From positions 992,001-1,056,000 of the forward strand of contig NZ_UAUI01000001.1 in assembly GCF_900455735.1 (NCBI RefSeq): a DNA stretch of 64,000 nucleotides, in the 5' to 3' direction. This DNA is from Rhodococcus wratislaviensis (lineage in GTDB: Bacteria; Actinomycetota; Actinomycetes; Mycobacteriales; Mycobacteriaceae). Under the pieces are notes generated by a model. The model was not told where the DNA came from. It did no database searches and saw only the letters and a list, made by a program, of their open reading frames with translations. Position 1 is the stretch's first letter, and each line of letters starts with the position of its first letter. A program made the translations under genes and the position numbers. Shown here in pieces: positions 1-64,000 of the stretch.

Positions 1-3000
1 CCATCGTGACGAGCTGCATCGGGAACACGTCGACCTGACCGGTCTCCTTCGCCTCGGTGCGGGACCGGACGAAGTCGGCGACACACAGGAAACGGTCGCG
101 GTGCTGGCGCGGGAACGTGAACCGGAAGCGCTCCTCCGCGTCGGGTGTCGGGTCGGTGAGCACGACCACGTCGTCGCCCTCCGACACCGCGGGGAAGTAG
201 CCGTACACGACGGCGGCGTGCGCGAGGATTCCCTCGGTGCTCAGCCGGTCGAGCCAGTATCGCAGGCGGGGGCGACCCTCCGTCTCCACCAGTTCCTCGT
301 ACGTGGGACCGTCGCCGGAACGCTGCCCGCGCAGACCCCACTGCCCGAGGAACAGGGCACGCTCGTCCAGCAGTCCCGAGTAGTCCGACAGCGAGACACC
401 CTTGACGATCCGGTTGCCCCAGAACGGCGGGCTCGGCACCACGATGTCGGTGGCCACGTCGGATCGCTCCGGCACCTCGATCGGGGTCTCGGCGGCCTTG
501 CGCTTCTCCGCGATCCGCTTGGACCGCTCGTGCCGTGCCTTCCGTTCGGCCGCCTTCTCGCGGGCCGCGATCGCTTCCGGGCTGTCCGGGTCGGGTCCGC
601 CGCCACGCTTGACGGCCATGATCTCGTCCATCCGGTGCAGGCCCTCGAACGCGTCGCGCGCGTAGCTGACGTCGCCCTCGTACACCTCGGCCAGATCGTT
701 CTCCACATACGACCGGGTCAGTGCGGCACCGCCGAGGAGGACGGGGAACTTCTCCGCGACACCCTTGGCGTTGAGTTCCTGCAGGTTGTCCTTCATCACC
801 ACGGTCGACTTCACCAGCAGCCCGGACATGCCGATGACGTCGGCCTTCTGCTCGATCGCCGCGTCGAGGATCGTCGCGATCGGCTGCTTGATGCCCAGGT
901 TCACCACGTCGTACCCGTTGTTGCTCAGGATGATGTCGACGAGGTTCTTGCCGATGTCGTGGACGTCGCCCTTCACGGTGGCGATGACAATACGGCCCTT
1001 GCCGTCCTCGTCGGTGGCCTCCATGTGCGGTTCGAGGTATGCCACGGCCGCCTTCATCACCTCGGCGGACTGCAGCACGAACGGCAACTGCATCTGCCCG
1101 GACCCGAAGAGTTCGCCGACGGTCTTCATGCCGGACAGCAGCGTCTCGTTGATGATCGCGAGCGGCGGCTTCTCCTCCATCGCCGCGGTGAGGTCGTCGT
1201 CGAGGCCGTTGCGTTCACCGTCGACGATGCGGCGTTCCAGCCGCTCGAACAGCGGCAGCGCCGCCAGTTCCTGGGCGCGGGATTCGCGCGCCGACGCCGC
1301 GGAGACGCCCTCGAACAGTTCCATCAGCTTCTGCAGCGGGTCGTAGCCCTCGCGGCGGCGGTCATACACCAGGTCGAGGGCCGTTTCCCGTTGTTCGTCG
1401 GGGATCCGCGCCATCGGCAAGATCTTCGACGCGTGCACGATGGCCGTGTCCAGGCCGGCCTCGGTGCACTCGTGCAGGAACACCGAGTTCAGGACCTGCC
1501 GGGCCGCCGGGTTGAGACCGAACGAGATGTTGGACACGCCGAGGGTGAAGTGCACCCGCGGATGCAGCTTCTTCAGCTCGCGGATCGCCTCGATCGTCTC
1601 GATGCCGTCGCGGCGGACCTCTTCCTGACCGGTGGAGATCGGGAACGTCAGCGCGTCGATGATGATGTCGGACTCGTCGAGACCCCAGTTCACGGTGAGG
1701 TCTTCGAGCAGGCGCTCGGCGATGCGGACCTTGTGCTCCGCCGTACGCGCCTGGCCCTCCTCGTCGATGGTCAGCGCGACGACGGCGGCGCCGTGCTCCG
1801 TGACGAGCCGCATGATCTTCTGGAACCGGGAGTCCGGTCCGTCGCCGTCCTCGTAGTTGACGGAGTTCACGGCGCACCGGCCGCCGAGGTGCTCGAGGCC
1901 GGCCTGCAGGACCGCGGGCTCGGTGGAGTCGAGCATGATCGGCAGCGTCGACGACGTCGCGAACCGGCTTGCGAGGGCGGCCATGTCGACGGCACCGTCG
2001 CGTCCGACGTAGTCGACGTTGAGGTCGAGCATGTGGGCGCCGTCGCGGGTCTGGTCCTTCGCGATGTCGAGGCACTTCTGGTAGTCCTCGGCGATCATCG
2101 CCTCACGAAATGCCTTGGAGCCGTTGGTGTTCGTGCGTTCACCGATCATCAGGATGCTGGCGTCCTGCTGGAACGGCACCGCCGTGTACAGCGAGGACGT
2201 CCCCGACTCGTGCACCGGGTTCCGCTCGGCCTTCTCGACCAGGCGAACCGCTTCGGCCACCTGCCGGATGTGCTCCGGCGTGGTGCCGCAGCAGCCGCCG
2301 ACCAGACCGAGACCGAACTCGGTGACGAAACCGCTGAGCGCCTCGGCGAGCTCCTCCGCGGTGAGCGGGTACTCGGCGCCGTTCGGGCCGAGCTGCGGCA
2401 ATCCGGCGTTGGGCATCACCGACACCGGAAGGGAGCTGTACTTGGACAGGTGGCGGAGATGTTCGCTCATCTCGGCGGGACCGGTCGCGCAGTTGAGTCC
2501 GATCATGTCGATACCGAGCGGCTCGAGCGCGGTCAGCGCGGCGCCGATCTCGCTGCCGAGGAGCATCGTGCCGGTGGTCTCGACCGTCACGTGAGTGATG
2601 ATCGGCAGCCGCGACCCCAGCGTCTCCATCGCCCGCTGACTGCCGAGGATGGCCGCCTTCACCTGCAGCAGGTCCTGGCAGGTCTCGACGAGGATCGCGT
2701 CCGCTCCCCCGTCGATCATGCCCATCGCCGCCTCCGCGTAGGCGTCGCGGAGGACCGCGAACGGCGCGTGGCCCAGCGTCGGCAACTTGGTTCCGGGCCC
2801 CATCGAGCCGAGGACGAAGCGGCCCATGCCGTCGCGTCCAGGCCCCATCTCGTCGGCCACGTCACGCGCCAGCCGGGTGCCCTTCTCGGCCAGTTCCCGG
2901 ATACGGTCCGAAATGTCGTAATCGGCGAGGTTGGGTAGGTTGCACCCGAACGTGTTGGTCTCGACGGCGTCCGCCCCGGCCTCGAAGTACGCGCGGTGGA

Positions 3001-3175
3001 TGTCTTTCAGCACGTCAGGGCGGGTGTCGTTGAGGATTTCGTTGCAGCCTTCGAGCCCGAGGAAGTCGTCGAGCGTGAGGTCCGCGGCCTGCAACATGGT
3101 GCCCATGGCTCCGTCGCCGATGACAACGCGCTGGTTCAACGCATCGAGCAGGGCAGAGTGAAATGGCGCAGACAT
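1..3175 (-). CDS. metH: Cobalamin-dependent methionine synthase MetH (3' end cut by window edge)
   Basis: This enzyme transfers a methyl group from methyltetrahydrofolate to homocysteine through enzyme-bound cobalamin. About 1058 codons are present on the minus strand and the C-terminal part lies beyond base 1. The N-terminal homocysteine-binding domain is clear (IGDGAMGTMLQ, then ETNTFGCNLPN). The pterin-binding domain follows, and the cobalamin-binding motif GDVHDIGK is encoded near 955-975. The ATG at 3175 is chosen because a TAGTCT -10-like hexamer ends 7 nt upstream and no in-frame start lies between. Only 51 bp separate it from the divergent PAC2 gene, so there is no room for a cobalamin riboswitch. 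The missing end should hold the rest of the SAM-binding reactivation domain. Confidence 0.95.
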   Translation of the reverse strand, partial: MSAPFHSALLDALNQRVVIGDGAMGTMLQAADLTLDDFLGLEGCNEILNDTRPDVLKDIHRAYFEAGADAVETNTFGCNLPNLADYDISDRIRELAEKGTRLARDVADEMGPGRDGMGRFVLGSMGPGTKLPTLGHAPFAVLRDAYAEAAMGMIDGGADAILVETCQDLLQVKAAILGSQRAMETLGSRLPIITHVTVETTGTMLLGSEIGAALTALEPLGIDMIGLNCATGPAEMSEHLRHLSKYSSLPVSVMPNAGLPQLGPNGAEYPLTAEELAEALSGFVTEFGLGLVGGCCGTTPEHIRQVAEAVRLVEKAERNPVHESGTSSLYTAVPFQQDASILMIGERTNTNGSKAFREAMIAEDYQKCLDIAKDQTRDGAHMLDLNVDYVGRDGAVDMAALASRFATSSTLPIMLDSTEPAVLQAGLEHLGGRCAVNSVNYEDGDGPDSRFQKIMRLVTEHGAAVVALTIDEEGQARTAEHKVRIAERLLEDLTVNWGLDESDIIIDALTFPISTGQEEVRRDGIETIEAIRELKKLHPRVHFTLGVSNISFGLNPAARQVLNSVFLHECTEAGLDTAIVHASKILPMARIPDEQRETALDLVYDRRREGYDPLQKLMELFEGVSAASARESRAQELAALPLFERLERRIVDGERNGLDDDLTAAMEEKPPLAIINETLLSGMKTVGELFGSGQMQLPFVLQSAEVMKAAVAYLEPHMEATDEDGKGRIVIATVKGDVHDIGKNLVDIILSNNGYDVVNLGIKQPIATILDAAIEQKADVIGMSGLLVKSTVVMKDNLQELNAKGVAEKFPVLLGGAALTRSYVENDLAEVYEGDVSYARDAFEGLHRMDEIMAVKRGGGPDPDSPEAIAAREKAAERKARHERSKRIAEKRKAAETPIEVPERSDVATDIVVPSPPFWGNRIVKGVSLSDYSGLLDERALFLGQWGLRGQRSGDGPTYEELVETEGRPRLRYWLDRLSTEGILAHAAVVYGYFPAVSEGDDVVVLTDPTPDAEERFRFTFPRQHRDRFLCVADFVRSRTEAKETGQVDVFPMQLVTM

Positions 3176-3182
3176 GCCGTCC

Positions 3183-3220
3183 AGACTAGTGGGCGCGCGA
3201 ACCAATGCTGGCCGTAGGCT
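3183..3220. promoter_or_regulatory. Back-to-back leaderless promoters for metH and PAC2
   Basis: Two -10-like hexamers face outward in the 51-bp gap. Minus-strand TAGTCT (3183-3188) lies 7 nt from the metH ATG, and plus-strand TAGGCT (3215-3220) lies 6 nt from the PAC2 GTG. Neither start has a Shine-Dalgarno sequence, so both transcripts probably begin at the start codon. The -35 zones would overlap. This is inferred from spacing only. Confidence 0.45.
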
Positions 3221-3226
3221 GGGTGG

Positions 3227-4168
3227 GTGAGTTCCAGTGAGTTCCCCGTCACGCCTGCGGGCCGCGCCGACGACACCCCCGACACCGCGGATGCCGGTGC
3301 GACGGACAGTGGCGTGCCCGTACTTCGTGACCCTGTCCTCGTCGCCGCCTTCGAGGGCTGGAACGACGCCGGCGACGCCGCGAGCGGAGCCGTCGAGCAC
3401 CTCGAGTTGACCTGGGACGCCCAGCCGCTCGCCGAGCTGGACTCCGAGGAATACTACGACTACCAGGTCAATCGACCCACGGTCCGGCAGGTCGACGGTG
3501 TCACCCGGGAGATCGTGTGGCCCGCCACCCGCCTGTCGGTGTGCTCGCCTCCCGGCAGCGACCGCGACGTGGTTCTGCTGCGCGGGATCGAACCGAACAT
3601 GCGCTGGCGGAGCTTCTGCGAGGACCTCCTCGAACTGGTCGATCAGCTGCAGATCAACACCGTGGTGATCCTCGGCGCGCTGCTCGCGGACACCCCGCAC
3701 ACGCGGCCGGTCCCGGTGACGGGCAGCGCATACAGCAGCGAGGCCGCCGAGCGGTTCAAGCTCGAACAGACCCGCTACGAGGGGCCGACCGGAATCACCG
3801 GGGTGCTGCAGGACGCGTGTGTCCGGGCAGGTGTTCCCGCCGTGTCGTTCTGGGCGGCCGTGCCCCACTACGTGTCCCAGCCGCCGAATCCCAAGGCCAC
3901 GGTGGCGCTGCTGCAACGCGTCGAGGATGTCCTGGACATCGAGGTGCCCCTCGGGGAACTCCCGTCCCAGGCCGACGATTGGCAGGAAGCCGTCACCGAG
4001 ATGACCGCGGACGACGAGGAGATCGGCGAGTACGTCCGCTCACTCGAGGAGCGCGGCGACGCCGAGACCGACATTTCCGACGCCATCTCGAAGATCGACG
4101 GTGACGCGCTCGCGGCCGAGTTCGAGCGGTACCTCCGCAGGCGTGGGCCCGGCAGCTTCGGGCTGTGA
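3227..4168 (+). CDS. PAC2 family protein
   Basis: The 313-residue protein belongs to the PAC2 (proteasome assembly chaperone 2-like) family common in actinobacteria. The family's exact role there is not established, though actinobacteria with proteasomes carry several copies. Recognisable blocks are LVAAFEGWNDAGDAAS near residues 38-53, a TPHTRPVPVTG loop in the middle, and FWAAVPHYVSQPPNPKA toward the C-terminus. The GTG start is supported by a -10-like TAGGCT six nt upstream. The stop overlaps the start of the MFS gene by 4 nt. Gene order metH-PAC2 matches what I remember of M. tuberculosis Rv2124c-Rv2125. Confidence 0.85.
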   Translation: MSSSEFPVTPAGRADDTPDTADAGATDSGVPVLRDPVLVAAFEGWNDAGDAASGAVEHLELTWDAQPLAELDSEEYYDYQVNRPTVRQVDGVTREIVWPATRLSVCSPPGSDRDVVLLRGIEPNMRWRSFCEDLLELVDQLQINTVVILGALLADTPHTRPVPVTGSAYSSEAAERFKLEQTRYEGPTGITGVLQDACVRAGVPAVSFWAAVPHYVSQPPNPKATVALLQRVEDVLDIEVPLGELPSQADDWQEAVTEMTADDEEIGEYVRSLEERGDAETDISDAISKIDGDALAAEFERYLRRRGPGSFGL

Positions 4169-5316
4169 CGAAGAACTCATCCGAGTCGCTTCGTTCCTCG
4201 CTCCAGCGCACGGCGCTCTACGCCGGCGGTTTCCTCGGTCCGTTCGGCGGCGGGGTCGTCGCCTCGATCCTTCCCGAGATCGGTGACGACCTCGGCGTGA
4301 GTGCGTCTGCGGCGGCCGGTTCGCTGACGGCGTATCTGCTGCCGTTCGCGTTGCTGATGCTGGTGTCGGGCACGCTGGGCGCCCGGTGGGGGCAGATGCG
4401 GACCGTGCGGATCGCGTACGGCGTCTACCTGCTGTCGTCGCTCGCCTGTTTCGCGGCGCCGACGCTGCCGCTCTTCCTCGGCGCCCGCGTGCTCCAGGGG
4501 TGTTCGAACTCGTTCACGACGCCGCTGCTGCTGGCGGCGCTCGCCGCCTCGACGCCGAAGAAGCATCTCGGCCGGGCCCTGGGGATCTTCGGTGCCTTCC
4601 AGGCCGCGGGACAGTCGAGCGCGCCGCTCGTCGGCGGTCTCGCGGCGGAGGTCGACTGGAGGCTCGCGTTCCTCGTCATCGCCCTCGTGGCCGCGGTGCT
4701 GGGGCTGGTCGGCGTTCCCGACAGCCCTCCCGCCGAACCGGGGGCGCCGCGCCCGCGACTGCGCGACGCCCTCACCCCGTCGGTGCTGAGGATCGGGGTG
4801 GTCGCACTCCTCGGCTGGGGCGCGCTCGGTGGGCTGAGCTTCCTGGTCGCGTTCCGCGCCGAGGACGTCTTCGGGCTCAGCCCGACCCAGCGCGGGCTGC
4901 TGCTCACCGGGTTCGGCGTGGCCGGCATCCTCACCGCACGCCTCGTCGGCGGTGTCATCGACAAGATCGGGGCGCGGTCTGCGGTCCTGATCGGTGCGCT
5001 CGGCGGGGCGATTCTCGTTGCAGCCGCCGGGACCGTGTCCCTCCTCGCGGTCGTGGCCGTGGCGTGGTTCGCGGCCGGAATCGCCGGTCAGTTCATCCTG
5101 GTCGGTGTCAACGCCGCCGTGCTCGGTTCGCCGGGCCCGAACCGGGGTGGCGCGGTGTCCGTCGTGCAGGCGCTGCGATTCATGGGCAACGCGCTCGCCC
5201 CGATCACCCTCACCCCGGTGTATTCGGTGTCGCCCGCGGCCGGTTTCCTGCTGCCCGCACTGCTCCTCGCCGTGCTGGCCCCGCTGCTCATGCCCCGCGA
5301 CCGCGCACCTGCCTGA
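4165..5316 (+). CDS. MFS transporter, drug-efflux type
   Basis: A 383-residue major facilitator protein with about twelve hydrophobic segments, resembling the DHA1/Bcr-type exporters. The loop between helices 2 and 3 carries a recognisable GxLGARWGQMRTVR motif, repeated more weakly in the second half as GGVIDKIGARSAV. Its GTG start overlaps the PAC2 stop (GTGA), so the two are probably translationally coupled. It lies upstream of nirB but does not look like a NarK nitrate/nitrite carrier: the NarK signature motifs are missing. The substrate is unknown. Confidence 0.8.
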   Translation: MTKNSSESLRSSLQRTALYAGGFLGPFGGGVVASILPEIGDDLGVSASAAAGSLTAYLLPFALLMLVSGTLGARWGQMRTVRIAYGVYLLSSLACFAAPTLPLFLGARVLQGCSNSFTTPLLLAALAASTPKKHLGRALGIFGAFQAAGQSSAPLVGGLAAEVDWRLAFLVIALVAAVLGLVGVPDSPPAEPGAPRPRLRDALTPSVLRIGVVALLGWGALGGLSFLVAFRAEDVFGLSPTQRGLLLTGFGVAGILTARLVGGVIDKIGARSAVLIGALGGAILVAAAGTVSLLAVVAVAWFAAGIAGQFILVGVNAAVLGSPGPNRGGAVSVVQALRFMGNALAPITLTPVYSVSPAAGFLLPALLLAVLAPLLMPRDRAPA

Positions 5317-5356
5317 CATGACTTCCGGGAGGGCTGTGAGGTGTTCCTGATTCCCA

Positions 5357-5380
5357 CGTAACGTGCGCGCAGCCGTTACG
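5357..5380. promoter_or_regulatory. Inverted repeat upstream of nirB, candidate operator
   Basis: CGTAACG and CGTTACG form a perfect 7-bp inverted repeat separated by 10 bp, 27 bp before the nirB start. The GTAAC/GTTAC half-sites resemble parts of actinobacterial GlnR boxes (gTnAC-type), which control nitrite assimilation in related genera. The spacing is not canonical, so the GlnR assignment is a guess. Confidence 0.4.
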
Positions 5381-5406
5381 ACACTCCCGGGGCGGAGCCT
5401 CGACGC

Positions 5407-7902
5407 ATGGCCAACACTCCGAGTTCGAGCAAGCTGCTGGTCGTCGGCAACGGTATGGCCGGCGCACGCACCGTCGAGGAGATCCTGAACCGTGGCGGCG
5501 GCGAGCGTTTCGAGATCACCATGATCGGCGACGAGCCCTACGGCAACTACAACCGGATCATGCTCTCGCACGTGCTGTCCGGGGAGGCGGCCGTCGACGA
5601 CGAGGACCTGATCCTCAACCCCATGGGCTGGTACACCGCGAACGGCGTCAAACTCCACGCCGGCGATCGCGCGGTCGCACTCGACCGGTTCGCGAAGACG
5701 GTCACGTGTGAGAGCGGCCGCGTCGTCGACTACGACGTGCTCATCATCGCCACGGGAAGCAACACGTTCTTCCCCAACATGGACGGGTTGCGGGAGCACG
5801 ACGGGCGCCTGGCCCGCGGGGTGTTCGGATTCCGGAACATCGCCGACACCAACGGCATGCTGCAGATGGCGCAGGCCCGCGACGACGTGTCCGCGGTGGT
5901 GATCGGCGGCGGCCTGCTCGGCTTGGAGGCCGCGTACGGGCTGCGCACACAGGGTCTCACCGTCAACGTCGTGCACTCCCCCGGGCACCTGATGAACCAG
6001 CAGCTCGACGAACGCGGCGGCAGCGTCCTGCGCGCCGAGATCGAGAAGCTCGGCGTCGGCGTCCACACCTCGATGCGGACCACCGCCGTGCTGCGCGACG
6101 AGGCGGGCCTCGTGACCGGGGTGTCGTTCGTCGACGGCTCGACCCTGGACGCCGACATGGTCGTCGTCACCGCCGGAATCCGGCCCAACACCGAACTCGC
6201 GCGTGCCGCCGGGCTGGTGGTCGAACGCGGCGTCGTGGTGGACGACCAGATGCGCTGCGAGGACGAGGGTTCCGTATACGCCGTCGGCGAGTGCGCACAG
6301 CACCGCGGGGAGACCTACGGCCTCGTCGCCCCGGTGTGGGAACAGTCGGTCATCCTCGCCGACGTCCTTACCGGCTCGAATCCCGAAGCGGCGTACGTCG
6401 GTTCACGCACCACCACCCAACTGAAGGTCGCCGGTGTCGACGTGGCCGCGATGGGCGTCAAGGGACCCGAGACGGCGGACGACGAATTCGTCCAGTACTA
6501 CGAACCGCGCAGCGGCACGTACAAGAGCCTCGTCGTCCGCGACGGAAAGCTGATCGGCGCCACCCTGATGGGCGACATCAGCAAGGCGGGTTTCCTCACT
6601 CAGGCGTTCGACGGCAAGGTGCCGCTGCCCGAGGAGCGGATCAGCATGCTCTTCGACGTCGGAGCCCCGAGCGCCGCAACGAGTGTCGCCGACCTCCCCG
6701 ACGACTTGCAGGTGTGCAACTGCAACGGCGTGAGCAAGGGCGATCTGGTCGCGTGCGTCCATTCCGGCGCCAAGACACTCACCGACGTCTGCGCCCAGAC
6801 CCGGGCAGGCAAGGGCTGCGGGTCGTGCAAGGGACTCGTCGCCGACATCGTGGCCTGCGCCGCAGGTGGCGAACTCGAGGCCGACCCCTCCGCCGACTGG
6901 TATGTGCCCTGCATCCCGATGGCGAAGCCCGAACTCATCGCGACCATCCGGGAACGCGACCTCCGGGCCGTGTCCCAGGTGTTCGCCGAACTCGCGACGG
7001 ACGCGAAGGAGGACGCGTCCGCGAAGATGCCCCTGGCCTCGCTGCTTCGCACGATCTGGGGTCCAGACTGGGTGGACGAGCGCGGCGCGCTGTTCATCAA
7101 CGACCGCGTACACGCCAACATCCAGCGCGACGGCACGTTCTCGGTGGTTCCGCAGATGAAGGGCGGCGTCACGACGCCGGAGCAACTCCGCAAGATCGCC
7201 GACGTGGCGGACAAGTACGGCGTGCCGCTCGTGAAGGTCACCGGCGGGCAGCGCATCGACCTGCTCGGCATCAAGAAGGAGGACCTCCCCAAGGTGTGGG
7301 GGGACCTCGACATGCCGTCCGGGTTCGCCTACGGCAAGAGCATGCGCACGGTGAAGACGTGCGTCGGAACCGATTTCTGCCGCTATGGTCTCGGCGATTC
7401 GACGAGCCTCGGCATCGCGCTCGAGGAACGGTTCCAGGGCCTGGAGACGCCCGCGAAGCTGAAACTCGCGGTCGCCGGGTGCCCACGCAACTGCTCGGAG
7501 GCCCTGTGCAAGGACTTCGGTGTGGTCGCGGTCGGCGACGGCCGATGGGAAATCTACGTCGGCGGCGCCGCCGGAGCGCACATCCGGAAGGGTGATCTGC
7601 TGGCAACGGTCGAATCACCGGACGCCGTGGTGGAACTCGGCGGACGGTTCATCCAGTACTACCGCGAGAACGCGAAATGGCTCGAACGCACGTACGACTT
7701 CGTCCCGCGGGTGGGACTCGAACATCTTCGGGCGCTGCTGGTCCGAGACGAGGAGGACATCGTGACGGGGTTGGACGAGCGGATCCAGACGGCGGTGGAC
7801 GGTTACCGGGATCCGTGGAAGGAGCGCAGCGCACCGAAATCGCCTGCACAGTTCGCTCCGTCGCTCCCGCTGCTGCCGCTCCCTCAGGTGCCGGTCCGAT
7901 GA
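5407..7902 (+). CDS. nirB: Assimilatory nitrite reductase [NAD(P)H] large subunit NirB
   Basis: The 831-residue enzyme reduces nitrite to ammonium in the cytoplasm with electrons from NAD(P)H. The N-terminal half is an FAD/NAD(P)-binding reductase (LVVGNGMAGARTVEEIL, later VVIGGGLLGLEAAYGL). A BFD-like [2Fe-2S] domain follows, with cysteines in VCNCNGVSKGD and GKGCGSCKG. The C-terminal sulfite/nitrite-reductase fold has the siroheme and [4Fe-4S] cysteines in CVGTDFCRYG and GCPRNCSEALC. Length is usual for the family. Its stop overlaps the nirD start (ATGA). An inverted repeat upstream is a candidate operator. Confidence 0.95.
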   Translation: MANTPSSSKLLVVGNGMAGARTVEEILNRGGGERFEITMIGDEPYGNYNRIMLSHVLSGEAAVDDEDLILNPMGWYTANGVKLHAGDRAVALDRFAKTVTCESGRVVDYDVLIIATGSNTFFPNMDGLREHDGRLARGVFGFRNIADTNGMLQMAQARDDVSAVVIGGGLLGLEAAYGLRTQGLTVNVVHSPGHLMNQQLDERGGSVLRAEIEKLGVGVHTSMRTTAVLRDEAGLVTGVSFVDGSTLDADMVVVTAGIRPNTELARAAGLVVERGVVVDDQMRCEDEGSVYAVGECAQHRGETYGLVAPVWEQSVILADVLTGSNPEAAYVGSRTTTQLKVAGVDVAAMGVKGPETADDEFVQYYEPRSGTYKSLVVRDGKLIGATLMGDISKAGFLTQAFDGKVPLPEERISMLFDVGAPSAATSVADLPDDLQVCNCNGVSKGDLVACVHSGAKTLTDVCAQTRAGKGCGSCKGLVADIVACAAGGELEADPSADWYVPCIPMAKPELIATIRERDLRAVSQVFAELATDAKEDASAKMPLASLLRTIWGPDWVDERGALFINDRVHANIQRDGTFSVVPQMKGGVTTPEQLRKIADVADKYGVPLVKVTGGQRIDLLGIKKEDLPKVWGDLDMPSGFAYGKSMRTVKTCVGTDFCRYGLGDSTSLGIALEERFQGLETPAKLKLAVAGCPRNCSEALCKDFGVVAVGDGRWEIYVGGAAGAHIRKGDLLATVESPDAVVELGGRFIQYYRENAKWLERTYDFVPRVGLEHLRALLVRDEEDIVTGLDERIQTAVDGYRDPWKERSAPKSPAQFAPSLPLLPLPQVPVR

Positions 7903-8225
7903 CCGCCCTGATCGAGGGCCCCTCCGAGGTCGCTGTGGGTCCGGTCAGCGACCTGACACCGGGCGAGGGCCGGACATATGTCGTGCAGAACCGTCAGGTG
8001 GCCGTATTCCTGTTGTCGGACGGCACCGTTCGGGCGATGGACGCGGTGTGCCCGCACAAGGGCGGTCCGCTCGCCGACGGTCAGATCGACGCCACCGGCG
8101 TGATGTGCCCGCTCCACCAGTACTCGTTCGCCTTCGACACGGGCGCCTGCGCATCCGAGGGTGTGAGCTCGGTCCGCACCTACACCGCATCGGTTCGCGA
8201 AGGGTCGGTCGTCGTGCGCGTCTGA
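7899..8225 (+). CDS. nirD: Nitrite reductase small subunit NirD, Rieske type
   Basis: This 108-residue partner of NirB starts at the ATG overlapping the nirB stop. It has a complete Rieske [2Fe-2S] ligand set, CPHKGG near residue 50 and CPLHQYSF about 20 residues later. The E. coli-type NirD keeps the fold but has lost these ligands, so this copy should bind a cluster. It probably passes electrons within the NirBD complex. The stop codon lies inside a short palindrome. Confidence 0.92.
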   Translation: MTALIEGPSEVAVGPVSDLTPGEGRTYVVQNRQVAVFLLSDGTVRAMDAVCPHKGGPLADGQIDATGVMCPLHQYSFAFDTGACASEGVSSVRTYTASVREGSVVVRV

Positions 8226-8236
8226 GTGGCCACTCA
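8223..8236. terminator. Short palindrome at the nirD stop codon
   Basis: TGAGTGGCCACTCA is a perfect 14-bp palindrome beginning with the nirD stop codon. It shares the TGAGT/ACTCA outer stem with the longer hairpins after jetC and glcB. No T-tract follows. A terminator or RNA-end structure is plausible but not proven. Confidence 0.3.
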
Positions 8237-8349
8237 CCAGCGCTCTGACCCGATACGGCGTGCCTTTCGGGAAAGTCTAGGCACCGCTGTCATCATGAGC
8301 TCAATGCTGCAGCTGAAGGGGCGCGTCGCATGGACAGATCGCTGGTCGA

Positions 8350-10536
8350 GTGAATACCGTCGCGAGCCCGGAACGACGGCGCCGATCCGGTAGCCGTCCA
8401 CAGATCGGCGGCCGGTCGGCCGACACCGTATTCCGCGCCGACATCGAGGGTTTACGGGCCGTCGCGGTGCTGGCCGTGGTCCTCTTCCACGCGGGCGTCC
8501 CCGGAATCGGCGGTGGGTTCGCCGGCGTCGACATCTTCTTCGTCGTCTCGGGGTTTCTCATCACCGGGCTGCTGTGGCGGAGCGTCGCGACCACCGGCCG
8601 TGTCCGGCTGGCCGAGTTCTACGGCGCGCGGGCCCGCCGGCTGCTGCCCGCCGGGTGCATCGTGCTGGTGGCCACTGCCATCGGCGCGGCCCTGCTCCTG
8701 CCCCCTCTGCAGGCCCGCGCGGTCCTCGGTGACGGGATCGCCAGTGCGCTCTACGTCGGCAACTACCGGTTCGCCCTGCACGGCACCGACTATCTGGCCG
8801 CCGACACGCCCCCGTCACCGTTCCAGCACTACTGGTCGCTCGGTGTGGAAGAGCAGTTCTACCTGCTGTGGCCTGCGCTGATCATCGGGGTCGCGTGGCT
8901 CGTCCGGCGCAGGGCACGGCGCCTCGACGCGGACAACCCACCGTCGACGACGCCGTACCTGATCGTTCTCGCCGTGGTCGCGGCAGTGTCGTTCGCGGTC
9001 TCGCTCGACTGGACCCGGACGCTGCCGCCGTGGGCGTTCTTCTCGTTGCCCACCCGCGCCTGGGAACTGGCCGCGGGTGGGTTGGTCGCCCTGTCCGTTC
9101 GGCATTGGCAGCGGCTGCCGTCGGTGGTCGCCGCCGCGGCGGGATGGGCGGGTTTCGGACTGATCGTCGTCGCTTGCTTTCGACTCGGTGAGACGACGCC
9201 CTACCCCGGCACCGCCGCGCTGGTTCCGGTCGTCGGCACGGTGCTGGTGATCGGAGCGGGATGTGCCGCACCCCGGCTGGGGGTCGGGCGGAGCCTGTCG
9301 CTGCCGCCGATGCGGGCGGTCGGGCGGGTGTCCTATTCCTGGTACCTGTGGCACTGGCCGGTGCTGCTGCTCGCGCCGATCGTGCTCGGCCGCTCGCTGG
9401 ACCTGACCGATCGTCTGGCGATGGTCATGGTGTCCGCGGGTCTGGCCGGACTGACACTGGTCCTGGTCGAGAATCCCGTCCGCTTCGCTGCTCCGTTGCG
9501 CCGCTCGGCCTCGCGCAGCCTCGTGCTCGGCGGCGCCGTCACCGCCATCGCAGTGTGTGCGGCACTGGTGCTGCTGATCGCGCGGCCGGTTCCGGTCGGA
9601 CACGGAGCCGCGGCCACAGCCCTCACCGTCTCTGCACCGGCCGAATCGGCGCCTCCCACAGTCGATCCGCGTGACGCGGCGGTGCACGACATGACCGCGC
9701 AGGTACAGGCGGCTGTCGGGGAATCGGCAGGGCTGCAGGCGGTCCCGTCGAATCTGTCTCCACCGCTCGCCGACGCGCCTGCCGACAAGCCGGAGGTGTT
9801 CGTCAACGGCTGCGTGCGGTCGTGGCTCGAGGTGGGGCAGGACGAGTGCGCGTCGGGGGACGTCGCGTCTCCGACGACGGTGGCGCTGGTCGGCGATTCG
9901 CATGCCGCGATGTGGGCCCCGGCTTTCGAATCGGCCGCCGAGCAGAATCATTGGCGGCTCGAGACGATGGGCAAGGTCACCTGTCCGCTTCTCGACCTCC
10001 CCCTCACCAGCCCCTACCTCGGCCGGGAATACACCGAATGCGAGGAATGGCGCGGCGAGGTCGTCGACAGACTGCGGGCCGAGCGGCCCCGGTTGGTCGT
10101 GCTGAGCATGTCCCGGCGGTACGGCGCCGATTTCGGTTTCACCGTGTACGGCCAGGCCTGGCTCGACAGCCTGACCAGGCTGGTCACGGAACTCCGGGCC
10201 ACGGGCTCGGCCGTCCTCGTCCTCGGGCCGATCCCGGATCCGCAGTCGACCGTGCCCACCTGCCTCTCCGCCCACCTGGACGACGCGACTGCCTGCTCGC
10301 CGCCGCGACCGGTCGCGGTGAACGACGCCGGCGTCGCGGCCGAGGCGGCGGCCACCGCGGCAGGCGGCGGGCGGTACGCCGACCTCACCTCCCTGTTCTG
10401 CACCACCGAGCGCTGCCCCGTCATCGTCGGCAACGACCTCGTGTACCGCGACGACAACCACCTGACCCTCGAACACGCCCAGGCACTCTCACCTGTCGTC
10501 GCCGCGCTGGCCGACCACGCACTCGCACCGGGCTGA
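8350..10536 (+). CDS. Acyltransferase 3 family membrane protein with C-terminal SGNH-like domain
   Basis: The 728-residue protein has the OafA/OatA layout. An N-terminal acyltransferase-3 domain of about ten membrane segments (residues ~35-400) begins with the typical DIEGLRAVAVLAVVLFHAG and continues with GVDIFFVVSGFLITGLL. An extracytoplasmic SGNH-hydrolase-like domain follows, with the nucleophile block ALVGDSHAAMW and a C-terminal DDNHLT catalytic block. Such proteins O-acylate cell-wall or exopolysaccharide sugars; the acceptor here is unknown. The GTG start overlaps the stop of a seven-codon ORF (8330-8353) that has its own purine-rich leader, so the true start or its coupling is uncertain. 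Confidence 0.88.
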   Translation: MNTVASPERRRRSGSRPQIGGRSADTVFRADIEGLRAVAVLAVVLFHAGVPGIGGGFAGVDIFFVVSGFLITGLLWRSVATTGRVRLAEFYGARARRLLPAGCIVLVATAIGAALLLPPLQARAVLGDGIASALYVGNYRFALHGTDYLAADTPPSPFQHYWSLGVEEQFYLLWPALIIGVAWLVRRRARRLDADNPPSTTPYLIVLAVVAAVSFAVSLDWTRTLPPWAFFSLPTRAWELAAGGLVALSVRHWQRLPSVVAAAAGWAGFGLIVVACFRLGETTPYPGTAALVPVVGTVLVIGAGCAAPRLGVGRSLSLPPMRAVGRVSYSWYLWHWPVLLLAPIVLGRSLDLTDRLAMVMVSAGLAGLTLVLVENPVRFAAPLRRSASRSLVLGGAVTAIAVCAALVLLIARPVPVGHGAAATALTVSAPAESAPPTVDPRDAAVHDMTAQVQAAVGESAGLQAVPSNLSPPLADAPADKPEVFVNGCVRSWLEVGQDECASGDVASPTTVALVGDSHAAMWAPAFESAAEQNHWRLETMGKVTCPLLDLPLTSPYLGREYTECEEWRGEVVDRLRAERPRLVVLSMSRRYGADFGFTVYGQAWLDSLTRLVTELRATGSAVLVLGPIPDPQSTVPTCLSAHLDDATACSPPRPVAVNDAGVAAEAAATAAGGGRYADLTSLFCTTERCPVIVGNDLVYRDDNHLTLEHAQALSPVVAALADHALAPG

Positions 10537-10616
10537 GCGGCTAAATTCGGTGCGGGTGTCACATTCCGCTCGTGGCCGGTGTCTCATGCCGAGAGCACAC
10601 CACCGGAGGAGGAATC

Positions 10617-11195
10617 ATGGCCGGCAATACCCGGATCCCGAAGGCCGAGCTGACCGGCATCTACGGCGCGATCGTCAAGCGGATGTCCCGCAAGATGCTC
10701 GGCGACGTGGCCGAGCCCGTCGAGGTCGCGTGGCACAACCGAAAGGTGCTGAACTTCAGCTTCAGCGTCGGCCGCCGGGCTCAGAAGTGGGATCAGTGTG
10801 ACCAGAACCTGAAGTCGTTCGCGCACATGGCGGTCGCGAGCCTGGTCGGCTGTAGTTTCTGCCTGGACTTCGGCTATTTCCAGGCCCACAACGAGGGACT
10901 CGATCTGACCAAGGCACGCGAGGTACCCCGCTGGCGCCAGTCGGACGTGTTCACACCGTTGGAGCGGGACGTGCTCGAGTACGCCGAAGCGATGACCCAG
11001 ACCCCGCCGACGGTCACCGACGAACTGTCGGCCCGGCTGCTCGAGCCGCTCGGCCCGGCCGCGCTGGTGGAACTGACCGCGTTCATCGCGCTGGCAAATC
11101 TCGTGACCCGCACCAACACCGCGTTCGGCATCGAATCACAGGGCTTCGCGACGGCGTGTGGCCTGAAGCCGCTCGCCGCACCCTCGACGACATGA
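10617..11195 (+). CDS. Carboxymuconolactone decarboxylase / AhpD-like protein
   Basis: A 192-residue alpha-helical protein of the CMD superfamily. The centre carries VGCSFCLDFG, the CxxC of the AhpD-like subgroup, which can act as a thiol redox centre. The usual histidine a few residues later is not in its standard place. The ATG at 10617 follows a strong GGAGGAGG ribosome site, which rules out the longer reading frame from 10572. It stands between the acyltransferase and a convergent DUF3224 gene. The substrate is unknown, and a peroxidase-like role is only a family-level guess. Confidence 0.8.
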   Translation: MAGNTRIPKAELTGIYGAIVKRMSRKMLGDVAEPVEVAWHNRKVLNFSFSVGRRAQKWDQCDQNLKSFAHMAVASLVGCSFCLDFGYFQAHNEGLDLTKAREVPRWRQSDVFTPLERDVLEYAEAMTQTPPTVTDELSARLLEPLGPAALVELTAFIALANLVTRTNTAFGIESQGFATACGLKPLAAPSTT

Positions 11196-11209
11196 GCGAC
11201 GTGGAACTG

Positions 11210-11650
11210 TCAGCCGACGTCGTACGACAGGACGAATTCGTAACCGCTGTCGCCGGGTCCCGCGATGGACAGGTCCGCGCCGCCACGTAGGTCGATCAAA
11301 CCGCCGGTGCCCATACCCGGTACCACCTCGATCCGGGCTGACACCGAACCCTGGTCCTGGCTGCCGATGTGCTGGAATACGCACGTCCCGTCGTGCCCGC
11401 CGATCGAGCCCTCGAAACGCTCGAAACCGAGCACCGGCGCGGCATCGGCCTTGTATGCGATCAGGTAGACCACGGTGCTCGTTCCCTCGATGTCCCCGGA
11501 GTACGAGTACGCGACGGTCGCTCGGTTGGCACCGCGAGTGGGGTAGTAGGCGTCGCCGGCGGTCGTACCCTCGCCGTCGATGTCGACGATCACCGATTCC
11601 GACCACGAGGCGATGGAGAACTTGCCTCGTGCAATGTGTGAGTAGCTCAT
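11210..11650 (-). CDS. DUF3224 domain protein
   Basis: A 146-residue beta-rich protein of the DUF3224 family, which has an allene-oxide-cyclase-barrel-like appearance. It contains YSGDIEGTSTVVYLIAY and the conserved GFERFEGSIGGHDGTCVFQH block followed by a DQGS motif. No function is established. The ATG at 11650 lies 8 nt from a TAGAGT hexamer, suggesting a leaderless transcript. It is divergent from the AraC-type regulator, which is therefore its most likely controller. Confidence 0.75.
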   Translation of the reverse strand: MSYSHIARGKFSIASWSESVIVDIDGEGTTAGDAYYPTRGANRATVAYSYSGDIEGTSTVVYLIAYKADAAPVLGFERFEGSIGGHDGTCVFQHIGSQDQGSVSARIEVVPGMGTGGLIDLRGGADLSIAGPGDSGYEFVLSYDVG

Positions 11651-11658
11651 GACACGTG

Positions 11659-11709
11659 ACTCTAGGTACGAGGCAGCGTGGCGTTCTTGAACATTCGCGA
11701 CACTAGGAT
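11659..11709. promoter_or_regulatory. Divergent promoters for DUF3224 gene and AraC regulator
   Basis: The 65-bp gap holds minus-strand TAGAGT (11659-11664, 8 nt from the DUF3224 ATG) and plus-strand TAGGAT (11704-11709, 6 nt from the regulator ATG). Both starts lack ribosome-binding sites, consistent with leaderless transcription. A regulator bound here could control both genes. Confidence 0.4.
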
Positions 11710-11715
11710 GAGCGA

Positions 11716-12516
11716 ATGTCGACTGTGCCAGGACATCCCGAGGCGATCGTCCGCCCGACGGCCGCCGCACCGGGGTTCGAGGTCGAACGGGTCGCTCCCC
11801 GAGAGGCTTTGGCCGAGTTCGTCGACTACCACTGGCTGGTGAGGTGGTCGGTGCCGAAGCCCCATCGACAGCAGGTGGTGCCCCAGCCCCGCGTTCATGT
11901 CGCTGCCGAGGACGGACAGTTGCTCGTGCACGGGATCTCCCGGTCGCCGTTCTACCGAACGCTGACCGGGAACGGCCACGTGCTGGGAGCCGCCTTCCAC
12001 GCCGGAGGGTTCCGGCCTCTGCTGAAGGGCAGCGTCGGCGCGATCTCGGGAACCATCCAGCCCGGACGGCACCTGCTCGCCGGTGACGATCGCCCGGTCG
12101 CGGAGCGGATCCTCGCAGGCACGGACAGCGCGGAAATGATCGACGCCTTCGAGCGATACCTTCTCCGCACCGATCCCGTTCCGGATCCCACGGGACGGGA
12201 GATCACAGACCTGGTGGGCGACGCCCAGAGCAACCGCGACATCGTCCGGGCAGACCAGCTCGCCGCACATGCCGGCTGCAGTCTGCGCACCCTGCAACGG
12301 CTGTTCACCGAGTACGTCGGTATCGGCCCGAAGTGGGTGATCCAGCGATTTCGTATCCTCGACGCCGCCGGCGCCGCGCACTCGGGCGAGAGGATCGACT
12401 GGTCGGCGCTCGCCTACGAACTGGGGTTCAGCGACCAGGCTCACCTGACCCGTGTCTTCACTCACGTGGTCGGGACACCACCGGCCACCTATCAGCGCAC
12501 GCACGGCCTGTTGTAG
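11716..12516 (+). CDS. AraC family transcriptional regulator
   Basis: A 266-residue regulator with an N-terminal ligand-sensing region (DYHWLVRWSVP at ~residues 37-47, later HAGGFRPLL) of the DUF6597 type. The C-terminal half is an AraC double helix-turn-helix: LAAHAGCSLRTLQRLFTEYVG is the first helix-turn-helix and LAYELGFSDQAHLTRVF the second, followed by the signature GTPPATYQ. The ligand is unknown. Its close divergence from the DUF3224 gene suggests that as a target. Confidence 0.85.
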   Translation: MSTVPGHPEAIVRPTAAAPGFEVERVAPREALAEFVDYHWLVRWSVPKPHRQQVVPQPRVHVAAEDGQLLVHGISRSPFYRTLTGNGHVLGAAFHAGGFRPLLKGSVGAISGTIQPGRHLLAGDDRPVAERILAGTDSAEMIDAFERYLLRTDPVPDPTGREITDLVGDAQSNRDIVRADQLAAHAGCSLRTLQRLFTEYVGIGPKWVIQRFRILDAAGAAHSGERIDWSALAYELGFSDQAHLTRVFTHVVGTPPATYQRTHGLL

Positions 12517-12532
12517 CGCGGCCGGGTTCGGT

Positions 12533-12745
12533 TCACTTGGCGAAACCGAGCCCCCGCTCCGCGAGTTCCTCTTCGAGGATTCGGATCGCCTTCGGTCCGA
12601 CGCCGTGGATCTTCAACAGTTCCTTGGCGGTGACCGTCGTCAGATGATCGAAGCGCGTATAGCCGTGGGATGCGAGCTCACGCCGGGAGACCTTCCCCAT
12701 GCTCGCCGGAAACTCCGTCGGGTCTGCGGTGTCGGAAGAGGACAT
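12533..12745 (-). CDS. Small helix-hairpin-helix protein
   Basis: A 70-residue protein with a helix-hairpin-helix core (TAKELLKIHGVGPKAIRILEEEL), the non-specific DNA-contact motif also found in RNA polymerase alpha and DNA repair proteins. A short region before it (SRRELASHGYTRFDHL) fits a second hairpin. The ATG follows an AAAGGGCGG ribosome site. It begins 11 nt after the XRE-cupin regulator on the same strand, so the two likely form an operon. Function is unknown. Confidence 0.7.
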   Translation of the reverse strand: MSSSDTADPTEFPASMGKVSRRELASHGYTRFDHLTTVTAKELLKIHGVGPKAIRILEEELAERGLGFAK

Positions 12746-12756
12746 GTCCGCCCTTT

Positions 12757-13338
12757 CTACTCGTTGTGGTCGGCGTGCAGGTGGGCACGCTCCCCGTCGT
12801 GATCGAAGATCGTGAGGATCTCCACGGGACCGTCGTGGGCGCCGATGGAGTGCGGGACCATGGTCGAGAACTCCGCTGCGGCACCGGCTTCGATCAGGAT
12901 GGTTCGCTCACCGAGCTGCAGGCGGGCCGTCCCCGAGAGCACCGTGAACCACTCGTGGCCGGGGTGCACACTCACGTGCTCCGGGCCCGCGGGCCGATCG
13001 GGGGTGATGCGCATCTTCGCCACGGTCGCGCCGTGGAGTGCGCGTTCGCGAGACAGGAGCCAGATCGTCAGGCCTCGCGTGTGCTCGGGCTGCGGCCGGA
13101 TCACCACATCCTCGTCCTCGACGGACTCGACGAGTTGATCGATCGTGGTGCCGAGGGCGCGTGCAATCGGGACCAGTTGGTCGAGGGCAATCCGGCGGTG
13201 ACCCGTTTCGATGCGGCTCAGGGTGGACGGACTGAGGAAGCAGCGCGCAGCGAGCACGTCCAGGGACCAGCCGCGGGCCAGCCGAAGGCCGCGGATCCGT
13301 TGACGGATCACACTGTCCAACCCGACTTCTTGCTTCAT
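12757..13338 (-). CDS. XRE-type regulator with C-terminal cupin domain
   Basis: A 193-residue regulator. An N-terminal helix-turn-helix (IRGLRLARGWSLDVLAARCFLSPSTLSRIETG in two segments, residues ~14-45) is joined to a C-terminal cupin barrel with HPGHEWFTVLSGTARL and VPHSIGAH. Proteins of this build sense small molecules or metals through the cupin. The ATG at 13338 lies 7 nt from the -10-like TACACT, so the message is probably leaderless. An inverted repeat overlaps this promoter and start and may be its own operator. The methyltransferase transcribed divergently is a likely target. Confidence 0.85.
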   Translation of the reverse strand: MKQEVGLDSVIRQRIRGLRLARGWSLDVLAARCFLSPSTLSRIETGHRRIALDQLVPIARALGTTIDQLVESVEDEDVVIRPQPEHTRGLTIWLLSRERALHGATVAKMRITPDRPAGPEHVSVHPGHEWFTVLSGTARLQLGERTILIEAGAAAEFSTMVPHSIGAHDGPVEILTIFDHDGERAHLHADHNE

Positions 13339-13379
13339 ACGCAAGAGTGTATGCGCATAGCGCAGGTCATGGCTAGCCT
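13336..13379. promoter_or_regulatory. Divergent promoters and inverted repeats between XRE regulator and methyltransferase
   Basis: CATAC and GTATG (13336-13340 and 13349-13353) form an inverted repeat over the XRE start. It overlaps a perfect palindrome TATGCGCATA (13350-13359). The minus-strand -10 TACACT (13346-13351) sits between the CATAC/GTATG arms. The plus-strand -10 TAGCCT (13374-13379) is 6 nt from the methyltransferase ATG. The arrangement suits autoregulation with co-control of the divergent gene; binding is inferred. Confidence 0.4.
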
Positions 13380-13385
13380 GGAGCC

Positions 13386-14237
13386 ATGACACAGCATTCC
13401 CATCACCACGCCCATCACCACGGCGGGCACACCCGGGACCACGAGGCAGCGCTGGCGGATCTACTGGACCTGGACGCAGAGGTCTTCGGCGCCTACCTGG
13501 ACCCGGTGGCCGAGTGGGCCGGGCAGCGGACCCGCACGACCCCGCGCCGGGTCGTCGACGTCGGCGCGGGCACGGGAGTCGGAAGCCTGGCCCTGACTCG
13601 ACGGTTTCCCTCGGCCGAGGTGATCGCGATCGACAGGTCGGAAATGATGCTCGAACGCATCCGTACGGCCGCACACGTGCAAGGCGTCGCCGACCGGTTG
13701 AGCGTCCTGCACGCCGATCTGGATGCCGGCTGGCCCGCAGTCGAGGCGGCGGACGTCGTGTGGGCAGCCTCCTCGTTGCACGAGGTCGCCGACCCGGACC
13801 GAGTACTCCGCGACATGTACGGCGCGCTGAACACCGACGGCGTGCTGGTGGTCGTCGAAATGGACGCGCTGCCGCGTCTCCTGCCGGACGACCTCGGTCT
13901 GGGCCGCCCGGGCCTGGAGTCGCGCTGCCACGAGGCCTTGGCGCGGTTGGACTGGAACTCCCACCCGAACTGGCGGACGCACGTGGAACGGGCCGGTTTC
14001 GTGGACGTCGAGGAGCGCAGTGTCTCCAGCGAGGCAACCCCGGCCCCGCCGAGCACCGGACGCTACGCACAGACTTTCCTGCGCCGCATTCGCTCCGCGC
14101 TCGACGGGCAACTGGCCACCGACGACCGCGACACGCTCGATCGCCTTCTCGCGGTGGACAACCCCGACAGCGTCCTGCACCGCGGGGACCTGACGGTGCG
14201 GGGCAGCCGGACCGTCTGGACGGCCCGGCGTCCCTGA
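13386..14237 (+). CDS. Class I SAM-dependent methyltransferase with His-rich N-terminus
   Basis: A 283-residue methyltransferase. The SAM-binding motif I is VVDVGAGTGVGSLAL (~residues 56-70), followed by an acidic motif II (VIAIDRSEMML) and a post-motif ASSLHEVADPDRVLRDMY. The first 16 residues include nine histidines, an unusual possible metal-binding tail. The substrate is unknown. It is divergent from the XRE-cupin regulator with 47 bp between them. Actinobacterial relatives are often annotated only as class I methyltransferases. Confidence 0.85.
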   Translation: MTQHSHHHAHHHGGHTRDHEAALADLLDLDAEVFGAYLDPVAEWAGQRTRTTPRRVVDVGAGTGVGSLALTRRFPSAEVIAIDRSEMMLERIRTAAHVQGVADRLSVLHADLDAGWPAVEAADVVWAASSLHEVADPDRVLRDMYGALNTDGVLVVVEMDALPRLLPDDLGLGRPGLESRCHEALARLDWNSHPNWRTHVERAGFVDVEERSVSSEATPAPPSTGRYAQTFLRRIRSALDGQLATDDRDTLDRLLAVDNPDSVLHRGDLTVRGSRTVWTARRP

Positions 14238-14263
14238 ACCTGCCGTGACGGAGTGGAACTTCC

Positions 14264-14280
14264 CCACGCCGTCACGGCGT
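14264..14280. terminator. Weak hairpin after the methyltransferase gene
   Basis: ACGCCG-TCA-CGGCGT can form a six-bp GC stem shortly after the methyltransferase stop, without a T-tract. The rest of the 172-bp gap holds only a promoter candidate for the next gene. Confidence 0.25.
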
Positions 14281-14397
14281 TCGGGGACCGGTTCACGTGG
14301 CGGTGGTGAGTGGCGATGGGATCGGGCTACTCGATGGCGCTGGGAGCCGACCACGATTATTCGGTCTATTTTACGGTTCCGTCTCGGACCGACTGAG

Positions 14398-14403
14398 TAC
14401 ACT
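14398..14403 (+). promoter_or_regulatory. Candidate -10 element for the winged-helix gene
   Basis: TACACT ends 6 nt before the GTG at 14410, matching the leaderless layout seen at several other genes here. The stretch upstream (14356-14385) is the most AT-rich part of the gap. Confidence 0.4.
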
Positions 14404-14409
14404 GGCGAC

Positions 14410-15531
14410 GTGCCGAATCAGGAGAACGCCGAATTCGCAGGTAGCGAGCCGAAGGTGCCGTTTCCGAAGCCGGAACGCGACATCGATCTCTACCGCCGGG
14501 CGATCGCCACCCTCCAGGCCGCACTCCCCCACGGCTGGACCTTGACGTCCGGAAAGTCCCGCTCCCTCGCCGACGCGCCGGAACGACTACTGGTCGGCGC
14601 GCCCAACGGCGAGGTGGCGTCCTTCTCCGTCATCCCCGCCCGAGGGGTTCTCGCCGGCGACGCCGCCCGCTTCGCCGACGGACTGTCCGGGTCCGATCGA
14701 GGATTCGTCTGCGCCCGTTACCTTTCCGAACCCGTTCGCCGTCAACTCGACGCCAGGGGTCTCTCCTACGCCGACGCGACCGGCAACACCTCACTTGCCG
14801 CGGACCGGCCCGCGATCTGGGTGCGCGACCGCGGCGCGGACGCCGACCCGTGGCGTGGCCCCGGTCGTCCGGCCGCCCAACTGACCGGCGATCCGGCCGC
14901 CCGGGTCGTGCGTGCCCTCGCCGATCACTCGGGTCAGCTGACGGTCCCCGAACTCGTCCGGCTGTCCGGAGCGTCCACCGGCGCGACGTATCGGGTGGTC
15001 GAAACCCTGGAGGAACGCGATCTGCTCGAGCGACTCCCCCGCGGGCCCATCACCAGCGTCCGGTGGCAGCAGATGCTGCGCGCCTGGAGCAGCGACTCCA
15101 GTTTCAAGGATTGCCCCACCGTCGGCTACTTCGCACCCGAGGGAGTGCAGTCGTTCGTCGCGAAACTCGCGAAGGTCTCCGGCCACCTCTATGCGGTGAC
15201 CGGGTCACTCGCAGCAGCGGCGTTCGTCGAATACGCGCCGGCGCATCAGGTCCAGATCTACGCCGACCACGGCGAGGCGCTGGCAGGCGCGCTCGAGCTA
15301 CGCCCCGTCGATCAGGGCGCCAACGTCCTCGTCGCCACTCCCCGATCGGCTGCGGTCTTCGAGCGCACCCTCTTCCGCGACAACGTCCGCCTGGTCGCCC
15401 CCGCGCAAGCCTTCGCGGATCTACTCGCCGGCACCGGTCGTCATCCGCAGGAGGCGGAGCACCTCCTCGACTGGATGACCGAGAACGCGCCCGAGTGGAG
15501 AACAGCCCTCGGCGCACCGACGGTTACCTGA
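14410..15531 (+). CDS. Winged-helix protein, possibly AbiEi-antitoxin-like regulator
   Basis: A 373-residue soluble protein. The N-terminal third has an alpha/beta appearance (CARYLSEPVRRQLDARGLSYAD), and the centre contains a winged helix (VVRALADHSGQLTVPELVRLSG, then TGATYRVVETLEERDLL). The C-terminal part (GHLYAVTGSLAAAAFVEYAPA) resembles nucleotidyltransferase-linked antitoxin or repressor domains. Actinobacterial proteins of this kind are sometimes labelled type IV AbiEi-family antitoxins. No AbiEii nucleotidyltransferase toxin follows, so the toxin-antitoxin reading is weak. The GTG start fits a leaderless transcript. Confidence 0.5.
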   Translation: MPNQENAEFAGSEPKVPFPKPERDIDLYRRAIATLQAALPHGWTLTSGKSRSLADAPERLLVGAPNGEVASFSVIPARGVLAGDAARFADGLSGSDRGFVCARYLSEPVRRQLDARGLSYADATGNTSLAADRPAIWVRDRGADADPWRGPGRPAAQLTGDPAARVVRALADHSGQLTVPELVRLSGASTGATYRVVETLEERDLLERLPRGPITSVRWQQMLRAWSSDSSFKDCPTVGYFAPEGVQSFVAKLAKVSGHLYAVTGSLAAAAFVEYAPAHQVQIYADHGEALAGALELRPVDQGANVLVATPRSAAVFERTLFRDNVRLVAPAQAFADLLAGTGRHPQEAEHLLDWMTENAPEWRTALGAPTVT

Positions 15532-15535
15532 CGAT

Positions 15536-15564
15536 CACTCGCCGGGGGCGAAAATGCCCGAGTG
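15536..15564 (+). terminator. Hairpin after the winged-helix gene
   Basis: CACTC and GAGTG enclose an inner GGGC-GAAAAT-GCCC stem, starting 4 nt after the stop codon, with an internal bulge. No T-tract follows. The remaining 148 bp up to the next gene contain short GC palindromes but no supported gene. Confidence 0.4.
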
Positions 15565-15712
15565 TGCGCAATACGACTACGCCACGCCGCGCGTGATGGC
15601 GCGCACAAGCGCGCTCGGGTAGCAGGATGTACATCTTGTGGCCTCACCGAGTGAGTCGGAACGGGCCTGACGGAAGTCGCAATCCGTTCGCAAAACGAAT
15701 AGGGGTACGTGC

Positions 15713-16876
15713 ATGTCCATGGGAGTCGGGCTCAGGATCGGCAGTGTCGTGTCCACCGCGGTGGTGGCGTCGAACGATCCAGGATCCCCGGATCCGGTCG
15801 TCATCGTCCGGGACACCGTCCTCCACATGTGCCCGGACGGCACCGCAATTCTCGGCGGATCGGCGCCGCACACGATCGGCGACACCCACACCGTGTCGGG
15901 GTTCCTTCCCCGCGTCGGCGACCCGGCCGGTGTCGCGGTAGGCGACGGATCGCGGTATCGCGCCGAGGACCTGGTCGCGGGCGCGATGCGGTGCCTGCTC
16001 CGGGAGTGCGAACCTCTCCCCGACCACGGCGGCCGGACGGGCGGCGCCCCCGACATCATGGCCACCTACCCCACCCGCTGGGACTCGGCCGCCGTCGCGG
16101 CGCTGCGCGACGCCCTGGACTACGCCGACATGTCCTACCTGTCCCTCGTCTCGGACGCCGAAGCCGCCGCGGCCTGGTTCGAATCCGAGATCGCGGAGCG
16201 TCCCGGGCAGCTGGTCGGCATCTATCACGTCGACGACACCGGCGCGACCGTCGCGCTGATCCGCTCGGGCGTCGAGGCAGGCAAGGCGTTCCGCTTCTCG
16301 TCGGGGGGTTCCCCCACGGCCCAGATCGCCACCGCGCTCGGTGCATTCGGCTGGCTCCCCGGCAACCTCGATGCCGTGGTCGTGACGGGCGACGGCCTGA
16401 TCGCGAGGGACTCCGCGGCCATTCACGGGTTCGCTACCACGGTCGGTGAGAAGTTCGGTGTGCGGTGTGTCGTCGGCCCGGGCCCCGAGCAGACCGCAGC
16501 GCTCGGTGCCGCCATCCGCGCCGCCGGGTTCAACCCCACCACGCACAGGGTCACCCCGATCGGCCTACCGCCGTCGTACGACGTCACCGAGGTGATCGAT
16601 GCCGTCGTCGGCGAGCCGGTGCCCTCGACCTCCACGGTCGCGAGCCGGCCGGCGACGCGCACGCACAACCCCGCGTCGGCCGCGGCGGTGGGCGCGTCCC
16701 CCGCTCGCGTGTCGGGCGGAACGGCGGTCGCGACACCGCCGGAACCTCGCGCAGTCGCGCAGTCCGGGGACGAATCCACCGCCGACTCGACGTCCCGGGC
16801 GTCCTGGCTCGTCGCCGCAGCGGTCGGGCTGGCTCTCGTGCTGGTGGCGATCGTCTTCGTGCTGTTCATCCTCTGA
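15713..16876 (+). CDS. Tail-anchored Hsp70/actin-like ATPase-domain protein
   Basis: A 387-residue protein. Its first ~290 residues look like an Hsp70/actin-fold ATPase (GVGLRIGSVVSTAVV at the N-terminus, YADMSYLSLVSDAEAAAAWF, and VVVTGDGLIARD near residue 225, then GPEQTAALGAAIRAAG). A low-complexity Pro/Ala/Thr linker follows. The last 24 residues are one membrane helix, so the ATPase domain should be cytoplasmic and tail-anchored. The ATG has an AGGGG ribosome site; another in-frame ATG lies two codons later. It lacks a substrate-binding domain, so it is not an ordinary DnaK. Function is unknown. It is the immediate upstream neighbour of the Jet operon on the same strand. Confidence 0.65.
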   Translation: MSMGVGLRIGSVVSTAVVASNDPGSPDPVVIVRDTVLHMCPDGTAILGGSAPHTIGDTHTVSGFLPRVGDPAGVAVGDGSRYRAEDLVAGAMRCLLRECEPLPDHGGRTGGAPDIMATYPTRWDSAAVAALRDALDYADMSYLSLVSDAEAAAAWFESEIAERPGQLVGIYHVDDTGATVALIRSGVEAGKAFRFSSGGSPTAQIATALGAFGWLPGNLDAVVVTGDGLIARDSAAIHGFATTVGEKFGVRCVVGPGPEQTAALGAAIRAAGFNPTTHRVTPIGLPPSYDVTEVIDAVVGEPVPSTSTVASRPATRTHNPASAAAVGASPARVSGGTAVATPPEPRAVAQSGDESTADSTSRASWLVAAAVGLALVLVAIVFVLFIL

Positions 16877-16881
16877 ATGCC

Positions 16882-16920
16882 CGCCTTCCTTCATCGGTGC
16901 AGCGGTGTGAGGAAGGGGCG
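16882..16920 (+). terminator. Imperfect hairpin after the Hsp70-like gene
   Basis: CGCCTTCCTTCA can pair with TGAGGAAGGGGCG, with two small bulges, a few bases after the stop codon. If functional it separates the Hsp70-like gene from jetA. The rest of the 211-bp gap is AT-richer than its surroundings and seems to hold only the jetA promoter. Confidence 0.3.
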
Positions 16921-17075
16921 AATGGTGACGATGGAACCCCGGCGGCGCTGGGTGGTTCGAACCGAGCCAACCACGTAAATTCGGTTAATTATCGCATTCC
17001 GTCATGGTCCGATTCAGATATCGGCGTTGATGACGCAGGTCGGCACGGCGTTCGCTCGACGGCTACGCGACCGCA

Positions 17076-17081
17076 TAACCT
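17076..17081 (+). promoter_or_regulatory. Candidate -10 element of the jet operon
   Basis: TAACCT ends 6 nt before the jetA GTG and there is no Shine-Dalgarno sequence, so jetABC is probably transcribed as a leaderless message from its own promoter. Upstream, 16976-16996 is an unusually AT-rich run for this window. Confidence 0.45.
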
Positions 17082-17087
17082 GTCACG

Positions 17088-18629
17088 GTGAGTGAATCAG
17101 GCAGCGATCCAGGTCGGTCCCCCTCGGGGCTGCGTGCAGCGCGCCCGGCGGTTCCACCCCCACTCCGGGACGACCGGTTGAAACTGTTCGCGTTCACCAC
17201 TGCCGAGAAGCGCGCGGAGTACCTGTGGGTGCTGCGGGCCTTCGACCATGCCCGCGCCAACTACGTCGTCCTGCTCCACGCCGGCGACGTCGCCCGCATT
17301 CTGAACGGCCTCGCCGGCGACGATCCGGCCGGACAACTCGGCGCCGGAGACATCACTCCCCTACTCGAGCAACTCCACGTCTGGGAGGTGCTCGAACGCA
17401 GCTACGACGGAACACGCGCCGCGACGCTGGCCGAATACCGGAACCGGCACTTCGTCTATCAGTTCAGCCAGGCCGGCTACCAGGTGTTCCGAGCCGTCGA
17501 GGACGCACTGGCGGCCCGGCTCGACGACGCGTCGCTGTCCCGGCTGGCGCTGCCCGACCTCCTCGCCGACATGAACGACCTGGCCGCCGCCAACCGCGCG
17601 GCCGACAACGACCTCGTGTACCGGAAACTCAACCGTCTCGATGCGACGCTGTCGGACATGGCCGGACGCGCCGCCCAGTTCTACCTGACCCTGGGCGATC
17701 TCGTCCGCACCACGGAGATCACCCCCGAGACGTTCATGTCCCACAAGGACGCTCTCCTCACACACATGCGCGAATTCAGCTCCGACCTCTCGCGCTATGC
17801 ACCGAAACTCGCGGCGGCGATCGCGCTCGTGGAAGACACCGGCGTCGAGACGATGGTGACGCGGGCCGCCGCCAGCGACGAGCGAGTGTTCCTCGGCATC
17901 GAAGAGCGCGAAGCCGATTGGCGCGCGCGGTGGGCGGGGCTGACGCATTGGTTCGTCGGGAGCGAGGCGGGTCTCAGCGAGTCGGAGCGCCTGCGCGAGG
18001 GCACGATGAGTGCCATCGCCGCCGTCCTGTCGCTGCTGCGCCGCGTCACCGAGACCCGCAAAGGTGGTGTCAGCAGAGAGAGCCAATTGCGCCACCTCGC
18101 AGGCTGGTTCGCCGCAACTCCGACCGAGGACGCCGCGCATGCGCTGTTCCAGGCCGTGTTCGATCTCGGCCGTCCGCGCCACCTCTCGATGGTGCATCCG
18201 GACGCCGACATCATTCCCGACACACGGTCGTGGTGGGAGGCCCAGCCCGTGGAGATCTCCCGCACGCTGGCCGAGACCGGACGTCCCCCGTCGCCCGGCC
18301 TGCCCGCGCGGGTACAGCGCAACGAGGGCAGCGTGCGCCGCCTGCGGGAGGAACAGCTGACCGCACAACGACTTCGCGCCGCCGCCGCCCAGTCGCTGGC
18401 CCGGGGCGGGGTCTACGAGCGGGAGCTCGACGAGGCCGAAACCGACGTGCTGCTGAGTCTGCTCAACGCCGCGCTGACGGCGCGGGTTCCGGTCAGCGGC
18501 CGCGTGAACAGCAGCACAGGATCGGAGAACGGCGTGAAGCTCACCCTCAGCCCACACAGCGAATCGACGGTGGTGCGCACCGCCCGCGGACGCCTGCACC
18601 TCGACGGACTGCAGGTGAGCGTTCGGTGA
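17088..18629 (+). CDS. jetA: Wadjet type I component JetA (TIGR02677/DUF2397)
   Basis: The 513-residue protein matches the DUF2397 family, the kleisin-like subunit of type I Wadjet/JET systems. These are SMC-related complexes that recognise and cut small circular DNA. Visible family blocks are FAFTTAEKRAEYLWVLRAFD near residue 29, a long helical middle (YRKLNRLDATLSDMAGRAAQF), and HLAGWFAATPTEDAAHALFQ. The C-terminal region is compact and Arg/Glu-rich before a short beta segment. It overlaps jetB by 4 nt, as expected for a coupled complex. Length is normal. Assignment is from memory of the family and gene order with jetB and jetC. Confidence 0.82.
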   Translation: MSESGSDPGRSPSGLRAARPAVPPPLRDDRLKLFAFTTAEKRAEYLWVLRAFDHARANYVVLLHAGDVARILNGLAGDDPAGQLGAGDITPLLEQLHVWEVLERSYDGTRAATLAEYRNRHFVYQFSQAGYQVFRAVEDALAARLDDASLSRLALPDLLADMNDLAAANRAADNDLVYRKLNRLDATLSDMAGRAAQFYLTLGDLVRTTEITPETFMSHKDALLTHMREFSSDLSRYAPKLAAAIALVEDTGVETMVTRAAASDERVFLGIEEREADWRARWAGLTHWFVGSEAGLSESERLREGTMSAIAAVLSLLRRVTETRKGGVSRESQLRHLAGWFAATPTEDAAHALFQAVFDLGRPRHLSMVHPDADIIPDTRSWWEAQPVEISRTLAETGRPPSPGLPARVQRNEGSVRRLREEQLTAQRLRAAAAQSLARGGVYERELDEAETDVLLSLLNAALTARVPVSGRVNSSTGSENGVKLTLSPHSESTVVRTARGRLHLDGLQVSVR

Positions 18630-20020
18630 AGGCACGGGAGATCTCGCCGCTCGCCCTCGATTCGTATCAGCGCGCCGCCCGCGTCATTCTGTCGAATCAC
18701 CTGGTGACACAGACCTATCCGGATCGCATCGCACTCCCCCTGCTCCGCCGGTGGGCCACCGAACTACGCGACGATCTGATGACGCTCTTCGGGTACCGAC
18801 TCGAAGTCACCGAGACGACCGCCCGGCTGTTCACGGTGAGCGACCGGCTCGACGCCGGGACGCCGGCCAAGACGGCCACCGACCGCACGTTCGACCGGTA
18901 CCGCTACGCCTATCTCGCGTTGGCGCTGGCCGCACTCGGCCGCGCCGGAAACCAGATCACCCTGTCCGAACTCGCCGATCACGTGGCCGCCGACGCCGCA
19001 CAGGTCGACGGTGTGGATCTGTCCACGGAACGCGCGTCCGACCGGGACGCGTTCGTCGACGCCGTCGGCTGGCTCGCCGCCCGCGGCGCGATCGCCCTCG
19101 CCGACGGTGACGCGGGCGGCTGGGCCGCCAATCCAGATGCGGGAGAAGCGCTGTACGACATCGACAGGTCCGTCGTCATCGCCCTGTTCCGGCCGCCGCG
19201 CGCACTGCAGCACCTCCGGTCCATCCGCGGACTGCTCGCCGGCGCGGACGCGGTGACCGAGGACGACACCTCGGATTTCGGGACAACCCGGCCGGTCGAC
19301 GTGAAGGAGACCGCGCGGCGGGTCCGGCGTGCTCTCGTCGAACGGCCCGTGGTCTACGCCGCCGACCTGGACGATCACGAGCTGGTCCAACTCGCGCTCC
19401 CCCGCACCGCGGCCGACGTCGAGTTGCTCACCGGACTGGTCGCGGAGCGGCGTGAAGAGGGTGTCGCGATGATCGACTCCTCCGGACGTCTGTCCGACGT
19501 CCGGTTCCCCGGGACGGGAACGGTCGCGCAGGTCGCGCTCCTGCTCGCCGGAGAGATCGCCGATCGCGTACTGGACCCGGACGCCCCGGAGACGGCCCGG
19601 ATGCCGCTGCCGCAGGGCCGGATCGACGACCTGATCGAACAGGTCGACAGCGCCATTCCGCAGTCCGGGATCTTCGACAGCCTCGCCGGCAACGACGGGT
19701 TCGAACCCGCAGACCCCGCCCCCGCGGACCGGCTGTTCCCCCTCGTCGAGGACGAGTGGATCACCGGCACCGTCCGGACACTGACCGAACGGTTCGGGCG
19801 CACATTCGCCGCCGGGTGGCAGGCGGACCCGGACGGTCTGGGACGGGCGGCGCTGGCGCTGCTCGAGCGGCTACGCCTCACCGCGGCCGTGCCGGGTGGT
19901 GTGCTCGCACTCCCGGCACTCGCCCGCTACCGGGGTGTGGTGGTCACGATCCGCGACCGCACACCCGAGATCGACCTGTTCCAGAGCTCAGCGAACGACA
20001 GCGAGGAAGTCACAGCATGA
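18626..20020 (+). CDS. jetB: Wadjet type I component JetB (TIGR02678/DUF2398)
   Basis: The 464-residue protein matches DUF2398, the KITE-like winged-helix subunit of type I Wadjet. It would bind JetA and the neck of JetC. The family segments are ARVILSNHLVTQTYPDRIALPLLRRWA near the N-terminus, RTFDRYRYAYLALALAALGR around residue 90, and LRSIRGLLAG around residue 194. The GTG at 18626 overlaps the jetA stop. Its last codons overlap the jetC ATG, so the three genes form one tightly packed operon. Confidence 0.82.
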   Translation: MKAREISPLALDSYQRAARVILSNHLVTQTYPDRIALPLLRRWATELRDDLMTLFGYRLEVTETTARLFTVSDRLDAGTPAKTATDRTFDRYRYAYLALALAALGRAGNQITLSELADHVAADAAQVDGVDLSTERASDRDAFVDAVGWLAARGAIALADGDAGGWAANPDAGEALYDIDRSVVIALFRPPRALQHLRSIRGLLAGADAVTEDDTSDFGTTRPVDVKETARRVRRALVERPVVYAADLDDHELVQLALPRTAADVELLTGLVAERREEGVAMIDSSGRLSDVRFPGTGTVAQVALLLAGEIADRVLDPDAPETARMPLPQGRIDDLIEQVDSAIPQSGIFDSLAGNDGFEPADPAPADRLFPLVEDEWITGTVRTLTERFGRTFAAGWQADPDGLGRAALALLERLRLTAAVPGGVLALPALARYRGVVVTIRDRTPEIDLFQSSANDSEEVTA

Positions 20021-23000
20021 CGAGTGCGCGTTTCCGGCCCACCCGCGCCGGAATCATCAACCTCTGGGACTACCGCGATCAGGAGTTCTCCTTCGCCGAC
20101 GGTCGCCTCGTTCTCCGCGGTCCCAACGGCTCCGGCAAGACGAAGGCCCTCGAAGTGCTGTTCCCGTTCGTCTTCGACGGCCGGATCGAACCCCGGCGGC
20201 TCAATCCGTTCGCCGGCGAGGAACGCACCATGAAATCGAACCTCCTGTACCGCGGGCAGGAGAGCGCGTACTCGTACGTCTGGATGGAGTTCTGCCGCGG
20301 CGCGAAGGACGACCCCGAGGCCGTCACCGTGGGCATCGGCATGCGCGCCACCCGCACCAACGACAAGGTCACACGCTGGTACTTCGTCGCCGACGGTCGC
20401 GTCGGCGTCGACTTCTCCCTGCTCGGCACCGACGACCGTCCGCTCACGAAGAAGCAACTGGGCGAGCAGATCGGCACCGACTCCATCACCGACCGGCCGC
20501 TCGACTACCGCACCGCCATCGACGCCCGAATGTTCGGGCTCGGCGTCCAGCGGTACGACCAGCTGATCAACCTCATCCTCACACTCCGGCGGCCCCAGCT
20601 CGCGAAGAACCTCGACCCCAAGGGACTGTCGCAGGCACTCACCGACGGTCTCCGACCACTCGACGAGCAACTGGTCCTCGAGGCCGCCCGCTCGTTCAGC
20701 GACATGGAGGAGGTCGGCCGGGCGCTCGAGGGGCTGGCCGCGGCGGACCAGGCGGCGCAAAGCTTCGTCGGCGTGTACGCGAAATACCTTCGCCAGCAGG
20801 CGCGTACGGACGTCGACCACCTCGCGACCCGTCTCGAGGCCGTGCGGTCCGGCATCGCCGCCCTCCACAGGGCGGCCGCCGACCGGGCCCGCAGCCAGGA
20901 GAGCCGGGCGGCCGCCGAGGACCGCTTCACCGCCGCCGAACGCGCACTCGACCAGGCCAATGCAACCCTCGACGCACTGAAGCGGTCGACGGCCTACGAG
21001 GGACGGACGCAGCTCGACGACCTCGCGCAGGCCGTCTCGACGCTCGAGAAATCGACCGAACTGCAGGCCGAGAAGGCACGCAAGGCCAAGGCGACCCTCG
21101 AACAGCGAGCCGAGGAGCACGACAAGGCCGGCGACGCCGTCGCCCGCACCGTCGAGGCGCTCACCCACGCCGAAGACGAACTTCACCTCGCCGCCGAGGA
21201 CGCGGGAATCACCTGGACCGCACTGCCCGAGAATGCGCGGACCGACCAACTGACCGCGGCGCTGCGCGGGCACACCGAGGAACGCGACGGCGACATCCGC
21301 GCGGTCCGGGCAGCGCTCGCCACCGTCGAGAGGGCGGCCACCGAACGGACCAGAGCCGACGAAGCGGCACGCCGCGGCCAGGAGCAGCTCGACACCGCGA
21401 CGGTGGCCGTTCTCGAAGCCGAGACCGCGGTCGAATCGGCCCGCAGCCGCTGCGCCACCGAACTCCGATCCTGGTGGACGGAACAGTCGTCCCTCTACGC
21501 CGAGATCGACGCGCCCGCTTCACTGTTCGAGGCCCTGGACGCCGCCCTCGCCCGGATCGGCGACGACGACGCCGCGACCCTGACGGAGACGCTGACCGAA
21601 CAGACCACGGACGCCGTCGACGCGCTCCGGCTGCGCCGGCAGCAGTACGACCGCGACGCCACCTCCGCCGAGGAGGCGATCGCCGAACACGAATCGGCAC
21701 GCGCCGCCATCGAATCCGAGCACGACGACGCCCCACCACTCTCGGCCGCCCGGCACGACGCCCGCTCCCGGCTGACCGGTGCGCCGCTGTGGCGGCTGGT
21801 CCGATTCGCCGACAGTGTCGACGCCGCCGCGGCGGCGGGAATCGAGGCCGCACTGCAGGCGGCGAACCTCCTCGACGGCTGGGTGACCGTCGACGACGCG
21901 CTCCCCGACGTCGAATCCGAACAATTCCTCGTGGCCCTTCCGGCCGAGGATCGGCCCGGCGGCACGACCCTCGCGGACGTTCTCGAGGTCGAGCAGGACA
22001 CGGGTGTTCCCGACAATCGCGTACGCGGGATCCTCGAATCCATCGCCCTCGAATCCCTCGACCTGTCCGAAGGACCGGTGGGTGTCGCCGAAGACGGCGC
22101 GTACCGGCAGGGAATCCAGCGGGGACGCCACACGAAATCGGACGCCGAGTACATCGGGACCACCGCACGGGCCCGCAGGCGCGCTGCCCGTATCGCCGAA
22201 CTCGACAGCACCCTCGAGGAAACCCGGGCGACGCTCGACGAAGCCCGGGCGTCCGCGGATGCGGCGGCGTCGCTGCTGTCGCGGACCACCGCGGCGGCGC
22301 AGGCCCTGACCCGCACGGGATCGATCCTCACGGCGCTGAAGAAGGTCACCGAATCCGCAGGCGCACTCCGCAGCCGCTCCGACACGGCGACAACGGTCGG
22401 TCGCGAACTCGACCAGGCCATCGCCGACCTGTCCGCGAAGGAGAAGCAGCTCCGAGCCACTGCGTCCACGCACCGGACTCCCCACGTCGCCCGCGAGATC
22501 GACTCGCTCGCCGCGGCCGTCCGGCACTTCGAGAAGCAGGGCGAGATGGTGCAGCGGTGCAGGCGCGAACACGCCAAGGAGGTGGAGCACACCCGCGAGT
22601 CCGAGGACCGACTGCACGAGGCGCGCGGCAGCGCGGAGGAGTTCGCGGAAGAAGCTGCCATCGCCGAAGAGGTTCTCGCGCAACAGATCCAACGCCTCGA
22701 GACGCTGCGCGACACGCTGGGAGCGGGGGCCGAGCAGTTGGACCGGCAGCTCGAGGAGGCGCACACGCGGATCGAGGCGTGCAAGAAGGAGCAGCGCGAC
22801 GCCCGCAAGGCGGACAAGGACGCGGGTGAAGCCATCGGCAAAGCCGAGGGCGCGTACAACACGGCCGTCCAGACGCTCCGGCTGGCGCTCACGGAAACGC
22901 ACGCCGACGCCGCCCGCCTCGCGCCGTATGCCCGGCGCGACCTACTCGAACTCCTCGGCGTCGACGGCGGCCACACCTGGCCGGCGAGCTCCGCGGCGTG

Positions 23001-24174
23001 GATGAGTGCCGAACAGCTGGTGTATCGCATCCAGAACACCGAAGACGACACCCCGATCCTGCCGCCCGAAGTGGACGCGCTGTTCCGCGCACTGGACGGC
23101 GCCACCGAATCGGTGCGGGTCAGCGACTCGGCGCGCAAGTCGACGCGCACCGCGCTCACCACCGCGCTGCAGGACTTCGACGCACAGTTGGCGGCCGCCG
23201 GCCAGGACTACCGGTTGCAGTGGGACGCCCCGGACGGCGTGACCGTGGTGCAGGTGCAGGACGACGAGGGGTACTCGTCGATCGGCGAGTTCGCCGCCCG
23301 CATCGCGTCCGCGCGCTCCGATCAGGAATTGCTGCTCACCGAATCCGAGCGTCGCATCCTGGAGGACGCGCTGCTCACGGGTCTCGCACAGCAGATCCAC
23401 GAACGGACCGTCGACGCCCGCGAACTCATCGCCCGGATGGGCACCGAGATGCGGGAGCGCCGGATGTCGTCCGGCAACACCATCGGCGTCCACTGGGTGC
23501 TCGCCGACAACCTCGACGACAGCGCGAAGGCGATCTCCAAACTGCTCGAGCGCGACACCTCGGCGCTGGGGCCGGACGAGCTCGCCACGATGCGCGCCCA
23601 CTTCGCTCACCAGATCAGGACTGCCCGCGCCGCCCATCCGGAGCGTTCGTACCCGGAGATCCTGGCGTCCGCCCTCGACTACCGGCGGTGGCGGGTGTTC
23701 TCGTTCACCCTCATCAGCGGCACCGGCAACGAAGACCGGCTGACCGTCGCCCGGCACAGCGCCCTCTCCGGCGGCGAGCAGTCCGTCTCGCTGCACCTGC
23801 CGTTGTTCGCCGCAGCGCACGTCATGCTCGATTCGGCCGACCCCCATGCACCGCGACTGCTGGCGCTGGACGAGGCGTTCGCCGGCGTCGACGACAACGG
23901 CCGGGCCGAACTGCTCGGCCTCAGCGTGCAATTCGACCTCGACCTGTTCATGACCGGGTTCGACCTGTGGATCACGTACGGCGGCGTGCCGGGGTGCGCG
24001 CACTACGATCTGGCGCACTCGACGGCCGAGCAGAGCGTCAGCGCCACGCTGCTCGTGTGGTCGGATGGCGAACTACTCGCCGAACACGACGGCACCGACC
24101 TGGCGCAGGCGCTCGGTTCGCCCCTCCGCAGGCGGGTCCCGAGGCCCGCGGAGGGTGCTCTCGAGTTCGCCTGA
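20017..24174 (+). CDS. jetC: Wadjet type I SMC-like ATPase JetC (TIGR02680)
   Basis: The 1385-residue SMC/MukB-like motor of the Jet complex. Walker A is GPNGSGKT at residues 35-42, the ABC signature LSGGEQ at about 1250-1255, and Walker B LLALDEAF with D1285 and E1286. All are intact, so ATP hydrolysis should be retained. Two long stretches rich in Ala, Glu, Arg and Asp (about 260-600 and 730-980) form the coiled-coil arms. The part between them (around SRLTGAPLWRLVRFADSVDA) is the hinge-like region. In known systems the Toprim nuclease gene jetD lies in the same cluster. Here the stop is followed at once by a hairpin and convergent mshC, so jetD is absent. Truncation of jetC itself is not evident. 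Confidence 0.88.
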   Translation: MTSARFRPTRAGIINLWDYRDQEFSFADGRLVLRGPNGSGKTKALEVLFPFVFDGRIEPRRLNPFAGEERTMKSNLLYRGQESAYSYVWMEFCRGAKDDPEAVTVGIGMRATRTNDKVTRWYFVADGRVGVDFSLLGTDDRPLTKKQLGEQIGTDSITDRPLDYRTAIDARMFGLGVQRYDQLINLILTLRRPQLAKNLDPKGLSQALTDGLRPLDEQLVLEAARSFSDMEEVGRALEGLAAADQAAQSFVGVYAKYLRQQARTDVDHLATRLEAVRSGIAALHRAAADRARSQESRAAAEDRFTAAERALDQANATLDALKRSTAYEGRTQLDDLAQAVSTLEKSTELQAEKARKAKATLEQRAEEHDKAGDAVARTVEALTHAEDELHLAAEDAGITWTALPENARTDQLTAALRGHTEERDGDIRAVRAALATVERAATERTRADEAARRGQEQLDTATVAVLEAETAVESARSRCATELRSWWTEQSSLYAEIDAPASLFEALDAALARIGDDDAATLTETLTEQTTDAVDALRLRRQQYDRDATSAEEAIAEHESARAAIESEHDDAPPLSAARHDARSRLTGAPLWRLVRFADSVDAAAAAGIEAALQAANLLDGWVTVDDALPDVESEQFLVALPAEDRPGGTTLADVLEVEQDTGVPDNRVRGILESIALESLDLSEGPVGVAEDGAYRQGIQRGRHTKSDAEYIGTTARARRRAARIAELDSTLEETRATLDEARASADAAASLLSRTTAAAQALTRTGSILTALKKVTESAGALRSRSDTATTVGRELDQAIADLSAKEKQLRATASTHRTPHVAREIDSLAAAVRHFEKQGEMVQRCRREHAKEVEHTRESEDRLHEARGSAEEFAEEAAIAEEVLAQQIQRLETLRDTLGAGAEQLDRQLEEAHTRIEACKKEQRDARKADKDAGEAIGKAEGAYNTAVQTLRLALTETHADAARLAPYARRDLLELLGVDGGHTWPASSAAWMSAEQLVYRIQNTEDDTPILPPEVDALFRALDGATESVRVSDSARKSTRTALTTALQDFDAQLAAAGQDYRLQWDAPDGVTVVQVQDDEGYSSIGEFAARIASARSDQELLLTESERRILEDALLTGLAQQIHERTVDARELIARMGTEMRERRMSSGNTIGVHWVLADNLDDSAKAISKLLERDTSALGPDELATMRAHFAHQIRTARAAHPERSYPEILASALDYRRWRVFSFTLISGTGNEDRLTVARHSALSGGEQSVSLHLPLFAAAHVMLDSADPHAPRLLALDEAFAGVDDNGRAELLGLSVQFDLDLFMTGFDLWITYGGVPGCAHYDLAHSTAEQSVSATLLVWSDGELLAEHDGTDLAQALGSPLRRRVPRPAEGALEFA

Positions 24175-24220
24175 CCCGTGAGTACTTGTTAACCGCGGGC
24201 GGTTAACAAGTACTCACGGG
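24175..24220. terminator. Perfect 22-bp inverted repeat between jetC and mshC
   Basis: Bases 24175-24196 and 24199-24220 are exact reverse complements with a 2-bp spacer. The arms begin CCCGTGAGTACTTG. The element starts directly after the jetC stop and includes the mshC stop codon (24214-24216), so it can serve as a bidirectional terminator for the convergent pair. It lacks T-tracts on either side. The outer GTGAGT/ACTCAC stem recurs in the hairpin after glcB. Confidence 0.7.
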
Positions 24221-25461
24221 CGCCGAAGGCGCACACCGAGGAGGGCGTCCACGGCGGCAGCGAATTCGCTCGGCGCGTTCGTGTCCGAGCCGCCGTTGTC
24301 GAGGGCGCGACGGGCCCAGCCGTCGAGGGCGTCGAGCGCCTTCGGGGTGTCGAGATCGTCCGCGAGATGCTGGCGCAGCCGGGAGATCGTGTCGGTCGCC
24401 GACTGCGCGGATTCGAGTGCCGCGGCGTCCTTCCACAGTGTCAGCCGGGTGTGGGCGTCGGCGAGAACCTGCTCGGTCCACGGACGGTCCTGCCGGTAGT
24501 GCCCGGACAGCAGTCCGAGGCGGATGGCGGCCGGGTCGACACCCTCGCCGCGCAGCTTCGACACGAACACGAGGTTGCCGCGGCTCTTCGACATCTTCTC
24601 GCCGTCGAGACCGATCATGCCGGTGTGCACGTAGTGGCGGGCGAAGCGACGGTCGCCCGTGGCCGACTCGGCGTGCGCCGCGGAGTACTCGTGGTGCGGG
24701 AAGATCAGGTCGCTGCCGCCGCCCTGCACGTCGAAACCCGAACCGATGCGGTTGAGGGCGATGGCCGAACACTCGATGTGCCAGCCGGGACGCCCGGGGC
24801 CGAACGGCGACGGCCAGGACGGCTCGCCCGGGCGGACCGCACGCCACACCAGGGCGTCGAGGGGATCCTCCTTGCCGGGGCGGTCGGGGTCGCCGCCGCG
24901 TTCGGCGAAGAACTTGTCCATCGTCTCGCGGTCGTAGCCGGACTCGTACCCGAACTGCTCCGTCGCGTTGGCGCGGAAGTACACGTCGGGGAATTCGGGG
25001 TCGTCGACGACGTAGGCGGCGCCGGACGCGACGAACTTCTCGACCATCTCGATCACTTCGCCGATCGACTCCACCGCGCCGATGTAGTCGCGCGGGGGCA
25101 GCACCCGGAGGGCTTCCATGTCTTCGCGGAACAGCGCCGTCTCGCGCATGCCGAGGACCACCCAGTCCTCCCCGTCGCGGTTGGCGCGCTCGAACAGCGG
25201 GTCGTCGACGTCGGTGACGTTCTGGACGTAGTGCACGTCGTGGCCGGCGTCACGCCAGATCCGGTTCACCAGATCGAACGTCAGATACGTGGCCGCGTGA
25301 CCGAGGTGGGTGGCGTCGTAGGGGGTGATACCGCACACGTACATCGTGGCCGTGCGCCCGGGAGTGACGGGACGTACCTGCCGGTCAGCGGTGTCGAACA
25401 ACCGCAGCGGAGGCCCCTGGCCTGGAACGGACGGGACAGCGGTTTCGGACCAAGACTGCAT
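24214..25461 (-). CDS. mshC: Cysteine:GlcN-Ins ligase MshC (mycothiol biosynthesis)
   Basis: The 415-residue enzyme joins cysteine to 1D-myo-inosityl 2-amino-2-deoxy-glucopyranoside with ATP, the third committed step of mycothiol synthesis. It is a cysteinyl-tRNA synthetase paralogue lacking the tRNA-binding C-terminus. Motifs are [17 protein letters not shown] (zinc cysteine and HIGH-like), the zinc region [10 protein letters not shown], and the KMSKS loop [10 protein letters not shown]. The ATG is 7 nt from a TAGGCT -10-like box. Its stop lies inside the hairpin shared with jetC. The order from here to uppP matches my memory of M. tuberculosis Rv2130c-Rv2136c. Confidence 0.95.
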
Positions 25462-25468
25462 GACAGCG

Positions 25469-25474
25469 AGCCTA
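25469..25474 (-). promoter_or_regulatory. Candidate -10 element of mshC
   Basis: Minus-strand TAGGCT lies 7 nt before the mshC ATG with no ribosome-binding site between, consistent with a leaderless message. Confidence 0.4.
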
Positions 25475-25533
25475 GTGGACCCGCATTTCCGCCTCGGAGG
25501 GAGCCGCCGCCCCCAGGGCGCCGAACGGTTCCG

Positions 25534-26337
25534 TCAGAACGCGGGCCACGGAATCGGCCGGTGACCGTTCGGCCGGGGCATCACCGGCGCCGCGAGGAGG
25601 TCCACGGCACGCTCGTACAGCGCGGCGACCTCGCCGGACGTGATGTGCTCGCCCAGTCGCGCACCGAACTCGCCCTCGAGCGAGGAGATCAGTTCGGCGA
25701 TGTCGACGACGAGGGCACCCGGCACCTCCGTCCCGGCCCACCCCCACAACACGGTCCGTAGTTTGTTCTCCGTGTGCAGGCAGATGCCGTGGTCGACGCC
25801 GTAGACGGAACCGTCGAGCCCCTCGAGCGCGTGGCCGCCTTTGCGGTCGGCGTTGTTGATCAGCACGTCGAGGACCGCCATCCGCTGCAGCCGCGGATCG
25901 TCGGCGTGGATGAGCGCGACCGGTTCGCCGTCCATGTCGGTGGCGCGCAGGATTTCGAACCACCCCTCGGGGACGGCGTCGGGAGCGCAGATGTCGACCA
26001 GGTCGAGACCACCGGTGTCGTCGGCGTGCCGGTCAGGGGTGTCGACCCACCGCTGCACCATCCCCGGGCCGAACGGGCCGTCCCGCAGGAGAGTGCGGGG
26101 AATCACACCCCACCCGAGCTGCTCGGACACTAGATACGACGCGTATTCACGTCCGGCGAGCGTGCCGTCCGGGAAGTCCCACAACGGACGCTCCCCGCGG
26201 ACCGGCTTGTACACGCAGCGGACGGTGTTCTCACCCTCGACCGCGTCGCACACCAGGGTGGCGTTACTGGCGTGGGTGATCTGGCCGATGAGGGTCAGCT
26301 CGCCGGACTCCAGAGGATCGGACTCCTCGGCAGGCAA
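25534..26337 (-). CDS. SCO1664 family protein (PI3/4-kinase-like fold)
   Basis: A 267-residue protein of the actinobacterial SCO1664/TIGR03843 family. It has a kinase-like core: VRCVYKPVRGERPLWDFPDGTLA near the N-terminus as the nucleotide loop, then MAVLDVLINNADRKGGHAL and VYGVDHGICLH, which resemble the catalytic and metal-binding segments of PI3/4-kinase folds. The substrate is unknown. The start is a TTG three bases after the DUF3090 stop, with a GAGGA ribosome site overlapping that stop, so translation is probably coupled. Confidence 0.82.
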   Translation of the reverse strand: MPAEESDPLESGELTLIGQITHASNATLVCDAVEGENTVRCVYKPVRGERPLWDFPDGTLAGREYASYLVSEQLGWGVIPRTLLRDGPFGPGMVQRWVDTPDRHADDTGGLDLVDICAPDAVPEGWFEILRATDMDGEPVALIHADDPRLQRMAVLDVLINNADRKGGHALEGLDGSVYGVDHGICLHTENKLRTVLWGWAGTEVPGALVVDIAELISSLEGEFGARLGEHITSGEVAALYERAVDLLAAPVMPRPNGHRPIPWPAF

Positions 26338-26340
26338 CCG

Positions 26341-26934
26341 TCAGTCCTCCTCGTCCATCTCCGGGGTGAGGCCGAAGCTCTGGCCGCGGCGGTACCCGTT
26401 GGTTCGGATGCAGATGTGCCCCTCCGGGGCCAGTGGCTCACCGCACAGCGGGCACGGCGCGCGCCCGGCGGCGATGACCCGTTCGGACCGCAACGAGAAG
26501 TCCCGCGCCTGCAACGGGGTGAGGAAGACGCGCACGGCGTCCGGTCCGTCCTCGGAGTCGTCGAGAACGACGGACTCGTCGAACTCCGTCTCGCTGACGG
26601 CGAGCAGTTCCACCACGACGGCTCCGGCGTCCGCGTCCCAGCCCAGGCCCATCGTGCCCACCCGGAACTCGGCGTCGATCGGGGTGACGAGGGGGCTCGC
26701 GTCGTCGAGTTCGGCCCCCTCCGGCGGAACCTCCGTCCCGAACCGTCGGTGCACTTCCTCGAGGAGGAGCCCCATCCGGTCGGCCAGTACCTGCACCTGC
26801 TGTTTCTCCAGCAGGACGCTGATCACTCGCGCCTCGTGTACGGCCTGGAGATAGAACGACCTGTCGCCGGGCTCACCCACCGTCCCGGCAATGAATCGGT
26901 CAGGAGTGCGGAATACGTGAATTGCGCGTGACAT
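26341..26934 (-). CDS. DUF3090 family protein with zinc-ribbon-like C-terminus
   Basis: A 197-residue member of the DUF3090/TIGR03847 family that travels with the SCO1664-like gene in actinobacteria. The N-terminal domain is beta-rich (SFYLQAVHEARVISVLLEKQQVQ). The C-terminal end holds CPLCGEPLAPEGHIC, a likely zinc site. The ATG follows a perfect GGAGGTG ribosome site. Function is unknown, but constant pairing with its neighbours suggests a shared process. Confidence 0.82.
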   Translation of the reverse strand: MSRAIHVFRTPDRFIAGTVGEPGDRSFYLQAVHEARVISVLLEKQQVQVLADRMGLLLEEVHRRFGTEVPPEGAELDDASPLVTPIDAEFRVGTMGLGWDADAGAVVVELLAVSETEFDESVVLDDSEDGPDAVRVFLTPLQARDFSLRSERVIAAGRAPCPLCGEPLAPEGHICIRTNGYRRGQSFGLTPEMDEED

Positions 26935-27038
26935 TGCACCTCCTTCAGCTGGAGCCGGGCCCTACTGCGGCGCTGCCCACTCGTTGTTCCGTCTCGGACT
27001 GTTCCTCGCAGCATGTTGCGTTCATTATCCGTCAATCG

Positions 27039-27737
27039 TCACAGGCGGACCTCCCCGCCGGGCACCGATCCGGATACTTCGGCCCGCGCTCCGTCTCCGG
27101 AGACGGGTGGCGTGTTCACTCCGGACAGATCGGCCCCGGTGTCGTTCATCTTCAGCACGTACGGACGGGTGGAGGTGTACCGGACGACGCTGATCGAGGC
27201 CGGCTCGGCGACGATCCGCTGGAAACCGTCGAGGTGCGCGCCGAGGGCGTCCGCGAGGACCGACTTGATGACGTCACCGTGCGAGCACGCCACCCATACG
27301 ACGTCCCGGCCGTGCAGTTCCGCGAGCCGCGCGTCGTGCTCGCGGACCGCGGCGACGGCCCGGGCCTGGACTTGCGCGAGCCCCTCTCCTCCCGGGAACA
27401 CGGCGGCGGACGCGTGCTGCTGCACGATCTTCCACAGCGGTTCCTCGAGCAGGACCTTCAGCTCGCGACCCGTCCATTCGCCGTAGTCGACCTCGACGAG
27501 CCGATGCTCCACCACGGGGGTCAGGCCGCGTGCCCGGGCGAGCGGCTCCACGGTCTGCTCGCACCGCACGAGCGGCGAATGCACGATCTCCTCGATCGCC
27601 ACGTCCGCGAGCCGGGACACGATGGCCTGCGCCTGCTCGCGGCCGCGGTCGTCGAGTTCGACTCCCGGTGACCGGCCGGCAAGCGTGTGTGCAGTGTTCG
27701 AGGTCGACCGCCCGTGGCGCAGCAGCACAACTGTCAT
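27039..27737 (-). CDS. Histidine phosphatase (phosphoglycerate-mutase-like, TIGR03848 type)
   Basis: A 232-residue histidine phosphatase. The catalytic motif is LLRHGRSTSN at residues 5-14. A second conserved region, VHSPLVRCEQT, supplies an arginine, VEVDYGEWTGREL the conserved acid, and ACSHGDVIKSVL the second histidine. The substrate is unknown; relatives are annotated as putative phosphomutases or phosphatases beside the two preceding genes. A TAGGCT hexamer lies 6 nt before the ATG. The C-terminal tail is polar and variable. Confidence 0.85.
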   Translation of the reverse strand: MTVVLLRHGRSTSNTAHTLAGRSPGVELDDRGREQAQAIVSRLADVAIEEIVHSPLVRCEQTVEPLARARGLTPVVEHRLVEVDYGEWTGRELKVLLEEPLWKIVQQHASAAVFPGGEGLAQVQARAVAAVREHDARLAELHGRDVVWVACSHGDVIKSVLADALGAHLDGFQRIVAEPASISVVRYTSTRPYVLKMNDTGADLSGVNTPPVSGDGARAEVSGSVPGGEVRL

Positions 27738-27743
27738 TGGCCC

Positions 27744-27749
27744 AGCCTA
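27744..27749 (-). promoter_or_regulatory. Candidate -10 element of the histidine phosphatase gene
   Basis: Minus-strand TAGGCT is followed by 6 nt and the ATG, giving the leaderless layout. It lies in the 40-bp gap after uppP. Confidence 0.4.
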
Positions 27750-27777
27750 GTGTCGTGCACTCTCCGGCCGCCCGATC

Positions 27778-28611
27778 TCAGGTGGCCGACACGACGCCGG
27801 TCGCGAGAAGCGACAGGACGACGACGCCGAGGATGATGCGGTAGCCGACGAACCAGTACATCGAGTGGTCGACGACGAACCGCAGCAGCCACGCGATCGA
27901 CGCGTAGCCGATGGCGAACGCGATCACGGTTGCGACGAGGAGCTGCGGGCCGCTCGCGTTGAGACCTTCCCCGGCCGGTTCGAACGCGTCCGGCAGGCTG
28001 AACAGCCCGGACGCGACGACCGCGGGGATGGCGAGGAGGAAGGAGTAGCGCGCCGCGGCTTCGCGGGTGAGTCCGAGGAAGAGACCGGCGCTGATCGTGC
28101 CGCCCGATCGCGAGACGCCCGGGATCAGGGCGAGCGCCTGCGCCGAACCCATGATGATGCCGTCCTTGGCGCGCAGGTCCTCGACGGGACGCACCTTCCG
28201 CCCGTAGTACTCGGCCGCCGCGATGACCAACGCGAACACGATCAGCATGGTGGCGATCAGCCACAGGTTGCGGGCACCGGTGCGGATCTGGTCCTTGAAC
28301 AGGAAGCCGAGCACACCCACCGGAATCGTGCCGATGATCACATACCAGCCCATCCGGTAATCGAGGTCACCGCGATGCTCGGGGTGAAACAGTCCCCGGA
28401 ACCACGCGGAAATGATCCGTCCGATGTCGCGGGCGAAGTAGATGAGCACGGCGGCTTCGGTGCCGAGCTGGGTGACGGCGGTGAAGGACGCACCGGCGTC
28501 GTCACCGAAGAAGATCTCCGACACGATCCGGAGATGGCCGGACGAGGAGATCGGCAGGAACTCGGTCAATCCCTGGACCGCACCGAGGACAATCGCCTGG
28601 AGCCAGGACAT
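27778..28611 (-). CDS. uppP: Undecaprenyl-diphosphatase UppP
   Basis: A 277-residue integral membrane phosphatase that recycles undecaprenyl diphosphate for peptidoglycan synthesis and gives low-level bacitracin tolerance. Signature motifs are [16 protein letters not shown] near the N-terminus and a second motif [18 protein letters not shown] with the catalytic arginine. About eight hydrophobic segments are present. The start MSWLQ at 28611 agrees with the mycobacterial protein; an ATG at 28623 and GTG at 28626 are also in frame, but a GGGCGAGG ribosome site fits 28611 best. Confidence 0.93.
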
Positions 28612-28859
28612 CGCCTCGCCCATCACTCACCGGTCCCGAGGTCGAATGTGCCGCTCTGACGCCAATTTCCCATGTCGCGTTCGTAATTCACCGGCGCCAC
28701 GGTACCGGGGAGGGCGACCTCCGGCAGAATCCGGCGTGGCAGGACCCACTGCCACGCAATACCCCACTACTCTGCACCTGTGGTGGCCGGTCCCGGGGGG
28801 CACCAGCATCTTCGGGGGCGAAGCCCGGGTTGCAGCTACGGTACGAGACGCAGGCGGTT

Positions 28860-29789
28860 ATGGAACAGAGATCGGTCGGAGCAAGCGGGTTACGAGTGTC
28901 ACGTCTCGGCCTGGGCACGCTCACCTGGGGTCGGGACACCGACGGCGACGAGGCCGCGGCGCAGATCGCGGCGTTCGTCGATGCGGGCGGAACGCTCGTC
29001 GACACCTCGCCCGCGTACGGCGACGGTGTGGCGCAGCGGATCCTGGCGGAACTGCTCGACGACGTGGTGCCGCGAACGGAACTCGTCCTGAGCTCGAGTT
29101 CCGGGATCAATCCGTCGGGTCCGTCGCGGATCGACTGCTCGCGACGGGGTCTCGTCGCCCAGCTCGACGCCACCCTGCGCGAGCTCGGCACCGACTACCT
29201 GGACATGTGGCAGGTCGCCACCTGGGATCCGTTCACGCCCGTCGACGAGGTCGCCGCCACACTCGATTTCGCGGTGGCGAGCGGCCGGGTCCGGTACGTC
29301 GGGGCGCGGGGTTACCTCGGGTGGCAGCTGGCCACCGCGGCGGGCGCGTCCCGGGGCACCACGCTCGTCGCCACCCAGGTGGAGTACTCGCTGCTCGCCC
29401 GGGGCGTCGAGGAAGAGCTCGTTCCGGCGGCGGGGCATCACGGCATCGGTGTTTTCGCTGCCGTCCCGCTCGCCCGCGGGGTCCTGACCGGCAAATACCG
29501 AAACGGCATTCCCGTCGATTCACGCGGCGCCGACGACGCGCACGCGCAGGACGTCCAGAGTTACCTCACCGACTCCTCCGTCCGGGTGGTCGACGCGGTC
29601 GTGACCGCGGCCGACGGGCTCGGCACGTCCCCGCTGGCCGTCGCGCTCGCGTGGGCGCGCGACCGTCCGGGTGTCGCGAGCGCGGTCGTCGGGGCCAGGG
29701 ACATCGCACAGCTCACCGGTGTGCTCGTCGCCGAGGAACTGGAGTTACCCGCCGCGATCGCAGCGGCGCTCGACGACGTCAGCGCCTAG
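28860..29789 (+). CDS. Aldo/keto reductase-like protein lacking catalytic Lys and His
   Basis: A 309-residue TIM-barrel protein of the AKR superfamily, with GLGTLTWG, VDTSPAYGDG (D48 and Y53 kept) and the NADP-binding end VASAVVGARDIAQL. The strand that usually bears the catalytic lysine reads ELVLSSSSGI and has no lysine. The segment that usually carries the histidine reads DMWQVATWDP and has none. It may be a weak or non-enzymatic AKR homologue. The ATG at 28860 is preferred because homology starts there; a longer frame opens at 28830. The 248-bp gap upstream has no other gene. Confidence 0.8.
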   Translation: MEQRSVGASGLRVSRLGLGTLTWGRDTDGDEAAAQIAAFVDAGGTLVDTSPAYGDGVAQRILAELLDDVVPRTELVLSSSSGINPSGPSRIDCSRRGLVAQLDATLRELGTDYLDMWQVATWDPFTPVDEVAATLDFAVASGRVRYVGARGYLGWQLATAAGASRGTTLVATQVEYSLLARGVEEELVPAAGHHGIGVFAAVPLARGVLTGKYRNGIPVDSRGADDAHAQDVQSYLTDSSVRVVDAVVTAADGLGTSPLAVALAWARDRPGVASAVVGARDIAQLTGVLVAEELELPAAIAAALDDVSA

Positions 29790-29829
29790 CGTGTGCAGGA
29801 GCCGGCAGACGTGCACCTGCAGTTCACGT

Positions 29830-29848
29830 GCAGGGCAGGCTAACCTGG
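29830..29848 (+). promoter_or_regulatory. DtxR/IdeR-type iron box
   Basis: GCAGGGCAGGCTAACCTGG matches 13 of 19 positions of the DtxR/IdeR consensus, including the whole AGGCTAACCT core. It lies 39 bp before the heme oxygenase start and its TAACCT could be the -10 element, so iron-loaded repressor would block transcription of the heme operon. Confidence 0.7.
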
Positions 29849-29887
29849 TGCCCACCGGCCGACGCCGTTAGATCTGCAGGAGAGTCC

Positions 29888-30574
29888 ATGACCACGCTGA
29901 ACGAGGCCGACGCGGCCGATCGCCGAGCCGTCGGCTTCGCCGAGCGCATCAAGACAGGCACGGACGCCGCTCACCGGGAGACCGAGCAGTCCCGCTTCGT
30001 CGGGGCCCTCCTCGCCGGTGAACTCACCTCGGACGGCTACGCCGAACTGCTCGCGCAGACGTACCTCGTCTACCGCGAACTCGAGGACGCGGGGCGCACC
30101 CACACCGGCAGCCCCGTCGCGTCGCCGTTTCTCCACGACGAACTGCTGCGGGTTCCGTCGCTGGAAGCGGATCTCGAGTTCCTGCGCGGGCCGTCGTGGC
30201 GCGAGACGGTGTCCGCGCTGCCCGCCACCACCCGCTACGTGGAGCGGCTGCGCGAGGTGGCGTACGAGTGGCCCGCCGGTTTCGTTGCGCACCACTACAT
30301 CCGGTACATGGGAGACCTGTCCGGTGGGCAGATCATCCGGCGCATGCTCGAGCGTGCCTACGGATACACCACCGACGGCCTGCAGTTCTACATCTTCGAC
30401 GAGATCCCGAAACCGAAGGTGTTCAAGGACACCTACCGCGCGAAACTCGACGCCGCGCCCCTGTCTCCGGAGGACCAGCAACGGGTGATCGACGAGGTCA
30501 ACCTCGCCTACCGTCTCAACGGCGACCTGTTCGCCGCCCTCGAAGCGGACATCGACCGGTACCTCGCACGATGA
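29888..30574 (+). CDS. hmuO: Heme oxygenase (biliverdin-producing), HmuO type
   Basis: A 228-residue cytoplasmic enzyme that opens heme to biliverdin, CO and iron. The axial heme ligand is His29 in TDAAHRETEQSRF, and the distal helix has the family motif YMGDLSGGQ. YGY and FKDTYRAKLD further on are also typical. A GCAGGAGAG ribosome site precedes the ATG. The stop overlaps the heme-binding lipoprotein start, so import and degradation are in one operon beneath an iron box. Confidence 0.95.
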   Translation: MTTLNEADAADRRAVGFAERIKTGTDAAHRETEQSRFVGALLAGELTSDGYAELLAQTYLVYRELEDAGRTHTGSPVASPFLHDELLRVPSLEADLEFLRGPSWRETVSALPATTRYVERLREVAYEWPAGFVAHHYIRYMGDLSGGQIIRRMLERAYGYTTDGLQFYIFDEIPKPKVFKDTYRAKLDAAPLSPEDQQRVIDEVNLAYRLNGDLFAALEADIDRYLAR

Positions 30575-31611
30575 GATCGGTGTTCCGGACCCGCACGGAC
30601 AGGTCGCTGTTCGCCGTTCTCGTCCTGCTTCTCGTGTCTGCGGTGGGGGTGTCGGCATGCAGTGCCGGCACCGGTGACAGCACCGGCGGCACCGGCGGTG
30701 CGCGCACGGCGGTCCTCGACGATCTGAATCCCGAACCTCTCGCGTCCCCCGCCACACCCGCGCTGCCCGTCACGGTCCGCAGCTTCGACGGGGCGGACGT
30801 GACGATCACGGACGCGAGCCGGATCGTGACCGCGGACCGCTACGGAACGCTCACCGAGACGGTCTTCGCGCTCGGACTCGGCGACAACGTGGTCGGCCGG
30901 GACATCGCCTCCGAGTTCCCGGCCGCACAGGACGTGCCGGTGGTGACACCGGGCGGGCAGTCCCTCAACGCCGAGGCCATCCTCGACCTGGCGCCGACGG
31001 TGATCCTCACCGACACCAGCATCGGACCGCAGGCCGTGCAGGATCAGCTGCGGGCCGCCGGCATTCCGGTCGTCTTCTTCGATCCGACGCGGACCCTCGA
31101 GGGCGTGCCCGATCAGATCACGGCGGTGGCGAATGCGCTCGGCGTGCCCGAGCAGGGCCGCGAACTCGCGGCCCGCACCGAGAGTGAGATCGCGGCCGCC
31201 CGGAGCCGCGCCCCCCGGGGCGACGATCCCCTGAAGATCGCATTCCTCTATCTGCGGGGCACCGCGATCACCATGATGGGCGGCCCGGGCTCGGGCGCCG
31301 ACTCGCTGATCGACGCTCTCGGCGCCGTCGACGCCGGCACCGCATCGGGGATCACGCAGCAGTTCGCGCCGATCACCAGCGAGGCCCTGATCGCCGCCGC
31401 TCCCGACGTCCTCCTGATGATGACGGGCGGGCTGGAATCGATCGGCGGCATCGAGGGGCTCGAGAAGATCCCCGGGGTGGCGCAGACCCCGGCGGGCCGG
31501 AACCAGCGCGTCGTCGACATGCAGGACGGGGTGCTGCTCAGCTTCGGCCCCAACACGGGCCGTGTTCTCGGCGCGTTGGCCGACGCCGTCTACCCGACCG
31601 ACAATCCATGA
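30571..31611 (+). CDS. hmuT: Heme ABC transporter substrate-binding lipoprotein
   Basis: A 346-residue lipoprotein that should bind heme outside the membrane. It has a signal peptide with the lipobox VSAC near residue 30, then a periplasmic-binding fold of the BtuF/HmuT type (ASRIVTADRYGTLTETVFALGLGDNVVGRD, and later NAEAILDLAPTVILTD). ATG overlaps the heme oxygenase stop and its own end overlaps the permease. The heme assignment rests on the operon and family; a siderophore is less likely. Confidence 0.88.
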   Translation: MRSVFRTRTDRSLFAVLVLLLVSAVGVSACSAGTGDSTGGTGGARTAVLDDLNPEPLASPATPALPVTVRSFDGADVTITDASRIVTADRYGTLTETVFALGLGDNVVGRDIASEFPAAQDVPVVTPGGQSLNAEAILDLAPTVILTDTSIGPQAVQDQLRAAGIPVVFFDPTRTLEGVPDQITAVANALGVPEQGRELAARTESEIAAARSRAPRGDDPLKIAFLYLRGTAITMMGGPGSGADSLIDALGAVDAGTASGITQQFAPITSEALIAAAPDVLLMMTGGLESIGGIEGLEKIPGVAQTPAGRNQRVVDMQDGVLLSFGPNTGRVLGALADAVYPTDNP

Positions 31612-32681
31612 CCGTCGAAGACCTCCACGCTCCGGGTAAGCCTTCCTCACGCACTCGAACCGGTGCCGTCCTCGGCGGTCTGCTGATCGCCCTTGCCGTC
31701 GCCGCCGTCTTCTCGGCCTGCATCGGACAGGTGCCGACCGGCCCCGGAGAGGTTCTCGGCAGCATCCTGCACCGCATCGGACTGGATCTCGGTCCGATGC
31801 CCGCGCACCCCAGCGGCGAGGTGACGCTGTGGGAGGTCCGGTTCCCTCGGGTGGTCCTCGCCATCCTGGTCGGGGCGGCGCTCGGATGCGCGGGTGCGCT
31901 GCTGCAGGGTGTGTTCGCGAACCCGCTCGCCGAACCCGGTGTCATCGGGGTGTCGGCCGGTGCCGCGGTCGGCGCCAGCGCCGCGATCGTGGTCGGCGGC
32001 GCGTTCGCGGCCGGGTGGACGGTGGCCGCGGCCGCATTCGTCGCCGGACTGATCACCACCGTCGCCGTCTACGTCCTCGCCCGGCACGAGGGCCGCACCG
32101 AGGTGGTCACCCTCGTCCTCACCGGTGTGGCGGTCAACGCGTTCGCCGGCGGCCTCATCGCCTTCTTCACGTTCGTCGCGTCCCCCGCGGCGCGGGATCA
32201 GATCGTCTTCTGGCAACTGGGCAGCCTCAACGGGGCCACCTGGAACGCGGTCGCGGTGGTGGCACCGATGACCGTCGCCGGGATCGCCGCCACGACGATG
32301 ATCGCCGGGAAACTCGACCTGCTGTCCCTCGGCGAGAGCGCGGCCCGGCACCTCGGCCTCGACGTCGAGCGGCTGCGTCAGATCGCGGTGCTGATCGTCG
32401 CCCTGCTCGTCTCGTCCAGCGTGGCGTTCACCGGCATCATCCTCTTCGTCGGACTGGTGGTCCCGCACCTGATGCGCATCGCCGTCGGGCCGGGTCACCG
32501 GGCCCTGATCCCGGCGAGCGCGCTGTGCGGCTCGCTCGTGCTGCTCCTCGCCGACCTGGGCGCCCGGTCGCTCGTGGCGAACGCGGACCTCCCGCTGGGC
32601 ATGCTGACGGCCCTCGTCGGCGGGCCGTTCTTCTTCTGGTTGCTGCGTCGCACCCGGGCCAGTCAGGGTGGGTGGGCATGA
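31608..32681 (+). CDS. hmuU: Heme ABC transporter permease (FecCD family)
   Basis: A 357-residue inner membrane permease of the FecCD/BtuC type with about ten hydrophobic segments. Typical blocks are RFPRVVLAILVGAALGCAGALLQGVFANPLAEPGVIG and, near the C-terminus, FIVPH-like GLVVPHLMRIAVG. It follows the binding protein with a 4-nt overlap and precedes the ATPase with the same overlap, completing the importer. Confidence 0.92.
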   Translation: MTVEDLHAPGKPSSRTRTGAVLGGLLIALAVAAVFSACIGQVPTGPGEVLGSILHRIGLDLGPMPAHPSGEVTLWEVRFPRVVLAILVGAALGCAGALLQGVFANPLAEPGVIGVSAGAAVGASAAIVVGGAFAAGWTVAAAAFVAGLITTVAVYVLARHEGRTEVVTLVLTGVAVNAFAGGLIAFFTFVASPAARDQIVFWQLGSLNGATWNAVAVVAPMTVAGIAATTMIAGKLDLLSLGESAARHLGLDVERLRQIAVLIVALLVSSSVAFTGIILFVGLVVPHLMRIAVGPGHRALIPASALCGSLVLLLADLGARSLVANADLPLGMLTALVGGPFFFWLLRRTRASQGGWA

Positions 32682-33556
32682 GTCCGGCATTCCACCCGCT
32701 CCGCACCCGAGTCGGCGAGGCGATCGAGCAGAGCCTGTTCCGGCGGACCGACCCGGTGCCCCCGCCGCGCCCGTCCGGGTCCGTGACGCTGCGGGCGCAC
32801 GGGATCGCGGTCACCCGGGGTGGCAGGCCCGTGCTCGACGACGTGTCCGTGGACGTGCGGATCGGCGAGGTCCTCGTTCTCGTCGGCCCGAACGGGGCGG
32901 GCAAGTCGACGCTCCTCGCGGCGCTGTCGGGCGATCAGGATGTGCACGCGGGCAGCGTGCACCTCGACGACCGGGACCTCGGCGAGTGGACGGCGCTCGA
33001 GATGGCCCAGCGCCGGGCGGTCCTCCCCCAGCAGAACACGGTCGGGTTCTCGTTCACCGCACGTCAGGTCATCACGATGGGCCGGTCCCCGTGGGCACGC
33101 ACGCCCCGCTCCGACGACGACGCCGCCGCCATCGCCGAGGCCATGCAGATCTGCGACGTCGTGGCGTTCGCCGACCGGCCGTTCACCGCGTTGTCGGGCG
33201 GCGAACGTGCCCGGGTGGCTCTGGCGCGGGTGCTGGCGCAGCGCACCGAGACGATCCTGCTCGACGAACCCACTGCCGCCCTCGACCTCGGGCACCAGGA
33301 GACCGTGATGCGTCTCGCCCGCTCCCGCGCGGAGCAGGGCACCGCGGTGGTGGTCGTCCTCCACGACCTCGCGCTCGCCGCCGCGTACGCGGACCGGATC
33401 GTGGTCCTCGAGCAGGGCCGCGTCGCCGCCGACGGGCCTCCCGCAGACGTCCTGTCCGAGGACCTGCTGACTCGGGTGTACGGGCACCCCGTGGAGGTCA
33501 TCGAGCACCCGGTGACCGGCGCGACCCTCGTCCTCCCCCGCCGCGATCGGCGTTAG
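32678..33556 (+). CDS. hmuV: Heme ABC transporter ATP-binding protein
   Basis: A 292-residue ATPase of the heme importer. It has Walker A GPNGAGKST, the Q-loop (LPQQNTVGFSF), signature LSGGERARVALARVL, Walker B ILLDEP and the switch histidine in VLHDLALAAAYADR. The start overlaps the permease stop. It ends 10 bp from a convergent hypothetical gene, with no clear terminator between them. Confidence 0.93.
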   Translation: MSPAFHPLRTRVGEAIEQSLFRRTDPVPPPRPSGSVTLRAHGIAVTRGGRPVLDDVSVDVRIGEVLVLVGPNGAGKSTLLAALSGDQDVHAGSVHLDDRDLGEWTALEMAQRRAVLPQQNTVGFSFTARQVITMGRSPWARTPRSDDDAAAIAEAMQICDVVAFADRPFTALSGGERARVALARVLAQRTETILLDEPTAALDLGHQETVMRLARSRAEQGTAVVVVLHDLALAAAYADRIVVLEQGRVAADGPPADVLSEDLLTRVYGHPVEVIEHPVTGATLVLPRRDRR

Positions 33557-33566
33557 ACCGCCGCGG

Positions 33567-33923
33567 TCACAGTCCGTCGATGACCGCCCCGAGACGGCTG
33601 AGGACCGCCCGCACGGTGATCCCGTCCTCCGGCGGCCCTGCCCCCTGCGAATCGGGGTCGGACACGGCATCTCGCACGACGGCGACGATGCTGCGTTCAT
33701 CGGTCAGGTCGATCTCCCGGACCGAGCGCCGCGCCGACGCCACGATGTCGTCCGGAGCAGGGACCTCGGTTTCCACGTCGGCGCGGTAGACCTCGACGTG
33801 CATGGTGCTCTTGCGCACCCGGAATGCGTAGGAGTTACCTTCTGCGGTCCGGCCGAAGCCGTGTGCGTGCGGTCCGACCGAGATGTCTTCGACGGTGAAC
33901 GTCGGTGTTTCGGGTGTTTCCAC
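33567..33923 (-). CDS. Hypothetical protein, Rv2137c position
   Basis: A 118-residue acidic protein with no recognised motif. It has a beta-rich first half (FTVEDISVGPHAHGFG, then SYAFRVRKSTMHVEVYRADV) and a polar helical end. Its place between uppP-type genes and a divergent lipoprotein gene matches what I recall of Rv2137c, but sequence similarity was not checked. Coding status is supported by the conserved-looking position and normal codon use. Confidence 0.55.
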   Translation of the reverse strand: METPETPTFTVEDISVGPHAHGFGRTAEGNSYAFRVRKSTMHVEVYRADVETEVPAPDDIVASARRSVREIDLTDERSIVAVVRDAVSDPDSQGAGPPEDGITVRAVLSRLGAVIDGL

Positions 33924-34106
33924 GGTCTTCTCCTCGATGACCTGGGCCGGCGGTCGGAAGACCGCCGGGCGCGGGGTCGATGTTTCTCACGGTATCGCCT
34001 CGGCACCCGCTGGGCACCGACCGCATTCGTGGGCGTTTCGCGGATCAGGGATGCTTGTAGGCAGTTGTGCAGGTGTAGGTCGATGAGAGAACCCGAGGAG
34101 CAGCAC

Positions 34107-35117
34107 ATGGGTAGACCGGGAGCGCGCGTCGTCGCCTCGTGTATCGGAGTGGCATTTCTACTGGTCACCGGCTGTTCGTCGAACTCCGACGAGGATCAGG
34201 CGATCACGATCGCCCCCGCGAGTGCCGCGCAGTCCCCGGCCCAGAACATCACGCCCGCCGGTGTCGTTCACCCTGTCGGCCTGCCGATCGAGTCCACCAC
34301 ATTCGACCCCGAGACCCGCACGACAGTCGTCCTGGGAGGCGGAGGCAACCAGATCCTGCTGTTCCCGGCCGGGGATTTCACGGCGGTTCCGCGGGTGGTT
34401 CCGCTGGACGACACCGTCGCCCAGGTCGCCCTCGCCCCCGGCGGTGTGGCGTTACTCGCGATGAACACGCAGGTAGGACGCCTGGACCTGCGCACGGGCG
34501 AGGTGACGTTCGTACCGGCCGGCGGTGACGTCCGGTCGGTCGCCCCACTGCCCGACGGGCGGCTGGCGATGGGCCTGGGCAATGGCGAGATTCACATCGT
34601 GAACACCGAGACGAACGAGTCACAGGTGATCGGCGGACTCACGTCCGTCGACGGGCTTGCCGTCGTCGGCGACTCGCTCACCGCTCTCGACCGTGGTCAG
34701 ACGTCCGTGACCGCCATCGACGTCCCCGGTTCCGCGCTCGGTGTCGCGCTGCGCGCCGGTGAAGGCGCCACACAACTCACGACCGACCACTACGGGCGGA
34801 TCCTCGTCACCGACACCACCGGCGACGAACTGCTCGCCTACACCACCGACACACTGATGCTCCGCCAACGGTTCCCCGCCGGGCTCGCGCCGTACGCCGT
34901 CGCCTACGACGACACCGCCGACCGGGCGTGGGTCACGCTGACCGAGACCAACGAAGTGGTCGGATTCGACCTGTCGAGTGGAGTGGGCGTGGAAACGGCA
35001 CGGTATCCCACCGTCCGGCAGCCGAACTCTGTCACTGTGGATACCGTGAACGGTGACCTCCTGATCGGTTCCGCGACGGGAGACGGCCTGCAGCAGATCC
35101 CGACGAGGAGTTCGTAG
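34107..35117 (+). CDS. Lipoprotein with beta-propeller, LppL-like
   Basis: A 336-residue secreted lipoprotein. The signal peptide ends with the lipobox LVTGC near residue 24. The rest consists of repeated WD/YncE-like blades (VVLGGGGNQILLF, VAPLPDGRLAMGLGNGEIHIV, DDTADRAWVTLTETNEVVGFD). The ATG follows a GAGGAG ribosome site. Upstream of pyrD it holds the position of M. tuberculosis lppL (Rv2138). The ligand is unknown. Confidence 0.8.
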   Translation: MGRPGARVVASCIGVAFLLVTGCSSNSDEDQAITIAPASAAQSPAQNITPAGVVHPVGLPIESTTFDPETRTTVVLGGGGNQILLFPAGDFTAVPRVVPLDDTVAQVALAPGGVALLAMNTQVGRLDLRTGEVTFVPAGGDVRSVAPLPDGRLAMGLGNGEIHIVNTETNESQVIGGLTSVDGLAVVGDSLTALDRGQTSVTAIDVPGSALGVALRAGEGATQLTTDHYGRILVTDTTGDELLAYTTDTLMLRQRFPAGLAPYAVAYDDTADRAWVTLTETNEVVGFDLSSGVGVETARYPTVRQPNSVTVDTVNGDLLIGSATGDGLQQIPTRSS

Positions 35118-35357
35118 ATGGCATCGCATTCACGTCGACTCCCCTCCGGGTGGGAGATCGAATCCGAGGACTTCGAGTACGTGCCGCTTCGGCTGCCACC
35201 CGACGTCACCCGCATCAGCGCCTCGATGAGGTTGGCCATCCAGGCGGAGTTCGGTGGCTGGGAGCTGTCCCGAGTCCGCCTGTACTCCGACGGAAGCCGC
35301 CGTGTGCTGCTCAAACGAAGGAAAACCGCTCACCATGTCCCCGACCCCGCAATCTAG
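35118..35357 (+). CDS. DUF5703 family small protein
   Basis: A 79-residue protein of the actinobacterial DUF5703 family, with [19 protein letters not shown] and the [25 protein letters not shown] end. It starts directly after the lipoprotein stop and ends 10 nt before pyrD, so it belongs to the same transcript. Function is unknown. Confidence 0.75.
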
Positions 35358-35367
35358 GGAGACCTCC

Positions 35368-36438
35368 TTGTACCACCTGCTGTTACAGGTGATGTTCCGC
35401 GTTCCTCCGGAGCGGATTCATCACCTGGCCTTCGCTGCGATGCGCCTGGTCACGCGGTTCTCGCCGCTGCGTCAGCTCGTCGGCAAGGTTCTCGTCGTGG
35501 ACGATCCGGCACTGCGGAACACCGTGTTCGGACTCGACTTCCCGGCGCCGCTCGGACTGGCCGCCGGATTCGACAAGGATGCGACCGGCGTCGACGCGTG
35601 GGGTCCCCTCGGCTTCGGGTTCGCCGAGGTGGGCACCGTCACTGCCCAGGCGCAGCCCGGAAACCCGGCTCCCCGCCTGTTCCGGCTGCCCGCGGACCGC
35701 GCCCTGATCAACCGGATGGGTTTCAACAATCACGGCGCAGGCAATGCCGCCAACCATCTCCGTCAGCGCCGGGCCGGTGTCCCGATCGGCGCGAACATCG
35801 GCAAGACCAAGATCGTCGACGCCGCGGACGCCCCGGCCGATTACACGGCGAGCGCGCAACTGCTCGGCCCGCTGGCCGATTTCATGGTGGTCAACGTCAG
35901 CTCACCGAACACCCCGGGACTGCGGGACCTGCAGGCCGTCGAGTCTCTCCGGCCTCTCCTGCGTGCGGTTCTCGACTGCGTGACCGTCCCGGTTCTGGTG
36001 AAGATCGCCCCCGACCTGTCCGATGACGACGTCGACGCGGTCGCGGATCTCGCGCTCGAACTCGGTCTGGCCGGCATCGTCGCGACCAACACGACCATCC
36101 GCCGGGACGGGCTGAACACCCCGGACGACGAAGTGGCGGCGATCGGCGCGGGCGGGTTGTCGGGTCCTCCGGTCGCCGAACGATCCCTCGAGGTCCTCCG
36201 CCGCCTGCACGCGCGGGTAGGTGATCGCCTGGTGCTGATCTCCGTCGGCGGCATCGAGACGGTCGACCAGGCGTGGGAACGGATCCTGGCCGGGGCGTCC
36301 CTCGTGCAGGGTTACACCGGCTTCATCTACGGCGGGCCGTTCTGGGCGCGCCGCATCCACAAGGGGCTGGCCCGGAAGGTGCGCGCGGCCGGCTACTCCT
36401 CCGTCGCCGATGCGGTCGGCGCAGGCGCCGTGCGCTGA
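35368..36438 (+). CDS. pyrD: Quinone-dependent dihydroorotate dehydrogenase PyrD
   Basis: A 356-residue class 2 enzyme of pyrimidine synthesis, membrane-associated through its N-terminal helices. Conserved motifs are [20 protein letters not shown], the catalytic serine region [16 protein letters not shown], and the FMN/phosphate region LISVGGIET...[10 protein letters not shown]. The TTG at 35368 is chosen because homology with the mycobacterial enzyme begins there and a GGGAG site lies upstream; an ATG at 35335 would overlap DUF5703. Confidence 0.92.
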
Positions 36439-36458
36439 CACGGACCGCACACAGACCG

Positions 36459-36491
36459 GTGGCCGGCGAATCCCGAGGATTCGCCGGCCAC
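36459..36491. terminator. Perfect 15-bp hairpin after pyrD
   Basis: GTGGCCGGCGAATCC-CGA-GGATTCGCCGGCCAC forms a fully paired stem with a three-base loop between convergent pyrD and the PEBP gene, so it can end both transcripts. Confidence 0.75.
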
Positions 36492-36514
36492 TCGTGTCTT
36501 CCGGAGCTATCGAG

Positions 36515-37045
36515 CTACTGCTCGTACGTTCCCTGGATCTTCGCGCGAGCGATCGCATGCGAGAACAGGTTGAAACCCAGGAACGCCGGCGTCGAGTCGG
36601 CGGTGACCCCGTCGAGGGTCTCCACGTCGAGCGCGTGGACCACGAAGATGTAGCGGTGCGGCCCGTGTCCTTCCGGCGGGGCCGCGCCGAGGAAGCGACG
36701 CAGTCCGGCGTCGTTCTTCAGCGTGATCGCACCGCTCGGGAGCCCGGTTCCGTCGTCGTCGCCTGCCCCGCTCACCAGCGTGGTCGTGTCGGCCGGAATG
36801 TTGGCGACCGCCCAGTGCCAGAATCCGGACGCCGTCGGCGCGTCGGGGTCGTACACCGTCACCGCGAAGCTCTTGGTCTCGGCGGGGAACCCCGACCACG
36901 ACAGCTGCGGTGAGTTGTCGTAGCCGCCGGCGCCGAAGATTCCGCTGACCTGTTCCTTGTTCAGCGGCTGCCCGTCGGTGACGTCGGTGGAGGTCAGCTC
37001 GAAACTCGGCAGGTCGGGAAGGGCCTCGTACGGGTCGTGTGACAT
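36515..37045 (-). CDS. YbhB/YbcL (PEBP, Raf-kinase-inhibitor-like) protein
   Basis: A 176-residue cytoplasmic protein of the phosphatidylethanolamine-binding family. Conserved ligand-site blocks are [37 protein letters not shown], and [22 protein letters not shown] ribosome site precedes the ATG. M. tuberculosis has a PEBP gene (Rv2140c) at the same spot after pyrD. The biological role is not established. Confidence 0.9.
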
Positions 37046-37079
37046 GCGGTTCCTCTCTTGTCGCGTATCGGTTCTCGGA

Positions 37080-38432
37080 TCAGCTGTGGAGCAGAAAATG
37101 TTCCAGCACGCGTGTACCGAACAGTAGTGCGTCGACCGGTACCCGTTCGTCGACACCGTGGAACAGCGCGCTGAAATCCAGGTCGGGGGGCAGCTGCAGC
37201 GGAGCGAACCCGAAGCACCGGATGCCGAGCTTCGCGAACGCCTTGGCGTCGGTTCCACCCGACAGCATGTAGGGCACCGTCCGGGCACCGGGATCGTGCG
37301 CGAGGATCGCGTCGTTCATGGCGTCTACGAGATGTCCGTCGAACGTCGTCTCGTAGGAGTCGAGTTTCGTGATCCATTCGCGCTGGACGTCCGGTCCGAT
37401 CAGCTCGTCGACAGTCGCCTCGAACTCGGCCTGCCTGCCGGGCAGGATCCGGCAGTCGACGACGGCCTCCGCGGTCTGCGGGATGACGTTGGCCTTGTAA
37501 CCGGCCGAGAGCATGGTCGGGTTCGCGGTGTCCCGGAGGGTGGCGCCGATGATGTTGGCGATGGTGCCGAGTTTCGCGAGGGTGCCGTCGAGGTCGGGCG
37601 ACTTCGGGTCGAGGTCGAGTCCGGTCTCCTCACCCGCCGCTTCGAGGAATTCGGCCACCGAATCGGGGATGACCAACGGGAACGTGTGCGCACCCAGCCG
37701 GGCGACCGCCTGCGCCAGGATGGTGACGGCGTTGTCGGTGTGCAGGAACGAACCGTGCCCGGCCCGGCCCTTGGCCGTCAGCCGCATCCATCCGAGACCC
37801 TTCTCCGCGGTCTCGACGAGATAGAGCCTGCGGTCGGTGCCGTCCGGTCGGGGAACGGTCAGGGAGAAGCCGCCGACCTCGCCGACAGCTTCCGTCACAC
37901 CCTCGAACAGATCGGGACGATTCTCGACCAGCCACTGGCAGCCGTACTTGCCACCGGCCTCCTCGTCGGCGACGAAGGCGAACACGAGGTCGCGGGGAGG
38001 AACGATTCCCTCGGCCTTGAACTGGCGGGCGACCGCCAGGATCATCCCGACCATGTCCTTCATGTCGACGGCACCGCGTCCCCACACGTAACCGTCCTCG
38101 ACGGCTCCGGAGAACGGGTGGACGCGCCAGTCGGCCGGCTCGGCGGGAACGACGTCGAGGTGGCCGTGCAGCATGAGGGCGCCGCGGTCGGGGTTCGAGC
38201 CTTTCAGCCGCGCGAACACGTTGCCGCGGCCCGGTGCACCCGACTCCACGTACTCGGTCTCGTAGCCCACTTCCTGCAGCTGGGCCGCCACCCACTCCGC
38301 ACACTCGCGTTCGCCCTTCGTCGTGGCGAGCTCTCCGGTGTTGGACGTGTCGAAGCGGATCAGTGAACTGACGAGATCCACGACTTCGGCTTCGGCGCGA
38401 CCCTGGCCTGGGGTTTCCTGTGTAGTTGGCAC
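37080..38432 (-). CDS. M20 family metallopeptidase / deacylase
   Basis: A 450-residue zinc hydrolase of the ArgE/DapE/CPG2 type. The metal and catalytic motifs are [19 protein letters not shown], and ADEEAGG with the catalytic glutamate, plus a C-terminal [12 protein letters not shown] histidine. The substrate is probably an amidated or N-acylated amino acid or dipeptide. GTG start at 38432 has a GGAAAGTG site upstream. It follows the PEBP gene 34 bp away on the same strand. Confidence 0.88.
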
Positions 38433-38543
38433 TCCACTTTCCTACCACCGCAGCAGCGGAAACGCTCAGGTGAGAGGGGCGATTTGGGCCGTGGCGGTTC
38501 ATCGGTTAATCTTTTGCAGCACCCAGGAAATGGGGGCAAGCAA

Positions 38544-38629
38544 GTCCGAGTGGCGGAATGGCAGACGCGCTAGCTTGAGGTGCTAGTGTCCTATTAACGG
38601 ACGTGGGGGTTCAAGTCCCCCCTCGGACA
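38544..38629 (+). tRNA. tRNA-Leu (anticodon GAG)
   Basis: The acceptor arms GTCCGAG (38544-38550) and CTCGGAC (38622-38628) pair perfectly. The anticodon stem CTAGC/GCTAG encloses the loop TTGAGGT, giving anticodon GAG. A long variable arm and the GGTTCAAGTCC T-loop fit a type II leucine tRNA. CCA is not encoded. Confidence 0.95.
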
Positions 38630-38650
38630 CTCTGAGTTGAGACAGACGAA

Positions 38651-38679
38651 AAGGCCCCGGTTCATCGAACCGGGGCCTT
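38651..38679 (+). terminator. Rho-independent-like terminator after tRNA-Leu
   Basis: AAGGCCCCGGTTC and GAACCGGGGCCTT are exact reverse complements around a three-base loop, followed by CTTCTTCG. It closes the tRNA transcription unit 23 bp before the next gene. Confidence 0.85.
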
Positions 38680-38701
38680 CTTCGTGAGAGGGCGAAGTTC
38701 G

Positions 38702-40156
38702 ATGGGTGAAACAACGACGACGATCGATCCGGCGGATCTCGAGATCTGCCTGAAGGTTCTCGATCAGGCGGCGGAACTCGACGATGCGGATCCCGATTCC
38801 GTCACGGTCCAGCGCGCTGTCGGTCACCTCTTCAAGAAGTTGAAGAAGCGCAGGCGGATCGCGGCCCGCGACGCCGTCTCCGAGGCCGACCGTCAGGTCG
38901 TCGCCGCGACCGCGACGGGTTCCCCCGATCGGATCGACGACGAGACCGCGGGCATCCCGCTCACGTCGAACGCCGACGGCGCGTCCGCGGGCACCCTGAT
39001 CCGGCCCCGCCCGTGCTACATCTGCAAGCAGCGCTACACCCGGGTCGACGCGTTCTACCACCAGCTGTGCCCCGACTGCGCGGCAAAGAGCCGCGCCAAG
39101 CGGGACGCACGCGCCGACCTCACCGGCCGCCGGGCGCTGCTGACCGGTGGTCGCGCCAAGATCGGGATGTACATCGCCCTGCGGTTGCTCCGCGACGGAG
39201 CCCACACCACGATCACGACGCGTTTCCCCAACGACGCCATCCGCCGGTTCAAGGCCATGGAGGACAGCAGCGAGTGGATTCACCGGCTGCGCGTCGTCGG
39301 CATCGATCTGCGCGACCCGGCGCAGGTCGTCGCGCTGGCCGACTCCGTTGCCGCACAGGGCCCGCTGGACATCCTGATCAACAACGCCGCGCAGACGGTG
39401 CGACGCTCCCCCGGCGCCTACAGCGCGCTCGCGGATGCCGAGTCCGGCGCCCTTCCCTCCGGCGACCTGCCCGACGTCCTGACGTTCGGCAAGACGAGCG
39501 ACGCCCACCCGGCAGCACTCGCCGGTTCGCTGTCCGACGTGTCCGCGATGGCGGGCGCCGCACTGTCCCCCGACGCGGTGAGCTCACTCGCACTGGTCGC
39601 GAAGTCGGCATCCCCCGATCGCATCGACCAGGGTCTGGCGATCGACGCCGGCGGACTCCTGCCCGACCTCGCGCACACGAACAGCTGGGTCCAGACGGTC
39701 GAGGAAGTCGACCCGATCGAGCTGCTCGAGGTGCAGTTGTGCAACTCGGTCGCCCCGTTCATCCTCGTGTCCCGGCTGCGGCCCGCGATGGCGGCGGCAG
39801 GCGCCCGCCGCAAATACGTGGTGAACGTCTCCGCGATGGAGGGCCAGTTCAGCCGCGCCTACAAGGGTCCGGGGCATCCGCACACCAACATGGCGAAGGC
39901 CGCACTGAACATGCTCACCCGCACCAGCGCCAAGGAGATGCTCGACGACGGCATCCTCATGACCGCGGTGGATACCGGGTGGATCACCGACGAGCGGCCG
40001 CATTACACCAAGATGCGCCTGGCCGACGAGGGTTTCCACGCCCCCCTCGACCTCGTCGACGGCGCCGCCCGCGTCTACGACCCCATCGTCCAGGGCGAGC
40101 AGGGCGTCGATCTGCACGGCTGCTTCCTGAAGGACTACGAGCCCTCACCCTGGTGA
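38702..40156 (+). CDS. SDR-like protein with zinc knuckle and replaced catalytic Tyr
   Basis: A 484-residue protein. An N-terminal helical part is followed by a four-cysteine zinc site at C105/C108 and C123/C126. A Rossmann domain follows (LLTGGRAKIGMYIA, then DILINNAAQT). Large insertions separate these from the C-terminal half, where the usual YxxxK reads T395-NMA-K399, so the catalytic tyrosine is a threonine. SDR fold and cofactor binding look likely, but standard SDR chemistry does not. Function is unknown. A GAGAGGG site upstream supports the ATG. Confidence 0.75.
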   Translation: MGETTTTIDPADLEICLKVLDQAAELDDADPDSVTVQRAVGHLFKKLKKRRRIAARDAVSEADRQVVAATATGSPDRIDDETAGIPLTSNADGASAGTLIRPRPCYICKQRYTRVDAFYHQLCPDCAAKSRAKRDARADLTGRRALLTGGRAKIGMYIALRLLRDGAHTTITTRFPNDAIRRFKAMEDSSEWIHRLRVVGIDLRDPAQVVALADSVAAQGPLDILINNAAQTVRRSPGAYSALADAESGALPSGDLPDVLTFGKTSDAHPAALAGSLSDVSAMAGAALSPDAVSSLALVAKSASPDRIDQGLAIDAGGLLPDLAHTNSWVQTVEEVDPIELLEVQLCNSVAPFILVSRLRPAMAAAGARRKYVVNVSAMEGQFSRAYKGPGHPHTNMAKAALNMLTRTSAKEMLDDGILMTAVDTGWITDERPHYTKMRLADEGFHAPLDLVDGAARVYDPIVQGEQGVDLHGCFLKDYEPSPW

Positions 40157-40261
40157 TCGAGCACCGCTCGGATCCACCTACGAGAGCATCGACACAGCCG
40201 GAGCACTCTCCGGCGCGGGGATAATAGGGGTCGTACCGATACCTGAAAATGGAGGCGCTTC

Positions 40262-40678
40262 ATGGCGATAGCCGTTGTCCACCGAGACAGCCCGGAAGGC
40301 CGGGCGGCCATCGTCCACGCCGCCCGCGAGGCTGTGCAACGACGGGAACAGCTGCTCGTCCTCCACGTCCTCGACGACGACCCCGGGCAGGACGCCGAGT
40401 CCGACCGCTCCGCCCTCCGCGCCGAGATCCAGGCGACGCTCGAGAGCGGCGGAGTCGGCGAGTCGTCGTGGGAACTGCGCACCAACGAACACGACGGCGA
40501 TCAGGTGAGCGCGCTGCGCGCGCTGGTCGACAGCAGCGGTGCGGATCTGCTGGTCGTGGGGACCCGGCGCATGTCCCCGATCGGCAAGTTCCTCCTGGAA
40601 CGATGGCTGCAGCGCCTCCTCCTCGAGGTCGACATTCCGATCCTGGTGGTCAAGGAAGACGTGCGCGGCACCGCCTGA
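40262..40678 (+). CDS. Universal stress protein (UspA family)
   Basis: A 138-residue single UspA domain with a Rossmann-like fold: the N-terminal IAVVHRDSPEGRAAIVHAARE, the middle LLVLHVLDDD, and the C-terminal LLVVGTRRMSPIGKFLLERW. The usual ATP-binding GxxG(9x)GS motif is incomplete, because no GS pair follows, so ATP binding is doubtful. A GGAGGCG site precedes the ATG. The gene stands alone between the SDR-like protein and DUF2784. Confidence 0.85.
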   Translation: MAIAVVHRDSPEGRAAIVHAAREAVQRREQLLVLHVLDDDPGQDAESDRSALRAEIQATLESGGVGESSWELRTNEHDGDQVSALRALVDSSGADLLVVGTRRMSPIGKFLLERWLQRLLLEVDIPILVVKEDVRGTA

Positions 40679-40755
40679 GCCCGTTACCCGGCGGACCCGG
40701 CCGAGCGACGCTTACGATGGCGTATGGGGGAACTTCGGATGTCAGGGGTGCATCG

Positions 40756-41163
40756 ATGGGGAGCGTCTTCTACGAGGTCGTCGCCGACGCCACCGCCGTC
40801 GCGCACTTGATCTTCATCCTCTACGTCGCCTGTGGCGGGTTCCTCGCCTGGCGCTGGCCTCGCACGATCGCACTCCACCTCGCTGCGGTGGCCTGGGGAT
40901 TCACTGGCCTGCTGGTCGGCATCGACTGCCCGCTGACACACGTGGAGAGCTGGGCCCGGGTCCGCGCCGGGCAGGACCCGCTCCCCTCGTCCGGGTTCAT
41001 CTCCCACTACCTCACCGGTGTCGTCTACCCGGAATCCGCCGCGGGAGCGATGCAAACTCTCGTCGCGCTCGGCATCGTCACCTCGTGGGTCGGCTACGTC
41101 GTCCTGCGGGTTCGCACCCGGGTACCCCTCGCTCCGACCCACCCCGGCGGTACCGGAGTCTGA
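40756..41163 (+). CDS. DUF2784 membrane protein
   Basis: A 135-residue protein with four hydrophobic segments, typical of DUF2784 (AHLIFILYVACGGFLAWRWP, GLLVGIDCPLTHVESWAR, then FISHYLTGVVYPE). Conserved Cys and His residues on the DCPLTH loop suggest a redox or metal role, which is not established. The ATG at 40756 is preferred; a frame from 40717 would add an unlikely extension. Confidence 0.78.
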   Translation: MGSVFYEVVADATAVAHLIFILYVACGGFLAWRWPRTIALHLAAVAWGFTGLLVGIDCPLTHVESWARVRAGQDPLPSSGFISHYLTGVVYPESAAGAMQTLVALGIVTSWVGYVVLRVRTRVPLAPTHPGGTGV

Positions 41164-41186
41164 GCTCGTCCTTCCCTACCGCCGAG

Positions 41187-41192
41187 TAGGGT
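41187..41192 (+). promoter_or_regulatory. Candidate -10 element of the enoyl-reductase-like gene
   Basis: TAGGGT is followed by 6 nt and the ATG at 41199, with no ribosome-binding site: another leaderless layout. Confidence 0.4.
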
Positions 41193-41198
41193 CGTGTC

Positions 41199-42443
41199 AT
41201 GACAGACAGCGCACGTGAATTGGATCTCGTCGTCTACGGGGCCACCGGCTTCGTCGGCAAACTTCTCGCCGACTATCTCGCACAGCACGCCCCGGACGGC
41301 GTGCGGATCGCGCTCGCGGGGCGCACAGCCGCCAAGCTCGAAGCGGTGCGGTCCGCACTCGGACCGCGGGCGGCGCAGTGGCCCCTCATCGTCGCGAACT
41401 CCGACGACGCCGCGTCGCTCGCAGCCCTCGCGGGACGCACCCGCGTGGTCGCGACGACGGTCGGCCCCTATGCCAAGTACGGACACGCCCTCGCAGCGGC
41501 CTGCGCCGAGGAGGGCACCGACTACGTCGACCTCACCGGTGAGGTGCTGTTCGCCCGCGAGAGCATCGACGCCAACCACGACCGGGCCCGCGAGACCGGC
41601 GCCCGGATCGTCCACTCCTGCGGGTTCGACTCCATTCCGTCCGACCTCGGGGTGCACGTCCTCCACGAGAAGGTCCGGGAGGACGGCGCCGGCGAACTCA
41701 CCGACACCACCCTGGTGGTCACGTCCGTGCGCGGCGGCGTCAGCGGCGGCACGATCGATTCGCTGCGCACGCAGGTGGACGTGTCGAAGAAGAATCCGGC
41801 GTCGCGGCATCTCGCGGCTTCGCCGTACTCGCTGAGCCCCGACCGCTCGAAGGAACCGGACCTCGGCAAGCAGTCCGACATGAGCGTGGTCAACGGCGAG
41901 GACATCGCACCCGGTCTGAAGGGGTGGAAGGCGCCCTTCTTCATGGGGCCCTACAACACCCGGGTCGTGCGGCGCAGCAACGCGCTCCGCGACTGGGCCT
42001 ACGGTCGGGAATTCAAGTACCGCGAGGTCATGAACGTCGGAAGCTCCCCGATCACACCGGTGATCGCGGGTGCGGTGGCGGCCGGCCTCGGCGGAATGAT
42101 CGTCGGAATGGCCCTCCCGCCCACCCGGTACATCCTCGACCGCGTTCTGCCCTCACCAGGCGACGGCCCCAGCGAAGAGGCGCAACGCAAGGGTCATTTC
42201 ACCATCGACGTGTACACGACCACCACCACGGGCGCGCGCTACACATCGCGGGTGAAGGCGAAGGGTGATCCCGGATACCGCGCCACCGCGGTGATGCTCG
42301 GCGAATCCGCGCTGAGCCTCGTCCTCGGCGGCGATGCACTGCCGGATTCGGCCGGCGTCCTCACCCCCGCGACGGCACTCGGCGACGTCCTGGTGACACG
42401 GCTGCGCGACGCGGGCTTCGAGATCTCTGCGCGAAAACTGTGA
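41199..42443 (+). CDS. Saccharopine-dehydrogenase-like / trans-acting enoyl reductase family protein
   Basis: A 414-residue protein with an N-terminal Rossmann domain (LVVYGATGFVGKLLADYL, then GTDYVDLTGEVLF and SCGFDSIPSDLG). The family includes the mycobacterial trans-acting enoyl reductase Rv2953 and its many unassigned paralogues. The C-terminal half has a hydrophobic stretch (VIAGAVAAGLGGMIVGMALPP) that could be membrane-associated. The substrate is unknown, and a lipid-related role is a family-based guess. Confidence 0.82.
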   Translation: MTDSARELDLVVYGATGFVGKLLADYLAQHAPDGVRIALAGRTAAKLEAVRSALGPRAAQWPLIVANSDDAASLAALAGRTRVVATTVGPYAKYGHALAAACAEEGTDYVDLTGEVLFARESIDANHDRARETGARIVHSCGFDSIPSDLGVHVLHEKVREDGAGELTDTTLVVTSVRGGVSGGTIDSLRTQVDVSKKNPASRHLAASPYSLSPDRSKEPDLGKQSDMSVVNGEDIAPGLKGWKAPFFMGPYNTRVVRRSNALRDWAYGREFKYREVMNVGSSPITPVIAGAVAAGLGGMIVGMALPPTRYILDRVLPSPGDGPSEEAQRKGHFTIDVYTTTTTGARYTSRVKAKGDPGYRATAVMLGESALSLVLGGDALPDSAGVLTPATALGDVLVTRLRDAGFEISARKL

Positions 42444-42545
42444 GCGGTTGGGCGCGTGTGAAGATGACACGCGCCCACCCCTCCCGCTAGTGTCGAACCT
42501 TGTGCGCGGACGGCCGCGCACGCGACGAGAGATGTGGGAGTTCGA

Positions 42546-42647
42546 GTGAACGGCACGAGCGCGCAGGCAGGCCCCGCGGCCTCGCTCGCCCTCATGCCCT
42601 TCTGGCCCTCCCGCCGAGGCCATGCCTTCGACCAGGGATGTTGCTGA
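42546..42647 (+). CDS. Candidate cysteine-attenuator leader peptide
   Basis: A 33-codon ORF with GTG start and a GGGAG ribosome site ends QGCC-stop (codons TGT TGC TGA at 42639-42647). A 7-bp hairpin lies directly over the stop codon, then 58 bp later the TauE/SafE permease begins. Short leader ORFs ending in consecutive Cys codons act as cysteine-responsive attenuators in mycobacteria, so here ribosome stalling at the Cys codons could control the sulfur permease. Expression is not shown by the sequence. Confidence 0.5.
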   Translation: MNGTSAQAGPAASLALMPFWPSRRGHAFDQGCC

Positions 42648-42665
42648 CCAGCCTGCTCGCTGGTC
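42646..42665 (+). promoter_or_regulatory. Hairpin at the leader-peptide stop codon
   Basis: GACCAGC (42646-42652) pairs with GCTGGTC (42659-42665) around a six-base loop. An earlier GACCAG copy (42630-42635) could pair with the same right arm instead. A ribosome on the Cys codons would cover these sites, so alternative structures could act as a switch. Confidence 0.4.
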
Positions 42666-42705
42666 TTTGCTGCCCTGACGGTTCGCTCTCTCGGTCGGAG
42701 TCTCG

Positions 42706-43671
42706 ATGTTCAAGCTCTTGATTTTCACGCTGGTCGGCGTGGGTGCCCAGTTGGTCGACGGCGCTCTCGGCATGGCCTTCGGCGTGACTGCGACCACCCT
42801 GCTCGTGTTCAGCGGCGTCGGACCGGCACACGCCAGCGCAGCAGTGCATTTCGCCGAGGTCGGTACGACGCTCGCCTCCGGTGCGTCGCATTGGCGGTTC
42901 CGCAACATCGACTGGGCCCTCGTCCTGCGCCTGGGCGTCCCCGGCGCCATCGGCGCGTTCCTCGGTGCGACGGTGCTGTCCCAGTTGTCGACGGCCGCCG
43001 CCGTCCCCGTGACGTCGACGATCCTGCTGGCGATCGGTGTCTACGTGCTGCTCCGCTTCTCGATCCGCCCTCCCGCCGTCAACGACGCCCGGACGTCGCC
43101 GCACACGGCGAAGTTCCTGTCACCGCTCGGGCTGTTCGGTGGATTCATCGACGCGAGCGGCGGCGGCGGCTGGGGGCCGATCACCACCAGCACGCTGCTC
43201 TCGCGCGGCAAGACCGCACCGCGCACCGTCATCGGTTCGGTCAGCGCGTCGGAGTTCCTGGTGTCCGCCGCGGCCAGCATCGGGTTCATCTTCGGTCTCG
43301 GCAGCGACTTCTTCGACAACATCCCCATCATCGCGGGGCTGGCTCTCGGCGGCATCATCGCCGCACCGCTCGCCGCCTGGCTCGTCAGCCGGGTGCCCGC
43401 GACCCTTCTGGGAACCGGTGTCGGCGGCATCATCATCATCACCAACGCGCAGAAGCTGTTCAAGACGTTCGACGTGACCGGTGTCGCTGCGACCCTCGGG
43501 TACCTCGCTCTCGTTGCGGTGTGGGCCGGACTGCTGGTCGTCGCCTGGCGTCGGTCGCGTCTCAGCGCTGCCGAGGCCGCTGGCGATCTGCACCGGATCG
43601 ACGCCGAGAACGACACACCGATCGAGTCGGAGGCCCCGTCGCTCGAGCCGTCCACCGGAGAGAAGGCCTGA
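42706..43671 (+). CDS. TauE/SafE family membrane permease
   Basis: A 321-residue permease with about eight hydrophobic segments and two TauE/SafE repeat motifs (VGAQLVDGALGMAFGVTATTLL and GFIDASGGGGWGPITTSTLL). Members export sulfite or sulfoacetate, or import other sulfur anions. Substrate cannot be told from sequence. The C-terminal tail is charged and soluble. The Cys-codon leader upstream points to control by cysteine supply. GGAG six nt upstream supports the ATG. Confidence 0.85.
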   Translation: MFKLLIFTLVGVGAQLVDGALGMAFGVTATTLLVFSGVGPAHASAAVHFAEVGTTLASGASHWRFRNIDWALVLRLGVPGAIGAFLGATVLSQLSTAAAVPVTSTILLAIGVYVLLRFSIRPPAVNDARTSPHTAKFLSPLGLFGGFIDASGGGGWGPITTSTLLSRGKTAPRTVIGSVSASEFLVSAAASIGFIFGLGSDFFDNIPIIAGLALGGIIAAPLAAWLVSRVPATLLGTGVGGIIIITNAQKLFKTFDVTGVAATLGYLALVAVWAGLLVVAWRRSRLSAAEAAGDLHRIDAENDTPIESEAPSLEPSTGEKA

Positions 43672-43804
43672 CCTCACCTCCCGCCCTCACCTTGGGAGCG
43701 AGCCCTCACGACATCCGCCACACCGCATCCTTACCAGCGGGTAACATTGGGTGCGGTTCATGGCACCCGTGCGGTGCTCCGAGAGCGGAACAGTGAGGCA
43801 TTTC

Positions 43805-45988
43805 ATGACTGAGCGTGTTGAGGTCGGCGGTCTGCAGGTCGCGAAGGTGCTCTACGACTTCGTGAACGAGGAGGCGCTGCCCGGGACCGGGGTGTCGGTG
43901 GACGGGTTCTGGTCGGGTGCGGCCAAGGTGATCGGGGATCTGGCGCCGAAGAACCAGGCGCTGCTCGCCACCCGCGACGACCTGCAGGCCCGGATCGACG
44001 CCTGGCACCGGGACCGGGCCGGCACCGCGATCGACCCGGCCGAGTACACGGCGTTCCTCACCGAGATCGGGTACCTGGTGCCCGAACCGGCCCCGTTCGC
44101 GGTGTCCACGGCGAACGTGGACACCGAGATCACCGCCACCGCCGGCCCGCAGCTGGTGGTCCCGGTCCTCAACGCCCGCTTCGCGCTGAACGCCTCCAAC
44201 GCCCGCTGGGGGTCGCTGTACGACGCCCTGTACGGCACCAACGCCATCCCCGACGACGGCGGCGCGGAGGCGGGCGACACCTACAACAAGGTCCGCGGCG
44301 ACAGGGTCATCGCCTGGGCCCGGCAGTTCCTCGACACCGCCGCCCCCCTCACCACCGGCTCGCACGCCGACGCCGCCCGCTACACCGTCGACGGCACCAC
44401 CCTGCGGGTGCAGCTCGCCGACGGCACCATCACCACCCTCGCCGAGCCGGGCAAGTTCGTCGGCTACCTCGGCACCCCCGACGCCCCGACCGGTGTGCTG
44501 CTGCGCAATCACGGATTGCACGCGGAAATCCAGATCGACCCCACCTCCCCGATCGGCCGGACGGACGCGGCCGGGGTCAAGGATGTGGTGCTCGAGTCCG
44601 CGGTCACCACCATCATGGACTTCGAGGACTCCGTCGCCGCCGTCGACGCCGACGACAAGGTGATCGGCTACCGCAACTGGCTCGGACTCAACCGCGGCGA
44701 CCTGGCCGAGGAGATGACCAAGGGCGGGAAGGCGTTCACCCGCCGCCTCAACCCCGACCGGGTGTACACCGCCCCGGACGGGTCCGAACTGACCCTGCAC
44801 GGGCGGTCGCTGCTGTTCGTCCGCAACGTCGGCCATCTGATGACCACCCCGGCGATCCTGCACCCGGACGGCACCGAAATCCCCGAGGGCATCCTCGACG
44901 CCCTGATCACCTCCCTGTGCGCCGTCCACGGGCTCGGCACCTCCGAGGCGACCGGCCCGCTGGTCAACTCCCGCACCGGATCGATCTACATCGTCAAACC
45001 CAAGCAGCACGGCCCCGACGAGGTCGCGTTCACCACCGAACTGTTCGGCCGCGTCGAACAGGTGTTGGGATTGCCCGCCAACACCCTCAAGGTCGGCATC
45101 ATGGACGAGGAACGCCGCACCACCGTCAACCTCGCCGCCTGCATCCGGGAGGCGTCGGAGCGGGTGGTGTTCATCAACACCGGGTTCCTCGACCGCACCG
45201 GCGACGAGATCCACACCTCGATGGAGGCCGGGCCGATGATCCGCAAGGCCGAGATGAAGAAGCAGACCTGGATCACCGCCTACGAGGACTGGAACGTCGA
45301 CGTCGGCCTGGCCGCCGGGTTGCAGGGGCGGGCGCAGATCGGCAAGGGCATGTGGGCGATGACCGAGCTGATGGCCGAGATGCTCGAGCAGAAGATCGGC
45401 CACCCCAAGGCCGGCGCGAACACCGCGTGGGTGCCGTCCCCGACCGGGGCCACCCTGCACGCCACCCACTACCACCAGGTCGACGTGGCCGCCGTCCAGA
45501 ACCGGCTGACCGGCACCCGGCGGGCCACCCTCGACGAGATCCTCACCATCCCCCTCGCCCCGAACACCGACTGGTCCGAGGCCGAGAAGCAGGAAGAACT
45601 CGACAACAACTGCCAGTCCATCCTCGGGTACGTGGTCCGCTGGATCGACGCCGGCGTCGGCTGCTCCAAGGTCCCCGACATCCACGACGTCGCCCTGATG
45701 GAGGACCGCGCCACCCTCCGCATCTCCTCCCAGCTGCTGGCGAACTGGATCCGGCACGGCGTCGTCACCGCCGACCAGGTGGTGCAGTCGCTGCAACGGA
45801 TGGCCCCCGTCGTGGACCGGCAGAACCAGAACGACCCCACCTACCGGCCGCTGGCCCCGGACTTCGACACCAACATCGCCTTCCAAGCCGCCAAGGAACT
45901 CATCCTCGACGGCACCCACCAGCCGTCCGGCTACACCGAACCGATCCTGCACCGCCGCCGCCGCGAATACAAAGCCGCCAACGCCTGA
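43805..45988 (+). CDS. glcB: Malate synthase G
   Basis: A 727-residue enzyme of the glyoxylate shunt that condenses glyoxylate with acetyl-CoA. Visible motifs are [17 protein letters not shown], the catalytic loop region [23 protein letters not shown], and [13 protein letters not shown]. Length is normal for the G isoform. The ATG at 43805 is chosen because homology begins there; a frame from 43751 adds nothing conserved. Codon use is strongly biased to C/G endings, suggesting high expression. A 16-bp hairpin follows. Confidence 0.95.
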
Positions 45989-45999
45989 CCGATAGCCCC

Positions 46000-46045
46000 C
46001 ACGTGAGTGGCGAAGCGTGCCCCGGCACACTTCGCCACTCACGTG
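46000..46045 (+). terminator. Hairpin after glcB
   Basis: CACGTGAGTGGCGAAG (46000-46015) pairs exactly with 46030-46045, and an inner GTGCC/GGCAC adds five more pairs after one mismatch. No T-tract follows. Its outer stem resembles that after jetC. Confidence 0.75.
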
Positions 46046-46120
46046 TCAGGCGAGGTGATCCTGCGCATCACTACACTGCGAGGGTCAACGTCAACTCGTC
46101 GGACAGGGGCTGGAAAGCAC

Positions 46121-47908
46121 GTGGGGCAGCATCGCGGCGAATCGCGCGCCAGGGGTATCAGCAGAGGGCCTTTGATCGTGCTCGGTCTCGTCGTCGTGAT
46201 CGTGCTGGGTGTGTTCGGCTGGTTCCAGTTGCGTGACCGGATCAACGATCAGGGAGTGGCAGCCGCGGGCGCCTGCGTCGAAGGCGAATCCGTGCTCGCG
46301 GTCGCGGCGGATCCCGACATCGCACCCCAGCTCCAGACCCTCGCCGACCATTTCACGGAAACGGCGCCGGTGATCCGCGATCAGTGCGTGTCGGTGACGG
46401 TCACTGCCGTCGCGTCCGACACCGTGCGCGACGCCTTGTCCGCGGGGCCGGACGGCCCTTGGGACGCAGCGGCACTCGGTCCTCGCCCCGCTCTGTGGAT
46501 TCCGTCCAGTTCGCACTCCGTCAAGCAGGTTTCGGCAACCGGCGTCATCAGCGGCGAAGCCCGGCCCCTGGCGACCAGCCCCGTGGTGCTCGCCGTCCGG
46601 ACGGCGTTCGCGAACGCACCGGGCACGACGGCCATCGACTGGAAGGACCTGCCGTCGCTGCAGACCGGCCGCGACTCCCTCGCGACGCTCGGCCTGCCGG
46701 GCTGGGGCAGCCTGGGCGTGCCGCTCCCCGTCGGCCCCGGCGCCGAGAGCACGGAGATGGCAGTCGAGGCGGTCGCGGCCGCGGTCACGGGAAGCAGCAC
46801 GGGGCCGGTGACGGAGGAGCAGGCACGTTCCGTACCCGTCACGTCGGCGCTCACCGCTCTGGCGCTCGGCTACGAGGCGTCGTCGGGGACGAAACCCGCG
46901 ACGACGCGGGAGGCACTCACCGCGCTGGCCGAGCAGGGCGATCCCGCCACCTCCGGCATCCACGCGGTCGCGGCCACCGAACAGCAGGTCTACCAGGCCC
47001 TGCGCGACGCACCCGGAGCCGACATCACCACCTCGATGCCGAAGGGTCCGACACCCGTGGCAGATCACCCGGCGGCCGTCCTGGCCGGCCCGTCCGTCGA
47101 CGAGACGCAGAGCCGCGCCGCCGCGCAGTTCGCGGAGTTCGTCCGTCGGCCCGAACAGGCACAGGTCCTGGCCGACGCCGGGTTCCGAGTCGAAGGACTC
47201 ACCCGGCCCGACGACACCCCGTTGGCCTTTCCCGGTTTCGAATCCACCCTGGTTCCCGCGGATGCGGCCGCTGCGGCCGAGCTGATGCAGGTGATCCGGA
47301 ATCCGATCACGCCACGCACCTCCACCGTCCTGCTCGACCTGTCCAGCTCGATGGGCGAGCGTGAGGGGACGGCGACGCGCCTGGCGAACACGACGGCAGC
47401 GCTCGCGGCCCACGTGGACCGTTCTCCGGACTCGTCGAATCTCGGGCTGTGGGAGTACAGCACCGCGCTCGACGGGTCCCGGCCGTATACGACCGTGGTC
47501 GCGACCGGTCCCCTCTCGGCGGGCGGTTTCACCGAGGGCACCCGCAGGCAGGCGCTCGACGCCCGGCTCGCCAGGGCGACACCCGCCACGGGGTCCTCCA
47601 CCTACACGTCCCTCGAAGCTGCCTACACGAGCGCGGTCGACGGATACACGCCCGGCCGCACCAACTCGGTGCTGCTCGTCACCGACGGCGCCAACGACGA
47701 CTCCGTGGCGCGCGCTGATCTGCTGTCCGCCATCGCCGCGGCCTCGAGCACATCGAAGCCGGTGCGCATCGACGTGGTGACGATCGGCGAGAACTCCGAC
47801 CTCAACACGTTGCAGGCGCTGGCCGATCGCACCGGCGGGTCGCTGGAGAAGGTCACGTCCTCGGACGGGGCGGCATTGCCGACGGCGATCAGCAAGCTGC
47901 TGTCGTGA
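46121..47908 (+). CDS. Membrane-anchored VWA protein with binding-protein-like domain
   Basis: A 595-residue protein. One N-terminal membrane helix (GPLIVLGLVVVIVLGVFGWF) anchors it, followed by an extracellular region resembling a solute-binding protein. A C-terminal von Willebrand A domain with the MIDAS motif TVLLDLSSSMGE (DxSxS) and LLVTDGANDD follows. The GTG start at 46121 has a GGAAAG site upstream. M. tuberculosis Rv1836c, next to glcB, has the same architecture. It overlaps the phosphoesterase by 4 nt. Function is unknown, possibly envelope assembly. Confidence 0.8.
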   Translation: MGQHRGESRARGISRGPLIVLGLVVVIVLGVFGWFQLRDRINDQGVAAAGACVEGESVLAVAADPDIAPQLQTLADHFTETAPVIRDQCVSVTVTAVASDTVRDALSAGPDGPWDAAALGPRPALWIPSSSHSVKQVSATGVISGEARPLATSPVVLAVRTAFANAPGTTAIDWKDLPSLQTGRDSLATLGLPGWGSLGVPLPVGPGAESTEMAVEAVAAAVTGSSTGPVTEEQARSVPVTSALTALALGYEASSGTKPATTREALTALAEQGDPATSGIHAVAATEQQVYQALRDAPGADITTSMPKGPTPVADHPAAVLAGPSVDETQSRAAAQFAEFVRRPEQAQVLADAGFRVEGLTRPDDTPLAFPGFESTLVPADAAAAAELMQVIRNPITPRTSTVLLDLSSSMGEREGTATRLANTTAALAAHVDRSPDSSNLGLWEYSTALDGSRPYTTVVATGPLSAGGFTEGTRRQALDARLARATPATGSSTYTSLEAAYTSAVDGYTPGRTNSVLLVTDGANDDSVARADLLSAIAAASSTSKPVRIDVVTIGENSDLNTLQALADRTGGSLEKVTSSDGAALPTAISKLLS

Positions 47909-49059
47909 CAAGGCTCCTGGTCTTCGCGGTCTTCCTCGCACTCGTCACCTGGTGGCTCCACCGGCGACTCGTCCGGGCCACCGGACTCGGTCGCCCCTGG
48001 TCGGTGGTCGTCGACGTGACTCTCGTGGTCCTGTGGGTGCTCGCCGTCATCGGAGTCGGCAGCGGCGAAGCCTTCGACCCGGGATGGGCGCGTCCCCCCG
48101 GGTGGGTGGGCTGGGTGTGGCTCGGCGCGATGTTCTATCTGGTGCTCGGGCTTCTCCTGGTTGCGTTGATGTCGCTGCTGACGCGGCTGTTCGGCCGCCT
48201 GCGCGGCACCGCGAACGGCGAACAGGTCGACCTGTCGCGGCGGCGAAGCCTGCGCATCGCCACCACCGTCGTCGTGGTGGGTGCCGTCGCCGCCGCCGGC
48301 TACGGGGTGTCGGAGGCCGCGCGGCCGCGGATCGTGCGGGTTCGGGTGCCGCTGACACGTCTCCCCGCCGAGTTCGACGGTCTGCGGGTGGCGCTCGTGT
48401 CCGACCTCCACGTCGGCCCGGCGCGAGGAGTCGATTTCACCCGTCGCGTCGTCGACCTGGTGAACGCGGAGCAGCCGGATCTCGTCGCGATCGCGGGCGA
48501 TCTGGTCGACGGGACCGTCGCGAAGGTATCGCCCGATCTGCAACCGCTCGCCGACCTCGAGGCCCCACTCGGGGTGTTCGGTGTCAGCGGCAACCACGAG
48601 TTCTACGCCGACGACGGTGGCCGGTGGCTGGACGTGTGGGACCGACTGGGCATCCGGACGCTGCGCAACGAGCGCGCGACGATCACCCGCGGTGGCGCCA
48701 CCATCGACATCGCGGGCATCCACGACTATTCCTCGCCGGCCCCCTACGAACCCGATCTTCCCGCCGCGCTCGCCGGACACGATCCGTCGACGTTCGTCGT
48801 GCTGCTCGCGCACGAACCGCGTCAGGCACTGGAAGCGTCCGACCTCGGTGTCGACCTGCAACTGTCGGGGCACACGCACGGCGGTCAGATGTGGCCGCTG
48901 GGTTATCTGGTGCCGCTGCAGCAGCCGTCGGTGACGGGACTGGACCGCATCGGGAACACCGTCCTGTACACGACCCGCGGTGTGGGCACGTGGGGTCCGC
49001 CCGTGCGTGTGGGCGCCCCGCCGGAGATCACGATCCTCGAGCTGGTGCGCGAGGACTGA
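47905..49059 (+). CDS. Membrane-bound metallophosphoesterase
   Basis: A 384-residue protein with about four N-terminal membrane segments followed by a calcineurin-like phosphoesterase domain. The metal motifs are LVSDLHVGPARG, AIAGDLVDG, SGNHEFYADDG, and the terminal GHTHGGQMWP. The catalytic domain should face outward. The substrate is unknown; YaeI/UDP-diacylglucosamine-type phosphoesterases are relatives. GTG start overlaps the VWA stop, so the two are coupled. Confidence 0.87.
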   Translation: MTRLLVFAVFLALVTWWLHRRLVRATGLGRPWSVVVDVTLVVLWVLAVIGVGSGEAFDPGWARPPGWVGWVWLGAMFYLVLGLLLVALMSLLTRLFGRLRGTANGEQVDLSRRRSLRIATTVVVVGAVAAAGYGVSEAARPRIVRVRVPLTRLPAEFDGLRVALVSDLHVGPARGVDFTRRVVDLVNAEQPDLVAIAGDLVDGTVAKVSPDLQPLADLEAPLGVFGVSGNHEFYADDGGRWLDVWDRLGIRTLRNERATITRGGATIDIAGIHDYSSPAPYEPDLPAALAGHDPSTFVVLLAHEPRQALEASDLGVDLQLSGHTHGGQMWPLGYLVPLQQPSVTGLDRIGNTVLYTTRGVGTWGPPVRVGAPPEITILELVRED

Positions 49060-49064
49060 GCGAG

Positions 49065-49098
49065 CGATGCCCGCCCCGCGTGAGCGGGACGGGCATCG
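49065..49098. terminator. Bidirectional hairpin between phosphoesterase and gcvP
   Basis: CGATGCCCGCCCCGC pairs with GCGGGACGGGCATCG with a single mismatch around a GTGA loop, between two convergent genes. Confidence 0.7.
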
Positions 49099-49104
49099 TC
49101 TGTG

Positions 49105-51957
<2,853 letters not shown>

Positions 51958-52012
51958 GACAACTCCCAAGCAGTTCGGAGGATCAGGACACGCCCCGCGT
52001 AGCGGAACGTCC

Positions 52013-52250
52013 CTCCCCCTCTGTCGCCTGCTCGAGTCGAGCGCCTGAGAGATTCGGTACCGTCGTTCGCGTGTGAAGACGGCCCTTTCCCCGTGGGCGG
52101 GTGGGTGCTCCCACCGCTTTCCAGAGACGTCGGAGCCCGCACGGTCCTGTCTGCCTGAGAGATTGACGGGGAGGTGTTGCTCCTTCGGCGCCCGAACTCC
52201 CGCACACACGATGTTTCTGTGCTTGCAGTGCCCGGAACTCTCCCGCACGG
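52013..52250 (-). ncRNA. Tandem glycine riboswitch
   Basis: Two glycine aptamers are visible on the minus strand. The first begins GTGCGGGAGAG (from 52248), has CGCCGAAGGAGCAA and ends CTCTCAGGCAGACAGGAC. The second carries ACGGTACCGAATCTCTCAGGC and ends ACAGAGGGGGAGG. A GC-rich hairpin at 51986-52012 between the second aptamer and the gcvP ribosome site could be the expression platform. Such riboswitches turn on glycine cleavage when glycine is plentiful. Confidence 0.9.
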
Positions 52251-52324
52251 CGTCGACGCACCGCCCAGTCTATGTCACGGCTGCGGATGGCGGCGCAGGC
52301 AGCGCCGCCGCCGACGGATACGGG

Positions 52325-52945
52325 CTAGCCTGTCTTGCGGCTCGCGCGGTTCTTGCGCCGCGACGCCAGTTCGTCCTCGGGGCTCTGCTCGCTCTCGCCG
52401 CCGTCGGCGCGCTCTGCCGGGAAATCGGCGATGGTGCCGGTCAGTTCGCGCATCGCACCGCTCACCGCGATACCGAAGACACCCTGCCCGCCCTGGAGCA
52501 GATCGACGACCTCTTCCGGGGACGTGCACTCGTAGACCGTGGTCCCGTCCGAGAAAAGTGTGATCTTGGCCAAGTCCCGCACTCCGCGCTTACGGAGGTG
52601 GTCGACGGCCACTCGGATGTTCTGCAGGGATATTCCGGTGTCGAGCAGACGCTTGACGATTTTGAGGACGAGGATGTCTTTGAACGAGTACAGCCGTTGG
52701 CTGCCCGAGCCTGCTGCGCCACGAATGGACGGCACGACGAGGGATGTGCGAGCCCAGTAATCGAGCTGGCGGTAGGTGATTCCCGCGATCTGGCAGGCGA
52801 TGGGGACGCGGTATCCGACGAGGTCGTCGGGCACGGAATCGTCCGGGAAGAGGCCCGGTTGGATCTCCTCGGAGCTGAATTCGGACTCGGCAACGTTGTC
52901 GCCGGGCGCAAGATTCAGCGCATTCTCCTGCGGCCGATCTCCCAC
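52325..52945 (-). CDS. MerR family regulator, Rv1830 type
   Basis: A 206-residue protein whose MerR helix-turn-helix includes GYRVPIACQIAGITYRQLDYWARTSLVVPS and SQRLYSFKDILVLKIVKRLLDTGISLQNI. The C-terminal region is Ser/Glu-rich and basic at the end. M. tuberculosis has a MerR gene (Rv1830) in this place before gcvP. Effector and targets are unknown. The GTG start is supported by homology of the following residues. Confidence 0.85.
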   Translation of the reverse strand: MGDRPQENALNLAPGDNVAESEFSSEEIQPGLFPDDSVPDDLVGYRVPIACQIAGITYRQLDYWARTSLVVPSIRGAAGSGSQRLYSFKDILVLKIVKRLLDTGISLQNIRVAVDHLRKRGVRDLAKITLFSDGTTVYECTSPEEVVDLLQGGQGVFGIAVSGAMRELTGTIADFPAERADGGESEQSPEDELASRRKNRASRKTG

Positions 52946-53227
52946 TGACTACTCCCTCTCGCATGTTGCACTGAACCCGACGATCAGTGCGCCTGTGACG
53001 CGCGTCGCCAGTGTCCGCGGCACAGCCGCAGCACATCGGGCGGCGCAAGCGCCACCAGTGACATCGAGCTAGTCCGTACCCTGAACCTACTCAGCGTACG
53101 CCCGATACAATCTGCAGGGCAGAAAATCACTGCACCGAACGCTATGACTCCGAAGAGACCGGGTCAACGCAACGCGCCGGGAGAACGTCAACCGTTACCG
53201 CGCCCGAGGCTTTTCTGCAGGTCCACA
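52946..53227. promoter_or_regulatory. Intergenic region upstream of the Rv1830-like regulator
   Basis: The 282-bp gap contains the promoter of the minus-strand regulator. No clear gene, repeat or terminator stands out. A GTAC-rich stretch near 53065-53105 contains imperfect dyads that might bind the regulator, but I cannot define a box. Confidence 0.2.
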
Positions 53228-53701
53228 TCAGCCGTCAGTGGCCTTGAAATCGTCCGGCGACACGGACTCGAGGAATTCCTTGAACTTCTCGACCTCGTCC
53301 TCGCGCTCGTCGGGCATGACCAGACCGGCCTCCGTGAGCACCGCTTCCTCGGCGAAGATCGGCACCCCGATCCGGAGTGCGATGGCGATCGAGTCGGACG
53401 GGCGAGCCGAGACGCGGGTGTTCTGGTCGAATACGAGGTCGGCGTAGAACGTGCCCTCGCGGAGGTCGACGATGCGGACTTCCTTCAGGGTGCGGCCGAA
53501 GGCTTCGATCAGGTTCTTGATCAGGTCGTGGGTCAGTGGACGCGCCGGCTCGACGCCCTGCTGTTCGAGTGCGATAGCGGTCGCCTCAGTCTGGCCGATC
53601 CAGATGGGCAGGTACCGCTCGCCGTCGGTTTCCCGCAGCAGCAGAACAGGTTGATTTTGGGGCTGCTCGACACGAACTCCGATCACGTGCATTTCGCTCA
53701 T
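53228..53701 (-). CDS. DUF151 bifunctional-nuclease-domain protein, Rv1829 type
   Basis: A 157-residue DUF151 protein (VIGVRVEQPQNQPVLLLRETDGERYLPIWIG, then ARPSDSIAIALRIGVPIFAEEAVL). The family is named for a plant DNase/RNase; the bacterial role is unproven. The ATG at 53701 has GGAGG upstream, so a longer frame up to 53854 is discarded. It lies between the two MerR genes, as in M. tuberculosis. Confidence 0.88.
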   Translation of the reverse strand: MSEMHVIGVRVEQPQNQPVLLLRETDGERYLPIWIGQTEATAIALEQQGVEPARPLTHDLIKNLIEAFGRTLKEVRIVDLREGTFYADLVFDQNTRVSARPSDSIAIALRIGVPIFAEEAVLTEAGLVMPDEREDEVEKFKEFLESVSPDDFKATDG

Positions 53702-53850
53702 CGCGTCTGCCTCCACCCTGCAATGGTCCGTCCGCGGCACACAATGCCGTACCAGGATTCTATTCGATTCGTGTCTGCTCTTCGACCGTACAGCCGTTCG
53801 AGCGCAGCGTCGTTGGGAACTTCCGAGGTGGGACGGTCGGCGAACGCACC

Positions 53851-54591
53851 TCACCGATCGAGCGCACCCCGGACTGCCGACTTCACCAGGCAGGTGTGCA
53901 ACGTGAGAGACAACGCGGCCAGTTCGCGCACCATCTCCTCGGCGCGATCACGTGCGCCGGCGTCACGGCCCTTGGCGACGGGCCCGGCGATCTGCGCGAC
54001 CAACCCTGCCTCGCGGTCGGCCGCCAGCTTGAACGCCCTCAGGTGCCGCACTTCGAGTCCGAACTCGGACATCGCCCTCGCTGTGCGCGCCAGTGTCACC
54101 GCGTCCTCGTCGAAGAACCCCGCCGGTCCGGGAACGACCAGGCCCCCGCGGGTCAGTTCGCCGAGGAACTTCTCGTCGATTCCCGCCCGGGAGATCAGGT
54201 CGTCGCGGCTGATCCGCACCTCACGGTCGGTGAGGAACTCCTCGGGAGACACCTCACCCGGGGCCACGGTGAGCGCGCGCGGCCGGCGCGGCGAAGAATC
54301 GCCTGCGCCGACCGTGGCCACACCTCTGTCGATGGCCTCGAGCTGCTCCTTGATGACCTTCAGCGGCAGATACTGATCGCGCTGCGCAGTGAGGACATAG
54401 CGCAGTCGTTCACAGTCGGCGATCGAGAATCGCCGATACCCCGAGGGAGTGCGCTGGGGGCTGATGAGACCCTCGGCTTCGAGGAATCGGATCTTCGAGA
54501 TCGTCACATCAGGAAAATCGGGGCGGAGTCGATCCAGCACGGAGCCGATCGACATCCCCGATTGCGCCTGCTGCTGCCGCACCGCGGTCAT
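53851..54591 (-). CDS. MerR family regulator, Rv1828 type
   Basis: A 246-residue regulator with an N-terminal helix-turn-helix (MSIGSVLDRLRPDFPDVTISKIRFLEAEGLISPQRTPSGYRRFS) and a second helical domain (ARTARAMSEFGLEVRHLRAFKLAADRE). Its ATG overlaps the garA stop, so it is coupled to garA. The order garA-MerR-DUF151 agrees with M. tuberculosis Rv1827-Rv1829. Confidence 0.88.
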   Translation of the reverse strand: MTAVRQQQAQSGMSIGSVLDRLRPDFPDVTISKIRFLEAEGLISPQRTPSGYRRFSIADCERLRYVLTAQRDQYLPLKVIKEQLEAIDRGVATVGAGDSSPRRPRALTVAPGEVSPEEFLTDREVRISRDDLISRAGIDEKFLGELTRGGLVVPGPAGFFDEDAVTLARTARAMSEFGLEVRHLRAFKLAADREAGLVAQIAGPVAKGRDAGARDRAEEMVRELAALSLTLHTCLVKSAVRGALDR

Positions 54592-55088
54592 TGGCTACCC
54601 GCACCAGCTGACGTCTCACCGATCTGCGAGCCACCGGCCGTGGTCCGGGGTCCGGTCAGGAAGACCAGCCGGAACTTGCCGATCTGGACCTCGTCACCGT
54701 TGGCCAGGACAGCCGAGTCGACCGGCTCGCGGTTGACGTAGGTGCCGTTGAGGCTGCCGACGTCGACCACCTGGAACTCGTCGTCCTCCTGGCGGAACTC
54801 CGCATGACGACGGCTGACGGTCACGTCGTCCAGGAAGATGTCGCTGTCGGGATGCCGTCCCGCGGACGTCGTCGGCTGGTCGAGCAGGAAGCGCGACCCT
54901 GCGTTCGGTCCACGCTTGACGACGAGCAGAGCAGAGCCCGCGGGCAGTCCCTCCACACCCGACACCGGAGCTTCCGGGGCCTGGGTTGCCGAGGAGTTGT
55001 CGAGCTCATTGAGAAAGTCCGCGCGGAAGACCGACGTGGTTTCCGCCGGCGTCTCCCCATAGACCGCGTCGTTGCCGTTCTCGCTCAC
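54588..55088 (-). CDS. garA: FHA-domain metabolic regulator GarA
   Basis: A 166-residue cytoplasmic regulator of glutamate and TCA metabolism, controlled by Ser/Thr kinases (PknB/PknG in mycobacteria). The ETTS phosphorylation site with T17 and T18 is kept near the N-terminus. The C-terminal FHA domain is intact: SAGRHPDSDIFLDDVTVSRRHAEF and GSLNGTYVNREP. The GTG start has GGAGGAGAAACG before it; the upstream ATG frame is less likely. gcvH lies upstream on the same strand, 320 bp away. Confidence 0.93.
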   Translation of the reverse strand: MSENGNDAVYGETPAETTSVFRADFLNELDNSSATQAPEAPVSGVEGLPAGSALLVVKRGPNAGSRFLLDQPTTSAGRHPDSDIFLDDVTVSRRHAEFRQEDDEFQVVDVGSLNGTYVNREPVDSAVLANGDEVQIGKFRLVFLTGPRTTAGGSQIGETSAGAGSQ

Positions 55089-55408
55089 CGTTTCTCCTCC
55101 TAGTTCGATCATCCAGCAAGATTCGCTGGACTACGCAATGCCACTCGGTACTACATAATTCGGTTCCCGTGCACATTAACTTCTGTGCAAACTCCCACGA
55201 TCACATTCAAACTACGGACCTGCGCCCCGACACGGCACATGCGTTCAACATCGACCGTACCCTGCGCACGCCGGTGCGTGTAGTGAGACAGGCCGCCAGC
55301 ACATTACGAACCGGTATTCCGACAGCGGATTTTTCCGGCAACCCGGTTTTCCGGGCTGTCGGCACCTTCCGAAACTATCCGATTACCGCTTCGCGTGTTC
55401 TCGGGAAA
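55089..55408. promoter_or_regulatory. Intergenic region between garA and gcvH
   Basis: The 320-bp gap is AT-richer than its surroundings and must contain the garA promoter. I see no reading frame with normal codon use and no strong hairpin, apart from weak dyads near 55370-55400. Confidence 0.25.
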
Positions 55409-55813
55409 TTATCCTGCCGTGATGTCTGCATAGCCGGCGGCGTCCAGCATTTCGGCCAGTGCCGCGTCGAGGGTCGCCTCGTCGTCGACACCGAGGTCCA
55501 CCAGCCACCCCTGCCCGTACGGCGCGGAGTTCACGAGTTCCGGGTTGCCGTCCAGATCGGCATTGGCGGCAACGACTTTCGCCGTCAGCGGCGCGAAGAT
55601 GTCGGAGACGCTCTTGGTGGATTCCACCTCGCCGAACGATTCGCCCGCCGTCACGTCCTCGTCGACCGCCGGAAGCTGGACGAACACGACGTCGCCGAGC
55701 TGGGACTGCGCGAAATCGGTGATGCCGACGCGTACCGTCGTGGGCCCCGTCCGCTCGACCCACTCGTGTTCGGCGGTGTACCGACGATCGGCGGGGATTT
55801 CGAGCTCACTCAC
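55409..55813 (-). CDS. gcvH: Glycine cleavage system H protein
   Basis: A 134-residue lipoyl carrier protein that shuttles the aminomethyl group between the P and T proteins. The lipoylation lysine is K67 in GEVESTKSVSDIFAP. The GTG start has an AAAGGAAG ribosome site. Although far from gcvP, it lies in the same conserved neighbourhood. Confidence 0.95.
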   Translation of the reverse strand: MSELEIPADRRYTAEHEWVERTGPTTVRVGITDFAQSQLGDVVFVQLPAVDEDVTAGESFGEVESTKSVSDIFAPLTAKVVAANADLDGNPELVNSAPYGQGWLVDLGVDDEATLDAALAEMLDAAGYADITAG

Positions 55814-55855
55814 AGTGGCTTCCTTTCGATGGCAATCCGCGGGCGGATGCGAAGA

Positions 55856-56602
55856 TCAATTTCCGGGCTGAGCGTATTGGCGAGGTTTCGCCTCCCGCAA
55901 GGCGGAGATCGTGACCTGCTGCGATTGTTCGATCGTCAGCTGTCCGCCGCTGCGCGCGACCGTGTCGACCACCCCGCCGGGAATGTTCAGGGCCGCCGCC
56001 AGAGTCGGCGGATCACCGATGGCGACCACCCCGTAGGGGGCGTTCACCTTCCGGCCGTCCACCGACACGCCGCCGGCCGAACCGGACACCCAGGAGTCGA
56101 CGCCGATCCGGATGGGCGGGCCCTCCGCACCCTGGATCTGGACGGCTTCGGCGCCGGCGGCACGCAATTCCTGCACGAGGTCGAGCAGAACCTCGGAGCC
56201 GACCCCCTTGTTGGGGTCGGTGATGCGCATCGTCACCCCCGGGCCGGTAGCCGGTGCGCTGCCGACCTGGATCGACAGTGCCGTCAACCGGGCCTGCGCC
56301 TCGTCGAGCGCCGCCCCGGAACTGCCACTCTGTTGCAACGTTGCCAAGGTCTGTTCCAGCGATGCGATCTCCTGCCGCAGAGCCGCCTCCCGCTGGTTCA
56401 GCGTGTCCAGGACGACCAGCAGATCCGCCGGGCTCGCCGAGTCGAGGGTGTCGCCGGACCCGGTGTTCTTCACCTGCGTCACGATCGCGATTCCCAGCCC
56501 GCCGAGCAGGAGCGCGGCCAGCAGCGCGAAGACGACGTGTGAGCGCTGCGACGTCGCCGGTTCGTTCCCGTGCAGTTCGTGTCTTCCCTCGTGTCCGCTC
56601 AC
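55856..56602 (-). CDS. DUF881 membrane protein, Rv1825 type
   Basis: A 248-residue protein with one N-terminal membrane helix (VVFALLAALLLGGLGIAIVTQV), a coiled region (REAALRQEIASLEQTLATLQQ), and the outer DUF881 domain (GPGVTMRITDPN, YGVVAIGDPPTLAAALNIPGG). GTG start at 56602 follows the Sbp stop by 7 nt. It is the third member of a DUF881-Sbp-DUF881 set linked in actinobacteria to cell-envelope and division processes. Confidence 0.87.
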   Translation of the reverse strand: MSGHEGRHELHGNEPATSQRSHVVFALLAALLLGGLGIAIVTQVKNTGSGDTLDSASPADLLVVLDTLNQREAALRQEIASLEQTLATLQQSGSSGAALDEAQARLTALSIQVGSAPATGPGVTMRITDPNKGVGSEVLLDLVQELRAAGAEAVQIQGAEGPPIRIGVDSWVSGSAGGVSVDGRKVNAPYGVVAIGDPPTLAAALNIPGGVVDTVARSGGQLTIEQSQQVTISALREAKPRQYAQPGN

Positions 56603-56609
56603 GCCGCGA

Positions 56610-57008
56610 TCACGCCCCGAACAGTCGTCGCCGGAGCGCGGCCGCGTTGCCGAAGATGCGGATGCCCAGCACGACGACGATCGCGGTGGACAACTGGGTC
56701 CCGACACCGAGTTGGTCACCGAGCCACACGATCAGGGCCGCCACCAGGACGTTGAACACGAACGAGACGACGAACACCTTCGAGTCGAAGATCTCGTCGA
56801 GGTACGCGCGCAAGCCGCCGAACACCGCGTCGAGCGCGGCGACGACGGCGATGGGCAGGTAGGGCTGCACGGCGTCGGGCACTTGCGGGCTGAACACCAC
56901 GCCCAGCACGATGCCCACGATCAGGGCGAGCACCCCGTAGATCGCGGATCCGCCCTTCAGTGCTGCCTTCATTCGTGTGACGCCTCCATTCGACTCCGCC
57001 GTTGTCAT
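56610..57008 (-). CDS. sbp: Sbp/DUF1290 small membrane protein
   Basis: A small protein of 132 residues with three hydrophobic segments. The core (IYGVLALIVGIVLGVVF, PYLPIAVVAALDAVFGGLRAYL, and VFVVSFVFNVLVAALIVWLGDQLGVG) is strongly conserved. ATG at 57008 overlaps the DUF881 stop; an ATG at 56972 with GGAGG upstream would give 120 residues, close to the mycobacterial length, and is a real alternative. Confidence 0.87.
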   Translation of the reverse strand: MTTAESNGGVTRMKAALKGGSAIYGVLALIVGIVLGVVFSPQVPDAVQPYLPIAVVAALDAVFGGLRAYLDEIFDSKVFVVSFVFNVLVAALIVWLGDQLGVGTQLSTAIVVVLGIRIFGNAAALRRRLFGA

Positions 57009-57868
57009 CGTGTTCCCACTTCCCGGGCAGCCCGCACTTCCCGCGCCGGGGCGGCGGGCAAGTGGAGATCGTCGGCCTCCGCCACCGCGAAGCCGATGCC
57101 GTACAACTGCGCCACGCTGGACATCCGCAGGTAAGCGTCGCTCACCACGAATCCGGTCTGCATCGGCCCTTGCGGGCCGATCGCTGAGACCACGTACGGC
57201 GAGAACACCGGCTGATTGTCCACGAGCATCGCGCCACCCGCCTGCCGGATCGTCACCGACGGCCCGATCCGCACGTCCCCGACCGCGATGGCCTCGGCGC
57301 CGCTCGCCCACAGCGAATTGACCACCGACTGGAGGTCGCGGTCGAGCACCACGGCCTTCCCCCCGACACTGCGCTGGGACGAGTCGGACAGGTTGGGCTT
57401 GGCCGCGGGGTCCGTCAACGTCACGGTGAGCCCGGGACCGTGCACGGCCTCGACTCCGGCGTCTCCCTCGAGGCCACGAAGCTCGTCGAGCAGTGCCGCA
57501 CCCCGGGCGTCGCCGGCCAGCGCGGTGGCGCGCGCGTCGTCGGTCTGTGTCGACAGCGTGTCCCGGGTGGCGGCGAGGGCGCCCGCCCGGTCCTCGGCGT
57601 CCTGCACCTTGCTCAGAAGCTCGGACCGCACCTGCTCGGTGCCGGGAAGCCGTTCGGTCGCCTGCCGGTAGGCGACCGACAGCACCAGACCCACGAGCAG
57701 CGCACCGATCGCGACCCACACCTGCTGACCGACCCGCGTCTGCCGTGAATGTCCCTGTTCACGATCCTCCGCCGCACCCTCGTAGCCGGGGTCCAGATGA
57801 TCGTTCATCAGAGACCGCAGCAGGGACGGCACCGGATTCCTGCGGATGCCGGAATCTGTCCGTTTCAT
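57005..57868 (-). CDS. DUF881 membrane protein, Rv1823 type
   Basis: A 287-residue protein with a basic cytoplasmic N-terminus, one membrane helix (VWVAIGALLVGLVLSVAY), a coiled region and an outer DUF881 domain (VHGPGLTVTLTDPAAKPN, DLQSVVNSLWASGAEAIAVGDVRI, YVVSAIGPQGPM). The ATG at 57868 overlaps the phosphatidyltransferase stop and its end overlaps Sbp, so the cluster is translationally linked. Confidence 0.87.
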   Translation of the reverse strand: MKRTDSGIRRNPVPSLLRSLMNDHLDPGYEGAAEDREQGHSRQTRVGQQVWVAIGALLVGLVLSVAYRQATERLPGTEQVRSELLSKVQDAEDRAGALAATRDTLSTQTDDARATALAGDARGAALLDELRGLEGDAGVEAVHGPGLTVTLTDPAAKPNLSDSSQRSVGGKAVVLDRDLQSVVNSLWASGAEAIAVGDVRIGPSVTIRQAGGAMLVDNQPVFSPYVVSAIGPQGPMQTGFVVSDAYLRMSSVAQLYGIGFAVAEADDLHLPAAPAREVRAAREVGTR

Positions 57869-58491
57869 CAATGGACCTCGCGTTCCTCGCCGCCCGGTCC
57901 TCGCACGGGAACGGTGCGCGCGACGGTCAGCGCGTTCACGGTGTAGAGCAACCCGGTCCACACGTACAGCACCGTGCCCCAGATCAGGAGCGCCGCGCCG
58001 AGCGGCTCCGCCACGGTCGCGATGCTCCAGTCACCGTGCGCCGCGAGGGTCATGGGCAGCGCGAACATCAGCAGGAACGTGGCACCCTTGCCGAGGTACA
58101 TCACGTCGGGGGGTGGCAGACCGCGGCGTCGGTAGATGAGCAGCGTGAGCGCGAGAACGGCGTCGCGGCCGATCAGGATGGCCGCCACCCACCACGGGAT
58201 GAATCCGCGCAGGACGAACGTCACCAGCGTCGTGACGACGTAGAGCCGATCGACGAAGGGGTCGAGCAGCGCACCCAGCTTCGACGATTGGTCCAGGATC
58301 CGCGCCAGCTTGCCGTCGAGCCAGTCGGTGAAGCCGCTGATCATGAGGATCGCGAGCGCCCACCCGTCGGAATGGGTGACGAGCAGCAGGTACACGAACA
58401 GCGGCACCCCGAGGAGTCGAACCACGCTCAGGAGGTTCGGGACGGTCACGATCCGGTCCGACCGCGCAGTGTCCCGGTCCACCGAATTCAC
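57868..58491 (-). CDS. CDP-alcohol phosphatidyltransferase, PgsA2-like
   Basis: A 207-residue membrane enzyme. The CDP-alcohol motif D-G-x2-A-R...G-x3-D-x3-D is complete in DWLDGKLARI and GALLDPFVDR. Six hydrophobic segments are present. Candidates are phosphatidylglycerol phosphate or cardiolipin-type synthases; M. tuberculosis has PgsA2 (Rv1822) here. The GTG at 58491 has a GGGGAG site upstream, ruling out the longer frame from 58554. Confidence 0.88.
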   Translation of the reverse strand: MNSVDRDTARSDRIVTVPNLLSVVRLLGVPLFVYLLLVTHSDGWALAILMISGFTDWLDGKLARILDQSSKLGALLDPFVDRLYVVTTLVTFVLRGFIPWWVAAILIGRDAVLALTLLIYRRRGLPPPDVMYLGKGATFLLMFALPMTLAAHGDWSIATVAEPLGAALLIWGTVLYVWTGLLYTVNALTVARTVPVRGPGGEEREVH

Positions 58492-58606
58492 CAAAATCTC
58501 CCCAGCGTCGAGTGCGGACCTGTCTTCGGGCGCTCGTCGCACCGCTCTCGCCACTCTTCCACAACCGGGATGGTGTTCAGTCGATCGTCCCGTCCGTCCG
58601 GCCGTG

Positions 58607-59662
58607 TCATTCGCCCCGCGCGACGCCCGGTCGCGGTGGGGCCGGAACCCGCGCTACGGCGTCCGCGGTCAGACTTCCCAGGTACAGCCACCCGTCGTGT
58701 TCCCGCACACCGGTGACAGGTGAATAGCTGCCCTTGCCTCCGCGCAGGCTGTGGACGATCTCGCCGCGGTGATCGAGGGCGATCACCCAGCCGGCGTGCT
58801 CCGGATTCGGTTGCACGGCCTCCGGCAGGTTCGCTGCGACGATGCGCAGCGTGGGGTACGGCGCGAGCAGGTCCAGCAACCGCATCCGCGGGCTGTAGAG
58901 CGCCACCCAGAACAGCCCGTCACGTGTCTGGGACGTCATGTTGTCCGGTATGCCGGGCAGATTCGCGGCCCACACCGACGCCGCACCCTGCGACGGGCCG
59001 GTCAGGTCGACGCGGGAGATCTGGTACGAGCCGGTCTCGGCGACGAGGACGAACGATTCGTCCGAGGCCAGTCCCACGCCGTTGGCGAACTGCAGTCCTT
59101 CGGCGAGGAGGTCGGTCTCCCCTGTCCGCGGGTCCAGGCGCAGCAGGCGGCCGGTCCCCCGGTGCTCGAGAAGGTCGTAGCGGTGGTCGGCGATCGTGAA
59201 GTGCGCCGAGGAGTCGGTGAAGTACACGATGCCGTCCCGGCCGACCGCCGAGTTGTTGCACGCCACGAGCGGGCGCCCGGCCGCGGCGTCGGCCAGCACG
59301 TCGACGCGCCCCTTCTCGTCGACCCTCAGCACACCGCGCTCGGCGTCGCAGACCAGGAATCGGCCGTCGTCCAGGACCTCGACTCCGAGGGGGCGCCCGC
59401 GGGTGTTCGCGAGTTCGGTGGCACCGCCTCGGCTGTCGAACCGCCAGATCCGGCCGTCGTTGCCTCCGGTGACCACCCGGCCGTCGTGATCGACGGCAAC
59501 GTCCTCCGGGCCTTCTCCGGTAGGGAGCGTCCAGCGGTGCGCGCCGTCGAGCACACCGTTGGGAGCGAGCACTCCCGTGAGGGGTGGCGGCGGGGCGTGC
59601 CAGACGACGGGGTCGACACCGGTGCGGTCGAGCTTGCGGGCGAGAGACTCGAAGAGGGTCAC
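58607..59662 (-). CDS. SMP-30/gluconolactonase/strictosidine-synthase-like protein
   Basis: A 351-residue beta-propeller of the SMP-30/LRE-like region group (GPEDVAVDHDGRVVTGG, ACNNSAVGRDGIVYFTDSSAHF, FANGVGLASDESFVLVAETGSYQISRV, GIPDNM). It could be a lactonase or strictosidine-synthase-like hydrolase; the substrate is unknown. The GTG is 8 nt from a TAATCT hexamer, suggesting a leaderless message. It is followed by 115 bp before the phosphatidyltransferase start. Confidence 0.83.
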   Translation of the reverse strand: MTLFESLARKLDRTGVDPVVWHAPPPPLTGVLAPNGVLDGAHRWTLPTGEGPEDVAVDHDGRVVTGGNDGRIWRFDSRGGATELANTRGRPLGVEVLDDGRFLVCDAERGVLRVDEKGRVDVLADAAAGRPLVACNNSAVGRDGIVYFTDSSAHFTIADHRYDLLEHRGTGRLLRLDPRTGETDLLAEGLQFANGVGLASDESFVLVAETGSYQISRVDLTGPSQGAASVWAANLPGIPDNMTSQTRDGLFWVALYSPRMRLLDLLAPYPTLRIVAANLPEAVQPNPEHAGWVIALDHRGEIVHSLRGGKGSYSPVTGVREHDGWLYLGSLTADAVARVPAPPRPGVARGE

Positions 59663-59670
59663 GAACTGTG

Positions 59671-59676
59671 AGATTA
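59671..59676 (-). promoter_or_regulatory. Candidate -10 element of the SMP-30-like gene
   Basis: Minus-strand TAATCT lies 8 nt before the GTG at 59662 in the 42-bp gap after the Nudix gene, without a ribosome-binding site. Confidence 0.35.
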
Positions 59677-59704
59677 GTCGTGCCCGCCGGTCGATGGGGT
59701 CTCG

Positions 59705-60322
59705 CTAACGCCAGGCGAAGACCGGCTGGTCGAAACCGTCGATCCGGGTGTGCCTGCCGTGCAGCGCGACCTCCCGGAACTGGTACACGACTGCGCCTGT
59801 CGGGGCGTGCACGAGGTGACGCCGGAACGGCCATTGGATCACCGGTTTCGACGATTCGGGGATCTCGACGAACCGCGGCTCCGCGTCGATTTCGGGAACG
59901 CCCACCGAGAACACTTCCGCCACTTCCTCGCGGTTGGGGACGAGCGACGTGATCGGCTGGTCCGACCACACGACGAACGGTGTGATGACGTACCCGGAGC
60001 GGGTGACATAGTCGTCGAGCCGGCCGAGCACCGCGGACGGCTCCACGTCGAGGCCGAGTTCCTCGTGCAGCTCGCGCCGGGCGGCGTCCTCGCCGGTCTC
60101 CCCCGGATCCACTCCGCCGCCGGGCAACGCGAACTGCCCCGGGTGCGCGCGCATCTTGCTGGGGCGCATGGTCAGCGGAACGGCCTGACCGTCGGCGCCG
60201 TCGTTCATCACGGCGATCACGACCGCCGCGGACCGCCGATTCGTCGGGTCCACGATCCGTGGTTCGAAGCGCGCCAGCGCGTCGGCGAGCCGGTCCCTGC
60301 TCAGTGCGTGCCCATTCACCAT
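59705..60322 (-). CDS. Nudix hydrolase, CoA-pyrophosphatase-like
   Basis: A 205-residue Nudix protein with the catalytic box GGGVDPGETGEDAARRELHEELGL, preceded by MRAHPGQFALPGG, which recalls CoA diphosphatases of the NudL type. The substrate remains open. ATG at 60322 lies 6 nt from the -10-like TACTGT (60329-60334), which favours it over a GTG at 60325. Confidence 0.85.
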   Translation of the reverse strand: MVNGHALSRDRLADALARFEPRIVDPTNRRSAAVVIAVMNDGADGQAVPLTMRPSKMRAHPGQFALPGGGVDPGETGEDAARRELHEELGLDVEPSAVLGRLDDYVTRSGYVITPFVVWSDQPITSLVPNREEVAEVFSVGVPEIDAEPRFVEIPESSKPVIQWPFRRHLVHAPTGAVVYQFREVALHGRHTRIDGFDQPVFAWR

Positions 60323-60394
60323 CACCCGACAGTATCGCCAGTCGCGGCGAAACCCACGCTTCGATCCTCCGCGTTTCGAACCCCGCGCCGGCCG

Positions 60395-61915
60395 TCAGCC
60401 GAGCAACTGCTGCCTGATCTCGTTCTTGAGGACCTTCCCCAGCTTGGAACGAGGCAGATCGGGCCAGACCAGGATTTCCTTCGGGGTCTTCACACTGCCG
60501 ATGCGCGCTTTCACGAACGCCGTGAGTGCGTCGGCCTCGATCGGTGTTCCGGCTCGGGACTGGACGACGGCGACGACACGTTCACCCCATTTCTCGTCGG
60601 GGAGCCCGATCACCCCGCAGTCCTGGATTCCGGGGTACGCCATGAGCGCCTGTTCCACTTCGACGGAATAGACGTTGAACCCGCCGGTGATGATCATGTC
60701 CTTGGCCCGGTCGACGATGTACAGGAAGTTGTCGTCGTCGAGGTACCCGATGTCGCCCGTGTGATGCCAGCCGTGCGCCGACGCCTCCTGCGTCGCAACG
60801 GGATTCTTGTAGTACCCCGTCATGACGAGCGAGCTGCGCACGACCACTTCGCCTCGCTCACCGGCAGGCAGCAGCGTCCCCTGCCCGTCCATGATCGCGA
60901 CGGTGACCAGCGGGGAGGGCCTGCCCGCGGAGCTCAGCCGGGCGGTCGCGACCGAGCCGTCCGCGTGGAAATGGTCTTTCGGCGCCATCGTCGCGATCAT
61001 CATCGGCGCCTCGCTCTGCCCGAACAGCTGCGCCATCACCGGCCCGATCCGGGTCAGCGCCTCGTCGAGCCGGGTCGGCGAGATCGGCGCCGCGCCGTAC
61101 CAGAAGCACTGCAGCGAGCTCAGGTCCGTCGTCTCCAGGTCGGCGTGGTCCAGCAGCATGTAGATCAGGGTCGGCGGGAGGAACGTGTGGGTGACGCGGT
61201 TCCGGTCGATGTGCGCGAGGAACTGCCCCAGGTCGGGCGCGGGCATGATGACCACCTGCCCGCCGAGGGCGAGGATCGGAAAGCACAGGACGCCGGCCGC
61301 GTGCGTCAACGGCGCGAGTGCGAGGTAGACCGGTCTGCCGTCGAACGGGTAGCTCATCAGGGTCAGCGCAGACATCGTCTCGATGTTCCGGCCGGTGAGC
61401 ATCACACCCTTCGGCTTCCCCGTCGTCCCGCCGGTGCCGACGATCAGCGCGAGGTCGTCGACGGGCTCGGCGTCGAGACGTTCGGTACCCAGCCAGTCGT
61501 CGAACGGGTGGGCGTACTCCTCGTCGCCGTCGAGACACACGAGGGTCGTCAGCAGCGGCAATTGCTGCCGGATCCGATCGACCAAGGGCGCGAACGCCTT
61601 CTGGAAGATCAGGCAGCGACAGTCGAAGAGGTCGAGCAGGTCCCGATTCTCCGCGGCCTCGTTCCGCGGGTTGATCGGGCACCACACCGCCCCCGCCCGG
61701 CTGATCCCGAACACGCAGGAGAACGCGGTCGGGTCGTTGCCGGACAGGACGGCCACCTTATCGCCCGCGGCGATCCCCGACCGTGCCAGCGCGGCCGCGA
61801 CGCGCCGGCTCAGGTCCTGGACATCGGCGTACGACAGTGTCCGGTCGCCCATCGTCAGGCACGGCTCCGACGGTCCGAGCGAGGCACCCTTGTCGAGGTA
61901 GTCGGTCAAGCGCAT
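60395..61915 (-). CDS. Fatty-acid/acyl-CoA-ligase-like AMP-forming enzyme
   Basis: A 506-residue ANL-superfamily enzyme. The ATP motif is TGGTTGKPKGVMLT, and the C-terminal motifs are GYLDDDNFLYIVDRAKDMIITGG and the catalytic lysine region PRSKLGKVLKNEI. It activates a carboxylic acid to its CoA ester; the acid is not known. The gene is 34 bp after a saccharopine-dehydrogenase-like gene and in line with an SDR, which suggests a small lipid or steroid catabolic operon. Confidence 0.88.
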   Translation of the reverse strand: MRLTDYLDKGASLGPSEPCLTMGDRTLSYADVQDLSRRVAAALARSGIAAGDKVAVLSGNDPTAFSCVFGISRAGAVWCPINPRNEAAENRDLLDLFDCRCLIFQKAFAPLVDRIRQQLPLLTTLVCLDGDEEYAHPFDDWLGTERLDAEPVDDLALIVGTGGTTGKPKGVMLTGRNIETMSALTLMSYPFDGRPVYLALAPLTHAAGVLCFPILALGGQVVIMPAPDLGQFLAHIDRNRVTHTFLPPTLIYMLLDHADLETTDLSSLQCFWYGAAPISPTRLDEALTRIGPVMAQLFGQSEAPMMIATMAPKDHFHADGSVATARLSSAGRPSPLVTVAIMDGQGTLLPAGERGEVVVRSSLVMTGYYKNPVATQEASAHGWHHTGDIGYLDDDNFLYIVDRAKDMIITGGFNVYSVEVEQALMAYPGIQDCGVIGLPDEKWGERVVAVVQSRAGTPIEADALTAFVKARIGSVKTPKEILVWPDLPRSKLGKVLKNEIRQQLLG

Positions 61916-61949
61916 CGTGCGGTCCTCCTCGAAGTCGCGGCCGGGACGA

Positions 61950-63071
61950 TCAGCTCTGCACGGTGAGAACCGGCTCCATCACGAGGCCGAAGCTGCGCAG
62001 GATTCCGAGAAGTTCGCGATGCCCGAACGCCTGGCACGCCGACGCGAGACCCGTCCGCTTCGGAGGCTGCTGCAACAGGGAGTACGCGGCGTACGCCTGC
62101 AGGAGCCCCGTCTGTTTGTAGTTGCAGTTTCCGTGGATGACGCAGTGCGCCCGACCCAGCGGGCCCGACGCGTACACGGAGTCCAGCGACGTGTTGACGC
62201 GCGGGTTCTCCCTCGGCGGCATTCCCGCCTGCACGGAGCCGGCGATCTCCGCGAGGGCCGCGTCCTGCTCGTCCGCGGGAAGGGTCTTGATCTGCTCCTC
62301 GACCATCTTCTGCGTCGCGACGACACCCTCCATCACGGAACGGTCGAACACGCCTCCTGCCGCCTTCACGTTCGCCACCCGCGGATCGTCCTTGAACCAC
62401 ACGGGATGGCAGGTGCCGCCCCACGGCAGCGCGAGGGCCATCTGGTGCTGTCCCGGCACCACGACGTCGAATGTGGTACCAGGGTCCCACTTCTCGTACC
62501 GGTTCTGTTCGAGGTAGTACCAGTCGGCCTTGAGGATCGTGAAGATCGTCTGCGTGGACGCGTAGGTGGGAAAGCCCTTCCACAACACCAGGATGTCGAG
62601 AGTGTCCAACCCCGGCGTCTCCAGCGCGATGTTCGCGGCGATTTCACCGGTGGTGTACATCTGCGCGACGCCCGGAGACAGCAGCAGCCCCTTCTCCGCG
62701 AACTTGTCGCCGAACTTCGCCTGCACGTCCAGAACCCAGTCCTGCTCACCGGTCGTGTCGGTGTAATGACAGCCCGCGGCGAGAGCCGCCTCGACGACGA
62801 CGGCGCCGTGCTTGATGAACGGGCCGACCATGTTGCTGACAACCCGTGCGCCGCTGAACAGTTCGGTCAGCGCCGGCACAGTGTGCTCCACCTCGACCAC
62901 CTCGTGGTCGACGGTGTCCAGCCCGGGGATGCGGTCCAGCACTTCCTGGATCCGCTTCTTGTCCCGGCCCGCGGCGACGAACGGAATGTTGAACTCGCGC
63001 AGGTATTCACACACGAGCCGCCCGGTGTAACCGGAGACTCCGTAGACGATGACGGGCTTCTTGTCGGTCAT
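61950..63071 (-). CDS. Saccharopine-dehydrogenase-like protein, DUF5938 type
   Basis: A 373-residue protein with an N-terminal Rossmann domain (VIVYGVSGYTGRLVCEYL, then VVSNMVGPFIKHGAVVVEAALAAG and YTDTTGEQDWV). The C-terminal half is distinctive (GTTFDVVVPGQHQMALALPWGGTCHPVWF). Rhodococcal relatives sit in lipid-catabolic clusters. Its reaction is unknown. It begins 41 bp after the SDR stop. Confidence 0.8.
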   Translation of the reverse strand: MTDKKPVIVYGVSGYTGRLVCEYLREFNIPFVAAGRDKKRIQEVLDRIPGLDTVDHEVVEVEHTVPALTELFSGARVVSNMVGPFIKHGAVVVEAALAAGCHYTDTTGEQDWVLDVQAKFGDKFAEKGLLLSPGVAQMYTTGEIAANIALETPGLDTLDILVLWKGFPTYASTQTIFTILKADWYYLEQNRYEKWDPGTTFDVVVPGQHQMALALPWGGTCHPVWFKDDPRVANVKAAGGVFDRSVMEGVVATQKMVEEQIKTLPADEQDAALAEIAGSVQAGMPPRENPRVNTSLDSVYASGPLGRAHCVIHGNCNYKQTGLLQAYAAYSLLQQPPKRTGLASACQAFGHRELLGILRSFGLVMEPVLTVQS

Positions 63072-63112
63072 GACGTGCCTTTCAGAATGTGAGAAGAGTC
63101 CGGGGAGATCGG

Positions 63113-63916
63113 TTACATGCCCATGCCACCGTCGACCGGCAGGCCGATTCCGGTGACGAAGCGAGCGGCGTCGGAGGCCAGGAAGACGACGGTGTCGGCG
63201 ATGTCCGCGACCTCGCCGAGTCGCCCGAGCGGCGTCAGGCCGATCACGTCGGCCACCGCGGCGTCGGCGCTGGGCCACAGTCCGAGCCTCTCCATGTCGG
63301 CGGCCAGCCCGAGTCCCATCTCCGTGGCGACCAGCCCGGGGTACACGCAGTTCACGCGGACGCCGTACCCGAGTTTGCCTGCCTCTTGGGCCGCGACCCG
63401 GGTCAGCCGGTCGACGGCCGACTTGGTGGCGGAGTACCCGGCGATACCCGGGAACGGGATCGTCGCGGCCACCGACGAGACGTTGACGATCGCCCCGCCC
63501 GCTCCCGCCGCGCCTCCGGGACGCATGGCGCGCAGACCGTGTTTCAGACCGAGCGCGACACCGAGAATATTGACGTCGCACATCCGGCGGATGTCGGCGG
63601 GATCGATGTCGACCACGAGTGACGAGATCTCGATGCCCGCGTTGTTGACGAGGAGGTCGAATCCGCCGAGTTGCTCCACGGTGGCGGCGACGGCGCGCTC
63701 CCAGTTGCCGTCGTCGGTGACGTCGAGTTTCACGAATCCGGTGTCGACGCCGGACTTCCCGACGGAATCGGCGGTCGCGTGCCCCTCCTCCTCGAGGACG
63801 TCGCCGATCACGACCGCCGCACCGGCGTCGGCGAGGGCGGCAGCCATACCGGCGCCCAACCCCTTCGCACCACCGGTGACCAGCGCTTTCCGTCCTGCAA
63901 GATCACTCACGCTCAT
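63113..63916 (-). CDS. Short-chain dehydrogenase/reductase
   Basis: A 267-residue classical SDR. The cofactor motif is TGGAKGLGAGMA, NNAG is present (LLVNNAGIE), and the catalytic S...YxxxK reads NVSSVAATIPFPGIAGYSATKSA. The end GIGLPVDGGMGM is typical. The ATG at 63916 matches the family N-terminus; a longer frame to 63955 is less likely. It heads the minus-strand group with the two preceding enzymes. The last 84 bases of the window (63917-64000) show no further gene. Confidence 0.9.
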   Translation of the reverse strand: MSVSDLAGRKALVTGGAKGLGAGMAAALADAGAAVVIGDVLEEEGHATADSVGKSGVDTGFVKLDVTDDGNWERAVAATVEQLGGFDLLVNNAGIEISSLVVDIDPADIRRMCDVNILGVALGLKHGLRAMRPGGAAGAGGAIVNVSSVAATIPFPGIAGYSATKSAVDRLTRVAAQEAGKLGYGVRVNCVYPGLVATEMGLGLAADMERLGLWPSADAAVADVIGLTPLGRLGEVADIADTVVFLASDAARFVTGIGLPVDGGMGM

Positions 63917-64000
63917 TCCGACCTGCCTTCGTACGAGACGATTCGCGGAAACCACGTCACGAGACCGAGCCCTGCAATGTGGTGTGGATCACAGAGTATT

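Follow-up and report, generated by a model that had tools for sequence, protein, structure and literature searches.

A type II Wadjet-family jetABC operon without jetD in Rhodococcus wratislaviensis and related genera

The PADLOC definition of Wadjet type II requires all four jet genes (PMC9252829). Two Mks complexes have been assigned different roles: MksBEF of Pseudomonas aeruginosa is described as maintaining the chromosome, in a paper whose main text names neither MksG nor a nuclease (PMC7485682), and MksBEFG of Corynebacterium glutamicum is described as acting on plasmids only, with no chromosome role for this nuclease-bearing complex (PMC7083940). A survey of 97 Rhodococcus genomes reported that 73% encode Wadjet and RM together with either Eleos or PD-T4-3, and that Wadjet is widespread (PMC10482375). 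A 2026 paper on R. erythropolis lists a three-protein Wadjet_II, and 'JetD' appears nowhere in its main text (PMC12915292). Among open PubMed Central papers we found none on a missing JetD, or on a Wadjet JetD in Rhodococcus, and nothing relevant on the type II family names, on structures 9QE0/9QE1 or on transposon essentiality of jetABC or SMC in Rhodococcus.

The jetABC operon and its neighbourhood

We analysed a 64,000-nucleotide stretch of R. wratislaviensis DNA (the window), in which a preliminary description had recognized three coupled, intact genes, jetA, jetB and jetC, at 17088-24174, with Walker A, signature and Walker B motifs in JetC. The open reading frames lie exactly at these coordinates (Table 1), the family matches exceed their cut-offs, and all three motifs are present and intact. 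The stop of jetA and the GTG start of jetB overlap by 4 bases and the ATG start of jetC overlaps the jetB stop, forming a coupled operon. Its assignment to type I Wadjet was wrong, as the three families (DUF2397, DUF2398 and TIGR02680) are those of type II.

Table 1. Features of the jetABC locus, in window coordinates
Feature	Position	Strand	Remarks
Upstream neighbour with winged-helix domain (PF09339)	14245-15531	+	conserved
Conserved upstream neighbour	15713-16876	+	no PADLOC, NCBIfam or Pfam match at E 0.001
jetA, type II (DUF2397/TIGR02677)	17088-18629	+	513 aa, GTG start; kleisin-like subunit
jetB, type II (DUF2398/TIGR02678)	18626-20020	+	464 aa, GTG start; KITE-like subunit
jetC, type II (TIGR02680)	20017-24174	+	1385 aa, ATG start; SMC/MukB-like ATPase
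JetC Walker A GPNGSGKT	20119-20142	+	residues 35-42
JetC ABC signature LSGGE	23764-23778	+	residues 1250-1254
JetC Walker B LLALDEAF	23857-23880	+	residues 1281-1288
Perfect 22-bp inverted repeat, 2-nt loop	24175-24220		directly 3' of jetC stop, overlaps mshC end
mshC (mycothiol ligase)	24214-25461	-	TIGR03447 E 2.8e-225; convergent synteny anchor, outside the system

JetA matched PADLOC JetA2 (PDLC00536, E 4.7e-186), TIGR02677 (234.6 bits, cut-off 165.85) and PF09660 (E 1.2e-141). JetB matched JetB2 (PDLC00545, E 1.3e-220) over residues 1-460, TIGR02678 (135.9 bits, cut-off 124.65) over residues 17-317 only, and PF09661 (E 2.2e-67), while JetC matched JetC2 (PDLC00553, E 0) and TIGR02680 (735.6 bits, cut-off 462.85). 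At E ≤ 0.001, JetA and JetB matched type II models only, and the best score of JetC against JetC1 was 34 bits, versus 1435 bits against JetC2. The type I families are DUF3375, DUF4194 and COG4913. The DUF2397 family is the kleisin-like and the DUF2398 family the KITE-like subunit of type II; homologous chains in PDB entries 9qe0/9qe1 are named JetA and JetC. PADLOC, NCBIfam and Pfam thus identified JetA2, JetB2 and a JetC2 with intact ATPase motifs, and no JetD2 (DUF2399/TIGR02679) was found in or near the operon. An artefact of a contig end was ruled out for the window, which lies on a contig of 1.39 Mb.

The ATPase motifs are conserved across the lineage to which this operon belongs. Walker A is identical in 84/84 lineage rows, deviating in two outgroup rows. 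LSGGE was found in 82 of the 84, with gaps at the site in two rows; in lineage rows L050 and L094, JetC ends at a contig end upstream of the signature region. Walker B reads LLALDEAF in 62 rows and LLGLDEAF in 20 (2 gaps).

As the preliminary description stated, 39 bp separate the jetC stop (24174) from the convergent mshC stop (24214). The inverted repeat at this junction is probably a terminator shared by the two genes. Hairpins with arms of 18-24 bp were found 3' of jetC in the window and in 12 of the 25 other genus loci, their letters varying while complementarity was kept. Inserts 3' of jetC differ between groups. Neighbouring genes were clustered by family, using a simple gene finder that covered roughly 5 kb on the upstream side of jetABC and as much as 8 kb on the downstream side, and no gene family was found to adjoin all JetD-less loci. 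Members of the winged-helix family were found upstream of the operon at 30 loci, which belong to two genera, and a homologous piece was seen at the far edge of two loci in a third genus. We rejected this gene as a general substitute for JetD, since it also adjoins both JetD-bearing loci of the genus and its family clusters in two genera only. The family of the other upstream neighbour occurs at 16 loci, two of them JetD-bearing, and is not specific to JetD-less loci.

Distribution and history of jetD

The preliminary description also held that the operon lacks the JetD nuclease, and suggested that JetD might lie elsewhere in the genome. Searches of the R. wratislaviensis genome (99.99% complete) confirmed the former: none detected a JetD, whether with TIGR02679 or PF09664 (E ≤ 10), with PF09983, the type I C-terminal family (E ≤ 0.001; positive in the C. 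glutamicum control), or with a profile built from nine JetDs of the lineage (E ≤ 10). With these profiles all negative, a JetD elsewhere in this genome was rejected, and the same held for the genus, where no JetD-family gene was detected outside two species. The lineage-specific profile found no JetD in 26 of 28 genus genomes, matches at the chance level (E 0.096 and 0.4) being discounted, and tblastn (E < 0.01) revealed no hidden or decayed jetD at any of 76 JetD-less loci.

JetA was present in 26 of the 28 Rhodococcus genomes and JetD in 2, such that 24 of the 26 JetA-bearing genomes lacked JetD; plasmid restriction by such operons should therefore not be assumed. Across the family sample, JetA exceeded the cut-off in 84 of 201 genomes, a survey that leaves out eight JetA regions that are distant copies, fragments or, in one case, a weak match (G132:C5, G191:C197, G053:C155, G120:C31, G120:C47, G173:C92, G092:C1 at about 1.546 Mb, and G123). 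A strong JetD match accompanied JetA in 19 of these 84 genomes, 12 of them in this lineage, a count that excludes weak PF09664 matches (E 5e-5 to 7e-4) outside the JetA list in G203 (over the cut-off) and in G167 and G186 (under it). Outside the family, 21 of 26 JetA-bearing genomes encoded a JetD somewhere in the genome. Among the best 80 of 264 relatives, JetD-less members of the lineage were found in Rhodococcus, Prescottella, Nocardia, Antrihabitans and part of Rhodococcoides, so that the idea of a Jet complex retained without nuclease among housekeeping genes is supported and applies more widely than first claimed. One complete genus genome (G007) had no JetA match, which indicates that at least one species can do without the complex.

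We compared trees of the Jet proteins with those of neighbouring genes for the 44 lineage rows in which mshC and two more neighbours are present. The trees had 30 of 41 splits in common, and only 1 of 28 well-supported Jet splits conflicted with a well-supported neighbour split, showing that the operon was inherited together with its neighbouring genes. The gene mshC was found downstream within reach at 59 of 88 lineage loci; this synteny was not seen at 29, including all 9 Nocardia loci and 12 of the 13 loci of genus g27.

Loss of jetD between jetC and mshC, which the preliminary description had put forward for comparison of synteny, was supported in that relatives still hold jetD exactly there. 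In the 12 of 88 lineage loci that bear JetD, jetD lies directly 3' of jetC, and for this reason repeated loss within the lineage seems the most likely history. A lineage ancestrally without JetD, in which a few species gained the gene beside jetC, is improbable, and would be compatible with any function of the complex. Parsimony alone would favour such gains, needing just 6 changes on one Jet tree (built without L039, L067, L121, L122 and 16 of 18 distant loci), 7 on another (built without the 18 distant loci and without L039, L067, L083, L096, L121 and L122) and, on the neighbour tree with its 44 rows, 4, as compared with 17 losses under a single origin. Strict congruence between the JetD and JetC trees was tested and not obtained; they conflict at one deep grouping, where g6+g16 is rejected by the JetD data (p-AU 0.017) and g6+g1 by the JetC data (p-AU 0.029), which makes some transfer of jetD possible. 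However, jetD occupies the identical slot in all 12 loci, with a spacing of 0-25 bp or a short overlap, two outgroup loci are complete JetABCD systems that show an overlap of this kind, and two distant type II JetDs fall outside the group formed by the 12 lineage JetDs. Whichever history holds, the clades wholly without JetD (8, 10 and 18 rows) are old and under selection.

Selection on jetABC and its possible function

All three genes were full length in 70 of the 76 JetD-less lineage loci, four others being cut by contig ends and two broken, one of these in a genome of 79% completeness. In 18 JetD-less pairs, hand-chosen among close relatives and some having members in common, dN/dS was 0.005-0.109 for jetA, 0.009-0.106 for jetB and 0.025-0.139 for jetC, the jetA and jetC maxima coming from one Nocardia pair. 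Four JetD-bearing pairs, chosen in the same manner, gave 0.030-0.063, 0.106-0.221 and 0.055-0.078, respectively, and mshC gave 0.006-0.084. In the chosen pairs, jetA, jetB and jetC are thus under strong purifying selection where JetD is missing. Relative-rate comparisons, which were not independent, showed JetB to be faster on the JetD-less branch in 4 of 7 cases (p = 0.004, 0.046, 0.014 and 0.009) and JetA in 1 of 7 (p = 0.023), and some relaxation is possible.

Across Rhodococcus and its relatives JetABC is kept by selection though its cutter is mostly missing, which suggests an independent role for the looping part. The explanation we prefer, with a probability of about 0.47, is that a type II Wadjet motor lost its nuclease and was kept for a non-cutting, loop-extruding and condensin-like task. 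JetABC would load onto DNA and, like the JetABC of JetD-bearing systems, extrude loops by ATP hydrolysis; on stalling, the complex would find no JetD to recruit and would be released, and no cleavage would be triggered. Looping of DNA without cutting was also among the possibilities raised in the preliminary description. Because JetABC was retained without a nuclease, we infer a condensin-like role on the chromosome, where it might act as an accessory condensin, as MksBEF does in P. aeruginosa, beside the canonical SMC (one TIGR02168 match over the cut-off in this genome, 1009 bits).

JetABC might instead police plasmids without cleavage, extruding and holding circular DNA and so lowering its transcription, copy number or stability. 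The described role of the family is plasmid restriction, JetABC being held to confer sensing of shape and size (PMC10586767, in the text available), and the missing JetA of G007 is what might be expected of accessory defence. We nevertheless consider such silencing unlikely, given the core-gene pattern of the operon (26 of 28 genus genomes, co-inheritance with its neighbours); in addition, 8 of the 10 JetD-less genus genomes assembled in six or fewer contigs have more than one contig, and these may be plasmids. Slightly less probable again is an unrelated nuclease, encoded elsewhere and working with JetABC in trans. Function of JetABC without a partner is unproved, and five Nocardia genomes combine a JetD-less copy with a second, distant one that is a JetABCD and might lend its JetD to the first; against this stand the restriction of JetD-family genes to two species of the genus and the want of a neighbouring family common to all JetD-less loci. 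The missing JetD, the faster JetB on some branches and the two broken loci could also be read as signs of a remnant awaiting decay, but the low dN/dS (far below 1 in every one of the 18 JetD-less pairs), the preponderance of full-length loci, the invariant Walker A and the existence of entire JetD-less clades make this very improbable.

We give roughly even odds to the broader proposal of a new housekeeping class of SMC complexes in Rhodococcus, Prescottella, Nocardia and Antrihabitans, in which type II Wadjet lost its nuclease repeatedly and became either a condensin or a non-cutting silencer of episomes. If this proposal holds, many parallel steps from an SMC immune weapon to a chromosome machine would be documented, and many of the operons that are listed as Wadjet defence in these genera would be non-cutting. 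The motor of a plasmid-defence SMC system has here been separated naturally from its nuclease, apparently many times, while the motor itself remains under selection, which makes it testable whether JetABC has a useful activity without cutting and how immune SMC complexes and condensins evolve into each other.

Comparison with known systems

The operon shares its JetA, JetB and JetC families, gene order, ATPase motifs and coupled arrangement with type II JetABCD systems such as nvJET of Neobacillus vireti and the loci of Streptomyces linear plasmids, but differs in that neither the operon nor the genome has a JetD and in the hairpin 3' of jetC in the window. In the two related Streptomyces systems JetD is the fourth gene and the setting is a transposase-rich plasmid, whereas the window operon lies in a neighbourhood of conserved gene order. 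C. glutamicum, a related actinobacterium, also carries an extra SMC-like operon, the type I-like MksBEFG; however, this one has the MksG nuclease, acts on plasmids and consists of different families, while the Rhodococcus operon is nuclease-free. MksBEF of P. aeruginosa belongs to another branch, with type I-like families. It too is a three-subunit MukB-like SMC complex beside a canonical SMC, and its function has been tested, whereas that of JetABC in Rhodococcus is predicted.

The operon and its 3' boundary

The preliminary description had placed the three genes in type I Wadjet, a label that proved wrong: the subunits match the type II models of PADLOC, and all three exceed the cut-offs of the corresponding NCBIfam models, so that the operon is a type II Wadjet. 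The ORF coordinates noted there were exact. The genes are coupled through 4-base overlaps at jetA/jetB and jetB/jetC, and the stop of the convergent mycothiol ligase gene mshC lies 39 bp past that of jetC.

Features of the Jet region in the window
Feature	Position	Match or description
jetA	17088-18629	PADLOC JetA2, NCBIfam TIGR02677
jetB	18626-20020	PADLOC JetB2, NCBIfam TIGR02678
jetC	20017-24174	PADLOC JetC2, NCBIfam TIGR02680
Inverted repeat	24175-24220	Perfect, 22 bp, between the jetC and mshC stops
ORF	13386-14237	Adjoins conserved upstream block; methyltransferase-like by eye, His-rich start; also in opacus-group relatives

In the window and in 12 of the 25 other Rhodococcus loci, jetC is followed by a hairpin whose arms measure 18-24 bp; it was absent from the tested stretch in the other 13 (two of them tested after jetD). 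Its letters vary among species with complementarity retained, the pattern that a functional convergent terminator should show, and where the hairpin is present the transcript seems intended to stop at jetC.

In the strain's own genome (7.78 Mb in 29 contigs, 99.99% complete), the search with TIGR02679 and the DUF2399-type profile PF09664 that had been proposed from the sequence returned no match at E <= 10, nor did a profile of nine JetDs from the same lineage; PF09983 gave no match at E <= 0.001, and as a control was matched over cut-off in Corynebacterium glutamicum. As none of 14 control genomes held a type II JetD over cut-off, the relatives themselves served as a working positive control: the same PF09664 search detected JetD in two of them (G015, E 1e-37; G025, E 2e-35). 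A canonical SMC is encoded in the genome.

Distribution and history of jetD

The missing JetD is not peculiar to one strain. Of 28 Rhodococcus genomes, 26 have JetA (missed in G007, a complete genome, and in G020, which is 75% complete) and 2 have JetD; the lineage profile picked the same two, and its two further matches in the genus (E 0.096 and 0.4) are no better than chance. In the family sample JetA was matched in 85 of 201 genomes and over cut-off in 84, and PF09664 in 22, of which 19 were strong (E < 1e-17). All 19 belong to the 84; for 12 the JetD is that of the window's lineage, and for the other 7 it belongs to a distant type II copy. The three weak matches come from genomes that are not on the JetA list. 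Beyond the family, JetA was over cut-off in 26 of 346 phylum-sample genomes, 21 of which had JetD anywhere in the genome; among the five without it (G386, G402, G454, G529, G538) JetA was only partial in three. Because the samples are phylogenetically clustered, no p-value is given. Among the best 80 of 264 named relatives, 22 have JetD at the locus, for example R. fascians strains, R. yunnanensis, R. tibetensis and strain SMB37, and 58 lack it there, which include R. opacus, R. koreensis, R. jostii, R. erythropolis, R. ruber NBRC 15591, Prescottella, Nocardia and Antrihabitans; 50 of these 58 loci extend at least 1.3 kb past jetC.

The lineage comprises 88 type II loci, 12 with JetD and 76 without. 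A synteny comparison, suggested earlier for deciding whether jetD had been lost between jetC and mshC, placed it there in relatives that have it: jetD is 3' of jetC in all 12 loci (gap of 0-25 bp or short overlap) and before mshC in all 10 with mshC in reach. Two complete, related systems lie amid transposases on linear plasmids of Streptomyces (JetA 56-57% identical) and show this gene order too, jetC and JetD overlapping; these two formed the outgroup, a third Streptomyces region, without annotation, being left out. Two strains deposited as R. kyotonense differ at the same locus, where flanks align on both sides at 83-85% identity around ~1.2 kb with jetD in one versus ~50 bp in the other.

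JetD-bearing rows are scattered across the trees of JetC and of concatenated JetABC, both quick searches with several open forks and long rows flagged. The JetC tree needs at least 6 state changes, the JetABC tree (Streptomyces root) 7 and a smaller neighbour tree 4; a single ancestral JetD would need 17 losses, and G010, which lacks JetD, is nested between two JetD-bearing rows. On these comparisons, repeated loss of jetD in the lineage is most likely. The JetDs of the lineage cluster apart from two distant type II JetDs. One deep grouping, modestly supported, differs between the JetD and JetC trees, which could reflect some transfer of jetD or a long-branch error. None of the 76 loci yielded a jetD remnant.

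Neighbour-gene clustering recovered the mshC block and lineage-specific genes, with inserts 3' of jetC varying by group. No family in this clustering accompanies all loci without JetD, and no shared replacement gene was detected beside the operon.

Distant type II copies were also observed. Six loci of one genus, g27 (L127-L132), hold a second JetABC of 25-34% identity without JetD, and downstream gene families, one thiolase-like by eye, are common to all six; in 4 of 5 examined, JetC reads ISQGE and LVLLDDAF versus LSGGE and LLALDEAF. These copies are possibly a second nuclease-free type II line. Another distant JetABC occurs in genus g14 (L055, L056, L058, L060), with no PF09664 match in the four genomes. 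Five Nocardia genomes (G090, G142, G153, G163, G181) each combine a JetD-less lineage copy with a distant copy that has JetD; in three of those distant loci (L057, L069, L080) JetD lies upstream of jetA.

Selection and inheritance of the operon without JetD

By length thresholds, all three genes were full length in 70 of the 76 JetD-less loci; four of the others are cut by contig ends and two are broken, one of these in a genome of 79% completeness, and two jetA genes flagged by script were open on reading. dN/dS in 18 pairs without JetD was 0.005-0.109 for jetA, 0.009-0.106 for jetB and 0.025-0.139 for jetC, the upper ends stemming from one Nocardia pair; in 4 pairs with JetD it was 0.030-0.063, 0.106-0.221 and 0.055-0.078, and for mshC 0.006-0.084. 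Walker A was identical in 84 of 84 lineage rows. Counting against full constraint, 4 of 7 non-independent relative-rate comparisons had JetB evolving faster on the JetD-less branch and 1 had JetA doing so; for JetC, 1 gave the higher rate to the branch with JetD.

One locus (L039, in G004) has a jetC frame change near codon 600, about 9631, which may be real or an assembly error. JetC is longer (1421-1527 aa) at six Nocardia-group loci (L075, L091, L095, L102, L106, L120) than in the window (1385 aa), a length that L081 shares.

Within the fetched stretch, mshC was downstream in 59 of the 88 loci (window included); the 29 in which it was not within reach, partly because contigs end, include every one of the 9 Nocardia loci and 12 of the 13 from g27. 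The Nocardia loci nevertheless have upstream gene families in common with other genera. For the 44 rows in which mshC and two additional neighbours are present, trees of JetABC and of five neighbour proteins agree in 30 of 41 splits, and 1 of 28 well-supported Jet splits, involving L051, L053 and L068, contradicts a well-supported neighbour split. As the neighbours are linked to the operon, the agreement between these trees shows that the region has been inherited as a unit; it does not set the operon against an independent species tree.

Possible roles of JetABC without JetD

Published accounts describe JetABC as a motor and shape sensor, with cleavage once JetD acts on a complex that has stalled, and a Neobacillus type II complex that cuts naked circular DNA (PMC10586767, PMC12647877, PMC12287153). 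Loop extrusion without cutting would be the expected biochemistry of the complex lacking JetD. A Wadjet call by PADLOC demands all four genes (PMC9252829); a genome paper on R. erythropolis recently listed a Wadjet_II of three proteins (PMC12915292), and a phylum survey has Wadjet widespread in Rhodococcus (PMC10482375). We found no description of a JetD-less Wadjet in the open-access literature. The parts are already known, and what is new is a nuclease-free type II complex kept by selection.

Three readings were weighed for a complex that is largely intact at loci without JetD and sits in a genome that also encodes SMC. By analogy with the two published cases below, an accessory condensin role is the most likely, at a probability of about 0.47. 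That JetABC controls plasmids without cutting ranks second and seems unlikely, and a nuclease working with JetABC in trans, slightly less likely again, ranks third. For the accessory condensin role and its alternatives, two published cases bracket what a nuclease-free complex probably does. MksBEF of P. aeruginosa is reported to act in chromosome maintenance alongside SMC (PMC7485682), whereas the nuclease-bearing MksBEFG of C. glutamicum, whose nuclease binds the kleisin subunit (PMC10123090), is described as acting on plasmids rather than on the chromosome (PMC7083940).
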